From a bacterium (lineage in GTDB: Bacteria; Bdellovibrionota_C; UBA2361; SZUA-149; JAEUWB01): DNA of 64,000 nucleotides. Below are positions 1-64,000 of this stretch, piece after piece. The position numbers were made by a program, and so were the translations under genes. Where the stretch lies: positions 124,001 through 188,000 of the forward strand of contig JAEUWB010000003.1 in the NCBI GenBank assembly GCA_016786595.1, written 5' to 3'. How positions within the stretch are numbered: the stretch's first letter is position 1; every line of letters starts with the position of its first letter. The notes under the pieces were generated by a model. It did no database searches and was not told where the DNA came from. It saw only the letters and a list, made by a program, of their open reading frames with translations.

Positions 1-114
1 CAGGGAACTTTAACCTACGATCAATTAGATGGTTGGTGGTCCGATGCTGGGACGTTTGAGTCATTGCTTAGGGCATCTACCTTAGTTTCTCAAAGTGGTG
101 CAAATCAGATTTAG
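1..114 (+). CDS. rmlA: Glucose-1-phosphate thymidylyltransferase, C-terminal end (partial)
   Basis: Only the last 37 residues lie in the window; the reading frame is open from base 1 to the TAG at 112-114. The segment contains GWWSDAGTFESLLRAS, which matches the C-terminal part of the dTDP-glucose synthase family (WxDxGTxxSLLxA). The enzyme makes dTDP-glucose from glucose-1-phosphate and dTTP, the substrate of the RmlB encoded at 1144. Placement just before rmlB and rmlD on the same strand supports the call. Family identity is an inference from a short tail plus context. Confidence 0.75.
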   Translation, partial: QGTLTYDQLDGWWSDAGTFESLLRASTLVSQSGANQI

Positions 115-140
115 ACAGTGATTTTCTTTTAGATTTATGC

Positions 141-146
141 TATAAT
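141..146 (+). promoter_or_regulatory. Possible -10 box (TATAAT) for the small ORF at 153
   Basis: A perfect TATAAT lies 6 bases before the ATG at 153. Initiation at the usual distance would start the transcript at or next to that ATG, giving a leaderless message. No convincing -35 box is visible at 17 bases, so this is tentative. Confidence 0.3.
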
Positions 147-152
147 TTAGGA

Positions 153-353
153 ATGATTGGGCCGAAAATAGCGAAAAAATTTTCTAGTTTTGAACAAGCT
201 GAAGATGCAGATTATGAGGCGTATCGTAAACTAACGGCAATTGAGCGCTTGCAAATGGCACTCAAGTTATATTGGATGTGGCGTGATGCAAAAGACCCAG
301 CTTCCCACCGATTGGAAAGAGTTTATCGAGTTACTAAACTCGAACAATGTTGA
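153..353 (+). CDS. Small helical protein paired with a nucleotidyltransferase (TA-like partner)
   Basis: A 66-residue charged protein. The N-terminal half has the pattern SFEQAEDADYEAYRKLT and the C-terminus reads RLERVYRV. This layout (FxSFEEAEEAD, then a short helix with ERL, then RVYRV) recurs in small proteins encoded directly upstream of DUF6036/AbiEii-like nucleotidyltransferases. Its last 68 bases overlap, out of frame, the start of the gene at 286, so the two are probably translationally coupled. A role as antitoxin or as subunit of a HEPN/MNT-like pair is inferred, not shown. No signal peptide or membrane segment is visible. Confidence 0.65.
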   Translation: MIGPKIAKKFSSFEQAEDADYEAYRKLTAIERLQMALKLYWMWRDAKDPASHRLERVYRVTKLEQC

Positions 354-759
354 TTATTTAGTAGTTGGTGCGTGGGCACTTGCTGCACATGGCCGACCTC
401 GATTCAGTGGCGATATCGATTTCTATGTTCGACGTTCTAAGGATAATTCCAAGAAAATTTTAAAGGTCTTGAAAGAATTTGGTTTTGGTTCACTTGATAT
501 TACCGAAGAGGATTTATGTCGCGCTCATTTTGTGGTTCAGCTAGGTGTTGAGCCATGTCGTATTGATATTATTACAGATATTTCTGGCGTCGAATTTGAT
601 GAAGCTTGGGCAGAAAAGTTTGCTTCAGAACTGGATGGGTTGAAAGTTAATTTCTTATCTAGCAAACATTTAATGATCAATAAAAGAAGCGCTGGACGTG
701 AAAAGGATTTAAGAGACGCTGCCGATCTTGAAGCGTTTTTAAAAAAGAGAAAGATCTAA
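286..759 (+). CDS. Nucleotidyltransferase-fold protein (DUF6036/AbiEii-like)
   Basis: A protein of 157 residues when started at ATG 286; a longer frame reaches back to 241, but the conserved fold begins with the 286 start. The core motif GAWALAAHGRPRFSGDIDFY has the G-x-x-A-x(3)-H-G-x(2)-R-x-S-x-D-I-D pattern of minimal nucleotidyltransferases, with the paired Asp residues that bind metal. The C-terminal part ends in KDLRDAADLEAF, also typical of this group. Related proteins act as the toxin or effector half of type II/IV-like modules, or occur with small helical partners. Here it overlaps the 66-residue gene upstream. It interrupts the rml gene order between rmlA and rmlB, so it looks like an insertion. 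Exact activity (AMPylation or other NMP transfer) cannot be told from the sequence. Confidence 0.75.
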   Translation: MQKTQLPTDWKEFIELLNSNNVDYLVVGAWALAAHGRPRFSGDIDFYVRRSKDNSKKILKVLKEFGFGSLDITEEDLCRAHFVVQLGVEPCRIDIITDISGVEFDEAWAEKFASELDGLKVNFLSSKHLMINKRSAGREKDLRDAADLEAFLKKRKI

Positions 760-1032
760 TTAAAATTTTTCCCAAAATTTTCGAATATATGGCAATGATA
801 AAGTTGAAAGCACAAAACCAGATGTAGGCACGATTGCATTTAAAAACGCCTGACCTACACCTAAGCTTCTTAAAACTAACACCATCACAAAATACGTGAT
901 CAAAGAAATTGCGGTTAGACGGGTTTTACTTTTTTCCCAAAGCTTATCTTTCTCAACGCGGTCGTTGCGGTTGTTAATTTTATCAACCTGAGTTTCTAAA
1001 TTTGCTACTCTCTCGAGGATATTTTGGTCCAT
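760..1032 (-). CDS. Small membrane protein with N-terminal coiled coil
   Basis: A protein of 90 residues from the ATG whose complement is at 1030-1032; an in-frame extension to 1086 lacks family-like features. Residues about 1-35 (MDQNILERVANLETQVDKIN and on) form a heptad-like amphipathic helix. Two hydrophobic segments follow, at about residues 42-58 and 66-82, and a basic tail ends at KFWEKF. It fits a widespread family of uncharacterised small two-TM proteins with an N-terminal coiled coil. Its stop abuts that of the convergent nucleotidyltransferase gene with no gap. Function unknown. Confidence 0.6.
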   Translation of the reverse strand: MDQNILERVANLETQVDKINNRNDRVEKDKLWEKSKTRLTAISLITYFVMVLVLRSLGVGQAFLNAIVPTSGFVLSTLSLPYIRKFWEKF

Positions 1033-1143
1033 AGGTCTGCTTTTGATATCCCAGGAATTATTGGCATACTTCAAAAATTGCTTCAAAGATTGCTTTCTGA
1101 AGCGTCTTTTTCTAGTCTTCGCTCTATTATTGAGGAAAAGACT

Positions 1144-2199
1144 ATGCGGATTTTAGTAACAGGTGGAGCAGGCTTTATCGGCTCAAATTTTGTGCGTTGG
1201 CTCTTTGAGCGCGAGGGTAAAAAGTTTGGTGCACATCGCGTGATCGTGCTTGATAGCCTGACCTATGCTGGCAACTTAGCAAATTTATCTGGTCTCGACG
1301 GTAAATATGATTATCGCTTCGTGAAAGGTGATATTCGCGATAGTGAACTTGTTACTAAGCTTTTAACTGACGAAAAAATTGACTGGGTGCTAAATTTTGC
1401 AGCTGAGTCACATGTTGACCGCTCGATTGTCGATCCTTTATCTTTTGTAAAAACGAATATTGAAGGCACTCAAGTTTTATTAAATGCCTCGCGCGCTTGC
1501 GGCGTAAAGCGCTACTTGCAGGTCTCGACAGATGAGGTTTATGGCTCGCTTGGTCCCACAGGAAGATTCACTGAACAGTCTCCACTACAACCAAGTAGCA
1601 CTTACTCAGCCTCGAAAACAGGCGCAGATTTACTCGTCTTAGCCGCTCACCATACTTATGGCTTTGATACAGTTGTCACGCGTTGCTCAAATAACTACGG
1701 CCCGTATCAATTCCCAGAAAAATTAATCCCGCTTTTTGTAACTAATGCCCTTGCCGACCAGCCCTTGCCGCTTTATGGAGACGGCAAGCAAATTCGCAGT
1801 TGGCTTCACGTTGACGATCACTCACATGCGCTAATGTTAGTTTTACAAAAGGGAAAAGCTGGTGAGGTTTATAATGTGGGCGGTGCTCCGGAAAGTGAGC
1901 GCGAAAACGTCAATGTGACTCAGTTAATTTTGGCACATTTGAAAAAGCCTGCGACTCTAGTTCGCCATGTCGAAGACCGCCTCGGGCACGACCGCCGCTA
2001 TGCGGTAGATTTTTCAAAAATTAAAACTGAGCTGGGCTGGTCCCCGCAAGTAACTTTCGAGAAGGGACTCGCTGACACAATTGACTGGTATGTTAGCAAC
2101 CAGGATTGGTGGAAAGCAATTAAATCTGGTGAATATCAAAGTTTCTATCAAACTTATTACAAAGGGCGCCTTGAATCAGGGCAAGCTTTTATAGCCTAA
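1144..2199 (+). CDS. rmlB: dTDP-glucose 4,6-dehydratase
   Basis: A 351-residue extended short-chain dehydrogenase that converts dTDP-glucose to dTDP-4-keto-6-deoxyglucose. The NAD-binding glycine motif TGGAGFIGSN is at residues 6-15, the family block STDEVYGSL near 128, and the catalytic YSASK near 154. Length equals the usual 340-360 residues. The frame is open upstream, but ATG 1144 is preceded by a GAGGAAAAG ribosome site and begins exactly at the Rossmann strand (MRILVTGG). rmlD follows 3 bases later and rmlA lies upstream, so this is the dTDP-L-rhamnose pathway. No rmlC is present in the window. Confidence 0.97.
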   Translation: MRILVTGGAGFIGSNFVRWLFEREGKKFGAHRVIVLDSLTYAGNLANLSGLDGKYDYRFVKGDIRDSELVTKLLTDEKIDWVLNFAAESHVDRSIVDPLSFVKTNIEGTQVLLNASRACGVKRYLQVSTDEVYGSLGPTGRFTEQSPLQPSSTYSASKTGADLLVLAAHHTYGFDTVVTRCSNNYGPYQFPEKLIPLFVTNALADQPLPLYGDGKQIRSWLHVDDHSHALMLVLQKGKAGEVYNVGGAPESERENVNVTQLILAHLKKPATLVRHVEDRLGHDRRYAVDFSKIKTELGWSPQVTFEKGLADTIDWYVSNQDWWKAIKSGEYQSFYQTYYKGRLESGQAFIA

Positions 2200-2202
2200 T
2201 CC

Positions 2203-3096
2203 ATGAAAATCTTAATCACCGGTGCAAAAGGAATGCTCGCAAGTGATTTGATCCCTTGCCTAGCAGCTGAAAACTTTGAGTTGATTCTAACTGATAAAAC
2301 TCAAAGCGAGGATCAACGCATTAAGGCTCTTGATGTCACGCAAGCGCATGAGGTCTCGGAATTTGTTAGTTTTGTAAATCCGGATTGGATTATTAATTGC
2401 TCGGCTTACACTAAGGTCGATGATGCCGAAGTAAATGATCAAGCTGCGCGAGAAGTTAATACTAGTGCGGTGGAGTATCTTGCTCAAGCTGCAAAATTAG
2501 GCGGTGCAAGATTTGCCCAGATCTCGACAGATTATGTTTTTGGGTCTGACATTCCATACGGGGCTAAACACGCTCCTTGGAAAGAAGATGACCTAGCTTC
2601 TCCGTGTGGAGTCTACGGTAAGACCAAATTTTTGGGTGAGGAAGCTGCAAGAATGGTCTTGCAGGAGCAAGCACTGATTATCCGCACAAGTTGGTTGCAT
2701 GGAGTAAATGGTCCGAATTTCATCGACACAATGCTGCGTGTCGGTGCTGACAAGCAAGAAGTCTCGGTTGTGAGTGATCAGGTCGGATCTCCAACCTATA
2801 CCGGTTGGCTTAGTGTAGTCATCCGAGACTTAATTCTTAAAAATGCCTCGGGGACATTTCATGCTTCATCACGTGGCGATATTACTTGGGCTGATTTTGC
2901 CGAAGAGATTTTTAAAGCCGCCAAGATGCAAACCAGGGTAAAACGCATCTCTACGAAAGAGCTTGGGCGTCCTGCGCCGAGGCCAGCATATTCAACCTTT
3001 TGTCTCGATAAGCTCGAGAAATACTTAGGAAATACTGCTATTTCTTGGAAGGAAAGTGTGGACTTGCACCTTAAGCGTAGGGAATGTAGACCTTAG
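2203..3096 (+). CDS. rmlD: dTDP-4-dehydrorhamnose reductase
   Basis: A 297-residue NAD(P)-dependent reductase, last step of dTDP-L-rhamnose synthesis. It shows TGAKGMLASD at the N-terminus, the conserved NCSAYTKVDDAE block (family NxAAYTxVDxAE), ISTDYVFGS, and catalytic YGKTK near residue 138. The call is secure by motif and by position directly after rmlB with a 3-base spacer. The 4-keto epimerase rmlC, which normally supplies its substrate, must lie elsewhere, most likely upstream of this window with rmlA. Confidence 0.95.
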   Translation: MKILITGAKGMLASDLIPCLAAENFELILTDKTQSEDQRIKALDVTQAHEVSEFVSFVNPDWIINCSAYTKVDDAEVNDQAAREVNTSAVEYLAQAAKLGGARFAQISTDYVFGSDIPYGAKHAPWKEDDLASPCGVYGKTKFLGEEAARMVLQEQALIIRTSWLHGVNGPNFIDTMLRVGADKQEVSVVSDQVGSPTYTGWLSVVIRDLILKNASGTFHASSRGDITWADFAEEIFKAAKMQTRVKRISTKELGRPAPRPAYSTFCLDKLEKYLGNTAISWKESVDLHLKRRECRP

Positions 3097-3101
3097 CCCC
3101 T

Positions 3102-4196
3102 ATGCGCGAACTGGTTTCTAGTAGTTTTCCTAAGGAAGTCTCGCGACTTGCTTTGATTATGGCAGGTGGCGAAGGTAAACGTTTTTGGCCGCTTAGCCGA
3201 AAATCACGTCCTAAACAATATCTGCCACTTGCTGGTAGCTCAAAGAGCTTAATTCAATTGACTGCAGAGCGTGTTGCTCCGCTTGTCGGCGGAATGTCAA
3301 ACGTCCTCGTTGTGACAAGTCGCGCGCAAGCTGACTTAGTCAAAGAGCATTTACCAGAGGCAAGAATTATTAGTGAGCCGATGGCAAAAAATACTGCAGC
3401 TTGTCTTGGATTCGCAGCGCGCGTGATTGAAGAACTTGTCGGAGATATCCCAATTGTCTGTTTTCCTTCAGACCATATTATTCACGAAGAAGATGCTTTT
3501 CGTTCAATCCTCGAAGAAGCCTTGCAAGTTGCTGAGCAAAATGAAGTTTTAGTTACTGTGGGCATTAACCCGACGCATCCAGAAACAGGGTACGGCTATA
3601 TCCAAGCCGGAAATCCCGGACCTGGCAGATCGCGCATTGTCAAATCTTTTGTGGAAAAGCCTTCACTAGAACGCGCTGAACAATTTGTTGCTTCCGGAGA
3701 ATATTCCTGGAACGGAGGAATTTTTGCTTGGCGGCCAAGTGTCTTACGTAAGGCGATTGCAGAGTTTCTACCCGGTCACGCAGAGGCTTTTGATGCTGTT
3801 GCTAAATCTGCAAACCCGCTCGAGACAGTCGCCCAACTTTATCTAAAGCTTGATGGTGTTTCGATCGACCGCGGCGTTTTAGAACGCGCTAAAAATGTGG
3901 TCGTCATGCCAGGGCATGGTTTTCGCTGGAGCGATGTTGGTTCTTGGGATGCTTGGGCTGAAAGTTTGCGAGAACGCCTAGGGGTTGAAAACGTAACACA
4001 CGGTGAGGTGATTGGTATTGATTCTGACCGTTATGCGGTTGTAGGTCATAAAAAACCTGTTGTGTTAGTTGGGCTCTCCAATGTGATCGTTGTCGACACG
4101 GAAGATGCAATCTTGGTTTGCCATCAAGATTCGAGTCAAAAAGTGCGAGAAGTTGTGGAGATGCTAGAGAAACAAGATCGCTCAGATTTAATTTAA
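3102..4196 (+). CDS. manC: Mannose-1-phosphate guanylyltransferase
   Basis: A 364-residue nucleotidyltransferase that makes GDP-mannose. It has the signature MAGGEGKRFWPLSRKSRPKQ at residues 20-39, PSDH near the metal site, and FVEKPS near residue 183. The length fits the single-domain type: there is no C-terminal phosphomannose isomerase domain as in the 470-residue bifunctional enzymes. It lies 5 bases after rmlD and 18 bases before gmd, whose substrate it produces, so one operon making GDP-deoxyhexoses is likely. The first dozen residues are not conserved and a slightly later start is possible. Confidence 0.93.
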   Translation: MRELVSSSFPKEVSRLALIMAGGEGKRFWPLSRKSRPKQYLPLAGSSKSLIQLTAERVAPLVGGMSNVLVVTSRAQADLVKEHLPEARIISEPMAKNTAACLGFAARVIEELVGDIPIVCFPSDHIIHEEDAFRSILEEALQVAEQNEVLVTVGINPTHPETGYGYIQAGNPGPGRSRIVKSFVEKPSLERAEQFVASGEYSWNGGIFAWRPSVLRKAIAEFLPGHAEAFDAVAKSANPLETVAQLYLKLDGVSIDRGVLERAKNVVVMPGHGFRWSDVGSWDAWAESLRERLGVENVTHGEVIGIDSDRYAVVGHKKPVVLVGLSNVIVVDTEDAILVCHQDSSQKVREVVEMLEKQDRSDLI

Positions 4197-5189
<993 letters not shown>

Positions 5190-5202
5190 TTTTGGTTGAA
5201 AT

Positions 5203-6180
5203 ATGCGAGTCTTAGTTACGGGTGGTTTTGGTTTTGTTGGGCGTCATCTAGCGCAGCACTTAGTTAAGTCGGGAGACGATGTCGGACTGACTTACTTTAA
5301 GGAAGAAAGTAAAGACCCAATTGTGGATAAATTGTGCCCTTTGCCGAAAGCTGTGCAGACTTTGGCGCTTGATATCCGTGATGGGAAGGCTTGCAAGGAA
5401 TTAATGATGGTGCTTCGTCCTGATGCAATCTATCACTTAGCTGGAGTGCCAACTGTTCACGATGCTTCAGGCGATGATTTCCAACGCGTCAACGAAACGA
5501 ACGTCCAAGGCACGATTAATATGCTTGAGGCTTTGAAACATCATTCGCCAGCAACGCGCTTTCTATTTGTTAGTTCTTCTGAGGTTTACGGAGAGCCACG
5601 GCCGGGGACATTGCCGCTTACGGAATTAGCGACAATGCGCCCAGTAAATTCCTATGGCTTATCTAAGGCTTGGGCTGATGTGGCAACTTTTACCTACAGC
5701 ATGCGCGATAGTTTGGACACCGTTCGCATACGTCCCTTTCCTCATATCGGCCCGGGTCAAACAGATCGTTTCTCTATCTCAAGCTTTGCCCGACAAGTTG
5801 CACAAATCAAGCTCGGCAAAAAGAAAGCTGTGATTGAAGTTGGTAATTTGGAAGCCAAGCGAGATTTTAGCGATGTTTCTGATATCGTTCGCGGTTATCG
5901 TGAAATTATGCTGAACGGAAAAAAGCATGATGTCTATAACCTCTGCTCTGGAAAGTCGATTGGTGTCGGAGAAGTGTTACAAAAATTGATTAAGATTGCT
6001 GAGGTCGAAGTTGAAATTCAAGTCGACCAGGCACGCCTGCGACCAATTGATATTTCGGATCACTACGGCAGCTATGATAAGGCCCAGAAAGATGTCGGTT
6101 GGAAGCCACGCATTGACTTTGAAGCGACGCTACACAGTCTATTTGCTTACTGGCTCGAATACGAAGGAATGCTTAAATGA
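5203..6180 (+). CDS. rmd: GDP-4-keto-6-deoxy-D-mannose reductase-like SDR
   Basis: A 325-residue extended SDR with [11 protein letters not shown] at residues 6-16, [13 protein letters not shown] and catalytic YGLSK near residue 151. PxHIGPGQ and [18 protein letters not shown] match RMD enzymes, which reduce the GMD product to GDP-D-rhamnose. The position directly after gmd supports that product over GDP-fucose, whose synthase has a different signature; a talose-forming stereochemistry is not excluded. The stop overlaps the bioB start by 4 bases (ATGA), implying one transcript with the biotin genes. Confidence 0.8.
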
Positions 6181-7169
6181 GCAACAATACTGCAATTCGC
6201 AATAATTGGACAAAACAAGAAGTAGCAGAAATTTATCAAAGTCCGTTGCTTGATTTAGTCTATCAAGCTGCGACATTACATCGCGAATTTCACAAAGCAA
6301 ACGAAGTTCAGGTTTGCACCTTACTCTCAATCAAAACTGGTGGATGTGCAGAAGATTGTGGTTATTGCTCGCAATCAGTCAAGCATCAGACTGAGGTAAA
6401 GGTTCATCCCTTGCTCGATCACGGACAAGTCATGGAGGCGGCAACAAATGCCAAGCACTCAGGCGCAACACGTTTTTGTATGGGCGCAGCCTGGCGTGAA
6501 GTTCGGGATAACCGTGACTTTGACCGCGTGCTTGAGATGGTAAAAGATGTCAGCGCGCTTGGTTTAGAAGTCTGTTGCACTTTAGGTATGCTCACCGCAG
6601 AGCAAGCCGGTAAATTAAAGGCGGCTGGTCTTTATGCCTATAATCACAATCTCGATACGGGCGAAGATTTCTATAAAGAAGTAATTACGACACGCACCTA
6701 CCAGGATCGCTTAAATACGCTTAAGGCAGTAAGGGAAGCAGGCTTAACAGTTTGTTGTGGTGGAATTATTGGCTTAGGTGAATCGAGTGAAGATCGAATT
6801 GACCTGTTAACGACACTTGCGAATTTCGACCCACACCCAGAGTCTGTGCCCATTAATTTATTGGTTAAGATCAAGGGCACGCCACTTGAATACGCCCCGG
6901 ACGTTCCAGGCTTTGAAATGTTGAGAATGGTTGCAACTGCCCGCATACTGATGCCCAAATCAATGGTCAGACTCTCTGCGGGGCGACTTGAAATGAGCGA
7001 AGAAATGCAGGCATTTTGTTTTTTAGCGGGGGCCAATTCAATTTTTGGTGGTGATAAGCTACTGACCACTCCAAATCCTGCTGTAAACCAAGACCAGCTC
7101 TTATTTAAAAGCTTAGGCCTTGAAGCTAGAAAGCCTTACACTGATGAATCGTGCCAAGTCCGATCTTAA
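6177..7169 (+). CDS. bioB: Biotin synthase
   Basis: A 330-residue radical-SAM enzyme inserting sulfur into dethiobiotin. The cluster motif C57-x3-C61-x2-C64 ([13 protein letters not shown]) binds the [4Fe-4S] centre. [17 protein letters not shown] and RLSAGR are conserved BioB blocks, the last carrying the Arg ligand of the [2Fe-2S] cluster. Length is normal. It starts inside the end of the rmd-like gene (ATGA overlap) and overlaps bioF downstream. bioA and bioC are not in the window; bioD is at 15430. Confidence 0.97.
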
Positions 7170-8286
7170 TTCTCTACCTGAATTACTAGCGCAGCTCTTA
7201 GCCGAGCGCGAAGCGAGCGGAGGACTAAGAACGCTTAATCCTTGCCAGCGTAATTTAATTGATTTCGCATCAAACGATTATCTCGGGCTTGCTCGAGAAA
7301 AAGAATCTGAAAGGTCCGATCGACATGCTTCAGGATCAACCGGTTCTCGATTAATTTCTGGCACAACCGTCGCGCACTTGGAATTAGAAAGTTATTTAGC
7401 GGACTTTTATCAGGCCGAAGCGGCTTTAATTTTTAATTCTGGCTACAACGCAAACCTGGGCGTCTTTAGTGCGATTGCTAGACGTGAAGTTACTATTTTT
7501 TACGATCAGCTCGTCCATGCCTCAATTCGTGATGGTCTAAGGCTAGGCATGGGCAAGAATTATTGCTTTAAGCATAACGACACCATAGATTTAGCGGAAA
7601 AACTGTCTCGTTGTGAAGGGCCTTCGGCCATCGTAGTTGAGAGTATTTACTCTATGGATGGCGATCAGGCCCCCTTGTTTGAGCTTGTTGAGCTTGCCGA
7701 AAAATATCAAGCTCAGCTAATTGTGGACGAAGCGCACAGTAGTGGCATCTATGGCCAAATGGGCCAAGGTCTAGTTACTGAACTCGAGTTGACTGCTAAA
7801 GTTTGGGCAAGAGTTCATACCTTCGGAAAAGCGCTTGGCACACATGGGGCAGTGGTGGTTGGTTCTCAGATGCTGAAGGATTTTTTAGTCAATTATTCGC
7901 GTGCTTTTATCTATACGACCGCTCTTCCAGTCGGAACACTGCAAACTATTCGGCAAGCACATTTGTACATAGCAAGAGCAGTAAACCTGCGAACTGATCT
8001 AACTCAAAAAATAGCTTTTTTTAAAGAACTCCGCTCTGCTAAACTTCAATCGATGATGACTAAAAGTGCAAGTCCAATTCAAGCTGTGATTCTGCCTGGG
8101 AATACAGCTGTAAAAAAATGTGCAGGGTTTCTCCAAGAACGAGGCTTCTTTGTCTATCCGATTCTCTCTCCGACTGTTTCTGAGGGAAGTGAACGCTTAA
8201 GAATTTCTTTACATACTTATAACACTAATCAAGAAATTTCTGCTTTGGTTGATGCTTTAAATTCATACGTCGCATGCAGCAATTGA
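7144..8286 (+). CDS. bioF: 8-amino-7-oxononanoate synthase
   Basis: A PLP enzyme of the alpha-oxoamine synthase family that condenses a pimeloyl thioester with alanine in biotin synthesis. [10 protein letters not shown] near the N-terminus, [30 protein letters not shown] and the Schiff-base lysine K229 in [10 protein letters not shown] are all present. ATG 7144 was chosen: it overlaps bioB by 26 bases. A TTG at 7120 would add eight non-conserved residues. It overlaps the downstream hydrolase by 13 bases. Close homologues include glycine C-acetyltransferase, but the bioB context decides. Confidence 0.92.
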
Positions 8287-9104
8287 TTGCAAAAATTCGT
8301 ATTCCGCTGCTAATTTTTGTATTGGGGATTTGTGCTATTGCGGCAACGCAACACGCTCAAGTCTTTCCACAGTATTATACTTCACTGCTCTATAAGCAAA
8401 AACAAACTGAGCCAACTAAATTACCTGCAGGGGTTACTTCGAGTAGGATTAGAACCAGTGATAACATTGAACTTGAAGTTTGGCGCATGCAGAGCAAATC
8501 TGCAAATCTGACGCGAGGTAAAACTCTTATTTTTCATGGCAATGGCCAGACAGTTGACCAGTGTTTATACCTACTTGAGTGGATGGCAGAGCTTGGCTTT
8601 GATGCTTATGTTTTGGATTATCGTGGTTACGGCCGCAGTCAAGGCATTCCGACTGAGTCTGGGCTTTATCGCGATGCTGACGCGTTTTGGGATGCAGTAA
8701 TTACGCCAGAAGATCAGGAAATTAATCTTGTTGGCTTCTCGCTTGGGGGTGGGCCCGCCGCGTACCTTGCTGCTAAGCACACGACAGATCGCGTGAGACG
8801 TTTAATTTTATTAGCTCCATTTAGTAGTATTCCCGATGTAGCGAAAGATCGTGGCTACCCCAGCTTTTTACAGCCGTTGATTCTACTTGAATTCCCGGTG
8901 CGGAAATATGTTGCTGAGCTAAAAGCCACAGACTTAATTATTGCACACAGCCCACAAGACCCGATTATTCCGTTTGAGCAGAGCGGCGAGATACTCCAGG
9001 CCTATCGTGGCACTGGTCGAAGCGTTCTAATTAAAACTTCTCAAGCCACTCATAATGATATTTTAGGCGCGACTAAAAGCCAGATTGACCCTTATTTTAA
9101 ATAA
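8274..9104 (+). CDS. Membrane-anchored alpha/beta hydrolase
   Basis: A 276-residue protein with a single N-terminal hydrophobic segment (residues 8-25) followed by a hydrolase domain. The oxyanion block is HGNGQTVD. DYRGYGRSQG is typical of the BAAT/YfhR-like group. The nucleophile elbow is GFSLGGG, near residue 155; the acid is probably in SPQDPIIP and the histidine in ATHND. It overlaps bioF by 13 bases and is probably co-transcribed with bioB-bioF. Some bacteria use unrelated hydrolases to release pimeloyl-ACP from its methyl ester, so a biotin role is possible. The membrane anchor argues for a periplasmic or envelope esterase instead. Confidence 0.8.
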   Translation: MQQLIAKIRIPLLIFVLGICAIAATQHAQVFPQYYTSLLYKQKQTEPTKLPAGVTSSRIRTSDNIELEVWRMQSKSANLTRGKTLIFHGNGQTVDQCLYLLEWMAELGFDAYVLDYRGYGRSQGIPTESGLYRDADAFWDAVITPEDQEINLVGFSLGGGPAAYLAAKHTTDRVRRLILLAPFSSIPDVAKDRGYPSFLQPLILLEFPVRKYVAELKATDLIIAHSPQDPIIPFEQSGEILQAYRGTGRSVLIKTSQATHNDILGATKSQIDPYFK

Positions 9105-9126
9105 ATTAATAGTGCCACTGAGAGTA

Positions 9127-11148
9127 CTAAAAGCCACGTTGATGCCCGTGGCGGTCACGACTCAGACTTTGCGTGAGCTTGATGGTGCTAAGCTTGCGCT
9201 GATCGAAACTCTGGATTAAATCTTTGATCTCAAGCCTTTCGATTTCAGCAGAAAGATCGCCTTCAACCCTTTGATAAATATTGATTAGATCGCGCCCTTG
9301 GCTAGTCACTTGATATTTTAGCTTGTAATGTTTAGCCAATATATTTTGTTCGACTTTGCGGGTTTCTCTGGCCTTTGTGCTTAGCGCATAAAATTGCGGA
9401 ATTTGCTCACGCGTTACCAGCCTGCCTAAATACCAAGAAACAACCAGCGGATCTTCATTCGGACGCAAACTTCCATTTAACTTCCCTTGTTGATCTAAGC
9501 TGCCAACTGACTTCCAGCCTCCATTATGCGGGAATCCAAAATAACCACCGGAAGGACGCTTGTTGCCATAGGGGGTATAAAATAGTGGGTTACGCCCTTC
9601 TGGGTAATAGACTTGATATGATGGGTACTGCACTAAGTAAATCCGGTAATTATAAAAGAGAGCAAAGCAAAATGCTGAGGTAAATAAAAGTGTCGCCAGC
9701 CAGCCGGTTGGCCTGGCCTCTAGTGCTTTAGTTTTTATAAATTCAAAGCCAAATGCGGCAAGGAGCAGAGCTGGAATGATTGCCACGTAGAAGTGAGTGT
9801 TCGGGCGCCGGATGATGCATCCATAAGTAATTGCGCCAAATGCTAACCAAGCCAAAACGACGAATGCGTGCAATCGATACTTTTTATTCAGGCAATTTCC
9901 TACCATTTTAACTACTCCAAAAGCACTCAGGCAAAGCAGTAGTATGAGGTAGCGAGCTTCATTGTAGAAACAAAGCTTCATAAAATACTGTGGAAAGTTG
10001 TTTCTTAAAGAAAGCCCCTGTCGATTGTTGGTAGTGCGCCGTGCTAGGTAATTATAAATGGACCCAATATTGTCACTCTGTAAATAAGGAATGAAAAATA
10101 TTGCTAGCGCAAATAAGCTAGGAAGTGTTGCCAGGGCGACTTTTAGAATCTCGCGTGGATAGCGGTATAGATATACAAAAGTTAGCAGTCCAATTGGGGC
10201 AAGCACAAAAATTCCGTCATAGTGTGCAAGTACTGCAAATGCCACCGCCAGATAAGAAAGGGCAAAATAGCGCATTGCCTGCTCGGAAGTTTGTTCTAGA
10301 TTTTTAGTTTGTAATGCTTTAAGTGCAAGAATCAGTCCAGCAAGTGACCAGAGCACAACCAGGCTTTGATATTGCACAATCCTAGAAAACGCGATGAGAA
10401 AGCCATCATTTGCCACTAGCAATGCAGCTAATGACGCAACCCAGGGGGAGCGCTGGAGTGATAAATAATTAACAAGAATGAACACTCCAAGAATCGTAAA
10501 AACGCCAGCAAGCGCAAAAGGTAAACGCGCCAAAAATTCATTGGTTGTTTCTGACCCGATACTGGTAGCTAGTGGCATTAAAACTTCGACCGGACCTTTG
10601 GTATGAGAAAATAAAATGTCTTCTGTGCCGTCGTGAATTGCTGCGACCATGATCATCGCTCGCGCCTCATCGCCTTGAAATTCGGAAGATCCGAGGTGTG
10701 CAATACGAAAATAGGACCCAATTATTATTGCGGCAAGAAGGATGAAGGATGTTTTTAAATCTTTGTTGGCGCAGTTGATAGGGGAACGAGAGCGCTCACC
10801 AACATTGGGTCGAAGCGCAACATGGCCAATCAGAAGCGTCAATATACAGCTGCTGCCGATCGTCAGACTACTTGAGATCGGACCAGGGAGTAACTGTAAT
10901 AAATAAAGTATTGCGGCGGCTGAAATAAAGCCAAAGCTACATTGAAAAAATGACTTTTCGTAGCTACTGTATTTGGTCTGAAAAAATACCTCACAGGCAA
11001 CTACTCCAGGCAGCATCAAAGTCACTAAGGCTGCTAACCCTTGAGTGTATTGATTTGTTGGAAAAAGCGAAAAAAACGCAGCGAGTAACGCCAAACAACA
11101 AGAGCAGAAGATTTGATTCGTTTTAGTTGATTCGCGTAAGTGCATCAC
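9127..11148 (-). CDS. PMT/ArnT-type membrane glycosyltransferase
   Basis: A 673-residue integral membrane protein with about 12 predicted hydrophobic segments and a C-terminal soluble part. The acidic pair in FQGDEAR near residue 159 sits in the first large periplasmic loop, as in the GT39/GT83 enzymes that use polyprenyl-phosphate sugars. HTKGPVE further on fits the KxP motif after that loop. The acceptor (lipid A, protein or glycan) cannot be told. It starts inside the last 26 bases of lysK and is therefore probably translated from the lysW operon transcript, although its function seems unrelated. Two further PMT-like genes lie at 31265 and 62634. Confidence 0.8.
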   Translation of the reverse strand: MMHLRESTKTNQIFCSCCLALLAAFFSLFPTNQYTQGLAALVTLMLPGVVACEVFFQTKYSSYEKSFFQCSFGFISAAAILYLLQLLPGPISSSLTIGSSCILTLLIGHVALRPNVGERSRSPINCANKDLKTSFILLAAIIIGSYFRIAHLGSSEFQGDEARAMIMVAAIHDGTEDILFSHTKGPVEVLMPLATSIGSETTNEFLARLPFALAGVFTILGVFILVNYLSLQRSPWVASLAALLVANDGFLIAFSRIVQYQSLVVLWSLAGLILALKALQTKNLEQTSEQAMRYFALSYLAVAFAVLAHYDGIFVLAPIGLLTFVYLYRYPREILKVALATLPSLFALAIFFIPYLQSDNIGSIYNYLARRTTNNRQGLSLRNNFPQYFMKLCFYNEARYLILLLCLSAFGVVKMVGNCLNKKYRLHAFVVLAWLAFGAITYGCIIRRPNTHFYVAIIPALLLAAFGFEFIKTKALEARPTGWLATLLFTSAFCFALFYNYRIYLVQYPSYQVYYPEGRNPLFYTPYGNKRPSGGYFGFPHNGGWKSVGSLDQQGKLNGSLRPNEDPLVVSWYLGRLVTREQIPQFYALSTKARETRKVEQNILAKHYKLKYQVTSQGRDLINIYQRVEGDLSAEIERLEIKDLIQSFDQRKLSTIKLTQSLSRDRHGHQRGF

Positions 11149-12202
11149 TTAGAATTTGTATTGCTTTGAGATAATCTGCAACGAGAATATGCTCCTCAGG
11201 AGTGTGATCTAGACTGGAATCGCCCGGCCCGTAGGCAAGCATTGGGCAATTCCAACTTTGGGCTAGAACATTCATATCGGAAGTGCCAGTTTTAAGAAAT
11301 AACCTTGGTTCTAGCCCATGATGCCGAATTGCCGCGCGAAAGATGTTGGCTAAAGGCATCTTTTTATCAAAACGAACCGGGATTTCGCGCCCCATGGCGT
11401 GCAGATTGATATTGCTTGGCGATGAATTAAGCTTGATTAAATCTTCTTGGACACTTGCGGGATGAAATCCAATTCCCAATCTAAACCCGAGTGTTATTTT
11501 GCCGCGTTCAGTTAAACCATCAGACTCTGTATTGAAATTCTGAATTGTGAGGTCAATTGTCTCGAATGCGTTTGTCTTATGCTCGTTTTTGCCTGCTACC
11601 CAGTTTCGAACTGCTGTAAAGTAGTCAATCAACAGCTCCGCTACGGAAATATGTTGGTGCGCGCTGTGAGTCATTGATCGCTGGGCAGTTGCTTCTACGA
11701 TTAACCGCCCTTTATATCCGAGGGTGATGCCGGCTGTTTGTGAAGGTTCTCCAATAATCACAGCATCAGGTGATTGCATTGTGCGTGCTAGATAGCGCGC
11801 ACCTTTGGAGCTGGCAACTTCTTCTTCTACGGCGCCGACAACAGTAAATTCGGTATCAATATTTAAGGGTAAATTTGCAACAGCATACACAAAAGTAGCA
11901 AATGGTCCTTTAGCATCAACACTGCCACGCCCCGTCAACACTTCGCCGTGGGCAGTGTCAGTAATTGTTACTGGTAGTTCACCCTTCACAGTATCAATAT
12001 GGCCTACGAGAGCAATTTTTCTTAATGCTCCAGGCTTGCCCCATTGGCCGACGACGTTACCAGCTTCATCAATGTGCGCAGATCGAAACCCTAAATCTTT
12101 TAATTCACAAAGTGCCCGCTCTGCGACAGCCCGTTCAGCTAAACTTGGTGAATAAATGCTCACAAGATCGTAGAGAAATCTGATAGCTTTTTCTTGATTC
12201 AT
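11123..12202 (-). CDS. lysK: [LysW]-L-lysine/[LysW]-ornithine hydrolase (M20 peptidase family)
   Basis: A 359-residue metal-dependent hydrolase that releases the finished amino acid from the LysW C-terminal glutamate. Metal-site motifs in order are LVGHIDTV, GRGSVDAKGP (bridging Asp), AVEEEVASSKG (general base and ligand Glu), IIGEPS, and the C-terminal His in SSLDHTPEEH. Last gene of the lysW-X-Y-Z-K set, starting 4 bases inside lysZ. M20 relatives such as ArgE and DapE differ in context; the adjacent lysW decides. Whether substrate is lysine, ornithine or both is not determined. Confidence 0.9.
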   Translation of the reverse strand: MNQEKAIRFLYDLVSIYSPSLAERAVAERALCELKDLGFRSAHIDEAGNVVGQWGKPGALRKIALVGHIDTVKGELPVTITDTAHGEVLTGRGSVDAKGPFATFVYAVANLPLNIDTEFTVVGAVEEEVASSKGARYLARTMQSPDAVIIGEPSQTAGITLGYKGRLIVEATAQRSMTHSAHQHISVAELLIDYFTAVRNWVAGKNEHKTNAFETIDLTIQNFNTESDGLTERGKITLGFRLGIGFHPASVQEDLIKLNSSPSNINLHAMGREIPVRFDKKMPLANIFRAAIRHHGLEPRLFLKTGTSDMNVLAQSWNCPMLAYGPGDSSLDHTPEEHILVADYLKAIQILSDALTRIN

Positions 12203-13047
12203 TGTGCTTTGAAAATATGAGTTCCAGCTCCAGCTAGTGCTGAGCTGATGGGCCTACTAATATTTGCTGATGAAAGAATTACTCGCTGTACTCCGCCTGT
12301 AATTGCCTCAACTGCTCCCATGATTTTTTTCTTCATGCGACCTTCTGCCGAGACATAAGGGTCAACAGTTGTAGAAAGGTCTATTGTCGAAATTAAATTT
12401 CCAGGAGCAGCCGGCCCAAGCTTAAACTCTCTTAAAAGCCCCGGAACATTACTAAGAATAATCAGCGCAGTTGCCTCATATGCTTGTGCAAGCATGGCCG
12501 CAGCTCGATCTCCATCGACATTCATCATCAAGGAACTTTCTTCTGAAATTGCAGGAGGACAAATGACAGGAAAAAATCCACTTGCAAGTAATAGATCGAT
12601 GAGTTTGCGATTAACGCGCGTAACTTTCCCCGTATTGTCACCGTGAAGAATAACTTTTTTCCCGTTTTCCAGCGCCTTTACGCTGGTCTTAATTGGTCCT
12701 TCGAAGATTCTACCATCTACTCCAGAAAGTCCGACGGCATTTACGCTGCGTTGTTGCAAGCCTTCGACTAAAGCCTTATTGCGTCTGCCACAATAGACCA
12801 TTGTGAAAATTTCAAGAGTTTTTCGATCGGTAAAACGACTTTCAAATCCAGAGACAGAAGTTACAAAGCGCGGGGGGTGACCTAGTTTCTCGGAAATTTC
12901 ATTTGTCTCTTCAGAACCGCCGTGAACAAGAATAGCTTTCTGTCCGTTGTGATGCAGTTGAGCTAAGTCGTCAAGCACTGGAGTATCGTCAATGCCTTTA
13001 GCGCCACCAGTTTTTACAATGATTACTCCCTCGCTTGTGCTTGTCAT
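12199..13047 (-). CDS. lysZ: [LysW]-aminoadipate (or glutamate) kinase
   Basis: A 282-residue amino-acid kinase of the ArgB family. KTGGAKG at the N-terminus and LVHGGSEE are the phosphate-binding glycine loops; NVDGDRAAAMLA and ILSNVPGLL are conserved in the acetylglutamate kinase group. It phosphorylates the side-chain carboxylate of LysW-bound aminoadipate. It begins 6 bases after lysY and overlaps lysK by 4 bases. ArgB itself is the alternative, but no N-acetyl-ornithine pathway genes are near and the cluster is headed by lysW. Confidence 0.9.
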   Translation of the reverse strand: MTSTSEGVIIVKTGGAKGIDDTPVLDDLAQLHHNGQKAILVHGGSEETNEISEKLGHPPRFVTSVSGFESRFTDRKTLEIFTMVYCGRRNKALVEGLQQRSVNAVGLSGVDGRIFEGPIKTSVKALENGKKVILHGDNTGKVTRVNRKLIDLLLASGFFPVICPPAISEESSLMMNVDGDRAAAMLAQAYEATALIILSNVPGLLREFKLGPAAPGNLISTIDLSTTVDPYVSAEGRMKKKIMGAVEAITGGVQRVILSSANISRPISSALAGAGTHIFKAQ

Positions 13048-13053
13048 AAGATT

Positions 13054-14094
13054 CTAAACTGGATGTAAGCCTAAAAATTCCAAGCTTGTAGTTTCCTTAA
13101 ACCCAGACATCAGATTTAAACTCTGAATGGCGTGTCCGGCTGACCCTTTAACTAGGTTATCAATTGCGCTGATTACTACAACGCGTCCGGTTTCAGGCTC
13201 AACTTCATAGCCGATATCAATAAAGTTAGTCCCGATTACGTATTTTGGTTCAGGATAGCGATAAATTCCTTTGCTTTCTTTAACGATACGTACAAAGGGC
13301 TCGTCTTTATAGTAGTCACGGTAAATTGTGCGAATTTCAAGATCGTTCAAGTTATTCTTGAGGAAAATTTGAGACGTGCTTAAAATTCCTCTAACAGCGT
13401 CAGTTGAGGTCGCTGTTAAATAAACTTGAGGCTTGCCGTTTTGATTCGTTAGTTGTTCGCTGATTTCTGCAACATGTCGATGACCTGTCGGTTTAAACGA
13501 ACGCAAACTACCAGCCCGCTCCGGATGATGTGATCCAAGTGAAGGAGAAGCTCCGGCAGCAGAACTACCAACTTTTGCATCAATCATGACTGAATTGTCT
13601 TTTACGATGCCAGCGGCAAATAGTGGATAAAGTGCGACAATCGCACTTGTGGCAATACAGCCGCAGCCAGAGACTAAAGTTGCCGCGCGAATTTCTTCAC
13701 GATGTAATTCGGGGCAGCCATAAATGAATTTTCCAATGTGCTGAGGAGCCCTGTGTTTTTCTCCATAATACTTTTCGTAGTCAGCAAGATCCCGTAGGCG
13801 ATAATCTGCACCAAAATCAATAATTCGTGGCGCTAAATTGAGAAATGCTTCCATGCGATCTTGGCTTAATCCGTTTGGTAAGCAAATGAAGAGACAATCA
13901 ACTGGTTCCAGATCCTTAATCGATGAATATTTTAACTTAGTCGCGCCCCGCAAATTGGGATGTGTCACGTGGACAAGTTTCCCTGCATTGGATTCGCTCG
14001 TGACTTGATGAATCGTTACTTGAGGATGACCGAGCAAAAGTCTTAGCGCCTCGCCTCCAGTATATCCCGATGCTCCTACGACAGACACTCTCAT
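13054..14094 (-). CDS. lysY: [LysW]-aminoadipate semialdehyde dehydrogenase (ArgC family)
   Basis: A 346-residue reductase of the N-acetyl-gamma-glutamyl-phosphate reductase family. It starts VSVVGASGYTGGEALRLLL (NADP loop). The catalytic cysteine lies in SGCGCIATSAI and HRHVAEI contributes the active-site His. It reduces the acyl phosphate made by LysZ while the substrate stays bound to LysW. An AAGGA ribosome site precedes the ATG. The 79-base spacer to lysX holds a hexamer repeat (see 14116). Confidence 0.92.
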   Translation of the reverse strand: MRVSVVGASGYTGGEALRLLLGHPQVTIHQVTSESNAGKLVHVTHPNLRGATKLKYSSIKDLEPVDCLFICLPNGLSQDRMEAFLNLAPRIIDFGADYRLRDLADYEKYYGEKHRAPQHIGKFIYGCPELHREEIRAATLVSGCGCIATSAIVALYPLFAAGIVKDNSVMIDAKVGSSAAGASPSLGSHHPERAGSLRSFKPTGHRHVAEISEQLTNQNGKPQVYLTATSTDAVRGILSTSQIFLKNNLNDLEIRTIYRDYYKDEPFVRIVKESKGIYRYPEPKYVIGTNFIDIGYEVEPETGRVVVISAIDNLVKGSAGHAIQSLNLMSGFKETTSLEFLGLHPV

Positions 14095-14115
14095 AAATCA
14101 TCCTTATGCTTAGGC

Positions 14116-14139
14116 TTGAACTTGAACTTGAACTTGAAC
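14116..14139. repeat. Hexanucleotide tandem repeat (TTGAAC)4 between lysX and lysY
   Basis: Four perfect TTGAAC units, flanked by imperfect continuation (TTAACC and ACCTT steps up to about 14165). It lies in the untranslated spacer between lysX and lysY, so slippage would change the spacing upstream of the lysY ribosome site, not a protein. Confidence 0.9.
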
Positions 14140-14173
14140 TTAACCTTCTTACCTTAACCTTCCCCTAATTCTT

Positions 14174-15022
14174 TTACCCCGCGCATTCAATCACATAATC
14201 CACAATCTTTCCTGGAATATCTACCCCAGTAACCGCAATCGAATTGCGAAACTCCATCGTATAGTTGACTTCATTGACTAAGTAACCTTGTGGTGTTTCA
14301 AAAACATCAATTGCGACAATATCTCCAAGCACAGCCCGAGCAGCAGCTTCGCAGATATTTTTCAAGTCCGTATTTAATTCAACTTTTGAAGCTTTCCCGC
14401 CACGTGCCGTGTTAGTGATCCAATGATCGGCCTTGCGATAAATTGCTCCAATTAACTCTCCACCGACAACGAAGGCTCGAATATCTTGATTGCCTGAGTC
14501 AATGAATTCTTGAATATAGTAAGTCGAATGATGGTACGACCCGAGAGTTTTCTTGTGCTCTAAAATTGCTTCTGCTGCGTCACGGTCATTGATTTTCGCA
14601 AGTAATCTTCCCCACGAACCAACCGCAGGCTTAAGCACTACTGGGTAGCCAAGCTGTTCGATCGCCAAGAGAGCTGATTCTGGAGTGTAGGCAACTAGAT
14701 TTCGCGGAATCGGAATGCCTGCTTTAGAGAGCGCAAGAGAAGTAAGTAATTTATCCCCACAAATATTCGCCGTGTCGTAGGAATTAATCGTGCGCACTTC
14801 ACGGTCGTTATAATATTTCAAAGTGTGTAATGCACGCGAGTGATTGATACAACGCTCGAGAACAATGCGGTAGGGGAGACTCATTTGGTGTAAGTCTAAA
14901 ATTACTTCACGGTCATCTATTCTTTGAAAGTCGACATCGCGCGCACGAAATGCATCAAAAATCATTTTCTCTTCTGGACGGACCAGCGAACACAGTACTG
15001 CTATTCCTAAATCTTTTGCCAT
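14174..15022 (-). CDS. lysX: LysW--L-2-aminoadipate ligase (ATP-grasp)
   Basis: A protein of 282 residues from the ATG whose complement is at 15020-15022; the frame stays open upstream to 15091 across a hairpin, which is not coding. It joins 2-aminoadipate (or glutamate) to the C-terminal glutamate of LysW. ATP-grasp features: [30 protein letters not shown] and the metal-binding [13 protein letters not shown]. The NEVNxTMEF form is the one found in lysine-type LysX, which favours the aminoadipate substrate; this is inference from remembered family patterns. Second gene of the cluster, after lysW. Confidence 0.93.
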
Positions 15023-15051
15023 AAATACTCTTTGCCTTGAGATAAAATATA

Positions 15052-15082
15052 AAAGCCCAGCCTCATCAGAGGTCTGGGCTTT
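15052..15082 (-). terminator. Hairpin with T-rich tail between lysW and lysX (partial terminator)
   Basis: AAAGCCCAG at 15052-15060 pairs with CTGGGCTTT at 15074-15082, and the inner CCTC/GAGG extends the stem with one unpaired base. Read on the minus strand, the stem ends in CTTTTATATTTTAT. It lies 24 bases after the lysW stop and 29 bases before the lysX ATG, where a leaky terminator would give more lysW than enzyme mRNA. Confidence 0.75.
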
Positions 15083-15106
15083 ACGAATCATAAATTTTCT
15101 GGATTT

Positions 15107-15289
15107 TTATTCGCCCCAGTCCTCTTCTTCTTCGGGGGCTTGTTTAAGCTTAGGGGGGCTGACACTGATTACTTCTAGCTCTTCACCGCACTCGCCGCAG
15201 TCAAGTAATTCACCGATTTCTGCCCCTTGTGGTAAAGCAAATTCTCCCGCACATAGTGGGCATTGAGTTTGTGTATTTGGGTCACTCAT
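15107..15289 (-). CDS. lysW: LysW amino-group carrier protein
   Basis: A 60-residue acidic carrier protein. Two zinc-binding pairs, CPLC and CGEC, form a zinc ribbon, and the C-terminus ends in the signature EDWGE, whose terminal Glu is the attachment point for aminoadipate or glutamate. The start at the ATG complementary to 15287-15289 is supported by a strong GGAGG site (complement of 15295-15299); the frame could extend to 15367 but those residues are unrelated to the family. First gene of lysW-X-Y-Z-K and divergent from bioD. Confidence 0.95.
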   Translation of the reverse strand: MSDPNTQTQCPLCAGEFALPQGAEIGELLDCGECGEELEVISVSPPKLKQAPEEEEDWGE

Positions 15290-15429
15290 ATTAGCCTCCA
15301 AGCATGTCAGGTATTTAGCATTATTTAAATTATATTGTAAAGTAACAGCCGGGCGATAAGAGGGCATTTTAAGCGATATTTAGCCCGACTTAAAATAGCT
15401 GAATTAGCAATTGGCAAGGAACTTCACAG

Positions 15430-16083
15430 ATGAAAGGCATATTTGTGACTGGCAATGGCACTGGAATTGGAAAAACAGTCGTCTCGGCGATTCTAGTTAA
15501 AGCTTTAAATGCAGACTACTGGAAGCCGTTGCAGGCCGGCTCACTCGATTGCACAGACCGGGCAACTGTTGCAAACTTAACAAGCCCGACTAACTCAGTT
15601 ATTCATCAGGAGACCTATGTGCTCGGCACGTTTGCTTCGCCGCATGAAGGCTCACAGAAAGAGCAAGTTGAAATTGATTTCTCTCGATTGACGCTACTCC
15701 CTAAAGCTAATCGACCACTCATTGTCGAAGGCGTTGGTGGGATTATGTCGCCAATTAGCGCTGAACACTTAAATCTTGATTTTATCAAAAAAATATCATT
15801 CCCTACGCTAATTGTCTCGCGCACATACCTAGGCAGCATTAACCATACGCTAATGACAATTGAGATTTTAAAGCAAAACCAAATACCGATTTTAGGACTG
15901 ATTTTTAATGGCGATCGAAACTCATATAGTGAAGATTTCATCACGAAATATAGCACTGTAGCGAATTTAGGCTTTATTCCGACGCGCCGCTCAATTGATG
16001 CAAGCTGGATTCAAGAGCAAGCTTTTAGCGTCCAGGAGGCAGTTGATCGGGCCTTCACACAATTCTGGTCTAGCTGTGCGTAA
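15430..16083 (+). CDS. bioD: Dethiobiotin synthetase
   Basis: A 217-residue ATP-dependent carboxylase that closes the ureido ring of dethiobiotin. The P-loop GNGTGIGKT is at residues 8-16. YWKPLQAGS carries the conserved Lys that binds the diamine, VEGVGGIMSP is the family switch motif, and LGLIFNG is the nucleotide-binding C-terminal block. An AAGGAA site precedes the ATG. It is separated from bioB-bioF by the lysW cluster and is followed with overlap by a ketoacyl synthase gene. Confidence 0.95.
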   Translation: MKGIFVTGNGTGIGKTVVSAILVKALNADYWKPLQAGSLDCTDRATVANLTSPTNSVIHQETYVLGTFASPHEGSQKEQVEIDFSRLTLLPKANRPLIVEGVGGIMSPISAEHLNLDFIKKISFPTLIVSRTYLGSINHTLMTIEILKQNQIPILGLIFNGDRNSYSEDFITKYSTVANLGFIPTRRSIDASWIQEQAFSVQEAVDRAFTQFWSSCA

Positions 16084-17254
16084 TTCTGTATTCCCACTTA
16101 ATCTTGGAATTTATGCTTGGGGCGAAGTATCTGCTGCTGGTAGGTCTCGACTAGAGTCGTTACAAAACTTGCAAGCAGGAAAGGGGAATTTCTCTAATTT
16201 GCAAAGCCGTCTAGGACAAATTGCCGTCGGTCGAGCTTCTGCCGACCTGCAAATCGATCTTGAGCAATTGTATCAACGTCATAATTCGCTACGCGATGTT
16301 GACCGCGTTACTCAACTTGGAGTGCTTGCCGCACTTGAGGCGGGAACAGCCATCAACCGTGGGCAAGTTAGTTCTATCGGGGTGAGTTTTGGATCATCAC
16401 GAGGTGCCACAGATTTATTGGAAAAACACTATGGGGATTTTCTTGATAAAGGAAAAGTTTTTGCAAAGTGCTCGCCGACAACTACTTCAGGAAATTTAAG
16501 TTCCTGGGTTGCCCGCGTTTTAGGGCTATCTGGAGTGGCAATTGACCATTCTATGACTTGCAGCACTGGCCTCCAGTCAATTTGCAATGCGATTGCCTGG
16601 ATTAATGCTGGATTGGTTGAAGCGATGATTGTCGGCGCAAGCGAAGCGCCACTTACAGACTTTAGCTTGGCGCAAATGCAGGCCTTGGGGATTTATTCTG
16701 TCTTTTCAGCTGACCAAAGACCTTGCCGCCCGCTTGGCAGCGAGCAAAATACTTTCGTTTTAGGCGAGGGTGCAGCTGCGTTTTATCTTGCACCACTTGG
16801 AAAGCTAAAATTACCTGCAGTTGCCTGCATTGAATCTTTTGGCATCGGGTTCGAAGTTGATGCTGGGCATACCTCAGTTTCTCCAGATGGAGTTGGTATT
16901 CGTGTGGCGATGACCCAAGCGCTCGATCGCATGTCTAAAGACCTGCCCGTTGATGCAGTTATTTTGCACGCTCCAGGAACGCTACTTGGAGATTGCGCTG
17001 AAATGTCTGCGTTCAATGCAGTCTTTAAAACTTTAGGGCTACCTGTCATACTTTCGAATAAACAGTTAATTGGCCATACTTTTGGCGCAGCTGGAGCCTT
17101 AAGTTTAGCTTATGCTTGCCAAATTTTTAACGGCTTGAATCCGACTCCATTGCAAGGTCAAATCACAAGGCCAATCCAAAAAATTATGATTAATGCCTTG
17201 GGTTTTGGCGGGCAGGCGATTAGCATGATTGTTACCAAAGGTGAGGTTAATTGA
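16076..17254 (+). CDS. Beta-ketoacyl-ACP synthase (KAS I/II-like) in a biotin block
   Basis: A thiolase-fold condensing enzyme of 392 residues when started at GTG 16076, which overlaps the bioD stop by 8 bases and aligns with the usual KAS N-terminus. A TTG at 16043 with AGGAGG just before it is an alternative start. The full Cys-His-His triad is present: C162 in DHSMTCSTGLQS, H298 in LHAPGTLLGDCAE, H334 in LIGHTFGAAGA. The HxPGT variation (HGTGT in standard FabF) and the low overall likeness to FabF suggest a specialised enzyme. Linkage to bioD and a small hydrolase suggests it makes or extends the pimeloyl chain, analogous in role to BioZ (which is KAS III-like). That role is inferred. Confidence 0.85.
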   Translation: MRNSVFPLNLGIYAWGEVSAAGRSRLESLQNLQAGKGNFSNLQSRLGQIAVGRASADLQIDLEQLYQRHNSLRDVDRVTQLGVLAALEAGTAINRGQVSSIGVSFGSSRGATDLLEKHYGDFLDKGKVFAKCSPTTTSGNLSSWVARVLGLSGVAIDHSMTCSTGLQSICNAIAWINAGLVEAMIVGASEAPLTDFSLAQMQALGIYSVFSADQRPCRPLGSEQNTFVLGEGAAAFYLAPLGKLKLPAVACIESFGIGFEVDAGHTSVSPDGVGIRVAMTQALDRMSKDLPVDAVILHAPGTLLGDCAEMSAFNAVFKTLGLPVILSNKQLIGHTFGAAGALSLAYACQIFNGLNPTPLQGQITRPIQKIMINALGFGGQAISMIVTKGEVN

Positions 17255-17817
17255 TGATGCGATTTATTATTCTTCATGGAACGCAATCTAGTCCTCAAGC
17301 AAACTGGTTCCGTTGGCTTCAAGGAGAGTTAGAGCAAGCTGGACACCAAGTCATAGTGCCCCAGTTCCCAACACCGGAAGGGCAGAGCTTAGCGAATTGG
17401 CTTGAGACCTTCGCGCAAGAATGTGGCGAGATTGATGCCGAGACGATTTTAATTGGCCATAGCATTGGAGCAACTTTTGCCTTGCGCTTATCAGAGCAAA
17501 GCAGACAACAAGCCTACGCAGCATTTTTAGTAGCTGGATTTATCCGTAAACTCGATAATCCCGAGTTCGATCCCCTGATTGAAACTTTTGTAGCAGAACC
17601 TTTCAACTGGAAGAAAATCCAAACCAACTCTTTATATTTTCAAATTTGGTCTGGGACTGACGATCCTTATGTGCCAGTCGAATACGCTCAAGAAATTGCA
17701 GCGTATTTAGGGATTGAACCAGTGCTTGTTCCAGGAGGCAAGCATTTAAATTCCGCGGCTGGCTACCGAAAATTCCCAGAACTTTTGGAGCAAATTGAGA
17801 TTTTAATTAATGGCTAA
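17254..17817 (+). CDS. RBBP9/YdeN-type serine hydrolase
   Basis: A 187-residue compact alpha/beta hydrolase. The start RFIILHGT and the pair NWFRWLQGEL are typical of the RBBP9/YdeN family. The catalytic triad is visible as S70 in GHSIGA, an Asp in GTDDPYVP (136/137) and H164 in GGKHLN. It begins in a TGATG overlap with the ketoacyl synthase stop; TTG 17251 is an alternative start. With bioD and the KAS it forms a tight three-gene unit, so an acyl-ACP thioesterase or ester-cleaving step for pimelate is an attractive guess. Most family members have no known substrate. Confidence 0.8.
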   Translation: MMRFIILHGTQSSPQANWFRWLQGELEQAGHQVIVPQFPTPEGQSLANWLETFAQECGEIDAETILIGHSIGATFALRLSEQSRQQAYAAFLVAGFIRKLDNPEFDPLIETFVAEPFNWKKIQTNSLYFQIWSGTDDPYVPVEYAQEIAAYLGIEPVLVPGGKHLNSAAGYRKFPELLEQIEILING

Positions 17818-17826
17818 GATCGTAGC

Positions 17827-17907
17827 TTAGAGCGTTTCACGTTAAAGTTTAGCTATAAGTGACTCGCCTGCGGCGAGCAGAGATAATTTTATTATGAAAC
17901 GCTCTAA
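17827..17907. repeat. 13-bp inverted repeat with an inner hairpin
   Basis: TTAGAGCGTTTCA at 17827-17839 is perfectly complementary to TGAAACGCTCTAA at 17895-17907. Between them CTCGCC/GGCGAG (17863-17868, 17872-17877) forms another stem. It lies after the hydrolase stop with no strong T-run, so it may be a terminator or a short mobile-type repeat. A related AGGGCGTTTCAC (reverse strand, 19226-19215) lies beyond the ATPase gene. Confidence 0.75.
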
Positions 17908-17924
17908 TTAGAGCTCCCTTATTC

Positions 17925-17980
17925 GAGTGGTAAAGTAAGCTTAACCACTCAATACTTTTCTGGTAAACTCTACTTTACCA
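17925..17980. promoter_or_regulatory. Palindromes abutting the ATPase start codon (operator-like)
   Basis: TGGTAAAGTA (17928-17937) is repeated inverted as TACTTTACCA (17971-17980), which touches the ATG at 17981. A closer pair TGGTAAA-N6-TTTACCA spans 17961-17980, and GAGTGG/CCACTC (17925-17930, 17945-17950) nests around the first copy. Such symmetric half-sites next to a start codon look like a repressor operator. Confidence 0.45.
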
Positions 17981-19186
17981 ATGCTTGAAGAGCTTAAAAA
18001 CATTGAAAATATCCTGGTCACTCAGCTACAAACAAGCTTTCAGCGCTATTTACTCAACGAAATTAATTTACGCAATAAATTGATCGTTATCTCCGAAGCC
18101 AGAGGTGCGGGGAAAACAACTTTACTTTTACAAATCCTTAAACAAAGCAATTTACCTGCTAAGCAAAAATTATATTTTAGTGCGGACAATATACTAGTTG
18201 CTTCACTAGGACTTTTTCGTGTTGCTAGGGAGTTTCATGCCTGAGGCGGAAAACTGCTACTAATTGATGAAGTCCATCGCCATAAGAATTGGGGCCAGGA
18301 AATAAAAAATATTTACGACAGCTTCCCTGCATTAAAATTAATTATCGCAGGTAGTTCTTCGCTTGAGTTGCAAGCTAAGTCTACAGACTTATCACGTCGC
18401 GCCATCCGTTATCCTTTATGGGGCCTATCTTTTCGAGAATACCTAAATTTAACACTAGGCCTGTCGATCGAGCCGATTGAACTGAATCAGATCTTTACTA
18501 ATCATATCGAACTTGCCTCGGACTTAAAATTACCAGCCGATCTACTCCGGCATTTTCGCGATTATTTACGTTTTGGCGTCTATCCGTATTTTAATGAAGG
18601 CATTAAGGAATATCCGCTGTGCGTGCAAGAAACGATCGAGAAAGTTATTGCCGAAGACATCCCAATGATTTTTGGCATGAAGGCCGATCGTGTACAAATG
18701 CTCAGGCGTTTATTGCAAATCGTTTCTTCAGCTCCACCGTTTACTTTAGAGGTAAATAATTTGAGTCAGGAGCTAAGAGTTTCTAAAGAGTATTTAATGC
18801 TTTATTTAAGATACCTAGAAAAGAGCGAGTTAATTACTATCCTTGGACAACGCGCTAAGGGCAAAAAAGTTGGTAGGAAATCTCCCAAATTATATTTAAA
18901 TAACCCCAATTTATTTTTTGCAATCAATACGGCGCAGAGACTTGAAATTCATCTCGCTTCTGTGCGAGAGAGTTTTTTTCTGCATCAAGTGCGAGTGAAA
19001 ACTGGTGTTTTTATCGACTCTGAATATGATTTTGTTTTGGAGCATGGTTGCCGTGTGGAGATCGGGGGTAGAAATAAAAAATTAAAGACCACGCAGCAAG
19101 TAACCGAAGTCTATTCCGCCTTAGATGATATTCAAATTGGCTTTGCCAATAATATTCCGCTTTATCTATTTGGGATGCTCTATTGA
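17981..19186 (+). pseudogene. AAA ATPase with DUF4143 domain, broken by one in-frame TGA
   Basis: One reading frame of 401 codons is interrupted once, by TGA at 18242-18244. Upstream: an N-terminal helix and the Walker A loop in RGAGKTTLLLQ (residues about 40-50). Directly after the stop: GGKLLLIDEVHRHKNWGQEI (Walker B), then AGSSSLEL (sensor 1) and, from about residue 130, the DUF4143 part with a winged-helix region (LSQELRVSKEYLMLYLRYLE) and a nuclease-like C-terminus. Only one codon is affected, and both halves keep normal family sequence and full combined length. A recent nonsense mutation, a sequencing error or recoding are all possible; there is no SECIS evidence that I can see. An internal ATG at 18368 would give only the C-terminal 272 residues. 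Confidence 0.8.
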
Positions 19187-19224
19187 GATAAATAATTAAT
19201 TCAACGGGTATACGGTGAAACGCC

Positions 19225-20325
19225 CTAGTGTTCCATTCCGAGAAAAACAAAACTACCAACTCCAAGGAAAATAATATTTGCTGTCCAGCTGGCTAAAAGC
19301 GGTGGGATTAATTCGGCACTACCCAGCGAAGTGGCAAATGCATGGACGACATAGTAGCTAAAGCCTAAGGCCACTGCCGCAACGAATCCTACTGTTAAAG
19401 TGCCCGACCGCGCAGATTTCAGTGCAAAAGGAAAAGAAAAAAGCACGGCTAGGCAAGTAATAAATGGAAAAGAATATTTGTTATAGTACTGCACTAAAAA
19501 ACGCTTTACTGAAACGCCTTCTGCCTTCAACTTGTCTATATAAGTTTTAAGTTCAGAACGACTCATCGTCTCTGGTTCACGATTACGTTGATAAAAATCC
19601 TCAGGTGTTTGATCGATTACTAACGGCAAATTGCGATACTTTGAAATGTGCATTGGTTGGCCAGGTGAATAACCAACTTCGACAACTTTGCTCATTGACC
19701 AACCTAGTTCCTCGCCGAGCCAATCCGCACTGCGCGCTTCGGTAAAACGCTTTAAGGAAAATTCGTTGCTATCGACATCAATCGAGCTGATTTGATTTAG
19801 TGTGGACTGTCTAGAATTATAGTAGCCAACTTGATAAAAGCGCTCTCCTGAGCGAAACCAGAAATTTGAACGATCGTAGCGCCCTTTCTCAAATTTCCGC
19901 TTAATATCGAGATGATAAATTTCATCGACTTTATCAGATGCCCAGGGAACAATTGTTTCATCACTTAGTAAAAGTATACCCGCAAGCATCATGCCACTTG
20001 TCAGTAGTGGCATGGCGAGTGAAAATAGACTCATGCCACACGCGCGCATTGCCGTAATTTCTGAACGCTGAGATAAGCGTCCGATGCTTAAAACTGTGGC
20101 AACCAGTATTGCCACAGGCAGCATTAAGTGCAGAATCACGGGGATATTAAAAATTATATAGGAAAGAACATCTCGAATTTGTGCACCTTCGCGGATGAAA
20201 TCATCAATCCGTTCGAAAAGATCGACAATCACAAACAGTGCCGTGGTAATTGCAAGCGTTAAAGCCAGTGAGCTTAGAAATTGCTCTAGTAGGTAACGAT
20301 AAAGTAATGGTATTCGCTGGTACAT
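19225..20325 (-). CDS. lptG: LPS export permease LptG (YjgP/YjgQ family)
   Basis: A 366-residue inner-membrane protein. The first segment (LEQFLSSLALTLAITTALFV, ending with DLFERIDDF) and the block SIGRLSQRSEITAMRACGMS are family signatures. A large periplasmic beta-jellyroll region (about residues 125-265) sits between three N-terminal and three C-terminal membrane segments. With LptF and LptB it extracts lipopolysaccharide from the inner membrane. It starts 2 bases after lptF. Assignment of F versus G follows gene order and the DLFERID motif; they are paralogues. Confidence 0.88.
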   Translation of the reverse strand: MYQRIPLLYRYLLEQFLSSLALTLAITTALFVIVDLFERIDDFIREGAQIRDVLSYIIFNIPVILHLMLPVAILVATVLSIGRLSQRSEITAMRACGMSLFSLAMPLLTSGMMLAGILLLSDETIVPWASDKVDEIYHLDIKRKFEKGRYDRSNFWFRSGERFYQVGYYNSRQSTLNQISSIDVDSNEFSLKRFTEARSADWLGEELGWSMSKVVEVGYSPGQPMHISKYRNLPLVIDQTPEDFYQRNREPETMSRSELKTYIDKLKAEGVSVKRFLVQYYNKYSFPFITCLAVLFSFPFALKSARSGTLTVGFVAAVALGFSYYVVHAFATSLGSAELIPPLLASWTANIIFLGVGSFVFLGMEH

Positions 20326-20327
20326 AC

Positions 20328-21554
20328 TTACTCTAGGGCATTTTTATCTGTAAAAGCTCTGCGTTGTGTGAAAAAGCGCATGAAATTTTTAAGGCTTGAG
20401 GCAAAACGATCGCTGATCGTCATCCAATCCTCAGATTCCGCAAGGCGAAAAATATAAATACTTAGTGCTATGAAAATTATGTTCGGTGCCCATACGAAAA
20501 GCCCAATCGGCTGATAGCCTTCTTTGCCTAGGGCACTAACGATTGCCAGTAAGATATAGTAACTAACAATCAAGACAATGCCGACAATCACGCTCACTGT
20601 TAGACCCCAAGAATTTCCGCCGCGACTGGGCTGAACTCCTAATGCCAATCCAGCAAGTGCAACGCAAAGACAAGCAAAAGGAATGGCGTAGCGGTAGTGT
20701 CGCTCGACAAGTAAGCTCCACAGTCGCTTGCGTTCGTCTTTAGAGAGTTGTTTGCGATTGGTATGCAGGTTAGCAATCGTAGCATCAAGTTCGCGACGGG
20801 AAAGCTCACTTGATTTTTTGCCTTTTTGCGCTGGACCACCTTCGACTAAAGTGTCGTAATCAACATTGATGTTATTGATATCGAATTGGGTGACATTAAA
20901 TGTCGTGCCGTGACCTTCAAGCATGTTTCCATCAAAAAGCCTTAGTGTCAGTAGGCGTGAACCCTCGTCAGATAGAATTTGTGCTTGCTTTGCAATAAAC
21001 GTTTTTTCTTGTCCTTCGCGTTGGTCGGCAATTAAAACTTTTTCTAACTCGGAACCATCTTCGTTGCCTTTCTCGGCATAGATTGTAAGCCGGCCCAGTG
21101 AAGTAAATGCACCAGGTATAATTGAAGCCGATGTTACCTCCCGGGCAATTTGAAAAAGCCCAAGACCAAGGCGATAATTTGCTTCAGGACGAAGAACTTG
21201 GGTCACGATTAATGTGCATAACACTAGCCCTGCTGAAAAAATTACGACTGGAAAAGCTAGTGCGCGCAAGCTTAATCCCGCACTTCTGAGTACAATCAGC
21301 TCGCTTTCTGCGCTTAAGCGACTAAAGCCGACGATCACGCCAATTAGTAGCGACATTGGTAAACTGACTTCTAGGAAGCGTGGAATGATGTATGAGAATA
21401 AAGTTAAGATTTCAATTAAAGAGACATTTTTATTAACAACTAAGTCTAGGAGTTTTAGAACACGCGTTAAGAAAAGAATCCCTGTAAAGACAAAGAGTGC
21501 GACCGTAAACGGCACTGCAACTTCCCTTAAGATATAGCGATGGATTATTTTCAA
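20328..21554 (-). CDS. lptF: LPS export permease LptF (YjgP/YjgQ family)
   Basis: A 408-residue membrane protein: N-terminal YILREVAVPFTVALFVFTGI, then VSLPMSLLIGVIVGFSRLSA ending in ESELIVLRSAGLS, the conserved cytoplasmic coupling helix for the LptB ATPase. A periplasmic domain and three C-terminal membrane segments follow (final TM near residues 355-375). The partner lptG follows with a 2-base gap. rpsU is upstream on the same strand, separated by 148 bases. Confidence 0.88.
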   Translation of the reverse strand: MKIIHRYILREVAVPFTVALFVFTGILFLTRVLKLLDLVVNKNVSLIEILTLFSYIIPRFLEVSLPMSLLIGVIVGFSRLSAESELIVLRSAGLSLRALAFPVVIFSAGLVLCTLIVTQVLRPEANYRLGLGLFQIAREVTSASIIPGAFTSLGRLTIYAEKGNEDGSELEKVLIADQREGQEKTFIAKQAQILSDEGSRLLTLRLFDGNMLEGHGTTFNVTQFDINNINVDYDTLVEGGPAQKGKKSSELSRRELDATIANLHTNRKQLSKDERKRLWSLLVERHYRYAIPFACLCVALAGLALGVQPSRGGNSWGLTVSVIVGIVLIVSYYILLAIVSALGKEGYQPIGLFVWAPNIIFIALSIYIFRLAESEDWMTISDRFASSLKNFMRFFTQRRAFTDKNALE

Positions 21555-21702
21555 TGGGCTTTTAGGGTTTCTCTACAAAAGTAGTTCTTAACTAAAAAAC
21601 CTCAGCGACCACCATTGTCAGCGTTGGGGTGGATCAAGTGCTCTTAAAATTTTACTGCTTGTCAAAATTCCGCGTAGATCAGCAGTGAAACTTAAAGAAA
21701 CT

Positions 21703-21906
21703 CTACACTTGTGTAAAACGCTTAGAACGATCTGCGTCTTTGCGTTTCTTCTTTTGAGCTTCTTTAGATTTGCGCTTGCGCTTCTCAGAAGGCTTTTCGT
21801 AGAAACGTCGGGCCTTGAGCTCCTTAAACAAGCCTTCGCGAATGAGTTTACGCTTTAAGACTCGCATTGCTTTCTCAAGATTTTGGTCAACAATTATTTC
21901 AATCAT
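21703..21906 (-). CDS. rpsU: 30S ribosomal protein bS21
   Basis: A 67-residue, strongly basic protein. The N-terminus [20 protein letters not shown], the block [20 protein letters not shown] and the Lys/Arg-rich tail are diagnostic of bS21, which sits near the anti-Shine-Dalgarno region of the small subunit. Length is normal. It is divergent from the gene at 22147 across a 240-base AT-rich spacer that should hold both promoters; I cannot pick individual boxes with confidence. Confidence 0.95.
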
Positions 21907-22146
21907 TCCGACTATCTAGTCCCTCTAAATAAGATTAATAATTATAAAAATGCTTGCGACCTTCTTCACGGCGCAAAAAGTCGCATCAGACTAGTGTAAA
22001 TCTGCTTCGATTGCAAGTTTCGAGAGGCATCAATTTTATCGCAAATTTACACATTTTAAAGATATTTGCCGCCTAATATTGAGTAATTTTATCAATAAGA
22101 GTATAAGTCCCTCTCTGTAAAACTTAGGCAATAGAGAGTAAATATT

Positions 22147-22455
22147 ATGGATAAATCTGAATCAGTTCGACAACTCGGTGAAGCAATCGATTTACTAGGC
22201 ATGGTTGAATATTTGCTGGACCGTGCGCCTCGCGAAAATCTTTCTACGAGTGGTGGATTGCCTTGGGGTGGCATCAAATTGACTTTAAGACAAAGCAAGC
22301 AAGCTGTCATGGAAGCTCGCGAAAAACTTTCTCGTGATTCCCGCTATGAAAGTATCATTGCTCCGTCGCTTTCGGACCGTGTTCAGCAAATTCCTACTGG
22401 ACGTGCGCGCGAAATCGTGGCTGATAATGTTAAGAATAGTGCTGTTAACGATTAA
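22147..22455 (+). CDS. Conserved-looking small hypothetical protein
   Basis: A 102-residue soluble protein, not recognised. It has a GAGAG ribosome site before the ATG. The first 35 residues and residues 50-75 look helical and charged, separated by a glycine-rich turn (TSGGLPWGGI). No signal peptide, cysteines or catalytic motif. It ends 25 bases before the TPR lipoprotein gene on the same strand, so the two are probably co-transcribed. Confidence 0.6.
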   Translation: MDKSESVRQLGEAIDLLGMVEYLLDRAPRENLSTSGGLPWGGIKLTLRQSKQAVMEAREKLSRDSRYESIIAPSLSDRVQQIPTGRAREIVADNVKNSAVND

Positions 22456-22480
22456 TCCATAGCAACTGTTCTTAGAAAAG

Positions 22481-24253
22481 ATGCGCCACTTTACAATTTT
22501 GCTCTTAGCCTTGAGCACACTATCCGGGTGTGTGACTAAACGTCAGACCGCTCCTCTTGACTACGGAACAACTGCGGAGAAATTAAAAGGTGCCTTATTG
22601 CGAGAGGAAACTACTCGCCCCGGTGTAGCGTTGAGTGGTGTGCGTAAAGATGCGAATGCACTTTTTACCTTTCTTCAAGCTGAATTACTTTTACGTGAAG
22701 ATAATTATGAAGCTGCAGAGCAAGCCTATGAGGAGGCTTTGCGGCTGAGTCCCGAAGAAGCTCCCGTAATTCGCAAACGGCTAGTGCAACTTTACTTGCG
22801 TTCGGGCAAGGTCGAGTCTGCAAAACAGGAACTAGAACAAATCCTGACAAGCGATCGCACGGATAATGAATTATTACGACTCTATGCAGGGTTGCTTGCA
22901 GCAGAAAAGAATTTTGCTGCTGCGACAAAGCTCTATGAAGAGTTGATGAACCGCACACCTGATAATCAGGATAACTATATTTTTCTGGCAAGTTTACAAG
23001 CCGATCACGGTGAAGTGTCTGCAGCAATTGCAACTTTGCAAAAATTAGTTAAGCGCATTCCTGACTCGGTATTGGGCTATTATTATTTAGCGCGGATTTA
23101 CCAGAGTACGGGGAACTATAAGGATTCTGATCGCTATTATTTAGAAGCTCTAAAAATTAATCCTGGTTCTGAATCAATTCAACTGGATCGCGCACGTGAA
23201 TTAGTAATGCAAGGTAAAACCGAGCAAGCAATTAGTATTTGCCGCGAACTGATTAAAACTAATCCGCATAATACCTCTGCACGCGAATTTTTAACCCAGC
23301 TTTTCTGGCAAGGGAAAAAATATAATGAAGCTTTGGGTGAGTTAAAAGCCTTGCAAGATGCCGGGGCAAATCCCAATGAAGTGCGACTCAGAATTGCGCT
23401 AATTAACCTCGAGAAGCAGGAATATGAAGCAGCGATTACGGAACTATCTTTAGTTTTAGCTGAAGAACCCGAGCAATCCAGAGCCAGATATTTCCTCGCT
23501 TCAGCTTTGGTGGCAACTAATCGCGCTAGCGACGCTTTGCAAGAACTAGATAAAATTAAAAGCGACCAGGCAATGTACCTTGAGTCGCGCATGCTTGGGT
23601 CGTATATCTCTGCAAAAAATAAAGATTATCCACGTGCAATTAATTTTATTAATGCTGCGCGGCAAAAATATCCCGAAAATAAAGATCTCTTAGGCTACTT
23701 AGTGACCTTGCAGCAACAATCAGGCGATCGTCAGGGCGCTTTAGAAACGGCAAATAAACTAATCGAAGTCGATCCAACGAATGAGTTAAACTTATTTAAC
23801 CTCGGCTATCTCTACGATCAGCAAGGCGATCGCGTGAAGGCTTTGGCAACTATGCAGCGTGTAATTGCGATCAATCCGAAGCATGCCGCAGCGCTGAATT
23901 TTATTGGTTACGCTCTAGCTGAAGAAGGTAAGGACTTAGTTGAAGCTGAAAAGCTTGTCAGGCGTGCGCTCGAAATTGAACCGAAGAATGGATATTATTT
24001 AGATAGTCTAGCTTGGGTTTATTACCATCAAGCCAAATATAAAAAAGCAAAGGAGACGCAGTTAAAAGCTTTAGAACTTGTACCTGATGATGCAGTGCTG
24101 CTTGAGCATCTCGCAGAGATTGAGCTTAAGCTTGGCAATTCCTCTACGGCACAGGAGCTTTTCAAGCGCGCTTTGCAAGCAGCTCCGCAGTCCGAAGATC
24201 GCAGCAGCATTGAGCGTATTGAAAAACGCCTAGAGTCTCTAGACTTACGCTAG
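22481..24253 (+). CDS. TPR-repeat outer-membrane lipoprotein
   Basis: A 590-residue protein with a lipoprotein signal (MRHFTILLLALSTLSGC, lipid attachment at C17; +2 Val favours the outer membrane). The rest consists of about 14-15 tetratricopeptide repeats with the usual A/G/Y spacing, for example AAEQAYEEALRLSPEEAPV and LYEELMNRTPDN. Such proteins act as scaffolds in envelope assembly, secretion or pilus machines (PilW/BamD-like roles). It is followed, after 177 bases, by a pilin-like gene, which hints at but does not prove a pilus role. Confidence 0.88.
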   Translation: MRHFTILLLALSTLSGCVTKRQTAPLDYGTTAEKLKGALLREETTRPGVALSGVRKDANALFTFLQAELLLREDNYEAAEQAYEEALRLSPEEAPVIRKRLVQLYLRSGKVESAKQELEQILTSDRTDNELLRLYAGLLAAEKNFAAATKLYEELMNRTPDNQDNYIFLASLQADHGEVSAAIATLQKLVKRIPDSVLGYYYLARIYQSTGNYKDSDRYYLEALKINPGSESIQLDRARELVMQGKTEQAISICRELIKTNPHNTSAREFLTQLFWQGKKYNEALGELKALQDAGANPNEVRLRIALINLEKQEYEAAITELSLVLAEEPEQSRARYFLASALVATNRASDALQELDKIKSDQAMYLESRMLGSYISAKNKDYPRAINFINAARQKYPENKDLLGYLVTLQQQSGDRQGALETANKLIEVDPTNELNLFNLGYLYDQQGDRVKALATMQRVIAINPKHAAALNFIGYALAEEGKDLVEAEKLVRRALEIEPKNGYYLDSLAWVYYHQAKYKKAKETQLKALELVPDDAVLLEHLAEIELKLGNSSTAQELFKRALQAAPQSEDRSSIERIEKRLESLDLR

Positions 24254-24430
24254 TGAGCCGCGGTTAAGTCCGCCCTCAGCTCAACCTCAAATTTAATCAT
24301 AGTTTCCCTAGGGTTGATCCTCTGTATAACTTGTAAAATTATCTACGAGATTCTCGCAAATACCTTATTATGCTTATGTTGCTGCGTTAACCAGTCGATA
24401 TTTACAGTAAGCGTTGATATCTAAACTTTT

Positions 24431-24994
24431 ATGAGTTCACAGACTTTATTGAGATTACATTCTGAGCGAGGATTCACATTGATTGAATTACTTGCCTGCA
24501 TTACATGTATCGGGATTTTATCTGCGGTTGCAATGACAGAAATCGCGCAGTATCGAGTGAAAGTTTATGACAGAATTGCTTTTAACGAAGTGCGATCGTT
24601 AATGCTTGCCAATGAAGCTATCTATGCAGGGACTCAAGCGTACAATACAGTTACCTGCGGCGGGGCTGAATGCGAAACTACGCTATCTGGGTATAAGAAA
24701 ACTAAATCTCTCGCGATCGGTTCAGGTGGAACTGATACAGCGCCAACAACTTACGCTGGAAAGGGCTATGTTTCTTATGCCTGCCATCCAAAAGGTAAAA
24801 AAGTTTACATTTTCGTTACCCTCGATTCACCTCCTGGGCTTGCTCCGATTGTCTGTGCAGGTTTACCGAACAATAAGATCACAGCTAAGACTGCAACGGC
24901 TGTTGGAGGTTGTCCTTCTGTAGCTAGCGATGATGCTCAAGCGCTCTTTATTAAGGCATACTTTAATGCAGCGTGCTTTGGTCTTGCGCTCTAG
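24431..24994 (+). CDS. Type IV pilin-like (prepilin) protein
   Basis: A 187-residue protein with a class III signal: short basic leader, then G14 before FTLIELLACITCIGILSAVA with the key Glu at mature position 5, then the long hydrophobic N-terminal helix. Processing by a PilD-type peptidase after G14 is expected. The globular part holds several cysteines (TCGGAECETT, SYACHPKG, IVCAG, GGCPS) that could form disulfides, including the C-terminal pair typical of pilin D-regions. No pilus assembly genes are adjacent, so major versus minor pilin cannot be decided. Confidence 0.88.
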   Translation: MSSQTLLRLHSERGFTLIELLACITCIGILSAVAMTEIAQYRVKVYDRIAFNEVRSLMLANEAIYAGTQAYNTVTCGGAECETTLSGYKKTKSLAIGSGGTDTAPTTYAGKGYVSYACHPKGKKVYIFVTLDSPPGLAPIVCAGLPNNKITAKTATAVGGCPSVASDDAQALFIKAYFNAACFGLAL

Positions 24995-25045
24995 CTAGCC
25001 TTTCTTAAGGCAAGTTCCGCACTCTGCTTGCTTAGTTATTCACCA

Positions 25046-25198
25046 GTCATTGCGAACAAAGTCCGTTCGACTGCGCTCAGGACAAGTTCCGCAATCTGTT
25101 CACTTAATTATTAAATATCGGTTAACAGATTGCCGCAGTCGACCAAATGGCTTTGGTCTCCTTCGCAATGACTTAGGTCGCACACAGATTGCGATCTG
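25046..25198. repeat. Nested palindromic intergenic repeat
   Basis: Three pairs of complementary arms are nested: GTCATTGCGA (25046) with TCGCAATGAC (25163), TCGACTGCG (25067) with CGCAGTCGA (25134), and GCAATCTGTT (25091) with AACAGATTGC (25124). A further palindrome CAGAT-TGCG-ATCTG lies at 25185-25198. The GTCATTGCGA...GCAATCTG wording is that of dispersed palindromic repeats seen in many bacterial genomes. It fills most of the 288-base gap between the pilin gene and glnA and could also terminate both convergent genes. Confidence 0.8.
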
Positions 25199-25282
25199 CC
25201 GCAGAGCTTTCCTAGCTTATTAAGCTCCGGAGCAACCTCCCGTGCTGAAGAGATTCGCCAAGATTGGACAAATCAAACTTTC

Positions 25283-26722
25283 CTAGAAGCGTTTCCAGAT
25301 ATATTGGTTGGTGACCTCATGATGGAAAAGAATCTCTTCTGTTTTAATCATCGTGCCCAGCAATCTCGGGCAACGATCCGCTGAGGCAGCTTTCAACTCG
25401 TAGAACTTTTCATGCGAACCCTCTCCAAGCAATTCTTTCATGTATTCGCTGCCCTTAAAGTGGCGAATTGCATCATAGATATTATCTGGCAAGAAACGTG
25501 TGCGCGTGCGCCGCGAATCACTATCAAGTTGCTCAGTGATTGGCCCAGTTAATCCAGTTTTAAACAACGAGTAAATTGTCATGTAAGGATTAGCGTCAGG
25601 GGCAACGGTGCGGACCTCGACACGTGCTGACTTTTCATTTCCTAACGGAATGCGAATCATCGAAGTGCGGTCGACTGCAGAAGATTTAATTTGATTTGGG
25701 GCTTCATAATTTGGATCTAAGCGACGGTAAGCATTTACGCTTGGATTCATAATTAAGCATAGCTCGTTAGCGTTGTTGAGAATGCGGTCAACAAATTCCC
25801 AGGCAAAGGTTGAAATCCCTTCTTGGCCGTTTTTATCGTAAAACAAATTCTTGCCATCCCGTGAAAGCGACATATTCGTATGCATGCCACTACCGTTAAT
25901 GCCAGCCATTGGTTTTGGTAAGAATGAAGCAGTCATTCCCAAATCGTTAGCAATTTGTCGAGCAAGTAATTTGTAGAGTTGAATTTGATCGGCCCCAAGC
26001 AGTGCATCGCAATACGAGTAGTTTAATTCGAACTGCGAAGGCGCGACCTCAGGGTGATCCTTTTCATTTTCAAAGCCAAGTGCACGTTGCGCTTCGGCAA
26101 AGCGGTCAATAAACACCTTGAGTCCATCTTTTGGTAGCGAATGGTAATATCCTCCGCTGGAGACGAATTCGAAGCCTTGACGCGAATTAAAGGTTTGCTC
26201 AGCATTGAGGCCCTGAAAGAGAAATCCTTCGATCTCGACAGCAACGTTAGCAACTGTCTTATCTTTTTTCCAAAGTTGTTCGGTAAAATTACGCAGCATG
26301 CCACGCATATCTGATGCATAGGATGAGCCGTCGCGATCGCGAATTAGACCAAACACAAGAACTTTGCCTGGGCCAAAAACATCAGAAGGTAAAAAGCGCG
26401 TTGACCCCCAGTCAATTTCTAGTCGTAAATCTGATTCACGCACAACGCTAAATCCACGAATTGATGAACCGTCAAACGTCAAGTTGTCATGCGACTTGGT
26501 CAGAAACTTTTTATCGTAGTCAAGCATGTGGAAACGACCTTCGAGGTCAGAAAAGCAAACTGTCACGGCCTTAAGTCCCTTTTCGTCTGTCATGAACTTC
26601 AAGGTATCTTCTTTAAGCTTGTCCTCGGGGGTGCGATTTAGGACACTCTTCTTTGCTTCAAGATTTACTTCTTCTAGCTCGTCGTAAGTCATTTCTAGAA
26701 AATTCTTGATTTTATAGGTCAT
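25283..26722 (-). CDS. glnA: Glutamine synthetase, type I
   Basis: A 479-residue ATP-dependent ligase making glutamine from glutamate and ammonia. Recognisable blocks: FDGSSIRGF (latch), VEIEGFLF, PEVAPSQFELNY (ammonium/glutamate site), MAGINGSGMHTNMSL (ATP/metal), NPSVNAYRRLDPNYEAPNQI and RVEVR. The tyrosine adenylylation motif NLYDLP of the beta subtype is not seen near the C-terminus, where the sequence reads FYELKAASADRCPRLLG, so control by GlnE is unlikely. AAAGGAG lies just before the ATG. The 258-base spacer upstream is very AT-rich and holds its promoter, which I cannot place exactly. Confidence 0.95.
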   Translation of the reverse strand: MTYKIKNFLEMTYDELEEVNLEAKKSVLNRTPEDKLKEDTLKFMTDEKGLKAVTVCFSDLEGRFHMLDYDKKFLTKSHDNLTFDGSSIRGFSVVRESDLRLEIDWGSTRFLPSDVFGPGKVLVFGLIRDRDGSSYASDMRGMLRNFTEQLWKKDKTVANVAVEIEGFLFQGLNAEQTFNSRQGFEFVSSGGYYHSLPKDGLKVFIDRFAEAQRALGFENEKDHPEVAPSQFELNYSYCDALLGADQIQLYKLLARQIANDLGMTASFLPKPMAGINGSGMHTNMSLSRDGKNLFYDKNGQEGISTFAWEFVDRILNNANELCLIMNPSVNAYRRLDPNYEAPNQIKSSAVDRTSMIRIPLGNEKSARVEVRTVAPDANPYMTIYSLFKTGLTGPITEQLDSDSRRTRTRFLPDNIYDAIRHFKGSEYMKELLGEGSHEKFYELKAASADRCPRLLGTMIKTEEILFHHEVTNQYIWKRF

Positions 26723-26980
26723 ATGCTCCTTTTATCACTTCTCGTGCTTTAGTGTTAAAATCTATAAAATTATTATAACTGTACTGAGATTTATAATAAA
26801 ATTATATTTACAAATGCCTAATTTGTTGAAAATTATGCTAAGTACCTGGAATTTATAGATTTCACTCGTTGAGTGGCGGATTTCTAGAGAAAATCGCTAG
26901 GATGGAACGCTATTTTTTTAACAAAATTATAAGCTATAACCAGCGCCGAACTTTTATTGATAACTAAACCTGTATCCCTC
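26723..26980. other. Divergent promoter gap between glnA and the lipoprotein gene
   Basis: A 258-base, very AT-rich stretch with no coding frame. It must carry promoters for both directions. No clear NtrC-type (GCAC/GTGC) sites or sigma-54 GG...GC boxes are evident to me. Confidence 0.5.
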
Positions 26981-27847
26981 ATGTCAGCGCCGAATAAATT
27001 ATTTATAATCTTGCAGTTTTGCTTAATTTTTTGCGGATGCTTTTCCACTAAAGTTTACCTTAAAGATCAATCCCTGGAAGGATATTTACCAATTTCCAAT
27101 CAGACTTTAAACCAAATTGAATCGGTTTTAAAAACGCGCAGTGATAAAATTCAAGTCATTCGCGCAAAATATTCTGGTAGTGCAAAAGCTAGCGTGGGCA
27201 CCCAATCTTTCACGCAAACTTTACTTTTCGCTAACGAAGAGGACTTAAGGACTGATTTTTTTGATCCAGCCCTAAATACTCTGTTTGCAGCTGTTGTAGT
27301 GCGTAAGGATACTATGACAGTGCTAAACCCGCGAGAACGCCTGGTTTATCTTGCCGACGAAGCGCCGACATCCGAACGTATGCGGGATTTGTTATTTATT
27401 CCACTCTCGACTAAGCAAGCAAGCTTTTGGCTCAGCGGTTATTTTTTCCCATTTGAATCGACGTTGATTAAGCAAAGTAGCGCTGCTAGCGACCCACAGA
27501 CGCAACGCGACTTACTGCGCTATGATTTACAAGATGGCAGCGTATATTTGATTGATTTGTACGAGACGCGCCCAATTCGATTACGCTGGTTCTCCGGTGT
27601 AGATCAAGTCTTGAGTTTTGACTCGACCTTACAGTGGCAATCAGAGGGTAAGCTCTCCTGGGTTGAGATCGATCTTCCCGATCAAGACTTGCAAATCAAG
27701 CTCGATGTCGATCGCTTGAATTTTGCTAGTCAGCCGGGAAACCTTGAAGCCCCATTCAGGCTTTCAATCCCAGATAACTTTAATGTAAAGGCTCTTGAGC
27801 ACCCACAAAGCCACCCTTACGAAGCAGGCTTAGGGATCCTTTTTTAA
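26981..27847 (+). CDS. Putative outer-membrane lipoprotein, LolA/LolB- or DUF4292-like
   Basis: A 288-residue protein from ATG 26981 (a TTG at 26957 would add eight residues ahead of the signal). The signal segment ends FCGC, with possible lipidation at C20, although Cys at -2 is an imperfect lipobox. The body is rich in beta strands; LRTDFFDPALNTLFAAVVV and MTVLNPRERLVYLADEAP resemble the LolA/LolB/DUF4292 fold that binds lipoproteins or lipids. Its last 68 bases overlap, antisense, the 3' end of the ABC permease gene. Function is inferred from fold-like patterns only. Confidence 0.6.
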   Translation: MSAPNKLFIILQFCLIFCGCFSTKVYLKDQSLEGYLPISNQTLNQIESVLKTRSDKIQVIRAKYSGSAKASVGTQSFTQTLLFANEEDLRTDFFDPALNTLFAAVVVRKDTMTVLNPRERLVYLADEAPTSERMRDLLFIPLSTKQASFWLSGYFFPFESTLIKQSSAASDPQTQRDLLRYDLQDGSVYLIDLYETRPIRLRWFSGVDQVLSFDSTLQWQSEGKLSWVEIDLPDQDLQIKLDVDRLNFASQPGNLEAPFRLSIPDNFNVKALEHPQSHPYEAGLGILF

Positions 27848-29483
27848 GAGCTTCACGAGTTAGTTTAATTGTCATCGAGGTGTAAACTAAAATTACACCG
27901 CCGAGAATCACTGGCCAAAATACACCAATTTGCAGTTGCGTTGATGGTACCGATCCCAGCCCAATAATGATCAGGGCAAAGGGGATGTGTGCGATCATTA
28001 AAATAAAGCTATGCACCATGAAAACTAGGCTGCCCATATTGGAGATTACTTGTGAGGGAGCTTCCCAGTCAAAACGCGCATAGTAGCAGCCTGTGCGTAG
28101 TGCATAGGCAACAAGTAGAATGCTTGTCGCAATATGTAGTCCAACATAAAGAATTAACCCGAGGGTGTTATAGGCCAGGTTAAAGCCTGAGATTAGCGCC
28201 ATTAATATTGAAATCATGCCTGTCGCAGTTGCAAAGATTGCAAACTTGATTGTGACGTAATCTCCAACCCAAAGCGGGGCGGCGCGCAGCAGCGTAGGGT
28301 AGGAGCGCCCCTCTAAGCTGATTGTCGGGTAAACAAAGCGTCCGACGATTGCTCCAAGGACACAGCTATTTAAGATGTATGCCGAAATTAGTAATCCCGA
28401 AGACCACCAATCTGTTCCCGAAAGATCACTTGGTGGGCGTGCAGCAAGTTGCTTAAGATGCCCTAAGTAGAGAATGCCCAGCGAGACAAAAAGTATTAAC
28501 TGCACAAGCTGGCTCATGTCGCGCGTGAGAGTATGCCACTCTTTTGATAGAATCGCGCGGTATTGAGCAGGTAGTAGATCGGCGAAAATGATAGTTGATT
28601 CATGGGCAGATTTTTCTTGCGTGGTTGATTGCGAGTGTCCTTGAAGAAACAAAAATTCATAAGCTAGGAAGGCAACAGCTGTAGCAGCCAGTGCACTTGA
28701 GAATAATAGTAAAAATTCGAGTTCAGGATTAGCGGCTGAACCTTGAGGCAGCAGTGGGGCGAGCAGGGCAGAAGTTGCCCATGCAGGAGGGAACCAGAAC
28801 TCAAGATAGCTATTGCTCGTTAAATTATATTCGATGATTTGGCGAATTGAGCTAGTCGCTGAAGAGTGCAGACTGTTTGCACCACTGTGCAGATAAAGTA
28901 GCAAGATCGCAACGACTACAAAGGAAATGATGGTTAGTATTTGCCGCAAGCGCTCAGGGGGGCAAAGCGATACAAGTAACGTCGCCACGCAAGCTCCAAG
29001 CCCAGCAGGAATTGTGAATAAGAGAAACACAATTGCCAAACTTTGTAGTGTATAAACTGGAGAGAGGTTCAGGGCATCAGCTAGTGCAAGTAGTGCGGGG
29101 ATGGAGAGTAACGCCATGACCCAGCTTGAATTAATCATACTGACAGTGAGTCGATTAAAAAATAATGCAGTTGGAGAAATTGGAGTGACTAGTAGTAATG
29201 ATAGATCGGCAGATAAGTAGAGAAAATTTAAGGCACCAACGATATTGGAGAAGCATAATAAAACAAAAATTACAGATGTTAATGAAGAAATTAACCTGCG
29301 TAGTGGATAAATTAGATCTTGCCCATTGCCATTAATGCTACGGAGAGATTCAAGCGATGCAAAATATATGACAACGCTAATGCCCGCAATCGTTAGCAAC
29401 AAAATGAGTGCGCGAGGCCATTCTTCGCTTTTCAGTCGATTCTTAAACGATAGTAGCGCCGGTCGAAAAGGTAAGAATAGCAT
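27780..29483 (-). CDS. ABC transporter membrane subunit (putative)
   Basis: A 567-residue integral membrane protein with about 12 hydrophobic segments, for example residues 25-43, 67-90, 148-200 and 480-540. It follows the ATP-binding gene at 29491 by 7 bases on the same strand, which supports an ABC-2-type exporter permease. Substrate unknown. The 3' end overlaps the convergent lipoprotein gene by 68 bases, an arrangement without room for a separate terminator. Confidence 0.75.
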   Translation of the reverse strand: MLFLPFRPALLSFKNRLKSEEWPRALILLLTIAGISVVIYFASLESLRSINGNGQDLIYPLRRLISSLTSVIFVLLCFSNIVGALNFLYLSADLSLLLVTPISPTALFFNRLTVSMINSSWVMALLSIPALLALADALNLSPVYTLQSLAIVFLLFTIPAGLGACVATLLVSLCPPERLRQILTIISFVVVAILLLYLHSGANSLHSSATSSIRQIIEYNLTSNSYLEFWFPPAWATSALLAPLLPQGSAANPELEFLLLFSSALAATAVAFLAYEFLFLQGHSQSTTQEKSAHESTIIFADLLPAQYRAILSKEWHTLTRDMSQLVQLILFVSLGILYLGHLKQLAARPPSDLSGTDWWSSGLLISAYILNSCVLGAIVGRFVYPTISLEGRSYPTLLRAAPLWVGDYVTIKFAIFATATGMISILMALISGFNLAYNTLGLILYVGLHIATSILLVAYALRTGCYYARFDWEAPSQVISNMGSLVFMVHSFILMIAHIPFALIIIGLGSVPSTQLQIGVFWPVILGGVILVYTSMTIKLTREALKKGSLSLLRKGGFVGAQEPLH

Positions 29484-29490
29484 GCTGGCT

Positions 29491-30222
29491 TTAACCTTCC
29501 GGACGTTCGATGATTTCCAGAAAAACCTGCTCTAGGTCGCGGTCCTCGGTGCGCGCTTCTTTGTACAAATCTTCAAGCGTTCCGTAAGCAATGATTCGCC
29601 CATTTTTAATTATCGCAAGTTTGTGTGCCAACTCCTCAGCAACGCTTAAGGAATGCGTTGACATAAAAACAGTTGTTCCTGCCTGAGTTAATTCGCGAAA
29701 AGTATCTTTGAGAAGTTTTGCTCCTGGAGGGTCAAGCCCGACCATCGGTTCGTCGACAACGAGTACTTGCGGATTGTGAATTCGTGCGGCGCACATCATT
29801 AAGCGTTGACGCATGCCATGTGAATAGCCATCAATTAGGTCGTGCTGGGCACGCTCTAATCCATAACGCTCAAGTAATTCACTGATACGCACGCGCGCTA
29901 ATTTCGGGTCTACGCGATAAAGATCCGCCATGAATTGCAAAAATTCGCGACCTGTTAATTTACCATAGATATATGGCCGGTCGGGAACAACGCCCATAAT
30001 ACTCTTAGCTTCAATCGGATGAGTTTGAATATCATAGCCACCAATGCGAATTGTTCCAATTGTCGGTCGTAGAACTCCTGTCATCATGCGAATTGTTGTC
30101 GTTTTTCCAGCGCCGTTAGTTCCCAGAAAGGCAAAAAGATTACCACGCTCGACCGCGAGGGAAACGTTGTCTACCGCTAAAAATGAGCCATAACGCTTTG
30201 TCAATTGAGATAATTCAATCAT
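29491..30222 (-). CDS. ABC transporter ATP-binding protein
   Basis: A 243-residue CcmA/NatA-type ATPase. Walker A GTNGAGKTT, Q-loop region GVVPDRPYIYGKLTG, signature YSHGMRQRLMM (S-H-G-M in place of SGGQ, common in this group), Walker B VLVVDEPMVGLDPPG and switch His in STHSL are all in place. It is the middle gene of a four-gene minus-strand operon (63-aa protein, 224-aa protein, ATPase, permease) and overlaps the upstream gene by 4 bases. Confidence 0.93.
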   Translation of the reverse strand: MIELSQLTKRYGSFLAVDNVSLAVERGNLFAFLGTNGAGKTTTIRMMTGVLRPTIGTIRIGGYDIQTHPIEAKSIMGVVPDRPYIYGKLTGREFLQFMADLYRVDPKLARVRISELLERYGLERAQHDLIDGYSHGMRQRLMMCAARIHNPQVLVVDEPMVGLDPPGAKLLKDTFRELTQAGTTVFMSTHSLSVAEELAHKLAIIKNGRIIAYGTLEDLYKEARTEDRDLEQVFLEIIERPEG

Positions 30223-30893
30223 AAAGCTTTACCTACTAATTCTGGGAAGGCACTTTCTAGTTTTAAGTTTTCTTGCTCTGGCGCATCGATCGCATTGCAG
30301 TAAATTTGATGATCGCGTCGCAGCACGAACATTTCTAGCCCTGGGAGTAATGAGCGGGTGTTGAGATATGTTTGAAAGTCTCTTGGAAAAGTTAGCTTAT
30401 ACTGATTCCCAGCAACTTCTTCGAGGCGCAGTGGCTGAGGAAACGGCAACTTAAATGTTTTTTCTAAGCCGCTATTTTTCATCGCCAATTCTAGGTAATC
30501 GTGAATACCATCATTTCGTGCTGTAATTGTTAACGTGCCCCACTTAATTTTTGCTTCGGCATGGGTGAGTTGATGGCTAACGTCGAAGGATGCTGCGAAA
30601 TTAATATCTGCTGTGTGCGATCGATTGAAAGCTGAGACATTGAGTACTCCATCAAGCTCCCATGTAGAGATCTCGTCTTCCATAAAAGTACTTTCGATGA
30701 TCCCAACACAAGAGTCTTCATCGTTTTTAACTCTTACGCCGAAGAGTTTCTTCCCATTCGTTAAAGCGGAAAAAATACTGTTATGTTGTCGATTGTGACG
30801 TTCGACAAGTCGATTTGTGCCAATTACAAAGGTTGGTACCCATGTAATAATCAAAAGCATGCTGATCATTCGTGGCAGTAATCTTGAAGACAT
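30219..30893 (-). CDS. Membrane-anchored hypothetical protein of the ABC operon
   Basis: A 224-residue protein with one N-terminal membrane helix (about residues 9-25, LPRMISMLLIITWVPTFVIG) and a beta-rich domain expected outside the cytoplasm. Not recognised as a known family. The 4-base overlap with the ATPase start suggests translational coupling, so it may be an accessory (HlyD-like or sensor) part of the transporter, but no coiled coil or lipoyl-like motif is seen. Confidence 0.65.
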   Translation of the reverse strand: MSSRLLPRMISMLLIITWVPTFVIGTNRLVERHNRQHNSIFSALTNGKKLFGVRVKNDEDSCVGIIESTFMEDEISTWELDGVLNVSAFNRSHTADINFAASFDVSHQLTHAEAKIKWGTLTITARNDGIHDYLELAMKNSGLEKTFKLPFPQPLRLEEVAGNQYKLTFPRDFQTYLNTRSLLPGLEMFVLRRDHQIYCNAIDAPEQENLKLESAFPELVGKAL

Positions 30894-30905
30894 TGCCGTG
30901 TAGTC

Positions 30906-31097
30906 CTAGTTACCTGATTTTTGCTGGGCACGGACCATTTTAGAAACGATATAGTGAGTGATACTTGCGATATCATCATCGCCAATTCTCGACTCCCGCG
31001 CAGCGTCAGCAATCGCGCAGATTAAATCGCCAATCGTTGTGTCCACATTAAGAATGACAGTTGGTGCAGTATGCTGCTCAGTAGAAATCGTTTTCAT
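30906..31097 (-). CDS. Small hypothetical protein, first gene of the ABC operon
   Basis: A 63-residue soluble acidic protein, not recognised. The second half (DLICAIADAARESRIGDDD and ITHYIVSKMV) looks helical. It starts the minus-strand string that continues 12 bases later with the 224-residue anchored protein. A plausible small regulatory subunit, but no function can be assigned. Confidence 0.55.
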   Translation of the reverse strand: MKTISTEQHTAPTVILNVDTTIGDLICAIADAARESRIGDDDIASITHYIVSKMVRAQQKSGN

Positions 31098-31264
31098 CGC
31101 TTAAAACCCCCTAAAAATCAGTGCATAAAACGTGAGATTATATATAATTAGATGCGTCCACTGGTGGCAGAGTTCATAAATTCTTGATCTGCCAAACACT
31201 ATAAATTCACCAGGTATTTTAAGGTGCAATTACTAAATTTTAAGGCTAAAACTGTCGCAAATTA

Positions 31265-33136
31265 ATGACTGACTCAAATTGCAACAATGTAAATCACTTA
31301 CCCCGGCCGCTTGTTGGTCTGTTTGTGTTCTTGTTTGCATTGCTGCCGTGCGCCATTCAAGTGATCTACATTGCAAGCCCTGTCGAATACGTCCAGTCCG
31401 ACATGAAGGGCTATATCGAACGAGCCTGGCGCCTCACTCAAGCTGACAATTTTGTTACATATGATGCATTCTATCCAGCTGGGACGACATATATCTTTTC
31501 CGCTATTTTTCAAGTTTTTAACTTTGTTACTGGCCTATCTGTCTTAACTTGGCTGCAGGTTGGCGCACTTGCACTTGCAGTGCTTTTTACATTTTTACTC
31601 GCGGAAGAATTATTTCAATGGCGCAGAGGCGCCCTCTGGGGAGCACTTTTCGCAAGCCTCTTTTATCCCTTCTTTGGGCAAGCAAGTTTTTTCATGTCCG
31701 AACCCCTGTTTATTGCAATGACACTTTTTGCAATGTGGTTTTTTCTTAAAATTAACCGTACTGAAGCTAGATTAGAACAAGTAATTCTTTTAGGACTGCT
31801 CTTAGGCTGGTCAATGCTGCTGCGCGGCCAAGGTATCTGCTTTGCCGCAACAATTACACTTTATGGTTGCTTTGGATTTAAACGCATTTTTAGAAACCCT
31901 CAATTGCTTTTGGCTTTTAGCGTTGCGCTTACTCTCCCTCTCTACGCCCAAGCTAAATTTAATCAGCATTTAACAAATACTGATGACCTCTTCTTGTCAT
32001 CAAACGGAGCATTTAATGCATTCCTAGGTCAAAGCCGACTTGAAGCCTTGGGCGTACATAACCCCGGGGCAGGTTACTACTATGTTTTTCATAACAATAA
32101 CGCCTTCTTTGACCAGGATTTATCTGCGCCACAAATGTTTAAGGCTTCTATTCATGATCGAGAATTTTTCATGAATCAAGTTGCAATCTTGTGGCAGCAG
32201 GACTTCAAGCGACAGATTGTAAGAAGCTTGCAAAGCGTGATTGAACTCTTCTCTCCCTACCCGGAATGGCCCTTACGCTTACTTGATGTGCCAGAGTATT
32301 ACGAGAAGATTAGCCGCATTGTTTTTCTAGTGCTGATTATGATTCCAGTTCTATACACATTATTAACAACGATTAGCTTCGATCAAGAACGCTCACGCAT
32401 AATATTTTTATTTTTACCTGTGGCTATGACTGTCGCTCTAATTTTCCTAACCATGGGACAGCCACGTTATCTAATTCCCTTCCAATATTTGTTGATTATC
32501 TTATCGATTCCCTGCCTGCGCGATAAATTTGCGAGGAAATTCTTAGTTGACCAAAGCCCTGTTAACCCTCGCGTTTTAACAGCAATTTCTCGCATAGTGC
32601 TGGTCACTTTGTTGCTGCTTTCTGCAACTACTGCCATTGCCATCTCTCGGGCATTGAAATCAACCTCAACCGCAAGAACATTAGATTTCAATCAATACTT
32701 TAAGGTCAGTGCCAATGAATTATTACGCTTCGAGTTTGGAATCGACACGCTAATCTCACCGGCAGAAGAAATAGATCATACTAGCATAAGGCTTAGCGGC
32801 TTTCGCAACGCTTGCTCTGGAAAAAGAAATGACCGGCAAATAGTGGATTGGTGTGTGTATACTAATTACTCTGGCACAATCGAAATATTTATTGCGAACA
32901 GCATCATCTCCCAAGTAAATGCAGTCGAAATCTACCTTTCAGATTATGATTCGAATTTAAGAACAACGCTAATTCGTAGCGGCAAGTTCAAGCAGGTTGC
33001 CGTCGTTCCACAGTCTGGGAGCTGGTATAGAATTAACATGCGCCCGGAAGTTAGAAAATCTGGCGTTATGAAAATCAACCTGCGTGAATTAACCGGCAGC
33101 GGCGTTAAACTTTCTGCGCTGAGATTACTCTCTTAA
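31265..33136 (+). CDS. PMT-like membrane glycosyltransferase with C-terminal periplasmic domain
   Basis: A 623-residue protein with about 12 hydrophobic segments over residues 1-460. The first long loop carries an acidic motif (VQSDMKGYIERA) followed by YDAFYPAGTTY, consistent with a GT-C enzyme of the PMT type. Residues about 490-623 form a soluble beta-rich domain. That domain resembles the whole soluble part of the next gene (33148): VYTNYSGTIEIF versus VYANNSGMLRFEF, SGSWYRINMRPEVRKSGVMK versus DGRWYFIPLTTEERSKGEV, and GSGVKLSALRLL versus TGSNIALSAAAL at the ends. No clear sugar or acceptor assignment. Confidence 0.75.
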   Translation: MTDSNCNNVNHLPRPLVGLFVFLFALLPCAIQVIYIASPVEYVQSDMKGYIERAWRLTQADNFVTYDAFYPAGTTYIFSAIFQVFNFVTGLSVLTWLQVGALALAVLFTFLLAEELFQWRRGALWGALFASLFYPFFGQASFFMSEPLFIAMTLFAMWFFLKINRTEARLEQVILLGLLLGWSMLLRGQGICFAATITLYGCFGFKRIFRNPQLLLAFSVALTLPLYAQAKFNQHLTNTDDLFLSSNGAFNAFLGQSRLEALGVHNPGAGYYYVFHNNNAFFDQDLSAPQMFKASIHDREFFMNQVAILWQQDFKRQIVRSLQSVIELFSPYPEWPLRLLDVPEYYEKISRIVFLVLIMIPVLYTLLTTISFDQERSRIIFLFLPVAMTVALIFLTMGQPRYLIPFQYLLIILSIPCLRDKFARKFLVDQSPVNPRVLTAISRIVLVTLLLLSATTAIAISRALKSTSTARTLDFNQYFKVSANELLRFEFGIDTLISPAEEIDHTSIRLSGFRNACSGKRNDRQIVDWCVYTNYSGTIEIFIANSIISQVNAVEIYLSDYDSNLRTTLIRSGKFKQVAVVPQSGSWYRINMRPEVRKSGVMKINLRELTGSGVKLSALRLLS

Positions 33137-33147
33137 GTTTAATTATT

Positions 33148-33756
33148 ATGCAAGACGTCGCAGCAGCGCAAATTTTAGCACGTCGCCAAGGTTGGTTTAA
33201 ACGGTGCGCGCTCGCACTATTTTGTGCCGCACTCTGTGTTATTTTTTCTCAATTAAATACGATTGTCTATCGTCAACTTCAACCGCGTCGGGCCCATAGC
33301 TTAACACAAGCGCACTATCAGAATCCGCTCTATCAACAAGATCAAAAAATACTCAAACCACAGTATTGGGTTGAGCTTGGAAAAAATTCGACACTCGGCG
33401 AAGATCGCTTGCCAGCCCGCGGACATAAGATTTGGTTAGAAGGTTTTGAAATTGGCTCAGGCTGGAATCGCGCAGTTCCTTGGTATGTTTATGCGAATAA
33501 TTCCGGAATGCTTCGTTTCGAGTTTCCCCCAGATCAAGTTCAAGCTGTGGGAGTTTTTATGACCGATGGCGACTCCTACTGGAGAATGGGCAGAATACGA
33601 AGCCAGGGTTTTAATGAACTTGCTCAAGGCTTACACGATGGACGCTGGTATTTCATTCCTTTAACAACTGAAGAACGCTCTAAGGGGGAAGTAAGAATTT
33701 ATTTCGACCGCTACACCGGCTCAAATATCGCCCTCTCAGCCGCCGCCTTGTTTTAA
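33148..33756 (+). CDS. Membrane-anchored stand-alone copy of the glycosyltransferase C-terminal domain
   Basis: A 202-residue protein with one N-terminal membrane helix (about residues 19-38) and a beta-rich domain. The domain aligns along its length with residues about 515-623 of the glycosyltransferase encoded 11 bases upstream, sharing the W-x-V-Y-x-N-x-S-G, WY and G-S-x(3)-L-S-A positions. The pair therefore looks like a duplicated carbohydrate-binding-type module, one fused and one separate. Family unknown to me. Confidence 0.65.
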   Translation: MQDVAAAQILARRQGWFKRCALALFCAALCVIFSQLNTIVYRQLQPRRAHSLTQAHYQNPLYQQDQKILKPQYWVELGKNSTLGEDRLPARGHKIWLEGFEIGSGWNRAVPWYVYANNSGMLRFEFPPDQVQAVGVFMTDGDSYWRMGRIRSQGFNELAQGLHDGRWYFIPLTTEERSKGEVRIYFDRYTGSNIALSAAALF

Positions 33757-33837
33757 AAGTAACGGCCAAGCGTGCTTCCTCTCAAGCTTTTTCTTTTTCT
33801 TGCTTTTTTTACAAAATCCATTATTTTCTGCGCTCCC

Positions 33838-33921
33838 GCCGGAGTGGTGAAATTGGTAGACGCGCTGGACTCAAAATCCAGTATCGGCAACGATGTGAGA
33901 GTTCGAGTCTCTCCTCCGGCA
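33838..33921 (+). tRNA. tRNA-Leu (anticodon CAA)
   Basis: The acceptor GCCGGAG (33838-33844) pairs with CTCCGGC (33914-33920), discriminator A at 33921, CCA not encoded. The anticodon stem CTGGA/TCCAG encloses loop CTCAAAA, giving anticodon CAA (reads UUG). A long variable arm (ATCGGCAACGAT) marks the class II Leu type, and the T-arm is GAGAG-TTCGAGT-CTCTC. Total 84 nt. Confidence 0.97.
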
Positions 33922-33925
33922 CTTA

Positions 33926-33959
33926 CTTACTTTTTCTTTCGCGAGAAAGAAAAAGTAAG
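33926..33959. terminator. Hairpin after tRNA-Leu(CAA)
   Basis: CTTACTTTTTCTTTC and GAAAGAAAAAGTAAG form a 15-bp perfect stem with a 4-base loop, starting 5 bases after the tRNA. It is pyrimidine/purine asymmetric and AT-rich; it may end the tRNA transcript. Its right arm is the start of the 89-bp tandem repeat. Confidence 0.55.
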
Positions 33960-34137
33960 CAAAAAGAAAGCGGTAAGCTTGCTTTTTGTACTTTTGACCG
34001 TCGTCCGTAAGGACGACAAGTCATAGGGTGCGAGAAAGAAGCAGTAAGCAAAAAGAAAGCGGTAAGCTTGCTTTTTGTACTTTTGACCGTCGTCCATAAG
34101 GACGACAAGTCATAGGGTGCGAGAAAAAAAAGTAAAC
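33941..34137. repeat. 89-bp tandem repeat, 2.2 copies, with internal hairpins
   Basis: Copies start at 33941, 34030 and (partial) 34119, an exact 89-base period with few differences (GTCCGTAAGG versus GTCCATAAGG). Each unit holds two stem-loops: CAAAAAGAAAGC/GCTTGCTTTTTG (one mismatch) and GTCGTCC-N4-GGACGAC. It lies between tRNA-Leu and the lipoprotein gene at 34176. A short open frame across it (from 33772) is not considered a gene. Confidence 0.9.
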
Positions 34138-34175
34138 TAAGCCTAGGTGATAATCTTCAGCAGAGTGTAAACTAT

Positions 34176-34631
34176 ATGCGACACCAACTCTTTATTGTTT
34201 TCTTTTTTATGATCGCCACGAGTGCTTGTGATATTTATTACGGCGTAAGTCGACATACAATCATCGAACAACCTACTTCTTATGAATGCGTGCTCAGCGC
34301 GATCCGTGCCGTGTCTGGAATTGTCGAGGCTGAACTTAGAACTGTGGAAGGTGGCCGAAGATTAACTCTAACAGGTCTACAGAAGCCTAAACTTTTACAC
34401 TATTTCATTTATAAAACTGATAGCTTTCAACATTCGCTTTTAATCGCTGAGGAATTCGATGGTACCTTAGAGTATCGTCACGGATATCAGCAGATCAATA
34501 AAAAGCCATCTCAAGTTGAAGTTGACAACGCGATGAACGTTATCAAAGCTATCGATGCTTCAGTAGAAAAGCGTTGTGGGATAAAAGCATTGTCAAACCT
34601 AACTAATGTTTGCAATGGAGTTAAATGCTAA
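34176..34631 (+). CDS. Small lipoprotein, unknown
   Basis: A 151-residue protein with a lipoprotein signal: MRHQLFIVFFFMIATSAC, lipidation at C18. The mature part has one early and three late cysteines. Size, the early C-V-L-S and the late helix ending in KRC loosely resemble the lipoprotein at 34732 on the opposite strand (early Q-C-L, late TRKC), so the two may be distant paralogues. Function unknown; closeness to the toxin-like gene at 35146 allows an immunity role. Confidence 0.65.
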   Translation: MRHQLFIVFFFMIATSACDIYYGVSRHTIIEQPTSYECVLSAIRAVSGIVEAELRTVEGGRRLTLTGLQKPKLLHYFIYKTDSFQHSLLIAEEFDGTLEYRHGYQQINKKPSQVEVDNAMNVIKAIDASVEKRCGIKALSNLTNVCNGVKC

Positions 34632-34731
34632 TGCATTGCTACGGCCATTAAGATAAAGAAGGCAGATAAGTCCTCGTCATTTGGAGCTTATAAGTAAGGC
34701 CTACATAAAATCTACTTCATAAACGATGCTT

Positions 34732-35130
34732 TCAGAAGCATTTCCTAGTGATTTTATCTTTGAGATCTTCAAGAATGGCATTAACTTTTTTATGCCGAAC
34801 TTTATCGTTGGAAAGTTCGTTCCAACCAGTCATGAAAATTAATTTTTTCTGACCGTTAAGATCTCGTTTAATTCCAGCCCAAATATTCATCGGCTGACCA
34901 CTAAATATGATATCTTGATTTCTCCTATAAACCAGATGATAGGCTTGTCCATTATGATCTGGTTGATAAGAGTGATATTCTAGCGACGGATCAGTTTTTA
35001 AATATGTTGCCAGACATTGCTCCGAAAATTTGAGATCTAAAGGGCGACTTTCAACTATTTCTCGATGCATCCGATCGCAGGAGCTCAATCCTAGGAACAC
35101 ACAGACCACGATGATTTTGTAAATATTCAT
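34732..35130 (-). CDS. Small lipoprotein directly downstream of the HExxH protein (candidate immunity)
   Basis: A 132-residue protein with a lipoprotein signal (MNIYKIIVVCVFLGLSSC, lipidation at C18, Asp at +2, which often means inner-membrane retention). The mature domain has a pair of cysteines near its ends (EQC and KCF). Its start lies 15 bases after the stop of the large toxin-like gene on the same strand, the usual place for a cognate immunity gene. That role is inferred from position and localisation only; no known immunity family is recognised. Confidence 0.65.
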   Translation of the reverse strand: MNIYKIIVVCVFLGLSSCDRMHREIVESRPLDLKFSEQCLATYLKTDPSLEYHSYQPDHNGQAYHLVYRRNQDIIFSGQPMNIWAGIKRDLNGQKKLIFMTGWNELSNDKVRHKKVNAILEDLKDKITRKCF

Positions 35131-35145
35131 AAAGTATCTACTATA

Positions 35146-36606
35146 TTAAAATGGCTTTGGTGAACTGCTTTTCGGCCCAGTTTCCATAAAATTTGAATCG
35201 CCATGCCAGAATCCTTGATTCAGATTAGCCAATAGCCCACCTAAAATATTTGCTGGTAGATACAATGGACCAAATAGCTCTCCTTGGAAAGTGTGCTGTA
35301 TCTCGTGTTGCGCATAAGTGACGCCAGGTTGAGCCTCAATAGTTTTACTAGGCCAAGCATTGGTATCATATATTGTAGTATTCCCAAGAGTGATCGCACC
35401 CTCATCAAACATAAACGGATGATTCTCAAATTGAATTGCGTTATTATCAAAAGTAACATTTGCCCCAAAAGGCACTCCCAACATCCCCCAGAGCGTTCCA
35501 ATCACTGTATTTGGTAAATTCCAAACCTTGCCGGCAAGGTCCTTGACGAAATCTAGGCCCTTACCGAGTGTGCCACCAATCGCCTTACCAAATTTCGTGT
35601 CAGCAAGGAGATTTAATCCACTCGAAATTAAATCCCCCAGAGCGACCTTTCCATTGTCAATTACGCTGCCTAGTAATGAAATTCCTTCACGCGCAAGATT
35701 CTTAATGATTCCGCCGCCCGGGATAAAACTAGCTGCGGTTGATAATAAATCACCAAGCTTTGCCTTGCCTGTAGCAATAGCGGTGGCGCCGACTTGAAGG
35801 GCCTTTGCTCCCGCTGCAACTAAAGTTCCTGCTCCAGGAATGAATGAGGCAATTGTCGAGATTCCGCCTAGAACTTTGGAAATTGTTGGTAAGTGTTTCT
35901 GAATAAAGCCTCTAAATCCACCATGTAACTTTTGATGCTGAGACACAACATAACCTGAAGCTTGGTCGAGCTGCATGGTATATAGATTGCGCCCATCTTT
36001 AATTTTGTAGCCAGCCGCAGGGTCAGTCATAAAGCCGGTCATTGCAGCTTCGTGTTTACCTAAGAACTCGCTGGCCCATTCCTGCATCGTTGCTTTGCGA
36101 TCCATTTCATTCAAAGCCCGGGCGGGGGTGTTTTCTACGGGAGTACCGGTCAATAGAGTGAATTCAGCAAGTTTGCGATTTTGTTCGTCTGTGAGGTGAT
36201 CGTTCTTTAAACGCATAAAACCATTTTTACTAAACGCTAAATACCCATCAGTGGCATTTCCCATTCCGCCGTTTAACTTACGTGCCGCCTCAATCTGCTC
36301 ACGCCAGGCAGGTGTAAAAATATTAGCAACCCCAGCTTGGCGGAGTTCTCCCGCAATTGGCGGGGTCGGGACATAAGCTTTAATGTACACCTTCTCTGCT
36401 TCTTTCGCGTTCGGTGCACCGAGTAAACCCGCTGGAATTTGGTTGTGTTGAGTCACAGGCACAGGGCGGGTTAATGCCTGGTATTGCGTAATGGAATTCG
36501 TGCTTGAAGGCGTAGTTGTGCCAACTGTAGCTGGTTTAGTAGTTGCTTGCGTTTGTGGCGCAAGTCCCCAAAATGTAAATTTATTTAAATTTGTGCCCTG
36601 AATCAT
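35146..36606 (-). CDS. Polymorphic-toxin-like protein with C-terminal HExxH (putative metallopeptidase) domain
   Basis: A protein of 486 residues from the ATG at 36606 (a start at 36621 would add five). No signal peptide. Residues about 1-80 are low-complexity (Thr/Pro/Gln rich). The middle (about 235-370) is glycine-rich and hydrophobic, with repeats of the form GKxxLGDL(L/I)S, as in toxins with pore- or pre-toxin regions. The last 53 residues hold HEIQHTFQGELFGPLYLPAN (434-453), matching the zinc-peptidase-like C-terminal domains of RHS-type toxins (HExxHxxQ...GPLYL), and end with HGDSNFMETGP, where a Glu could be the third ligand. A lipoprotein gene follows 15 bases later. The secretion route is not visible. 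Confidence 0.6.
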   Translation of the reverse strand: MIQGTNLNKFTFWGLAPQTQATTKPATVGTTTPSSTNSITQYQALTRPVPVTQHNQIPAGLLGAPNAKEAEKVYIKAYVPTPPIAGELRQAGVANIFTPAWREQIEAARKLNGGMGNATDGYLAFSKNGFMRLKNDHLTDEQNRKLAEFTLLTGTPVENTPARALNEMDRKATMQEWASEFLGKHEAAMTGFMTDPAAGYKIKDGRNLYTMQLDQASGYVVSQHQKLHGGFRGFIQKHLPTISKVLGGISTIASFIPGAGTLVAAGAKALQVGATAIATGKAKLGDLLSTAASFIPGGGIIKNLAREGISLLGSVIDNGKVALGDLISSGLNLLADTKFGKAIGGTLGKGLDFVKDLAGKVWNLPNTVIGTLWGMLGVPFGANVTFDNNAIQFENHPFMFDEGAITLGNTTIYDTNAWPSKTIEAQPGVTYAQHEIQHTFQGELFGPLYLPANILGGLLANLNQGFWHGDSNFMETGPKSSSPKPF

Positions 36607-36674
36607 ATGTGATCTCCGCAAGTTAGCTATGATTTGTAATTAATATTTAGAAAAGTAGAGGTTACAACTATATA

Positions 36675-36703
36675 TTCGGCCGGTTTGATGCCGTTGTTGC
36701 GTC
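36675..36703. repeat. Short repeat shared with the RAYT flank at 62489
   Basis: This 29-base stretch (TTCGGCCG at its left, TTGTTGCGTC at its right) matches 62489-62517 at 23 of 29 positions. Both copies lie upstream of a minus-strand gene start. A further block AGGTTACAACT occurs at 36659 here and inside both units of the duplication at 62546 and 62619. Confidence 0.55.
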
Positions 36704-36749
36704 TAGGCACAGAAAATTTGCACCATATCCTGCAATGTTATTGCGAATG

Positions 36750-37499
36750 TTATCGTGTGTGCATGAATTGACTTGCAATAGTTCTTTCAATTTGCCCGGC
36801 AAAGTCTTCGGGACTTTGGCCTTCTTTGCGGGTAGATGCTTGAGCAATACTAATTCTTACTACTTGGTTGCTTAAAAGCGGAAGACCACGATGAGCAACA
36901 ATCCTCCAGCACCCGTCGATTGTTACTGGCACTACTTCAATCTCAGGTAAGGTGCGTAGTAGCGTCACTAAGCCAGCCTGCTTAAAAGGCTTTAGCACCC
37001 CGTCTTTGGCGCGAGTGCCCTCAGGGAAAATTACTAGTCCAAAGTGATCTTGCTGAAGTTGTTTGCTAAAGCGAATCATTTCTTTCACGGCGCTTGACCC
37101 ATCGGCGCGATCAATTACTAAATTTCTTCCGTGTTTAAGATTAAATGAAACGCTAGGGATATTTCTACTGAGTTCTTTTTTAGCAATAAACGAACAATCA
37201 AGTGGAGCAAGAATGTGCGCGATGATTGAAATATCAAAAAGCGATTGATGGTTTGCAACGATTAGATACGAACGATGTGCTTCAAGCTTTGCTTGGTGAT
37301 TAACCTCGATTTTAGTTCGAATGATCCGCAGCGAGTAAAAAAGGCAGAGATTGAGTAACTTGACGCATCTCAAATGTGCTGTTTTCCCAAGACAGTAAAG
37401 TGCGATACGTTGCAGGAGATCGAACAAAACTAAAATCGTAAGGAAGATTACGAAATAAATTGGTGTAAGGAGCCAATCAATTATACGTGAACTAGGCAT
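36750..37499 (-). CDS. plsC: 1-acyl-sn-glycerol-3-phosphate acyltransferase
   Basis: A 249-residue membrane enzyme with N-terminal hydrophobic segments (about residues 10-30). Acyltransferase blocks in order: NHQSLFDIS (H-x4-D catalytic pair), the NLKHGRNLVIDRAD region, and FPEGTRAKDG (phosphate binding), followed by VVPVTIDG. It makes phosphatidic acid for phospholipid synthesis. Its start overlaps by one base the stop of the upstream unknown gene, indicating co-transcription. Confidence 0.92.
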   Translation of the reverse strand: MPSSRIIDWLLTPIYFVIFLTILVLFDLLQRIALYCLGKTAHLRCVKLLNLCLFYSLRIIRTKIEVNHQAKLEAHRSYLIVANHQSLFDISIIAHILAPLDCSFIAKKELSRNIPSVSFNLKHGRNLVIDRADGSSAVKEMIRFSKQLQQDHFGLVIFPEGTRAKDGVLKPFKQAGLVTLLRTLPEIEVVPVTIDGCWRIVAHRGLPLLSNQVVRISIAQASTRKEGQSPEDFAGQIERTIASQFMHTR

Positions 37500-38065
37500 T
37501 AGGATTGACTTTGCCTTAAACGGGTTCGCTGCTGCCAGGCTTGAATAAGTGCAGCCAGTGGAGACGAAAGCGGAGTAATTAATTCCAAGATTTGCTTTGA
37601 TTCTTCGAGCAGGAGTGTGGGTAATTCTTGTTTGCTAGAACGATGAGATTGTCGTGCGCGATCGAGAAATAGTGCGGCATTAATGATTAATGCTTCAGGG
37701 AGTTTAATTGCGGTTGCTGGCAATTGGCTCGCTTGGGCAATTGCGGCAGCGTCGCTTAATCTTTGTGGTAACTTGTCAACGCTGTCTAAATTAGGAATAC
37801 AGGCAAGCATGCCGGCGCAGATTGATTGCAGATCGCTGATATCTACTGTGTTGATTAAAATTAAACTAATGCGTGCTGGTCGAGGATTGAATGACACCCC
37901 TGGGTCGCGTGAAAAATCAGGTTCCACTGCTCCGTGATTCAGAATTGCTGTTTGGTAGGCAGTCTTAAGTAATTCCAGTTCTTGGGGACTATATTTCTGA
38001 AGCCGTCTGAACACGCCGTCTAAATGCGGAGAACTTTGTGCCAGGATTTCTGAGATTTGTTCCAC
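37499..38065 (-). CDS. Hypothetical protein, possibly a degenerate HD-type helical domain
   Basis: A 188-residue all-helical soluble protein upstream of plsC. Two stretches (RISLILINTVDISDLQSIC and ALIINAALFLDRARQSH) loosely recall the helix pattern of RelA/SpoT HD domains, but the metal-binding His/Asp residues are absent. I do not recognise it with certainty. The one-base overlap with plsC suggests a joint transcript. Confidence 0.55.
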   Translation of the reverse strand: MEQISEILAQSSPHLDGVFRRLQKYSPQELELLKTAYQTAILNHGAVEPDFSRDPGVSFNPRPARISLILINTVDISDLQSICAGMLACIPNLDSVDKLPQRLSDAAAIAQASQLPATAIKLPEALIINAALFLDRARQSHRSSKQELPTLLLEESKQILELITPLSSPLAALIQAWQQRTRLRQSQS

Positions 38066-38092
38066 AACTGTTCCTTATGTTAAAGGTGCTAG

Positions 38093-39031
38093 GTGCTAAA
38101 ATCTAGATTAATTACATTTTTTATTCCTTCTTTGCTAGTCTTTGTTCTAGTTTGCTCAGCCTTAGCGGAATATATTCACCCTTCAACTTTGGAAGTTAAC
38201 GTCCCGCATCATCAAGTCGAAATTCCCTCATTTGAAGCTGCTACCTACGTATATAAAATAAAATGGCAGGGAATTACTGTTGCGAATGCTGAAATTATTA
38301 CGACGCGTGGTGAATTTAAATCCAACTTAGAGTCAACAGTAGCCCGGGTGCTAAATCGCGTCAGAATATACGTTGAAACCAATGGAGCGATAGATATTTT
38401 TTACAAACTTCGTCACTACTCTGAAAACATTTTTACCAATGAGACATATCTCCCGAGTTGTTATTTTTCCTGGCAGAAGGAAAATTCTCGGGAACGCATG
38501 CGCTTCATTCATTTTAAGCCTGAGGGTATGGTGCATACAAGTGTATGGAAAAATGAAAAGTTAGACTTGGCGATGGATTTTCCTAAAGGCAAGGAAATGC
38601 TTGATCCTGTTACTGGAGCGATGTTCGCTAGAGCGCTTAAATTTGATACAGGCGAGGTCAAAGATTTTGATATTTGGAGTGGAAAACATCGTTTCATTAT
38701 TTCTTTCGAGATTGGCGAGAAGGAAATGCTCAAAACAAAATTTGGAGAAATTGAGGCCTATAAAGTTATTCCTAATATCCGTCGCCTCACGGATACGGAA
38801 CCTGAAAAGCGTCTCACCAGTGCGGCACTGTGGATTTCTGCTGATAACTCAAGGCGAATTTTAAGGCTAGAAACTAAAGTCTGGGTGGGCAGGGTTGTGG
38901 CCGAACTTGTGGAAATCCGTAGCCCAAACAACCTGCTTTCTGGAGAAGATCAACAAACAATTCAAGAACAACTCTCGGAAATCATTCCCAAAGATCAATT
39001 TCCTCAAGAATTAACGACCGCTTGCCGATAA
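38093..39031 (+). CDS. DUF3108-type exported protein
   Basis: A 312-residue protein starting at GTG 38093 with a signal segment (residues 6-26, ending CSALAEY). The mature part is beta-rich: YVYKIKWQGITVANAEI at its start, NRVRIYVETNGAIDIFYKL, DPVTGAMFARAL and AALWISADNSRRILRLETKV near its end are the characteristic blocks of DUF3108, an envelope-associated domain of unknown role with a LolA-like feel. It stands alone on the plus strand between plsC and the RNase gene. Confidence 0.8.
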   Translation: MLKSRLITFFIPSLLVFVLVCSALAEYIHPSTLEVNVPHHQVEIPSFEAATYVYKIKWQGITVANAEIITTRGEFKSNLESTVARVLNRVRIYVETNGAIDIFYKLRHYSENIFTNETYLPSCYFSWQKENSRERMRFIHFKPEGMVHTSVWKNEKLDLAMDFPKGKEMLDPVTGAMFARALKFDTGEVKDFDIWSGKHRFIISFEIGEKEMLKTKFGEIEAYKVIPNIRRLTDTEPEKRLTSAALWISADNSRRILRLETKVWVGRVVAELVEIRSPNNLLSGEDQQTIQEQLSEIIPKDQFPQELTTACR

Positions 39032-39046
39032 CATAGCTAGGGCGAG

Positions 39047-39111
39047 GCTACAGCCGTAAGCGTGCACTCACCTTGGTTCTTTTTGGTTTTATTTGGTTTA
39101 CCGGCTGTAGC
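39047..39111. terminator. Inverted repeat between convergent genes
   Basis: GCTACAGCCG (39047-39056) is complementary to CGGCTGTAGC (39102-39111), followed on the plus strand by a pyrimidine-rich stretch ending in TAGTTTTTC. The 45-base loop is long, so this is a possible rather than clear bidirectional terminator for the DUF3108 gene and the RNase gene. Confidence 0.4.
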
Positions 39112-39137
39112 TTTCACTCTCTAGTTTTTCTAAAAGA

Positions 39138-41222
39138 TTAAATCTTCTTTTCCTTCGTACGTAAAATGTCTTTGCGCGGATTAATATCCTCAAAAACAAG
39201 AGTTACGACTTCACCCAGTTTTTTACTGGATGGCTTGCCCCGCACAAAATCTACCGGCTCAAATGGAATAATCGTGCAAATTTGATCAAGCTCTGCAAGT
39301 GGGCGCACACCGTCGGTACGCACCACCGTAGCTTGAATTTCTCGAATTCTTTCTTGCCGCAAATATTGGAGCAGCCAGTAACGATTGCTTTCGCGTTGAA
39401 TGGAGTTTGCTTCGTCAAGGGCCGGTGTGGCGCGTTCGATGAAGGTCATTAAGTCATTGGGACTATATAATGGATCAGACTTTTCTATTAAATTGCGCAG
39501 CTGTGTTTGGCCAATCAAGTCAAGAAAACGGCGAATTGGGGACGTTAGCTGGGTGTATGCCTTCAGACCTAAGCCGGCATGGGGCAATGCTTGAGTTGTT
39601 ACGGTTGATCGCTTCAGTAAAGTTTTTCGCTGAAACTCACGTGCCGGACCTTCGGGGATATCTAATCCCCACTGACTAAGTGGAGTGTCAGGCTTTTCTT
39701 GACTACGGAATAAAAATGGCAAGGCTTTTTCCTCAGCATAGAGCGCAGCAGTTTCGTTTGTCAGAATCATAAACTCACTGACGAGTGACTTGCTGGGGCT
39801 ATCTGTGCTTTGCGATTCGAGTACTACTCGCCCAGACTCGTCGAGTGTTGGCTGCAACTCTTTAGGGTCAAAATCGAAAGCACCTTGCGCAATTCTTCTT
39901 TCATAGAGCTTCTCACTAAGCTGCCAGAGAGTTGTTAATGTTTCAGTAAGTTCAGGACTTGCTTGCTCTTCTCCGTAGATTATTTTGTCGGCAAAGTCGT
40001 ATGTAAGGCGTTGGGTTACTTCGATCAGCTCAAGGTTAATTTGGCGATCAATGATTGCTCCCGCTGCATCGAAACTGACGTAAAAACTCATCACGGGGCG
40101 GCTTTGACCCTGCACTAAGCTGAGTGCATCCTCAGAAAGTGACCGCGGTAGCATAGGCACGTGGATATCTGGACAATAGACGGAGGTAGCGCGCTTCAGG
40201 GCTTCGTTAAAGAGCGGGGAGTCTTGTTCGATCAGCGCACTGACATCAGCGATATGAATTCCAACGGTAGTCTGCTCAGCTCCTGCTTGGATTGTTAAGG
40301 CATCGTCAATGTCGCGGGTTGTTTCTGCGTCGATTGTAACCGAGAAAGCCTTTACTTTTGCGCGATTTGGTTGAGATTTTGTCTTTAATTCGCTGACCGC
40401 ATTTTCAACTGCTGATGTAAAGCGTGGAGAACGTTGATAGCGGATCAGTGATAAATTCTCATGCTTGGTAAAGTGCTTTGCTGCTACTAAAATTTCAAAT
40501 GCCTGGTCTTCAATGCGCTGGGGTAGATTTAAGTGAACTTCGCTGGCGATTTGCTCGACAATTTCGGCCGCAAGCTTACCTTCCTTTCCCGAAATGCCGC
40601 TTGCTGCGAGAGATTCAAGAATTGAAACCATTTCAGGGATTGTCGCAGAGTCACCTTTGATGCGCGCAATTAATGCTTGGACTAATTCGTAGCGTAGCTT
40701 AGCCTGCGCTTGCTCCTCAGCAAGCTTAATACGCAATTCTTCGACAATCTCTGGACTGCGTGGCTCAAATCCAAACTTAGTGCGCTTAAAATATACTTTG
40801 TCAATAATCAGCGCACGTCGTGTGACCAGTCGTTTTTCTAGAGTGTCATTGCTAAACAATAATTCTGTTAGGGACTTGATGCTATACTCTTGCTGCTCGC
40901 CTTGGACGAGCTCCCAGAGTTGATTGAGATCTAAGTTTTCAGCCTCCTGATCTGCTTTTTTGCTTAGCGACGCTAAGTATTGCTGTTTCTCATTTGAAGA
41001 CTCCAAGCCAATTTTAACTTTTCCAGGATAAAGATAAAGCCTGTCAGGAGTTAATTCAATCTCTCTACCGCGGTCATTCAGTAAAACCCATTTGCCCTTT
41101 TTCTCTTGTAGGGCAGCTGCCAGAATTGGTTCACCATTATTTTCGTATTCAACGATTGCGCCAGAGTCGATGCGTGAACTATCAACTGTATGACTTGGAT
41201 GTGGAGTAATTTTAGGGCGCAT
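39138..41222 (-). CDS. RNase II/R-family exoribonuclease
   Basis: A 694-residue protein with the RNB catalytic domain from about residue 285 to 560. The metal-binding block is TIDAETTRDIDDALTI, followed by VGIHIADVSALI, the SVYCPDIHVPMLP region and LTSPIRRFLDLIGQTQL, all typical. N-terminal cold-shock-like domains are divergent. The C-terminal S1-like part is reduced compared with RNase R (usual 750-800 residues), so it is better labelled an RNB-domain ribonuclease than RNase R. Monocistronic. Confidence 0.88.
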   Translation of the reverse strand: MRPKITPHPSHTVDSSRIDSGAIVEYENNGEPILAAALQEKKGKWVLLNDRGREIELTPDRLYLYPGKVKIGLESSNEKQQYLASLSKKADQEAENLDLNQLWELVQGEQQEYSIKSLTELLFSNDTLEKRLVTRRALIIDKVYFKRTKFGFEPRSPEIVEELRIKLAEEQAQAKLRYELVQALIARIKGDSATIPEMVSILESLAASGISGKEGKLAAEIVEQIASEVHLNLPQRIEDQAFEILVAAKHFTKHENLSLIRYQRSPRFTSAVENAVSELKTKSQPNRAKVKAFSVTIDAETTRDIDDALTIQAGAEQTTVGIHIADVSALIEQDSPLFNEALKRATSVYCPDIHVPMLPRSLSEDALSLVQGQSRPVMSFYVSFDAAGAIIDRQINLELIEVTQRLTYDFADKIIYGEEQASPELTETLTTLWQLSEKLYERRIAQGAFDFDPKELQPTLDESGRVVLESQSTDSPSKSLVSEFMILTNETAALYAEEKALPFLFRSQEKPDTPLSQWGLDIPEGPAREFQRKTLLKRSTVTTQALPHAGLGLKAYTQLTSPIRRFLDLIGQTQLRNLIEKSDPLYSPNDLMTFIERATPALDEANSIQRESNRYWLLQYLRQERIREIQATVVRTDGVRPLAELDQICTIIPFEPVDFVRGKPSSKKLGEVVTLVFEDINPRKDILRTKEKKI

Positions 41223-41287
41223 CTCGAATTCCGTGCAAAGCAGATGTCATTACACAGAAATGAGTGATGATCAATGATTATTGCTGA

Positions 41288-41310
41288 GCATTACTCATTT
41301 AGAGTAATGC
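41288..41310 (-). terminator. Hairpin after the small anchored protein gene
   Basis: GCATTACTC (41288-41296) and GAGTAATGC (41302-41310) form a 9-bp perfect stem with a 5-base loop, 25 bases past the stop of the minus-strand gene at 41336. No T-run follows, so termination is uncertain. Confidence 0.4.
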
Positions 41311-41335
41311 AGAATTACTTAGTAACTAGAACGCC

Positions 41336-41644
41336 CTAGTGAGTTTTAAATGGATCAGGCAGCGCGGAAATAGCCTCGTCGGTAGTTTTGAAGATATCTT
41401 GCACTGGAATTACACGTTCGTCAGTTTTGCGCGTTGCTTTTTCTGTAGCACGAAGCATTTCATGCACCCTAAAAACACCGCTCTTTGTCGGTTCGCTGAA
41501 ATCGGCAGCGACAATTTCGCGGCGTTTTCTAGGCTCCCCTTGAGCTACATATGGTGCAGCTTTGTTGTTGCCGCGCACAAAAACATAAATCCCAGTAATT
41601 AAAAGTAAGGAAAATAGTGCAATATCAGCTAATCCGATGCCCAT
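41336..41644 (-). CDS. Small membrane-anchored hypothetical protein
   Basis: A 102-residue protein with one N-terminal membrane helix (residues 6-23, IALFSLLLITGIYVFV) and a charged cytoplasmic or periplasmic tail without cysteines. Not recognised. It is divergent from queC, 60 bases away, and is probably expressed on its own. Confidence 0.6.
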   Translation of the reverse strand: MGIGLADIALFSLLLITGIYVFVRGNNKAAPYVAQGEPRKRREIVAADFSEPTKSGVFRVHEMLRATEKATRKTDERVIPVQDIFKTTDEAISALPDPFKTH

Positions 41645-41704
41645 GACTCTTTACATCCTTTATCATCTATAAGAAGATCGCTTAAGAGAATATCGGATCA
41701 AAAG

Positions 41705-42361
41705 ATGAAAATATTGAGTATTTTTTCAGGGGGATTAGATTCAACTGCATTAATTGCTGTTTTGGCGGCGGCAGGCCATCAGCTTCGATCTATTTCGATC
41801 AATTATGGACAGCGTCACAGGCGTGAAATTGACCATGCAGTACAGGTTGCCGCACGACTACATATCCCGCACGAGATTGTTGACCTTTCGAATTTGGGAG
41901 CGATCTTAACTGGCTCATCTCAAACTGATACAGCACTTGACGTACCCTCTGGACATTATACCGATCAATCAATGCGTATTACGGTTGTGCCGAACCGCAA
42001 TATGATTTTCTTAGCAGTTGCAACTGGCCGTGCTTTAAGTCTGGGGTTTGAAGCGGTGGCTTTTGGAGCGCATCGCGGAGATCATGCAATTTACCCTGAT
42101 TGTAGGGCTGAATTTGTAGCAGCGATGCAGAACGCTTTGCAGTGCTGTGATTATTCGTCAATTAAATTAATCACGCCGTTTTTAAATTACTCTAAAGCAG
42201 AAATTGTCCAAGCTGGTGCAGCAGCGGGTGCCCCGTTTGAACTGACTTATTCTTGTTACCGCGGTGGGGAAAAACATTGCGGCACATGTGGAACATGTGT
42301 GGAACGCAAAGAGGCGTTTGCACTTGCTAATGTTGCTGACCCGACGAATTATCAGAGTTAA
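41705..42361 (+). CDS. queC: 7-cyano-7-deazaguanine synthase
   Basis: A 218-residue ATP-dependent enzyme that makes preQ0 for queuosine in tRNA. The PP-loop SGGLDST is at residues 8-14, VPNRNMIFL and GAHRGDH are family blocks, and the zinc cysteines lie in SCYRGGEKHCGTCGTC near the C-terminus. queE follows after 42 bases; queD and queF are not in the window. No preQ1 riboswitch is recognisable upstream. Confidence 0.95.
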   Translation: MKILSIFSGGLDSTALIAVLAAAGHQLRSISINYGQRHRREIDHAVQVAARLHIPHEIVDLSNLGAILTGSSQTDTALDVPSGHYTDQSMRITVVPNRNMIFLAVATGRALSLGFEAVAFGAHRGDHAIYPDCRAEFVAAMQNALQCCDYSSIKLITPFLNYSKAEIVQAGAAAGAPFELTYSCYRGGEKHCGTCGTCVERKEAFALANVADPTNYQS

Positions 42362-42403
42362 GGGATTAGTTAGCGATTAAGTCTAAGTTTATGTCTAAGT
42401 AAG

Positions 42404-43000
42404 ATGAAAACATATACAATCAATGAAATATTTTATTCTCTGCAGGGCGAAGGCGTTAGAGTTGGCACGCCAAATATCTTTATCCGGTTTTCTGGCTGTA
42501 ACGAGACTTGTGCCATAGAAACTCATGGTTTTGACTGTGACACGGAATTTGTCAGTGGAAGAAAGCTTGCGCTCGATGAAATTCTTGTCGAACTTGCTGC
42601 GTGTGGGCAGGGATGCAAGGCAGTTATTTTAACAGGTGGTGAGCCGAGTTTGCAGGTCGATGCTGAGTTAGTAAGTGCCCTAAAATCTGCAGGATATTTT
42701 TTGGCAGTTGAGACTAATGGCAGTAAGGAGCTCCCGGCGGGCATTGATTGGATTTGCGTGAGTCCAAAGTCAGCGGAACATACACTCAGGCAATTAACTG
42801 CGAATGAAGTCAAATATGTGCGCGCTTATGGGCAGGGAATTCCTAAATCGAGTGTACAGGCAGATTACAAATTAATTTCTCCAGCATTTCAAGGCACAAC
42901 GCTCGACCCCAAGACGCTTGCCTGGTGTATTAAGCTTGTTGAAGAAAATCCGCAGTGGAGACTATCTGTTCAGCAACACAAGTTTTGGCGGATTAGATAG
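42404..43000 (+). CDS. queE: 7-carboxy-7-deazaguanine synthase (radical SAM)
   Basis: A 198-residue radical-SAM enzyme supplying the QueC substrate. GEGVRVGTPNIFIRFSGC leads into the cluster cysteines C32, C36 and C45 (spacing C-x3-C-x8-C rather than the common C-x3-C-x2-C), with CDTE after the last one as in the family. VILTGGEPSLQ and VETNGS are the S-adenosylmethionine-binding blocks, and the C-terminus QQHKFWRIR is typical. Directly after queC. Confidence 0.92.
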   Translation: MKTYTINEIFYSLQGEGVRVGTPNIFIRFSGCNETCAIETHGFDCDTEFVSGRKLALDEILVELAACGQGCKAVILTGGEPSLQVDAELVSALKSAGYFLAVETNGSKELPAGIDWICVSPKSAEHTLRQLTANEVKYVRAYGQGIPKSSVQADYKLISPAFQGTTLDPKTLAWCIKLVEENPQWRLSVQQHKFWRIR

Positions 43001-43037
43001 TTTTGAGTAGGGCACGCTCGCATAGACTATTTTAGCG

Positions 43038-43103
43038 TTGCGTAATTTAGACTAGGGGTGAAATTGCACATGTGTAATTTCACCCCTAGTCTAAATTACG
43101 CAA
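43038..43103. repeat. 66-bp near-perfect palindrome between convergent genes
   Basis: The two 33-base halves, centred between 43070 and 43071, are complementary except for one G/T pair (43066 with 43075), which would be a G-U wobble in RNA. The arms start TTGCGTAATTTAGACTAGGG and the centre is CACATGTG. It lies 37 bases after the queE stop and 39 bases before the stop of the convergent aminopeptidase gene. Confidence 0.95.
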
Positions 43104-43141
43104 TTTTCAGATAGATAAGTCTATGCCGGCCTTAACCTTAC

Positions 43142-44230
43142 TTAAGGATTTAATTTAGCATTCAATAAACTATAAGGGTCGACTTGCTCGCTGTCGGCAA
43201 GTCTAGCTAGTTTTTCAAGCTCTGCAATAAATTGTGCTAAGTCGTAAGTGGTATTCTGACTTTTTCTTGCGGTAACATAGTCATGAAATTTCTGATAATC
43301 TTTTAAATAAATTTCATAGGCAATAATTGCAGCGTTATTTAAGACCAGAGGATTTTTTAGCTTTTCTCCCATGACCAAAATGTGAATTTCATCCCAGTTT
43401 CGCACTGCCGCTTCTAAGATTTCCTGCTTTCGCAGTTCTTGATCTCTTGCTGCAATATTTTCTTGGAAAAGCGTAATCAACTGAGTTTTTGTTGTCTGAA
43501 TAAATTCCGAGAATTTCTTTTCGCGGGCAATTCTTTTTTCGGCAATTGCGGCATTCACTAGATCGCCACGAGCTTTAAAAAATTCATAAGCCCCAAGCCC
43601 ACCAATCACATTTGCCATGGTTTCGTTGAAAAAAACATTATCTTTCACCCAAATCGTATTGTGGACGATTTCGTGAATGACAGTGTCGACCAGGGCCACT
43701 TCATCAGCTGCAAGAGTTGTTGAGAGTAGTGGATCATCAAACCACCCCAGCGTGCTAAAAGCCGCGCTTGATCTTAGAAACGTATCATAATTTTTTGCGG
43801 CAAGTACTTTTGCTGCATTTATCCCAGCTGTCTTAGAAAAATAACCACGATAGGGCATGCTGCCTACGATTGGAAACCACCAGGTATAAGGCTCAAAAGA
43901 AAATTTTGGTGTAGCACTTAAAACCCAAACTAATACATCGCGCTGAATGTCGTAGTACTCGGTAAAACTTCCTCGCGGCTTAAGACCAAGCGCTGCAGCA
44001 AAGCTTCGCGCCTGCTGAACCAGCTCTAGCTTGGCTTTTGTTTTTTGGTTAGCTGTCTTTTCAATCACTTTAGTGATTGGTTTTTTGCCCAAAAGAATAC
44101 GGCTTTCTTCATAGCCAGCACGCATGACGAAAAATGGAGAGCAGCCAGAAGTCACTCCTAGGCAAACTAAGATTAACGAGCGTAAGAGAAGTTGCCGAAT
44201 CTGCAAATGCGCTAAGGAAGCTAAAGTCAT
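43142..44230 (-). CDS. Putative lipoprotein aminopeptidase (PF10023-like)
   Basis: A 362-residue zincin. The N-terminus has a signal with lipobox VTSGC (C30). The metal site is VIHEIVHNT (H-E-x2-H), with the third ligand Glu in FFNETMANVIGG, the arrangement of the PF10023 putative aminopeptidase family. GWFDDPLLSTTL upstream is also characteristic. Located at the periplasmic face. It directly follows the SGNH hydrolase gene with no gap, so both are probably on one transcript. Confidence 0.87.
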   Translation of the reverse strand: MTLASLAHLQIRQLLLRSLILVCLGVTSGCSPFFVMRAGYEESRILLGKKPITKVIEKTANQKTKAKLELVQQARSFAAALGLKPRGSFTEYYDIQRDVLVWVLSATPKFSFEPYTWWFPIVGSMPYRGYFSKTAGINAAKVLAAKNYDTFLRSSAAFSTLGWFDDPLLSTTLAADEVALVDTVIHEIVHNTIWVKDNVFFNETMANVIGGLGAYEFFKARGDLVNAAIAEKRIAREKKFSEFIQTTKTQLITLFQENIAARDQELRKQEILEAAVRNWDEIHILVMGEKLKNPLVLNNAAIIAYEIYLKDYQKFHDYVTARKSQNTTYDLAQFIAELEKLARLADSEQVDPYSLLNAKLNP

Positions 44231-45028
44231 CTAGCCTTCGACTGTGGGCAAAGTCTTTACGCTGCCTTCCGGCAAACGCAAGGCTTTTTCCAGTTTAGTG
44301 GCGTTTCCTTCAGCTAATAAATCAATACCCAAATAGGTGGCACTCACAACCTCGCCCATAATATCGTAACCGAGGCTATTTGGATGAATTCCATCAGTGT
44401 CGATTAGATTGCATTGATCAATTTCTGGACAGGAATTTCTAAAAGCTTGATTAACTTCAGCAAGGGGCACAGCGTTGACTGCTGCTAAACTTCGAAGAAT
44501 CTCATTGTAGCGTTTAATTGCACCATTATTGGCAACAACACGTCCGCAGCAGGCTGGAGGTGCGGTAACTAATACTGGAATTGCTCCAAGTCCACGGGTG
44601 TAATTAATCAGCATCTGCACACTGCGCTGATAGACTGCAGAAGAAATCGAAAAGAATGCGTCATTTGTTCCTTCTCCAATCGTTACTAGATCTGGATTCA
44701 CGCCGGGAATTGTTTGAATATATCTACGCACACCTTCGGTCGTTAATTTTTCGCCGGGGTCACCTAAATTTGTAACTCCGACTGCGAAATACTGTTCTAA
44801 ACGTAAGGGATAACCGCGCTCAGGGCCGACTTCATCGCCAATACCAAAAGTAATACTATCTCCAAAGGCAGCTAGTTCAAGGACGCCATTACGGTTACTG
44901 TCCTCGACGACTGCGTCTTTTAATGATCCAGGATCAACTCCTGGGATTAAAGCAGGATCAATCGCCCAGGTTTTAGAAACAAATGTTACGAAAAAAAGAA
45001 TCGATAAAACATGACGTAGCGTAAACAC
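44231..45028 (-). CDS. Exported SGNH/GDSL-type esterase
   Basis: A protein of 265 residues from GTG at 45028, chosen because AGGAG lies 9 bases before it and the product then starts with a clean signal peptide (VFTLRHVLSILFFVTFVSKTWA); earlier in-frame ATGs at 45070 and 45100 lack that support. Block I FGDSITFG carries the nucleophile Ser, block II is the Gly in NLGDPG, block III GEGTND has the Asn, and block V DGIHPNSLGYD gives Asp and His. A periplasmic lysophospholipase- or carbohydrate-esterase-type enzyme; substrate unknown. Confidence 0.88.
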   Translation of the reverse strand: MFTLRHVLSILFFVTFVSKTWAIDPALIPGVDPGSLKDAVVEDSNRNGVLELAAFGDSITFGIGDEVGPERGYPLRLEQYFAVGVTNLGDPGEKLTTEGVRRYIQTIPGVNPDLVTIGEGTNDAFFSISSAVYQRSVQMLINYTRGLGAIPVLVTAPPACCGRVVANNGAIKRYNEILRSLAAVNAVPLAEVNQAFRNSCPEIDQCNLIDTDGIHPNSLGYDIMGEVVSATYLGIDLLAEGNATKLEKALRLPEGSVKTLPTVEG

Positions 45029-45183
45029 AATTTTAGTCTCCTGGCTGCATCTTAGCCTAGCATAGGCCATTTTTCGGTCAAGATTTGACTGCCCGAGCAA
45101 GAAAAGTCAGGCAACTAGGGCAGATCTTTTCTTCCGCAGAAGAACTACGCATAATTCTTCAAATCCACCGTGGGGCTAAATCA

Positions 45184-46038
45184 ATGAGCGTAGCTTTTGG
45201 ATATAAAATTTCTCAACTCGTTGCCGAAGAATTTTGGCTTGACGGCGGCGCGATGTTTGGGTCAGTGCCAAAAACCTTGTGGAGCAAGCTCATTACGGTC
45301 GATGACCAGAACCGTATCCAACTCTGCACCCGCTTATTACTGCTTGAGTCTAGCGCAAGCTCTAACCCTCGTCGCGCGCTAATTGATGTTGGTTGTGGTG
45401 ATAAATGGAGCGACAAAGAACGGGCAATCTTTAAAATTCATTCAAAGCTTAAAGCTGATCTTGAAGAAGTTGTTGGAAATCCAACAGACATTATCTTAAC
45501 TCATCTACACTTTGATCATGCCGGAGGAATTACCAAACGGCTAGAAGACGGGACTACTAAGCGACGTTTTCTCCACCAAAGAGTTTTTGTTTCCGAGAAA
45601 AATTTTAAACATGCATGTGCACCTGGTCCACGTGAGCGGGCGAGCTATCTGCAGGAAAATATTGAGCCCTTGCTTCAGGGTCCACTTGAGTTTTGTGTTG
45701 ATGGCAAAGAAGTTTTACCCAACGTTTTTGTGTTCCAATCAAATGGCCATACTCCAGGATTGCAGTGGGTGCGGGTTGGGTATGGCAAAGGATCGATTGC
45801 TTTTCCTGCCGATTTAATTCCGACTTCAAGACATCTACAAATCCCTTATGTCATGGGCTATGACTTGTGCGCTCAGTCTACGATGGATGAGAAAGCTCAA
45901 TTTTTAAATCAGGCAGTTGAAGAGGAGTGGGTGATTGTGTTTGAACATGACCCTGATGTTGCCGCAGCGATTATTCACCGTGACGAGAAGGGGCGCTTTG
46001 CAATTAAAGAGCGTGTTGATTTGCCAACAATAACTTAA
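45184..46038 (+). CDS. MBL-fold metallohydrolase
   Basis: A protein of 284 residues when started at ATG 45184 (the frame reaches back to 45085, but residues before FGYKISQLVAEEFWLDGGAM are not family-like). The metal motif THLHFDHAGG (H-x-H-x-D-H) is followed by GHTPG and a C-terminal FEHDP. The start WLDGGAMFG is typical of the quorum-quenching/AttM-like MBL subgroup and of general MBL-fold hydrolases. Substrate not determinable. Divergent from the SGNH hydrolase gene. Confidence 0.88.
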   Translation: MSVAFGYKISQLVAEEFWLDGGAMFGSVPKTLWSKLITVDDQNRIQLCTRLLLLESSASSNPRRALIDVGCGDKWSDKERAIFKIHSKLKADLEEVVGNPTDIILTHLHFDHAGGITKRLEDGTTKRRFLHQRVFVSEKNFKHACAPGPRERASYLQENIEPLLQGPLEFCVDGKEVLPNVFVFQSNGHTPGLQWVRVGYGKGSIAFPADLIPTSRHLQIPYVMGYDLCAQSTMDEKAQFLNQAVEEEWVIVFEHDPDVAAAIIHRDEKGRFAIKERVDLPTIT

Positions 46039-46064
46039 TAACTTAAACTTTAAGGAGCATAACT

Positions 46065-46673
46065 ATGAAAAAACTAACACTAACCATTTTCGTGATCTTA
46101 CTTGCATTGCCAGCACTAGCTGAAGAAGATTTTGCAGGACTTCTAAAGCGTGCGGAAGAACTTAAAGCGCAAGGAAAATACCCTGCAGCAATGGAAGAAC
46201 TAAGTTGGGCCAACAAGCAACTGGAAAAGCTACATCAAGAGAGTTTGAAGAAATTTTTTCCTGACACCGCGGGAAGTTTTACGGGCGGTAAATTTGATGC
46301 CAATAACGCAATGGGATTTATGAATGTTGAGCGTGATTATAAGAGTCAAGCTGGAGCAGGAGTAAAGGTCAGTTTACTTGGCGCAAGTAACAGTCAAGGC
46401 TCAGCAGCTCAGGGTTTTGGAGCTCTTGCTGGTTTTGCTCAAATGGCTGCGATGATGGATGGGCAAAACGGCGCTGAAACTGTTCGCGTCAAAGGCAACC
46501 GCGCTGTTGTTGCAAAGAATGGACGATATTCTGAACTTAGTCTTAACCTTCCTTCGGGCTTGATGTTTAAAGTCGAGCAAACCAGCGGGCAAGAACTTAA
46601 GGCTGAGGAGTTAGCATCAGTGGCTGAAGCAATTGATACCACTGCGCTTGAAGCCTATTTGAAGACACGCTGA
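46065..46673 (+). CDS. Exported hypothetical protein
   Basis: A 202-residue protein with signal peptide MKKLTLTIFVILLALPALA (cleavage after ALA). A short helical, TPR-like start (LLKRAEELKAQGKYPAAMEE) precedes a Gly/Ala-rich middle and a mixed C-terminal domain (VRVKGNRAVV and LSLNLPSGLMFKVEQTS), which reads like a small periplasmic beta domain. Strong AAGGAG ribosome site. Not recognised; next gene follows in the same direction after 41 bases. Confidence 0.65.
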   Translation: MKKLTLTIFVILLALPALAEEDFAGLLKRAEELKAQGKYPAAMEELSWANKQLEKLHQESLKKFFPDTAGSFTGGKFDANNAMGFMNVERDYKSQAGAGVKVSLLGASNSQGSAAQGFGALAGFAQMAAMMDGQNGAETVRVKGNRAVVAKNGRYSELSLNLPSGLMFKVEQTSGQELKAEELASVAEAIDTTALEAYLKTR

Positions 46674-46714
46674 TTCAGATCTAGCTTAGATCTTTAAAGA
46701 GAGAATCCTTGGCG

Positions 46715-47383
46715 ATGAACCCGCAAAATTTTCCAGCGTATTTCTTTGTCGGCGCAATTATTTTTGTCGGCGCAATACTTTACTATGCCTATCTTACGGC
46801 AAAGAAGCGGCGGGAGGCTTTGCTTGCAGTATCGCGGCAAATTGGATTCCAATATTTAGAGAGCGATCCGGGCACATTTTTTGCCCAGCTCGCTCCATTC
46901 CAGCTTGCTACTTTTGGCAAAGCCTACAGCCGTAAGCTTTTTAATATTCTCAAAGGGCGTATTTCGGAAGGTGAACTAATCCTTGCTGATTACCGTTACA
47001 CCTCCGGTTCAGGTAAAAATAAGCATACGCGTAATCAGACAATTATGCTTTTACAATCTGATAAATTATCTTTGCCTCAATTCGAATTACGCCCAGAGAA
47101 TTTTTTCGATAAGCTTGCTGATACTTTTGGGTTTAAGGATATTGATTTGCCGCAGCACCCGGAATTTTCTAAGACCTTTCTAATCAAAGGCGCCGAGCAG
47201 CAGCACGTTCAAGCCTTATTTTCTCCAACTGTTATTACTTATTTGATGCAGAATCGTGATTTGCATATCGAAGGTAGTGGCAATCAGCTTTTAATTTATC
47301 GCTACAATCGGATAACTCCGGCCGAGCAAGTTTCTCGTCGTAGGGAGGAAGCTTCGCAAATTGCTAGACTCTTTATGCGCTAG
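46715..47383 (+). CDS. Membrane-anchored hypothetical protein (DUF3137-like pattern)
   Basis: A 222-residue protein from ATG 46715, one membrane helix at residues 9-28 (YFFVGAIIFVGAILYYAYL). The cytoplasmic part starts RREALLAVSRQIGFQYLE and has GELILADYRYTSGSGKNKHT, with FELRPENFFDKL later: a pattern of uncharacterised proteins widespread in bacteria with such an anchor. Function unknown. Probably co-transcribed with 46065. Confidence 0.65.
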   Translation: MNPQNFPAYFFVGAIIFVGAILYYAYLTAKKRREALLAVSRQIGFQYLESDPGTFFAQLAPFQLATFGKAYSRKLFNILKGRISEGELILADYRYTSGSGKNKHTRNQTIMLLQSDKLSLPQFELRPENFFDKLADTFGFKDIDLPQHPEFSKTFLIKGAEQQHVQALFSPTVITYLMQNRDLHIEGSGNQLLIYRYNRITPAEQVSRRREEASQIARLFMR

Positions 47384-47410
47384 TGGTTTGTGATACTAAA
47401 AAGATAAGTA

Positions 47411-47482
47411 ATGCCGAGAGCCGGAATCGCTCTATGTCTATTCGGGCCAGGGGCCCGAGGTTGGCACGTCGCTAAGTAACTC
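47411..47482. repeat. Left arm of a 72-bp inverted repeat around tRNA-Leu(UAA)
   Basis: This arm is 64/72 complementary to 47734-47805. Its first 19 bases (47411-47429) are the exact reverse complement of the tRNA 3' end at 47703-47721. It lies in a 251-base gap after the membrane-anchored gene; the rest of that gap holds a TATAAT-like stretch near 47497 and a short hairpin AAGTAAG/CTTACTT (47600-47618) before the tRNA. Confidence 0.9.
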
Positions 47483-47634
47483 AGGCCCTGAAAAAATATA
47501 ATAGCAAGTCCTGTGCGTCCCTAGGCGCACAACCAAAAAAACAAAATCTTAACTCTCTTCTGGGGAAATTCACTGATTCTTTTCTTTCTGTTAAAAGATA
47601 AGTAAGTGTAGCTTACTTCAAATCCACACCTTAT

Positions 47635-47720
47635 GCCGGGATGGCGGAATTGGTAGACGCACAGGACTTAAAATCCTGGGTTGCGAAAGCGACGTGCCGG
47701 TTCGATTCCGGCTCTCGGCA
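47635..47720 (+). tRNA. tRNA-Leu (anticodon UAA)
   Basis: Acceptor GCCGGGA (47635-47641) pairs with TCTCGGC (47713-47719) with one G-U; discriminator A at 47720, CCA not encoded. The anticodon stem CAGGA/TCCTG encloses loop CTTAAAA, anticodon UAA. A long variable arm (GGTTGCGAAAGCGACG) and T-arm GCCGG-TTCGATT-CCGGC complete a class II tRNA of 86 nt. Confidence 0.97.
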
Positions 47721-47733
47721 TAGAAATTCTCCT

Positions 47734-47805
47734 GAATTACTTAGCAACTTGCCAACCTCGGGCCCCTGGTCCGAATAGAGATAGAGCGATTCCAGCTCTC
47801 AACAT
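47734..47805. repeat. Right arm of the 72-bp inverted repeat around tRNA-Leu(UAA)
   Basis: It starts 13 bases after the tRNA. Its last 19 bases (47787-47805) are a degenerate direct copy (16 of 19) of the tRNA 3' end. The rest of the 305-base gap up to 48025 contains no gene I can support; a strong TAAGGAGAG ribosome site for the pilin gene is at its end. Confidence 0.9.
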
Positions 47806-48025
47806 TCACATCAACTCCTCAATTGACTTTCACGACATTTCCGTAATTTTCACTACGAGTTCCCATGAGGAATGCTATCTAGCTGTATTTACTTTACTAT
47901 TCCATGTAGTTTTTATGAATAAGAATTTCACTAAAAGCTATAGTTATTTTCTTCTAATGACGAAATAAATACTTAGTTGGGGCGCTGTGTGAGGCCTCTA
48001 TTTTTTATCCTTAAGGAGAGCTGCA

Positions 48026-48559
48026 ATGAAAAAGATAATCGCAAAGGTTTTAGTGGTAGGAGCTTTAATGTCAACGACTACTGCTCTTGCTGCGACAGAC
48101 GGAACAGTTGGTGCAACCTCAACCGGAACTGCCAATATTACATTAACAATTCCAAAGTTAATTAAGTTAGTAGGACTGGCGGATTTTGCTTTTGGTACAT
48201 ATACGGGCACAGGTGACTTTAACGGCAATGAAAACGTTGTTGTTTCAACAAACTACGGAACTGCTGCTCGTACATATCGCATCAGGGCGACAGGTAGTGG
48301 TGCAAGTAGCGCATTTACATTGACTGATGGATCGCAGACTATTCCATATGCAGTTTATTGGAACGATGCGACAGGAACATCTGGGCGTGTTGCACTTACT
48401 ACAAACATAAACTTGACAGCCCAAGGCGGTGCGTCAAAGCCACTTTCAAGTAGTTCTGATAACGCAAACTACAGCGTTGAAATTCTTGAAGCTAACATGC
48501 AATCAGTTGACGCCGGTGCATTTTCTGGAACACTAACACTAGTCGTTACCCCTGAATAG
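48026..48559 (+). CDS. Pilin-like subunit 1 of the chaperone-usher locus
   Basis: A 177-residue exported protein with signal peptide MKKIIAKVLVVGALMSTTTALA. The mature part is almost all beta strands: ADFAFGTYTGTGDF near its start, YRIRATGSG, FTLTDGSQTIPYAVYWND and a final GAFSGTLTLVVTPE strand, the shape of spore-coat-U/DUF4402-type pilins whose missing strand is supplied by the chaperone or next subunit. Near-consensus ribosome site and a terminator hairpin behind it suggest high expression as the main shaft subunit. No cysteines. Confidence 0.75.
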   Translation: MKKIIAKVLVVGALMSTTTALAATDGTVGATSTGTANITLTIPKLIKLVGLADFAFGTYTGTGDFNGNENVVVSTNYGTAARTYRIRATGSGASSAFTLTDGSQTIPYAVYWNDATGTSGRVALTTNINLTAQGGASKPLSSSSDNANYSVEILEANMQSVDAGAFSGTLTLVVTPE

Positions 48560-48581
48560 TGCTTGTTAATTGAAAATCGTA

Positions 48582-48616
48582 ACAACGGGGCTGTTTTTCA
48601 GCCCCGTTGTGTTTTC
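48582..48616 (+). terminator. Intrinsic terminator after the first pilin gene
   Basis: ACAACGGGGCTG (48582-48593) and CAGCCCCGTTGT (48599-48610) form a 12-bp perfect stem with loop TTTTT, followed by GTTTTC. It separates the first pilin from the rest of the locus and probably allows only part of the transcripts through. Confidence 0.85.
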
Positions 48617-48641
48617 AGTTGAAGTGTTTTTAATTAAGCCT

Positions 48642-49103
48642 ATGAAAAAAAGTTTATGTCTAATCTTAAGTTGTATCTTATTTTGGACAAATCCAGCTCT
48701 TGCAGTTGTGCGCATCAGCAATATGAATGATTTTGCTTTTGGGACTTGGAGCGGGTCAGGAGATTTGCAGCTTACGGATGCAGTTTGTATTTATGATAGC
48801 GCTGGTGGAGCTGCAAACCGCAGATATTTTATTACTCTAACAGGGAGTGGCGCAGGCGGAGCCTTTACAATTGCAAGTGGCGCAAATACTCTAGCTTATT
48901 CTGCCGCTTTTGCAGGTTCAAATGGCGTCTTCACGAATATGACAGCTGGTGTGAGGGTGCAATTTGATGGAGCGCACAGAACTTCTAATACTTGCGGCGG
49001 AACTACAAACGCCCAAATTCGAATCAGCCTTACTCAAGCTAATATGCTTACTGTAGACAATGGTTCATATAGCGGCATTCTAACAGTATTGCTCCAACCG
49101 TAA
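48642..49103 (+). CDS. Pilin-like subunit 2 of the chaperone-usher locus
   Basis: A protein of 153 residues from ATG 48642; the frame is open to 48570 but that part covers the terminator. Signal MKKSLCLILSCILFWTNPALA. The mature domain parallels the first pilin: NDFAFGTWSGSGDLQ versus ADFAFGTYTGTGDFN, ITLTGSGAGGAFTI versus IRATGSGASSAFTL, and a terminal GSYSGILTVLLQP strand. Two cysteines (AVCIYD and NTCGG) could form a disulfide that subunit 1 lacks. Minor or tip subunit by position; the chaperone gene follows. Confidence 0.75.
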   Translation: MKKSLCLILSCILFWTNPALAVVRISNMNDFAFGTWSGSGDLQLTDAVCIYDSAGGAANRRYFITLTGSGAGGAFTIASGANTLAYSAAFAGSNGVFTNMTAGVRVQFDGAHRTSNTCGGTTNAQIRISLTQANMLTVDNGSYSGILTVLLQP

Positions 49104-49160
49104 CGCAGGCATTTTCAGCATCTTGTGCATTCAGCGCGTTGATTCTATGCTTGAAATCAA

Positions 49161-49889
49161 ATGTTTCGATCGATAGTTTTTTGCTTAATTTTTATTTTAC
49201 CTTCTCAGCTTGCCGCTCAAGTTTTCCCGGAGAAGGCATTCTACAGGTTTGATCCGCAAAAACCACCTGTTGTAAACGTTGATGTGATTAATTCGCACCC
49301 GACACGAACGATGCGGGTCGAAACAACTTCAATCAAAGTTAATGCTCCAGGCGAGAAGGACGAACAATCAACTAGCGAGGGGGCTCTTTTAGTTTCTCCC
49401 AAGTCATTTTCCTTAGCTCCAAACTCGCGGCGCACAGTGCGACTACTTTTAAAAGCAAAACCTACGACAACTGAGGACGTGTATCGTGTGGCCTTTGAGC
49501 CGAAATCTTTTTCTGAAGAAGTAGCTGCCATTGTGAACAGTAATGAAGCTAAGAAAACAACTCCACAGCTTGCTGTTTTAATCGGTGGGGGAATTCTAGT
49601 TTTTGCCCCGCCACAAAATGCAAAGAAAGAATTGAGCTGGGAAAAAACATCAGAAGGTTTACTCTTAACGAATACAGGCGATGTCAATTTGCTACTTTCT
49701 GCTACTGAATCATGTCAGCTTGGCGGTACGAAATGTGAAGGAACTGACCAAGGTAAACGCCTCTATGCTGGCAAATCCATGACGCTTAAAGGTGGGCCAG
49801 TGTTTCATCTGGAATGGGAACCCGTGGAAACTCCAATGCAAAAATTCACAATTGAAACAAGTCGAGGAAAAAAAGAATTTTCCGAATAA
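49161..49889 (+). CDS. Pilus chaperone, PapD-like fold
   Basis: A 242-residue periplasmic protein with signal peptide (to about residue 19, LAAQ). The N-terminal domain shows the immunoglobulin-like pattern FYRFDPQKPPVVNVDVIN, then ALLVSPKSFSLAPNSRRTVRLL (the P-x(3)-P/L-x-P segment of chaperones) and YRVAFEPKSF with the conserved Arg-x-x-F. The second domain is shorter and contains QLAVLIGGGILVF and LLLTNTGDVNLLL, also typical. It caps pilins before handing them to the usher, encoded 1 base later. Confidence 0.85.
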   Translation: MFRSIVFCLIFILPSQLAAQVFPEKAFYRFDPQKPPVVNVDVINSHPTRTMRVETTSIKVNAPGEKDEQSTSEGALLVSPKSFSLAPNSRRTVRLLLKAKPTTTEDVYRVAFEPKSFSEEVAAIVNSNEAKKTTPQLAVLIGGGILVFAPPQNAKKELSWEKTSEGLLLTNTGDVNLLLSATESCQLGGTKCEGTDQGKRLYAGKSMTLKGGPVFHLEWEPVETPMQKFTIETSRGKKEFSE

Positions 49890-49890
49890 A

Positions 49891-52311
49891 ATGAGTAGGG
49901 TTATTTTTTTCATCGCTTTGCTCCAGATCTCCCTCGTAGCCCATTTCGTTAAGGCCGAAGAAAATCCGATTGACCCCGCACAGAGCCTCAAAGAGTATAC
50001 AGCCTTTGATATTTTCCTCGGGGACGCCTTTAAGGGAATTGCGATGGCTTACTATTCTGATACTGCAGTTAAACTCGAACGTCCCCATGAAGTGCTAGAG
50101 CTTTTAGGATTTTCGGGTAAGGAAGCAGCAAATCAAGTTTTAAAATTATTGACCGATCCGATCGAGTCCAAGAAGTCAGTTCCGCATATTGGCTCAATCT
50201 CTGTAGATTCGAAAACATTTAGAATTGTTTTACGTCTAGAAGATGAATTCCTTGATACTGAAAAACTTGCCGCTAAAGGCTTGATTAAGCCAACAAGTGA
50301 TGAAGTTTCGTTGCGCACCGATTTCCAAGCTGTATATGCAAAATCAGCGGAAGAAGATCAGAGTTTATTTTCTAATCTAACCGATTACGGCTTTAATTCA
50401 GGTTGGTTAAGAGCTAATGCTGCAAAATCAAACGTGGATAACCGCGACGACATTCGCGAGATATCGGCGAATTATATTTTAGGACGCTGGATTTTATCAG
50501 GAGGTTTGATCGATACTGCTGGCGCAGAACTTATTCCTTCGACGTTTTTAACTGGGATTTCTTTACGTACTGAACCTTTACTCTATGAAAGTAGTGATGC
50601 GCTGCGTGGAAATTCATTCCAAATTAACGTGCCGACGCGAGCGACCGTTGAATTTTTTAAGGAAGGACAATTAATTGATCGTCAGGTCTTAGAATCAGGA
50701 AAGCGCGAAGTTGATACTACACGTTTCCCTCAAGGTGGATATTATGTCGATGTAGTAGTGCGTGAGCTCGCAGGCGGGGAGAGGCGTGAGCGCAAATTCT
50801 TTTCTAAATCTGGGTTTTTAACTACGCGTGGTGGCCCACAATTAAGATTTGATATAGGAAAACTCCGTGAGGAAGCAGATCTTTTAGATATCCCCTATTA
50901 TCGAAGCAGTCTCGAATGGAGATTATTTTCACCACTGCAATTAAATCTGGCTACATACGGCACTGATGATAAGCAAACTGGAGTTGTTGGCGTGCGAGCT
51001 ACCTATGGCGATTTTCTTTTAACGACAGCCGGATCATGGTCGTCGAACGATAAATTTAGCTATACGATAGGCGGCGGCGGGGCTTTATATGGAATTTCTT
51101 TTTCTGCCGATCATGAAAAATCTGAATTAGTGCCGATTGACGAACTTGAGCGCAGGGAGCAAGTTGGCGAGGGGTTTAACCAATCACTTACGCCGATTGA
51201 TAATCTATTTAACCCGGTTACGGCACGCGAAGGGGAGAGGACAAATGTCTACATTTCAAAATGGATTGATGATTTAGAGCTACGTTTTAATGCAATTAAC
51301 ATTAAGCGTGACGATGAGCCGGCATTTGAAACCTATGGGCCCACAATTCGCTATCGCATCCTTGAAGATGCAAAGAATTCCCTCTATGCCGAAGCTTCTT
51401 ATCAAGTCACTAAAGAGAGTGATCTTGTATTAGCTTTCATTAGTTGGCAGCGTAGATTTCTGCCCTGGTCGATTGACTCAACTGCGGGACTTAGAACGGT
51501 GCAGAGTAATAACGAAGCTGGATCGGTCAAAGATGATTTTGGTCCGATGCTACGTGAAGCAGTTCAGTATGACGCAAGAAATAGTAAAACAGCGCAAGGC
51601 TTGCGAGCGCGCTTAGACGCATTAATGCGCGATCAGGAAAGTGGGTCGCTTGGAACCTTTACAACTTCGCAAGTTGAATACGGCTCTAATTATGGCGGCC
51701 TGCTTGCGGCACTTAATCATCAACAGGACTCAAATCAATCGCAAGATAGTGAAGCAATTGGTGCAAATTTAAGCATGGCCTTAAGTAGCCAAGGAAAGCT
51801 CACTACGGGACCTGCTGGACTGGGCGATGCTTTAATTTCTGTTGAAATTGTGAATCCTGACTCCGCTGCAGCTACTGATATAATCATCGATGGTCAAACG
51901 GTTAAAACTATCCACGGAGCTGGAAAGGTCTTAATTGGCGTTTCTGCCTTTCAGAAATATTCTGTAAGAATTAAGCCTGCGGTGAACTCGCCGGTGATGA
52001 GTTATGACAATAAGACTTATCAAGTGCTACTCTATCCTGGACATGTACAAAGGCTTACCTTTGACGTAGCTAAAGTTTTTGTAGCAATTGGTAAAATTGT
52101 TGACAGCAATGATCAACCTTTAGCTTCAAAACGCATCAAGGGGTTACGAGAATTCCCCCTAACTGAAATTGATGGGTCATTTCAAGTCGAAGTTAATGGG
52201 CACGAGGAAATTTCTGTCGAAATCAATGCGGGTGAGAGTTGTCATCTAAAACTACCTGAGGTCGGAGAAGTTGAATATTTTTACGATTACGGAACGCTTA
52301 AGTGTCTGTAG
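49891..52311 (+). CDS. Outer-membrane usher (CS1/TcfC- or archaic-type)
   Basis: A protein of 806 residues from ATG 49891; the frame starts earlier (49792) inside the chaperone gene, but 49891 gives the signal peptide (MSRVIFFIALLQISLVAHFVKA) right after the chaperone stop. The stretch LRTEPLLYESSDALRGNSFQ and the following VEFFKEGQLIDRQVLESGKR, with DTTRFPQGGYYVDVVVRE, are typical of CfaC/TcfC-type ushers. The middle has the alternating strands of a 24-strand barrel, and the C-terminus a beta-sandwich domain with a cysteine pair (ESCHLK, LKCL). It exports and polymerises the pilins from the three preceding genes. Confidence 0.85.
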   Translation: MSRVIFFIALLQISLVAHFVKAEENPIDPAQSLKEYTAFDIFLGDAFKGIAMAYYSDTAVKLERPHEVLELLGFSGKEAANQVLKLLTDPIESKKSVPHIGSISVDSKTFRIVLRLEDEFLDTEKLAAKGLIKPTSDEVSLRTDFQAVYAKSAEEDQSLFSNLTDYGFNSGWLRANAAKSNVDNRDDIREISANYILGRWILSGGLIDTAGAELIPSTFLTGISLRTEPLLYESSDALRGNSFQINVPTRATVEFFKEGQLIDRQVLESGKREVDTTRFPQGGYYVDVVVRELAGGERRERKFFSKSGFLTTRGGPQLRFDIGKLREEADLLDIPYYRSSLEWRLFSPLQLNLATYGTDDKQTGVVGVRATYGDFLLTTAGSWSSNDKFSYTIGGGGALYGISFSADHEKSELVPIDELERREQVGEGFNQSLTPIDNLFNPVTAREGERTNVYISKWIDDLELRFNAINIKRDDEPAFETYGPTIRYRILEDAKNSLYAEASYQVTKESDLVLAFISWQRRFLPWSIDSTAGLRTVQSNNEAGSVKDDFGPMLREAVQYDARNSKTAQGLRARLDALMRDQESGSLGTFTTSQVEYGSNYGGLLAALNHQQDSNQSQDSEAIGANLSMALSSQGKLTTGPAGLGDALISVEIVNPDSAAATDIIIDGQTVKTIHGAGKVLIGVSAFQKYSVRIKPAVNSPVMSYDNKTYQVLLYPGHVQRLTFDVAKVFVAIGKIVDSNDQPLASKRIKGLREFPLTEIDGSFQVEVNGHEEISVEINAGESCHLKLPEVGEVEYFYDYGTLKCL

Positions 52312-52371
52312 TGTATTATCTTTCCCGTGCCTTGAACATTTTATCTGCGAACACGTCGAAGCTTACAGCCC

Positions 52372-53406
52372 ATGAAAAATAAAATACTATTTAGCTTAGC
52401 GTTATTTATTTCAATAAATGTTATGGCCCAAGAATATAAAAAACCAAATGATTCAGAGTTGCAGAAGCTTTTATCAAAAGAGCAATACTCCGTGACTCAG
52501 CAATGTAATACTGAACCACCATTTCGAAATGCCTATTGGGATAATAAAGCTCCAGGTATTTATGTTGATGTAACAACAGGCGAGCCGCTTTTCAGTTCCA
52601 CTGATAAGTATGATTCGGGAACTGGGTGGCCGAGTTTTATGCGTCCAATCGTGGGCACTGATCTTGTTGAGAAAGCGGACCGGCAGTACGGCATGAGAAG
52701 AATTGAGGTAAAATCAAAATCAGGTGACAGTCATCTCGGACACGTTTTTGATGACGGTCCTGAAAAAAATCAGGGTGGAACTGGACTGCGTTACTGTATT
52801 AATTCTGCATCACTTCGCTTTATTCCAGCAAATGAGCTTGAAGCAGAAGGCTATGGGAAATTTTTATATCTTTTTCAGCCAGCCGCAAACTCTGAAGCTA
52901 AGACAGCTAAGCATCAGCCTCAAACTGAAATTGCCACACTTGCTGGCGGATGTTTTTGGGGCATGGAAGATTTAATTAGAAAACTCCCAGGTGTTGTCGC
53001 GACAGAAGTAGGCTACACAGGAGGAAATACTGATCAGCCAATTTACGACTATGTGCATAGTGGCACAACTGGCCATGCCGAAGCAGTGCGGATAGAATTT
53101 GATCCTCAGCAAACTACATACGAAGAAATCCTTCGTTTCTTCTTTAGGATTCACGACCCGACAACGTTAAATCGTCAAGGTAATGACCGCGGCACGCAGT
53201 ATCGTTCAGCTATCTTCTTTCACTCTAAAGAGCAGGAGCTAGTTGCGAAAAAAATATTGGACGAAGTCGAGCTCTCGGGTAAATGGAAAAAACCCGTCGT
53301 GACCGAAGTAGTGACTGCTGGAAAGTGGTATCGAGCCGAAGATGATCACCAAGATTATCTGGTGAAACATCCAGGCGGGTATACCTGTCACTTTATTCGC
53401 GACTAG
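52372..53406 (+). CDS. msrBA: Periplasmic methionine sulfoxide reductase, MsrB-MsrA fusion
   Basis: A 344-residue protein with signal peptide ([20 protein letters not shown]). Residues about 30-165 are the MsrB domain: [34 protein letters not shown] and catalytic Cys in [12 protein letters not shown]. Residues about 188-344 are MsrA: catalytic [18 protein letters not shown], and the Tyr/Glu/Asp positions. The order B then A differs from the A-B PilB-type proteins but is known. The zinc cysteine pairs of many MsrB are absent (DSGTGWP lacks the Cys of GCGWP). It repairs oxidised methionine in exported proteins, perhaps including the pilus subunits next door. Confidence 0.93.
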
Positions 53407-54505
53407 GGAGCTCTTGGAATTTAATAAATTTGTTGTCTCGTACTATTTTTAATTCGATTTCTTTTGCGGATACATCGCCGAAGCTGTCAAAAACGATCGG
53501 TCCGGAAGCGCCTGCGAACTTAATAGAATATAATTCTTGTTTGACGCATACGGGAGTAAGCTCATTTCCGCACTTTTTCATTGCATGAGCTAGGGCGATC
53601 ACTCCATCATAGGCTTGAGCGACGGAGAATGAGGGCTCTTCGCGATAGAGTTTAAGGTATTGATCGGCAAGTTTAAGTCCAGCTTGCTCAGTGCTTAATT
53701 TGGGGTAACTATAGATCACGCCTTCACCTGCGCCTTGAGCGCCATCAAGAAAATCTTGTCCTTCAATTGAATACACGTCAGAGAAAATTTTAAGATTGAG
53801 CCCTAATTCCTTTGCCTGACGGACTAAGACACCAGCTTCTTTGTTGTGAGCCGAGAGGAATAGAGCTTTTAATTTGGTAGCTTTAAGGCGACTTAAAATT
53901 AAGCGAAAATCAGTTTCGTTTTGCTTAAATGATTCTTCGAATGCAATTTCGCCGCGATAGGAATTACGAAAACTTTTTCTACCAGCTTCGCCCTTTTCGT
54001 TTTCAATATAGAGCACTGCAATTTTTGCAAGCTTAAACTGGTCGAAAATTAATCTAGAAATTTCACTGGAGAGTTGGTTTGCAAGTACGCCTGTGCGAAA
54101 TGTAAAATCATCAGGAGTACTATATAGTGGAGAGAAGGCAGATACATCCATCTGCACAATCTTATTTTTATTTGCTAGCGGCGCAATTGCTAGCGCTACA
54201 GAGCTTTGATTTGTAATTACAAAATTTATTCGATTCGTGGTTTGGAGCTTATAGAAAGCAGTCACAGCGGTATTGGCAAGGCCTTGGCAATCTTCGACAA
54301 CTAATTTGAGTGGCTTGCCATTTATCCCACCAGCTCGGTTTATTTCGTCAGTGGCAAGGTTTATTCCGCGTAGCGCCCACTCACCGTAACGTGCAGAACT
54401 CCCAGTGATGCCCAGGATTACGCCAACTCGCACTTCAGCGAAGCACGAGATGGCAAGCAAGCACTGCATTGCAATTGATAATATTAACTTGGTAGAAAGT
54501 GGCAT
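53393..54505 (-). CDS. Periplasmic branched-chain-amino-acid-type binding protein (orphan)
   Basis: A 370-residue protein with a signal peptide (to about residue 23) and the type I periplasmic binding fold. [20 protein letters not shown] and [20 protein letters not shown] are the conserved start, followed by VVEDCQG and, later, [12 protein letters not shown] and [15 protein letters not shown]. The LivJ/LivK-type family binds amino acids or related ligands. No permease or ATPase gene is adjacent, so it may serve a sensor or a distant transporter. Its 3' end overlaps msrBA by 14 bases. Confidence 0.88.
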
Positions 54506-54564
54506 ATGAAATAAACTCTTAATCGAAATTACTTGAACCTTGTAAGATAATCAAATTTTCATTT

Positions 54565-55356
54565 ATGCATCAGCTTACTCCCGACATCGAAAAATATTTA
54601 CAAGTCACAGACATCTTCGCAAAAAGTGCACGAAAGTTAATTCTTGATTTCTGGCATGCCAACCGCATTGAAGTTGATCTTAAGTCTGACAATTCCCCAG
54701 TTACTGAAGTTGATATGAAATGCGAAGCAATGCTTCGCGAGGAAATATCTAAAAAGTTTCCCGATCATGGAATTATCGGCGAAGAATATGGCGTATCAAA
54801 CCCAGATTCTGAATTCCAATGGGTGATTGATCCAATTGATGGCACTCAAAATTTAGTAAATCGCATTCCGACATTTGGCTCGATGATTGCCTTGCGGTTT
54901 CAGGGCAAAAGTATCGTCGGGTCAATCGATCACCCGGCCCTGGATTGCCATTGCATTGGCGCTTTAGGCCAGGGAGTGTACTTTGCGGGGCAAAGACAAA
55001 CGATTATCGATACAATTTGTCAGCCAAGCATTGCACCTAACGAAATTATTGCGACAAGCACGCTTGCTACTTTTAAGCGTAACGATCGATCGGCTTTATT
55101 TTATAAAATCCTAGAATTACATGCCAACACGAGAATTTATTACGACTGTTATGCCACAACACTTGCCGTCACTGGTCGGCTTGGAGCTTTAGTCGAATGT
55201 AATTTGAAGCTCTGGGACATCGCGCCAGCTGAAATCCTCGCGCAGGAGGCGGGAGGGAAATTTTGCTACTTTCAGACCGGTGACCAACCACAGTACTATA
55301 ACTCAGTCTTTGGAAAACCTGCCGTGGTTGATAAGCTCTTAACTCTTTCCCTATAA
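54565..55356 (+). CDS. hisN: Inositol-monophosphatase-family phosphatase (probable histidinol-phosphatase)
   Basis: A 263-residue metal-dependent phosphatase. The metal site is complete: the Glu pair in IIGEEYG, WVIDPIDGTQNLVN (Asp-Pro-x-Asp-Gly-Thr) and KLWDIAPAEILAQEAGG at the end. Length and the IDPIDGTQNL form match HisN-type histidinol phosphatases as well as other IMPase members such as inositol monophosphatase and CysQ; the substrate is not fixed by the sequence. Monocistronic, upstream of lysS. Confidence 0.8.
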   Translation: MHQLTPDIEKYLQVTDIFAKSARKLILDFWHANRIEVDLKSDNSPVTEVDMKCEAMLREEISKKFPDHGIIGEEYGVSNPDSEFQWVIDPIDGTQNLVNRIPTFGSMIALRFQGKSIVGSIDHPALDCHCIGALGQGVYFAGQRQTIIDTICQPSIAPNEIIATSTLATFKRNDRSALFYKILELHANTRIYYDCYATTLAVTGRLGALVECNLKLWDIAPAEILAQEAGGKFCYFQTGDQPQYYNSVFGKPAVVDKLLTLSL

Positions 55357-55436
55357 ACGCTTAAAATCAGTGAGAACTTGCGCCGAATAGCTATCTTTAG
55401 CTAATCTCTTGTGATTATTAAAAGTTTACCGAGATT

Positions 55437-56945
55437 ATGATCAGCGAACAAGAACAAGTCCGACGCAATAAGCTCCAAGAGATAAAATCTAAGCGTTATC
55501 CATTCCCCAATGACGCGAGAATTACTGGAACAAGCACGGTCGTCAAAGCCGCTGCTGAAAAAGAAAAAGACCTGACCGAAGACAAGCGCACAAACTTTAC
55601 AATTGCCGGTCGAATTATGACGATGCGACAGATGGGCAAGGCGGCCTTCATCCATCTCCAAGATCGTTACGGCCGCGTTCAAGTCTATGTCAAAAAAGAC
55701 ATTATTGGGGATGCTGCATTTGAGGAATTTAAAACTCTCGATATTGGCGATATCGTTGAAACATCTGGTTATGGATTTTTAACAAAGACAAATGAACCAT
55801 CCTTGCATGCGTCAACGCTGCGCTTGTTAGTGAAATGTCTCCACCCTTTGCCCGAGAAGTGGCATGGCTTGACCGATGTAGAGACCCGCTATCGACAACG
55901 TTACATTGATTTGATCGTTAACGAAGAAGTCAGAGACACTTTCGTTGCCCGCTCAAAAATCATTAAAGAAATTCGTAATTTTCTAGATCAGGAAAATTAT
56001 ATTGAAGTTGAAACCCCGACCTTTCATAGCTTAACCGGTGGTGCAAACGCGCGACCTTTTAGCACTCATCATAATGCGCTTAACATTGATCTCTATTTGC
56101 GCATTGCTTTAGAATTGCCACTTAAGCGTTTAATTGTTGGTGGGTTTGAGCGTGTTTATGAAATTGGCCGCGTTTTCCGCAATGAGGGGATTTCCACGCA
56201 TCACAACCCCGAATTTACGATGCTTGAGTTTTATCAGGCTTATGCAACTTTTGAAGATTTGATGGATCTGACGGAGCGCTTATTTGCACGATTATGTCAA
56301 AGTGTGCTCGGTTCAACGACTTCAAAATTTGGGGAAGTTGAAATCAATTGGCAGTTACCATGGAAGCGCGTTACCATGCTCGATTCGATTTATGAAATCG
56401 GCGGACTTGACCGCTCCATTCCGCTTGATACGCTTGAAGGCGTGCAGCAAGCTGGTGAAACGCTAGGTATTAAAGAAGCTGCCTGGGCAGAAGATTACGG
56501 GGTTGGTTTGTATGAGCTTTTTGACCAAGGCGTGCAGCCAAAAATAGTTAACCCTACATTTATTACGCGTCACCCTGTGGAAATTTCGCCACTGGCACGG
56601 CGCTCGATGGACGATCCGCGCTTTACCGATCGCTTTGAATTAATGGTTTGTGGCATGGAATTAGCAAACGCGTTTAGCGAATTAAATGACCCCGAGGATC
56701 AGCGTGGACGTTTTGAGGCGCAGTTAAAAGCAAAAGAGAAAGGTGACCTCGAGGCGATGGATCTGGACGAGGATTTTTTATGCGCGCTTGAATATGGAAT
56801 GCCACCAACTGCTGGACAAGGTATTGGGATTGACCGCTTGGCCATGCTTTTTACAGGCAGTACTAGTATTCGAGATGTAATTCTTTTCCCGGCGATGAAA
56901 CCAATTACAACTAAAACTGGCACATCAAGTAACGATCAAGAATGA
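55437..56945 (+). CDS. lysS: Lysyl-tRNA synthetase, class II
   Basis: A 502-residue enzyme charging tRNA-Lys. The N-terminal OB-fold (AGRIMTMRQMGKAAFIHLQD and on) is followed by motif 1 in FLDQENYIEVETPTFHSLTGGANARPF, motif 2 in FRNEGISTHHNPEFTMLEFY and motif 3 in GIGIDRLAMLF. Length is usual for the class. Its stop overlaps the start of the Lol permease gene by 4 bases, so they are probably expressed together. Confidence 0.96.
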   Translation: MISEQEQVRRNKLQEIKSKRYPFPNDARITGTSTVVKAAAEKEKDLTEDKRTNFTIAGRIMTMRQMGKAAFIHLQDRYGRVQVYVKKDIIGDAAFEEFKTLDIGDIVETSGYGFLTKTNEPSLHASTLRLLVKCLHPLPEKWHGLTDVETRYRQRYIDLIVNEEVRDTFVARSKIIKEIRNFLDQENYIEVETPTFHSLTGGANARPFSTHHNALNIDLYLRIALELPLKRLIVGGFERVYEIGRVFRNEGISTHHNPEFTMLEFYQAYATFEDLMDLTERLFARLCQSVLGSTTSKFGEVEINWQLPWKRVTMLDSIYEIGGLDRSIPLDTLEGVQQAGETLGIKEAAWAEDYGVGLYELFDQGVQPKIVNPTFITRHPVEISPLARRSMDDPRFTDRFELMVCGMELANAFSELNDPEDQRGRFEAQLKAKEKGDLEAMDLDEDFLCALEYGMPPTAGQGIGIDRLAMLFTGSTSIRDVILFPAMKPITTKTGTSSNDQE

Positions 56946-58213
56946 TACTCAGCTATTTTGAGCGATTGATTGCTACCCGCTACTTAGGCAGTAAGCGTAA
57001 AGAAGTATTTATTTCAATTATCACAGTAATTTCGGTCGTTGGCGTGGCCTTAAGTGTGATGGTTTTAAATGCAGTTTTAGCAATCATGACCGGGTTTCAA
57101 GAAGAGTTGCGCGATAAGTTAGTTGGCGCAAATGCGCACGTTGTAGTGCGCTCGTTACGTGGACCATTTGTCGAGTGGGCTGATGTAGAAAGTAAAATTA
57201 AAACTGTTTCTGGCGTTAAGGCAGTGTTTCCCTACACGCACAATCAAGCGATGCTGATGGGCAATCAAACGGCGCGAGGTATTTTAATTCGAGGCGTAGC
57301 CAACAATGCCGAAGCCTATGCGAAATTACAAACCTATACTAAAGGTATGGAGGGCATTGCCTCGGCACTTAAGCCCGCAAGTATTGATATTATTCGTCCG
57401 GATGGATCGCGTGACAGTGTGACCTTGCCACCATTAATTATTGGGCGAGAGCTAGCAATGGCCTTTGGACTTGAACCAGGTGAAGCTGTAACTTTGCTCT
57501 CGCCGAATGTTACAAGTTCGCCCCAAGGAATGGTTCCGCAACAACGGCGCTTCGTCGTGACGGCTATTTATCAATCTGGCTTAGTAGAATACGAGAGTGC
57601 ACTAGTTTACACGAATTTACAGAGTGCGCAGGCCTTCTTTGATCTTGGGCAAAGTGTGACTGGACTTGAAGCGATTGTAGCTGATTTAGAAAAGGCGCCT
57701 GAAATTGCAGCAGCCATGCGCGCGCAAGTTGCAAATTATTTTGATATTAAGGATTGGACAAAAACCAATGAAGCATTCTGGCGCGCACTAAAATTAGAGC
57801 GTCGAGTTTACTTTATTGTGCTCTTGCTGCTGATCCTGATTGCAAGTTTTTCAATCGTTAGTACTCTGGTGATGGTTGTGCTGGAAAAAGGACGTGATAT
57901 CGCAATCTTGAAGACGATTGGAGCAACTGACCGCAGTGTGCTTAAAATTTTCCTTTTCCAAGGGGCAACAATCGGAGCAGTCGGAACAATCTTAGGGACT
58001 GTTGCCGGCTACCTGTTTTGCATTGGCTTTCGTGAATATGGCTTTGAGTTGGATGAGAGTGTTTTCTCGCTTAGCACTGTCCCGGTAAGACTTGTTACTT
58101 CGAATTTTCTTAGCGTCGGGATTATGGCATTTATTATTTCATCTTTGGCTGGCGTTTATCCAGCATTACGTGCTGCTAAAATTCGACCTGCAGAAATGTT
58201 ACGCTACGAATAG
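56942..58213 (+). CDS. lolC: Lipoprotein-releasing ABC transporter permease (LolC/LolE)
   Basis: A 423-residue protein with one N-terminal membrane helix (about residues 24-48), a large periplasmic domain, and three C-terminal helices (about 290-415). FERLIATRYLGSKRKEVFISI at the start, the hook region EYESALVYTNLQSAQAFFDL, MVVLEKGRDIAILKTIGATD and YPALRAAKIRPAEMLRYE are hallmarks of LolC/LolE. Only one such permease is present beside lolD, so it probably works as a homodimer (LolF-like). Confidence 0.92.
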   Translation: MILSYFERLIATRYLGSKRKEVFISIITVISVVGVALSVMVLNAVLAIMTGFQEELRDKLVGANAHVVVRSLRGPFVEWADVESKIKTVSGVKAVFPYTHNQAMLMGNQTARGILIRGVANNAEAYAKLQTYTKGMEGIASALKPASIDIIRPDGSRDSVTLPPLIIGRELAMAFGLEPGEAVTLLSPNVTSSPQGMVPQQRRFVVTAIYQSGLVEYESALVYTNLQSAQAFFDLGQSVTGLEAIVADLEKAPEIAAAMRAQVANYFDIKDWTKTNEAFWRALKLERRVYFIVLLLLILIASFSIVSTLVMVVLEKGRDIAILKTIGATDRSVLKIFLFQGATIGAVGTILGTVAGYLFCIGFREYGFELDESVFSLSTVPVRLVTSNFLSVGIMAFIISSLAGVYPALRAAKIRPAEMLRYE

Positions 58214-58222
58214 GATTAGCTT

Positions 58223-58906
58223 GTGGATTTAACGATTAAAAATTTATCAATGCACTATCTCGATGGCGCACGCACTGTAAGGGTTTTCGACAATCTTTCA
58301 CTCGCTGTAAAATCTGGCACAAGTATTGCAATTATTGGCGAATCGGGGATCGGTAAATCAACGTTGTTGAATCTGTTAGGGACGTTGGAAACGCCAACTT
58401 CAGGGTCAATTCAGCTTGGTGATTTTTTAATTTCAGACGGGAGTTATTCGACCACAGCGCTTGCCAAGTTTCGCTCAGAGCAAATTGGTTTTATTTTTCA
58501 ATTTCATCATCTCTTGCCCGAATTTACAGCTTTAGAAAATGTAATGCTGCCTTTACTGATTCAGGGCCGTAGTGTCGAAGCTGCTACAAACGCGGCACGT
58601 GAAATTCTTGTCAAAGTTGGGCTGGAGGAGCGTTTGACGCATCGCCCGACAATGCTTTCCGGCGGCGAACAGCAGCGAGTTGCGATTGCTAGGGCGCTAG
58701 TGCACCGGCCGAAATTACTGCTTGCTGATGAACCTACAGGGAATCTTGATCTAAATACAGCCAAAGAAATACAAAATCTGCTGCAGGGCATACAAGTTAC
58801 TACAAAAGTTACAATGATCTTAGTTACCCATTCTAGAGAACTAGCAAATTCACTTGATCGGATTTTTGAATTGACGTCAAACGGATTGGTGGAGAAAAAA
58901 AAGTGA
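58223..58906 (+). CDS. lolD: Lipoprotein-releasing ABC ATPase
   Basis: A 227-residue ATPase starting at GTG 58223. Walker A GESGIGKSTLL, Q-loop FIFQFHHLLPEFTALENVM, signature LSGGEQQRVAIARAL, Walker B LLLADEPTGNLD and switch H in VTHSREL are complete. The FQFHHLL block is specific to the MacB/LolD group. It powers lipoprotein release from the inner membrane. It starts 9 bases after the permease gene and overlaps bamA. Confidence 0.95.
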   Translation: MDLTIKNLSMHYLDGARTVRVFDNLSLAVKSGTSIAIIGESGIGKSTLLNLLGTLETPTSGSIQLGDFLISDGSYSTTALAKFRSEQIGFIFQFHHLLPEFTALENVMLPLLIQGRSVEAATNAAREILVKVGLEERLTHRPTMLSGGEQQRVAIARALVHRPKLLLADEPTGNLDLNTAKEIQNLLQGIQVTTKVTMILVTHSRELANSLDRIFELTSNGLVEKKK

Positions 58907-61200
58907 TGAAGAAGTTATTTGTGTTGGCCCTATGTTGTTATGGCCTATTTTTTGCGCAGCTAGAATTTAGTGCTGCTGCTCCGCTAACAACGAAAAATGT
59001 GTCAATCAAGGATATTCGGCTTGTCGGCCTAAATAAAGTTGATGGTGAATCAGTGCTGGTGGGGATGAAAATCTCTAAAGGCATGACTCCTAATGCAGAA
59101 ACGATTGATGCTGAAATTAAGCGGATTTATCGCCTTGGTTTTTTTGATCAAGTCTCAGGGGCAGTTGATCAAGTTGGTAATTTTATTGTTACGCTTGTTG
59201 AGAAACCTTCGATTCGAAGAATTCTATTGGAAGGTAACGATGTAGTTAATGATGAAACATTAAAAGAAAAATTATTAATCCCCACGCGACGATTCCTTGA
59301 CCGCAAACAAATTAAAGCTGGAGTCGCAGAAGCAATGAAGTATTATGAAGGCCTGGGTAGAGCGGGAACTACAATTGAAGTAGAAGAGCAAGTTGTCGGC
59401 GAAAATGAAGTTGACCTCAAATACATAGTTAAAGAAGTAGATAAAAAAGTGATTCGAGAAATTGCTTTTGAAGGAAATCGCGCGTTTACAAGCGATGAAC
59501 TGGAGGATGAAATCGATACTGGAACTCATTCCTGGTGGATTTCGTGGTTGTCAGGCAGCGGAATTTTAAAGCAAGAGAAATTAGATAATGATGTAAAGAA
59601 ACTCGCGCGTTTTTACTTGAACCAAGGATATGCAGAGGTTAGTGTGGGAGAGCCCCGCATCAGCGAACTTGAAAATGGCATTAAGCTGACATTCCCCATT
59701 ACTGAGGGAGAACTTTTCACTTTTGGTGAAATAACTGCGCAGGGAGATTTGGTTGATGGTAGTCAGGAGCAGACTTTGACTGGAACAAAGGCGCTTAGTG
59801 GAGAAACTTTCTCGGTAGACAAGCTTAACCAAGATACTTTCACGGTATCTGAAAAATTTACTGATATTGGCTATGCTTTTGCTAACGTTGAGCCGGATAC
59901 TAAAATTATTCGTGAAACTAGAAGGGTTGATGTCACTTATCAGATTAGTAAGGGTAATTTAATTACGGTTAATCGCGTAAACGTTGCAGGTAACGATAAA
60001 ACTGCAGACAATGTAGTCCGTCGCCAGTTAAAAATTGCAGACCGAGATCTGTATTCTAGTTCTAAAGTAAAGCGCAGTGAGGAATTAATGCGGCGCACTG
60101 GTTATTTCACTGAGGCCTCGATTACGCCGCAATCTATCCCCAACAAGGATGAGGTTGATCTGAATGTGTTGGTTAAGGAAGGGCAAACGGGGTCATTTAG
60201 TGTGGGTGCTGGGATTAGTTCTGGCGAAGGCTTTATTTTTAACACCCGTTTTTCTGAGACCAATATGTTTGGTTCAGGAAATTCGCTTACCTTAAATTCC
60301 GATTTGGGTGATCGTAACGAAAACTATACAATTAGTTATGATAATCCGAGGATTAACGATACGTATCTTTCTGGTGGGCTAGATATTTTTTCCGCAAATC
60401 GTCGTTACGATACTTTTGAACGCAGGCAAACTGGTGGAAGTGTTACGCTTGGTTATCCGCTAGCTTTTCTTGGGTCAGAGGCTAAAGATGAAATTCGTTT
60501 TTCGACAACTTATCAACTAGCAAAGATCAAGATTCATCAAATTGAGGAAGATGCTCCGAGTTTAGTTAAGGATGCTGAAGGGGAGACGCTACTTTCTAGT
60601 ATTACCCCGAAGTTGTTACGTAATACGATTGACAACCCGTTGAACCCGGCCAGTGGGTCGAGGCAATTATTGCAGGTGGAGTATGCAGGCCTTGGTGGGG
60701 ACGAGGAGTTTTGGTTGGGGCAGGCGAGTAACACGATTTACTATCCGTTGATTGATACTGCAATTGGGCCGATTGTATTTTCGCAGCGTACGCGTTTTGA
60801 TTATGGCAAGGCTTATGGGGATAGTGACCGCTTATCGTTGTTTAGACGTTTTTTTGCAGGAGGCATAAATTCTGTGCGGGGTTTCGAGGCGCGTAAGCTT
60901 GGGCCGAGGGACACGAACGGGGAATTTTATGGTGGGGCGAAGCAGTTGATTGCAAATTTTGAAATGCTTTTTCCACTTGCTGCGGAAGTTGGGATCAAGG
61001 CGCTTGCGTTTTATGACATTGGCAATGCGTTTGATGATGATGAGAACTTGGAGGTTTCGGAATTGCGTCAAGCTGTAGGGGGAGGTATTCGTTGGACGTC
61101 GCCGATTGGGCCGATTCGTTTGGAGTTTGGTCATCCGCTTGACCGGAAGGAGGGCGACCGCAATTTCGTACCATACTTTTCTTTTGGCGCACCATTCTAG
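58906..61200 (+). CDS. bamA: Outer-membrane protein assembly factor BamA
   Basis: A protein of 764 residues from ATG 58906, in a TGATG overlap with the lolD stop (GTG 58903 is an alternative). Signal peptide to about residue 26. Five POTRA modules cover about residues 30-415, seen in the repeated IxxIxxxGNxxxxxxxL pattern (VIREIAFEGNRAFTSDE, VNRVNVAGNDKTADNVV). The C-terminal 16-strand barrel contains the conserved VRGF in INSVRGFEARKLGP (lid loop) and ends with aromatic Phe, as required for recognition by the machine itself. The only complete OMP-assembly gene in the window. Confidence 0.96.
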   Translation: MKKLFVLALCCYGLFFAQLEFSAAAPLTTKNVSIKDIRLVGLNKVDGESVLVGMKISKGMTPNAETIDAEIKRIYRLGFFDQVSGAVDQVGNFIVTLVEKPSIRRILLEGNDVVNDETLKEKLLIPTRRFLDRKQIKAGVAEAMKYYEGLGRAGTTIEVEEQVVGENEVDLKYIVKEVDKKVIREIAFEGNRAFTSDELEDEIDTGTHSWWISWLSGSGILKQEKLDNDVKKLARFYLNQGYAEVSVGEPRISELENGIKLTFPITEGELFTFGEITAQGDLVDGSQEQTLTGTKALSGETFSVDKLNQDTFTVSEKFTDIGYAFANVEPDTKIIRETRRVDVTYQISKGNLITVNRVNVAGNDKTADNVVRRQLKIADRDLYSSSKVKRSEELMRRTGYFTEASITPQSIPNKDEVDLNVLVKEGQTGSFSVGAGISSGEGFIFNTRFSETNMFGSGNSLTLNSDLGDRNENYTISYDNPRINDTYLSGGLDIFSANRRYDTFERRQTGGSVTLGYPLAFLGSEAKDEIRFSTTYQLAKIKIHQIEEDAPSLVKDAEGETLLSSITPKLLRNTIDNPLNPASGSRQLLQVEYAGLGGDEEFWLGQASNTIYYPLIDTAIGPIVFSQRTRFDYGKAYGDSDRLSLFRRFFAGGINSVRGFEARKLGPRDTNGEFYGGAKQLIANFEMLFPLAAEVGIKALAFYDIGNAFDDDENLEVSELRQAVGGGIRWTSPIGPIRLEFGHPLDRKEGDRNFVPYFSFGAPF

Positions 61201-61458
61201 GCCCCAGGCCCAGCCCAGCCCACTGGTGTCAGCCTGTTAAGAACATAAAGAGCAGGAATGGGCTAGATAAGACTAATTTGTAGTGCCCTTGATCGTATTT
61301 TGGTAACTTAAGCGAGATAAATCATGCCATGAAATTGTGAAAAGGAATTACGATTTTAAAACTAGACAAACTTACGAGAAAAAGCGCAAGATCAAGACAA
61401 GCCGGTGCACACTCGCGCAATCGGAGCATCAAAATACAACTTGAAAACCGCTAAATTG
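61201..61458. other. Intergenic gap between bamA and the RAYT gene
   Basis: A 258-base stretch with no open frame worth calling, between convergent ends. No terminator hairpin with a T-run is visible after bamA. I see nothing else in it. Confidence 0.6.
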
Positions 61459-62451
61459 CTAATAGTCGATATTATAGATTGAAGAGCGAGGGAATGATGT
61501 AGGCAAGTAAGCTCCCGATGGGTAGGTGAAGCTATAGTTTCCAAGCCTCCACTGTTCCCAGGCAACTGAGCATTTTTCGCAAAAATCTTTGTAGAGTTGG
61601 ATGAACGACTTTCTTAGTTCCAGGCAAGTAGAGATACAAATGACCCTTAGGCCGAATTCTTTAGGCTTATAGAATTTATAAGGGTTTTGTAAGGATAATA
61701 GTTTAGAGTCACTGAGTTTGAATTTAGGAGAGCCAGCTTTGATGCGCTCTTTTTCAAGAGTATGTAATCCAGTAACAAGCGTTTCCTTCAGTGTTTGATT
61801 AGAGAGGAGTTTAGTTTCTATAAAAGCTGATTTCCAGGCGAAAGGCTTAAAAACAATACTTCTTGACCTACCTGGAAGGTCATCTAGCATTTTGCATAGT
61901 TGTTCAATTTCTAATTGAGAGAAGGGTTTATTCGGCAGCTTCGATATATATCTGGAGCGAATATACTTATAACTATCGATGATCTCAATGTCCTTGCCTT
62001 CAGATAATGCTTTCCAAGAGCTAACCCCTGGCCAAGATTCAATTGAATTAACGACCCTTGCAGAGCAAGGGTTAGCGTAGAGATAAGCTAATTGCTTAAT
62101 ACAAGCTTCAGCATTAAGAATTTGAGCGGCATGGTAGCGTTGAGCCCAGATCTTAACATGTCTTTTACCTAAAAGCTTACAAACCATCTTAGCCAACTCT
62201 CCATTAAAGATATTCATGAAGTCTTTAACCCGAGCCGGGTCCCCTTGGGGCACGAGCACCATATGGTAATGATTCTGCAAGAAAATAAGTGCACAAATAG
62301 CTATGTCGCTACATTTTTCCTGGGCTAGTGATAAAACTCCAAGAATTAAACGATTAATATATTCATTTGGCACAAATGGTAGGCCCTCAGCCAAGCGATT
62401 TGTAATAAAATATACCCCTCCATGCTCATACCTTCTACGTGGATGTCCCAT
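61459..62451 (-). CDS. REP-associated tyrosine transposase-like protein (RAYT, Y1/IS200-type)
   Basis: A 330-residue protein whose N-terminal half is a Y1 transposase domain: start RRRYEHGGVYFITNRLAEG, catalytic H-x-H in LQNHYHMVLVPQ (about residues 55-66), and KQLAYLYANPCSARVV then ESWPGVSSW as in the family. The nucleophile Tyr should lie in the YLYANP or QRYHAAQ region; I cannot fix it. The C-terminal 180 residues are unrelated to classical IS200 TnpA (130-150 residues), as in RAYTs that process REP palindromes. No second transposase gene. Adjacent repeats at 62489 and 62506 fit a RAYT context. Confidence 0.85.
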   Translation of the reverse strand: MGHPRRRYEHGGVYFITNRLAEGLPFVPNEYINRLILGVLSLAQEKCSDIAICALIFLQNHYHMVLVPQGDPARVKDFMNIFNGELAKMVCKLLGKRHVKIWAQRYHAAQILNAEACIKQLAYLYANPCSARVVNSIESWPGVSSWKALSEGKDIEIIDSYKYIRSRYISKLPNKPFSQLEIEQLCKMLDDLPGRSRSIVFKPFAWKSAFIETKLLSNQTLKETLVTGLHTLEKERIKAGSPKFKLSDSKLLSLQNPYKFYKPKEFGLRVICISTCLELRKSFIQLYKDFCEKCSVAWEQWRLGNYSFTYPSGAYLPTSFPRSSIYNIDY

Positions 62452-62488
62452 AGAAAATTCCTCCTATTTTAATTTCTCTATGGTTATT

Positions 62489-62517
62489 TTCGGCCGTTTC
62501 AATCCACTTGTTGCGTC
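62489..62517. repeat. Short repeat upstream of the RAYT gene, shared with 36675
   Basis: This 29-base stretch matches 36675-36703 at 23 of 29 positions (TTCGGCCG and TTGTTGCGTC conserved). It lies 38 bases upstream of the transposase start and runs into the tandem duplication at 62506. Confidence 0.55.
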
Positions 62518-62651
62518 CCTATAGTTTTATTTCCATATTTACACTAGGTTACAACTCAGGATGACACCAGCGGGGCTAACTTGTTGCGTCCCTATAGTTT
62601 TATTTCCATATTTACACTAGGTTACAACTCAGGATGACACCAGCGGGGCTA
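62506..62651. repeat. Perfect 73-bp tandem duplication covering the start of the last gene
   Basis: Bases 62506-62578 are repeated exactly at 62579-62651; the unit runs from ACTTGTTGCGTCCC to the GGGGCTA after an ATG. Each copy contains the same ATG and first six codons (ATG at 62561 and 62634), but only the second copy continues into the open frame; the first yields a 19-codon leader ending in TAG. Confidence 0.95.
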
Positions 62652-64000
62652 AAATGGGGGCGGATTGCAGAACTGATGGTTCTGGTACCACTGATTTGCT
62701 GGTTCTGCTTCTATAACCTCGGAGCAGAATCATTCAAAACTACCGACGAAACCATCCACACTCGCGTCACTCAAGAAATGCTCCACTCCGGCAACCTACT
62801 CCAGCCAAGCTTCAACCACACCCCGTACCATAATAAACCACCATTCAAGATGTGGCTCTCCTTGATCCCCATGTGGTTAGGCCATGAAAGTAAATTCAGC
62901 TATAGATTTATCGACGCCGCTAGCGGCGCAGGAACTTTTTTCGCGATTTATTTAATCGCCCTACGCTGGTTCGGATCAGGCTTACTCGGGATATTTTCAG
63001 TCTGCGCACTGATCGGATCAAGAATCTTCGCCTTTTCTCACGGCTACCGCGTCGCCGTTCAAGACTCAATTGTAGTTTTTTTCACTACATTGGCAATTTA
63101 CTTAGGCTTTTCAGCGATTGAAAACTTGTCTACAAATCAAACACGCTCCAAGCAATTTGCGGCTTACTCTGGCATACTCGTCGGTTTATCTGTGCTCTCA
63201 AAAAGCGCATTCGGATATTACGCCTGGCTCGTCATTGCCTTATTTGTCTTGGCATACGGTTTATCGACAAAGCGCTATAAGGAAATTTTTCAATTATCAC
63301 TATGGGCAATAATTCCTTCAATTGTAATTCCAGCAATTTACCTGGTCCCTAGACTGCTTTTTATACCCGGCGTTTGGGAGACAATGGTCGGACAAGAATT
63401 AACCGAACGCTTCGAAGAAGGTTATCACAATGCAAACGATCGCTATTTTTACCTTAGGTTGATTTTTGTGCTTCGTGAAATTGTTCCACCCGTCTTACTT
63501 GGGGCAGGAATCCTCTTTGCCTTATCTGAGGTCTTGATCCGTAAAAATTACCGCTGGGCCGCAATCTTAATATGGGCCGCCTTTCCCATAGTATTTTTAA
63601 GCTTTTTACCATCACGCTTAGAACACTATATCGCGCCAAGTTTTCCCGCGCTGGCACTACTTGCTGGCCTAACAGTTAATCAAGCATTTAATTTACTTAA
63701 GCAAGGCATAACCCCCTGGATTAATGGAAACCCACGAGGCTCATTTAGCGCAGTAATTTGCGGAACAATCATACTTATCTACTGTGGAAAACTGTATAGC
63801 GAACATCTTCCAAAGTCAGCCGCGCGAATACTAAACCCACGTGGGCCAATTGCGCTCGATAGCGCAATGTACGACCTACATAACTTTTATAAAAAACAAC
63901 CCTCTACAGCCCCGGGGATTTTGATTGTAGACGCTCCAGAATTTAATCGTTTCGAATCAGTCTACCCCGGGTTAGTAGAAAAGCATTTTGTGCTTGATCC
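62634..64000 (+). CDS. PMT/ArnT-like membrane glycosyltransferase (partial, runs off the end)
   Basis: At least 455 codons, open to the end of the window. An N-terminal membrane helix is followed by TTDETIHTRVTQEML (the acidic pair of the first periplasmic loop) and YHNKPPFKMWLSLIP, the K-P-P block that follows it in ArnT/PMT enzymes (GT39/GT83). About nine further hydrophobic segments can be seen. The first ATG (62634) has no good ribosome site; ATG 62676 is an alternative after a G-rich stretch. Codon use shows more C-ending codons in the first 150 codons than in neighbours, a possible sign of a different origin. Acceptor unknown. Confidence 0.8.
   Translation, partial: MTPAGLKWGRIAELMVLVPLICWFCFYNLGAESFKTTDETIHTRVTQEMLHSGNLLQPSFNHTPYHNKPPFKMWLSLIPMWLGHESKFSYRFIDAASGAGTFFAIYLIALRWFGSGLLGIFSVCALIGSRIFAFSHGYRVAVQDSIVVFFTTLAIYLGFSAIENLSTNQTRSKQFAAYSGILVGLSVLSKSAFGYYAWLVIALFVLAYGLSTKRYKEIFQLSLWAIIPSIVIPAIYLVPRLLFIPGVWETMVGQELTERFEEGYHNANDRYFYLRLIFVLREIVPPVLLGAGILFALSEVLIRKNYRWAAILIWAAFPIVFLSFLPSRLEHYIAPSFPALALLAGLTVNQAFNLLKQGITPWINGNPRGSFSAVICGTIILIYCGKLYSEHLPKSAARILNPRGPIALDSAMYDLHNFYKKQPSTAPGILIVDAPEFNRFESVYPGLVEKHFVLD

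Follow-up and report, generated by a model that had tools for sequence, protein, structure and literature searches.

Introduction

The described system closest to the one reported here is presumably that of the distal repeats of Escherichia coli tyrT and the RtT RNA (Rfam RF00391), where tandem units lie downstream of a tRNA gene and each includes its last ~19 nt. To our knowledge, RtT is known at one tRNA, and we know of no inverted T-arm or three-way junction there. Hairpins occur in loops of structured RNA genes as the intervening sequences of 23S rRNA and as REP- or RPE-like palindromic repeats, and T-box riboswitches are leaders of amino-acid genes that pair with the anticodon and CCA end of a tRNA.

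According to a review from 2014, the tRNA genes of bacteria are uniform except where they carry self-splicing introns (PMC4033280). No earlier description of units such as those reported below was found in the open-access literature, though this is weak evidence as most subscription journals lie outside that scope. The window analysed here, a stretch of 64 000 nt, corresponds to positions 124001–188000 of contig C3 in a draft genome of 2.58 Mb in 60 contigs (G000), from a class of bacteria that is uncultured and little known.

The tRNA-Leu(UAA) locus

A functional tRNA-Leu(UAA) gene lies at positions 47634–47721 on the plus strand of the window (ARAGORN; Rfam RF00005, 59.7 bits) and, as reported in the preliminary description, is enclosed by an inverted repeat. 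The arms, at 47410–47485 (minus strand) and 47731–47806 (plus strand), are 76 nt long, 89 % complementary (64 of 72 positions in the earlier figure) and separated by 245 nt. The left arm holds, at 47411–47429, the exact 19 nt inverted copy of the tRNA 3′ end (47703–47721) noted before, and the direct copy that had also been claimed is present in the right arm at approximately 47787–47805, with mismatches. In a search of the whole of G000, the arms matched one another with an E value of 6.9e-23, and a chance origin is excluded because of this value and because copies were found in only 2 % of cases in the swapped-flank control described below.

Read on the minus strand, the left arm consists of a variable arm, a T-arm and the acceptor 3′ strand, and the T-arm includes a 32 nt insert with a GC hairpin (CGGGCC-CCT-GGCCCG) that is the same in the T-arm of the right arm, where one pair is G-T. 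Positions 47506–47519 are an exact 14 nt reverse copy of the D-arm/anticodon region of tRNA-Leu(UAA), and thus the left arm reaches to approximately 47519 as a longer pseudo-tRNA. In this extension (47486–47545, minus strand), which was defined by repeat search, alignment and direct reading of the sequence, an inverted repeat GTGCG..CGCAC occupies the place expected for the D-arm. Aligned to the tRNA, the left unit on the minus strand is a pseudo-tRNA-Leu whose anticodon loop is altered. A repeat search also revealed a 13 nt direct repeat AAAAGATAAGTAA on both sides of the left unit; on the minus strand this is a trailer repeat, TTACTTATCTTTT, with one copy (47399–47411) adjoining the 3′ end of the left pseudo-tRNA and a second (47593–47605) between the left unit and the tRNA. 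Going by the repeat search and the alignments, each arm is a partial and diverged copy of the 3′ region of tRNA-Leu(UAA); the two flank the gene in opposite orientation, the right arm being the direct copy. They are without a full inverted T-arm and fold moderately better than shuffled sequences (z −1.9 and −1.7).

Apart from the left unit, the only matches that the whole-genome search gave in G000 were the right arm and the end of the tRNA itself, and the notion that the arm might be a common dispersed repeat was rejected for this reason. Nor did the exact arm-core pattern match anything among the 84 980 other species of the collection. The closest named relatives of G000 by LysRS, a Bdellovibrionales metagenome-assembled genome (MAG) and two other MAGs, share 57–66 % identity, and no tRNA was found at the five nearest loci examined among the LysRS-based relatives. 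Elsewhere in the window, a pilus-type operon (48026–52311) encodes two small secreted proteins that match no Pfam family, a protein weakly matched as a PapD-like chaperone, and an usher whose domains are TcfC and CooC_C; a fused methionine sulfoxide reductase (SelR and PMSR) is encoded at 52372–53406.

Copies of tRNA ends across the class

When the tRNAs of G000 were compared by blast with their own surroundings, many were found to have exact direct and inverted copies of their ends of 12–21 nt, mostly within approximately 200 nt of the tRNA and usually as a direct copy downstream. The collection includes 46 genomes of this class. In six of these, counting tRNAs with a copy of their own sequence of at least 13 nt within 300 nt, with other tRNAs masked, 83 of 198 tRNAs (approximately 40 %) had one: 20/37 in G000, 6/36 in G004, 1/19 in G002, 19/32 in G016, 14/40 in G033 and 23/34 in G020. 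The control in which flanks were swapped gave 32/1584 in the same six genomes and 0/552 outside the class, where none of 69 tRNAs had a copy of its own sequence. The presence of units is patchy across the class, as seen in G002 and in a further genus (g17), for which a partial sample of three genomes gave 4/40.

The units originate locally, from the adjacent tRNA. In seven regions of G000, no tRNA fragments were found more than 400 nt from any tRNA, and the unit interiors occur only beside tRNAs, one separate dispersed palindrome excepted. A palindrome family, CTTTCTTTT..AAAAGAAAG, follows tRNA-Met, tRNA-Pro, tRNA-Ala-GGC and tRNA-Lys-TTT in G000 and also lies at dispersed sites. Downstream of the tmRNA in G016 and G033 (loci L433 and L434) there are 9–10 nt copies of the tmRNA 3′ end, and these may be the same phenomenon.

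The Leu arms very probably belong to this class-wide set of tRNA-tethered repeat units. Their arrangement had been called unusual, and this holds for the inverted copy upstream, but the locus is not isolated as copies of their own ends flank about half of the tRNAs in G000. It is atypical in that the gene lies between two units of opposite orientation.

Architecture of the units

The downstream units share a structural plan. At 32 downstream loci an inverted copy is followed by a direct one, and in most of them the order is tRNA, spacer, inverted T-arm, linker, half T-loop, variable hairpin, and 3′ T-stem with acceptor end. The units are 90–280 nt long, and no integrase or cargo was found between the repeats, the units being too short for such a gene. 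Of the downstream direct copies that extend to a tRNA end, 62 of 63 reach the 3′ end. Of 79 starts, most lie in the T-loop (36) or the 3′ T-stem (24). For inverted copies the start is at the 5′ T-stem in 46 of 57 cases, and they mostly comprise the T-arm and a few acceptor bases, while copies upstream of a tRNA begin at its 5′ end and break most often in the D-loop or 5′ D-stem. The direct repeats cover flanking sequence on both sides, running at least 6 nt beyond the tRNA end in 27 of 55 cases and in some by ~50–60 nt. Some units are in tandem, and others are nearly complete pseudo-tRNAs whose D- or T-loops carry hairpins.

In G016, the upstream units at tRNA-Met, tRNA-Asp, tRNA-Ala and tRNA-Pro repeat 32–49 nt of 5′ flanking sequence and with it perhaps the promoter of the tRNA; 5′ tRNA halves may thus be transcribed.

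Folding and change in step with the tRNA

Of 30 units, 16 are predicted to fold into a three-way junction in which the tRNA-derived ends form the closing stem, as are 89 of 900 shuffled sequences (10 %), the shuffles in this and the following test preserving base composition and not dinucleotides. All 17 units of one family (f15) have a hairpin of at least 6 bp at the place of the variable hairpin, which 13 % of shuffles have, and among these 17 there are 14 distinct stems.

G020 and G024 represent different genera of one family and have orthologous units at tRNA-Ser-GGA, Ser-GCT, Ser-TGA, Arg-ACG, Cys and Tyr. The spacers of these show no likeness recognisable by eye, and their linkers resemble GAAAAYACWGC. 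This motif was rejected as a class-wide signature because it is confined to family f15 and two matches elsewhere. At tRNA-Ser-TGA, the T-stem differs between the two genera, GAGGG/CCCTC being changed to GGGGG/CCCCC in the tRNA, in the inverted copy and in the direct copy alike, and the hairpin stem changes from AAATTTGC/GCAAATTT to CCATTTGC/GCAAATGG with pairing kept. A Ser unit from a third family (G016) has the stem CAGTTTGC/GCAAACTG, and in another genus two species have in common a Val unit, located upstream, whose stem is compensated. The units have persisted and remain matched to their tRNAs, and the matched changes at orthologous tRNAs suggest that the units are constrained and have long been retained. 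The tRNA-derived parts might also be kept matched by gene conversion from the tRNA, with no function involved, though neither the linker nor the hairpin can be explained in this way. The arms agree with the tRNA rather than with each other, the latter in 0 of 434 columns, a figure that is partly due to detection bias.

The compensatory changes were found by inspection of orthologous hairpins, and alignment-based covariation was weak: RNAalifold supported only the inner stem on a MAFFT alignment that left the variable hairpins unaligned. Mismatches in the hairpins are strand-biased (AG 48 vs CT 16; GT 26 vs AC 14), which hints at RNA, though the counts are not independent of shared ancestry. 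An Rfam cmscan of the loci identified only tRNAs and an intron in a relative, other matches (miRNA, plastid, sX4) being sub-threshold and several of them overlapping tRNA genes.

Integrative elements and introns

G000 encodes four tyrosine recombinases. An integrative element adjoining tRNA-His (contig C22, 12000–31500) encodes two of the tyrosine recombinase type, together with a primase-like protein and a type I restriction system. In relatives, gene-bearing integrative elements at tRNA-Leu(UAA) cut the anticodon loop, and their ends differ from those of the units. At three loci (L034, L040 and L041), the tRNA-Leu(UAA) anticodon loop holds an inserted element that supplies a complete replacement tRNA, situated between inverted repeats AAAAGAAAGTGAC...GTCACTTTCTTTT, and in some of the three an integrase-like frame lies beyond these repeats. 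The tRNA-Leu(UAA) anticodon loop of G024 (L038) is interrupted by a group I intron, identified by an Rfam match, and that of G027 (L039) by a similar insert of ~285 nt, judged from the split gene. The Rfam model Intron_gpI had no match in the window or in locus L004.

Origin and retention of the units

We lean towards the view that the tRNA-tethered repeats arose by local, partly fold-back duplication and are maintained elements kept matched to their tRNA. On this account, tandem and fold-back duplication of the tRNA ends would have produced the units, and the downstream unit would be retained because it folds as an acceptor/T-arm-like three-way junction, at the level either of the RNA, within the tRNA trailer, or of the DNA. 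Because the unit would fold on itself, the inverted T-arm would be held away from the tRNA, with which it could otherwise pair, and so be sequestered by the junction. By another route, the unit might be retained because, in the trailer, it mimics an acceptor/T-arm. At the Leu locus, a secondary rearrangement probably left one unit inverted upstream of the gene. The folded repeats may represent an unrecognised tRNA-linked element, and a function as RNA is conceivable, if doubtful. Equally tentative is the idea that the class encodes a co-evolving, tRNA-specific structured RNA beside many tRNAs, combining an acceptor/T-arm mimic with an antisense T-arm and controlling the maturation, stability or supply of its neighbour. 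The earlier suggestion of a structured RNA around the tRNA was nearer the mark in its 'structured' half, in a form it did not foresee, namely copies at about half of the tRNAs of G000.

Site-specific recombination offers a different origin: a tyrosine recombinase using the T-arm, with its inverted stems and 7 nt loop, as core site would leave direct 3′-end copies and inverted core sites adjoining tRNAs, as scars or mini-elements. The clustering of breakpoints in the T-loop and, upstream, in the D-loop is as expected from this, as are the direct repeats of the 3′ end and the tandem units, and G000 does encode tyrosine recombinases, with one element beside tRNA-His. However, four recombinases would have to serve approximately 20 different tRNAs, the units are short and have no genes, and the gene-bearing elements at tRNA-Leu(UAA) target the anticodon loop, with ends unlike those of the units. 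Moreover, integration does not yield inverted T-arm copies that match each host tRNA, and the retention of units across genera with compensatory changes also speaks against recombination, which we consider unlikely. Simple scars of tRNA-targeting integration fit poorly, and an integrase origin for all units was rejected as there are only four integrases and the junctions differ. The proposal that the Leu repeat is the scar of an inverted insertion is likewise weakened, as the arm, unlike a mobile repeat, is not dispersed in the genome and the elements of relatives cut this gene in the anticodon loop and not in the T-arm.

It is also improbable that the units are non-functional debris, left when tRNA genes were duplicated in tandem, templates were switched and hairpins inserted, with gene conversion from the tRNA keeping the copies alike. 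Such an origin would accommodate direct repeats that take in both flanks, near-complete pseudo-tRNAs with hairpins in the D- and T-loops, and arms that match the tRNA and not each other, but not a plan and a non-tRNA linker common to different tRNAs and genera; compensatory changes in hairpins at orthologous tRNAs would not be expected, and the absence of copies at the 69 tRNAs outside the class also counts against it.

If the units are functional, they add a new layer to tRNA biology; if they are selfish or mutational, they reveal a tRNA-targeted duplication process that yields inverted and direct copies. Either way, they form a system that can be tested, and they offer an origin for repeats near tRNA genes that would otherwise be puzzling.

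Comparison with known systems

Like integrative elements that target tRNA genes, with their attL and attR sites, the units involve direct copies of tRNA ends and breakpoints in tRNA loops, and the direct 3′-end repeat at the far junction by which tRNA-integrated mobile elements are recognised is present. They differ in having no cargo, no integrase per unit, an inverted T-arm copy, hairpins and a match to each individual tRNA. The group I introns of tRNA-Leu(UAA) likewise interrupt a tRNA gene in this class (in G024 and, judged by the split gene, in G027), though they sit in the anticodon loop and the one in G024 matches Rfam, whereas the units match no Rfam intron. With 23S rRNA intervening sequences and REP- or RPE-like repeats the units share hairpin insertion in loops of structured RNA genes, but the unit interiors are restricted to tRNA flanks and include tRNA sequence, and neither the Leu arms nor the other units have the copies elsewhere in the genome that mark REP and MITE elements. 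A T-box is, similarly, an RNA built for interaction with a specific tRNA; the units differ in that they are not leaders of amino-acid genes, are complementary to the T-arm and have no Rfam match.

The RtT covariance model had no match in 18 loci (cmscan, E≤1). RtT and the units reported here have in common repeats that include the tRNA 3′ end and lie downstream of the tRNA, and they differ in that the latter occur at many tRNAs, with an inverted T-arm and a three-way junction.
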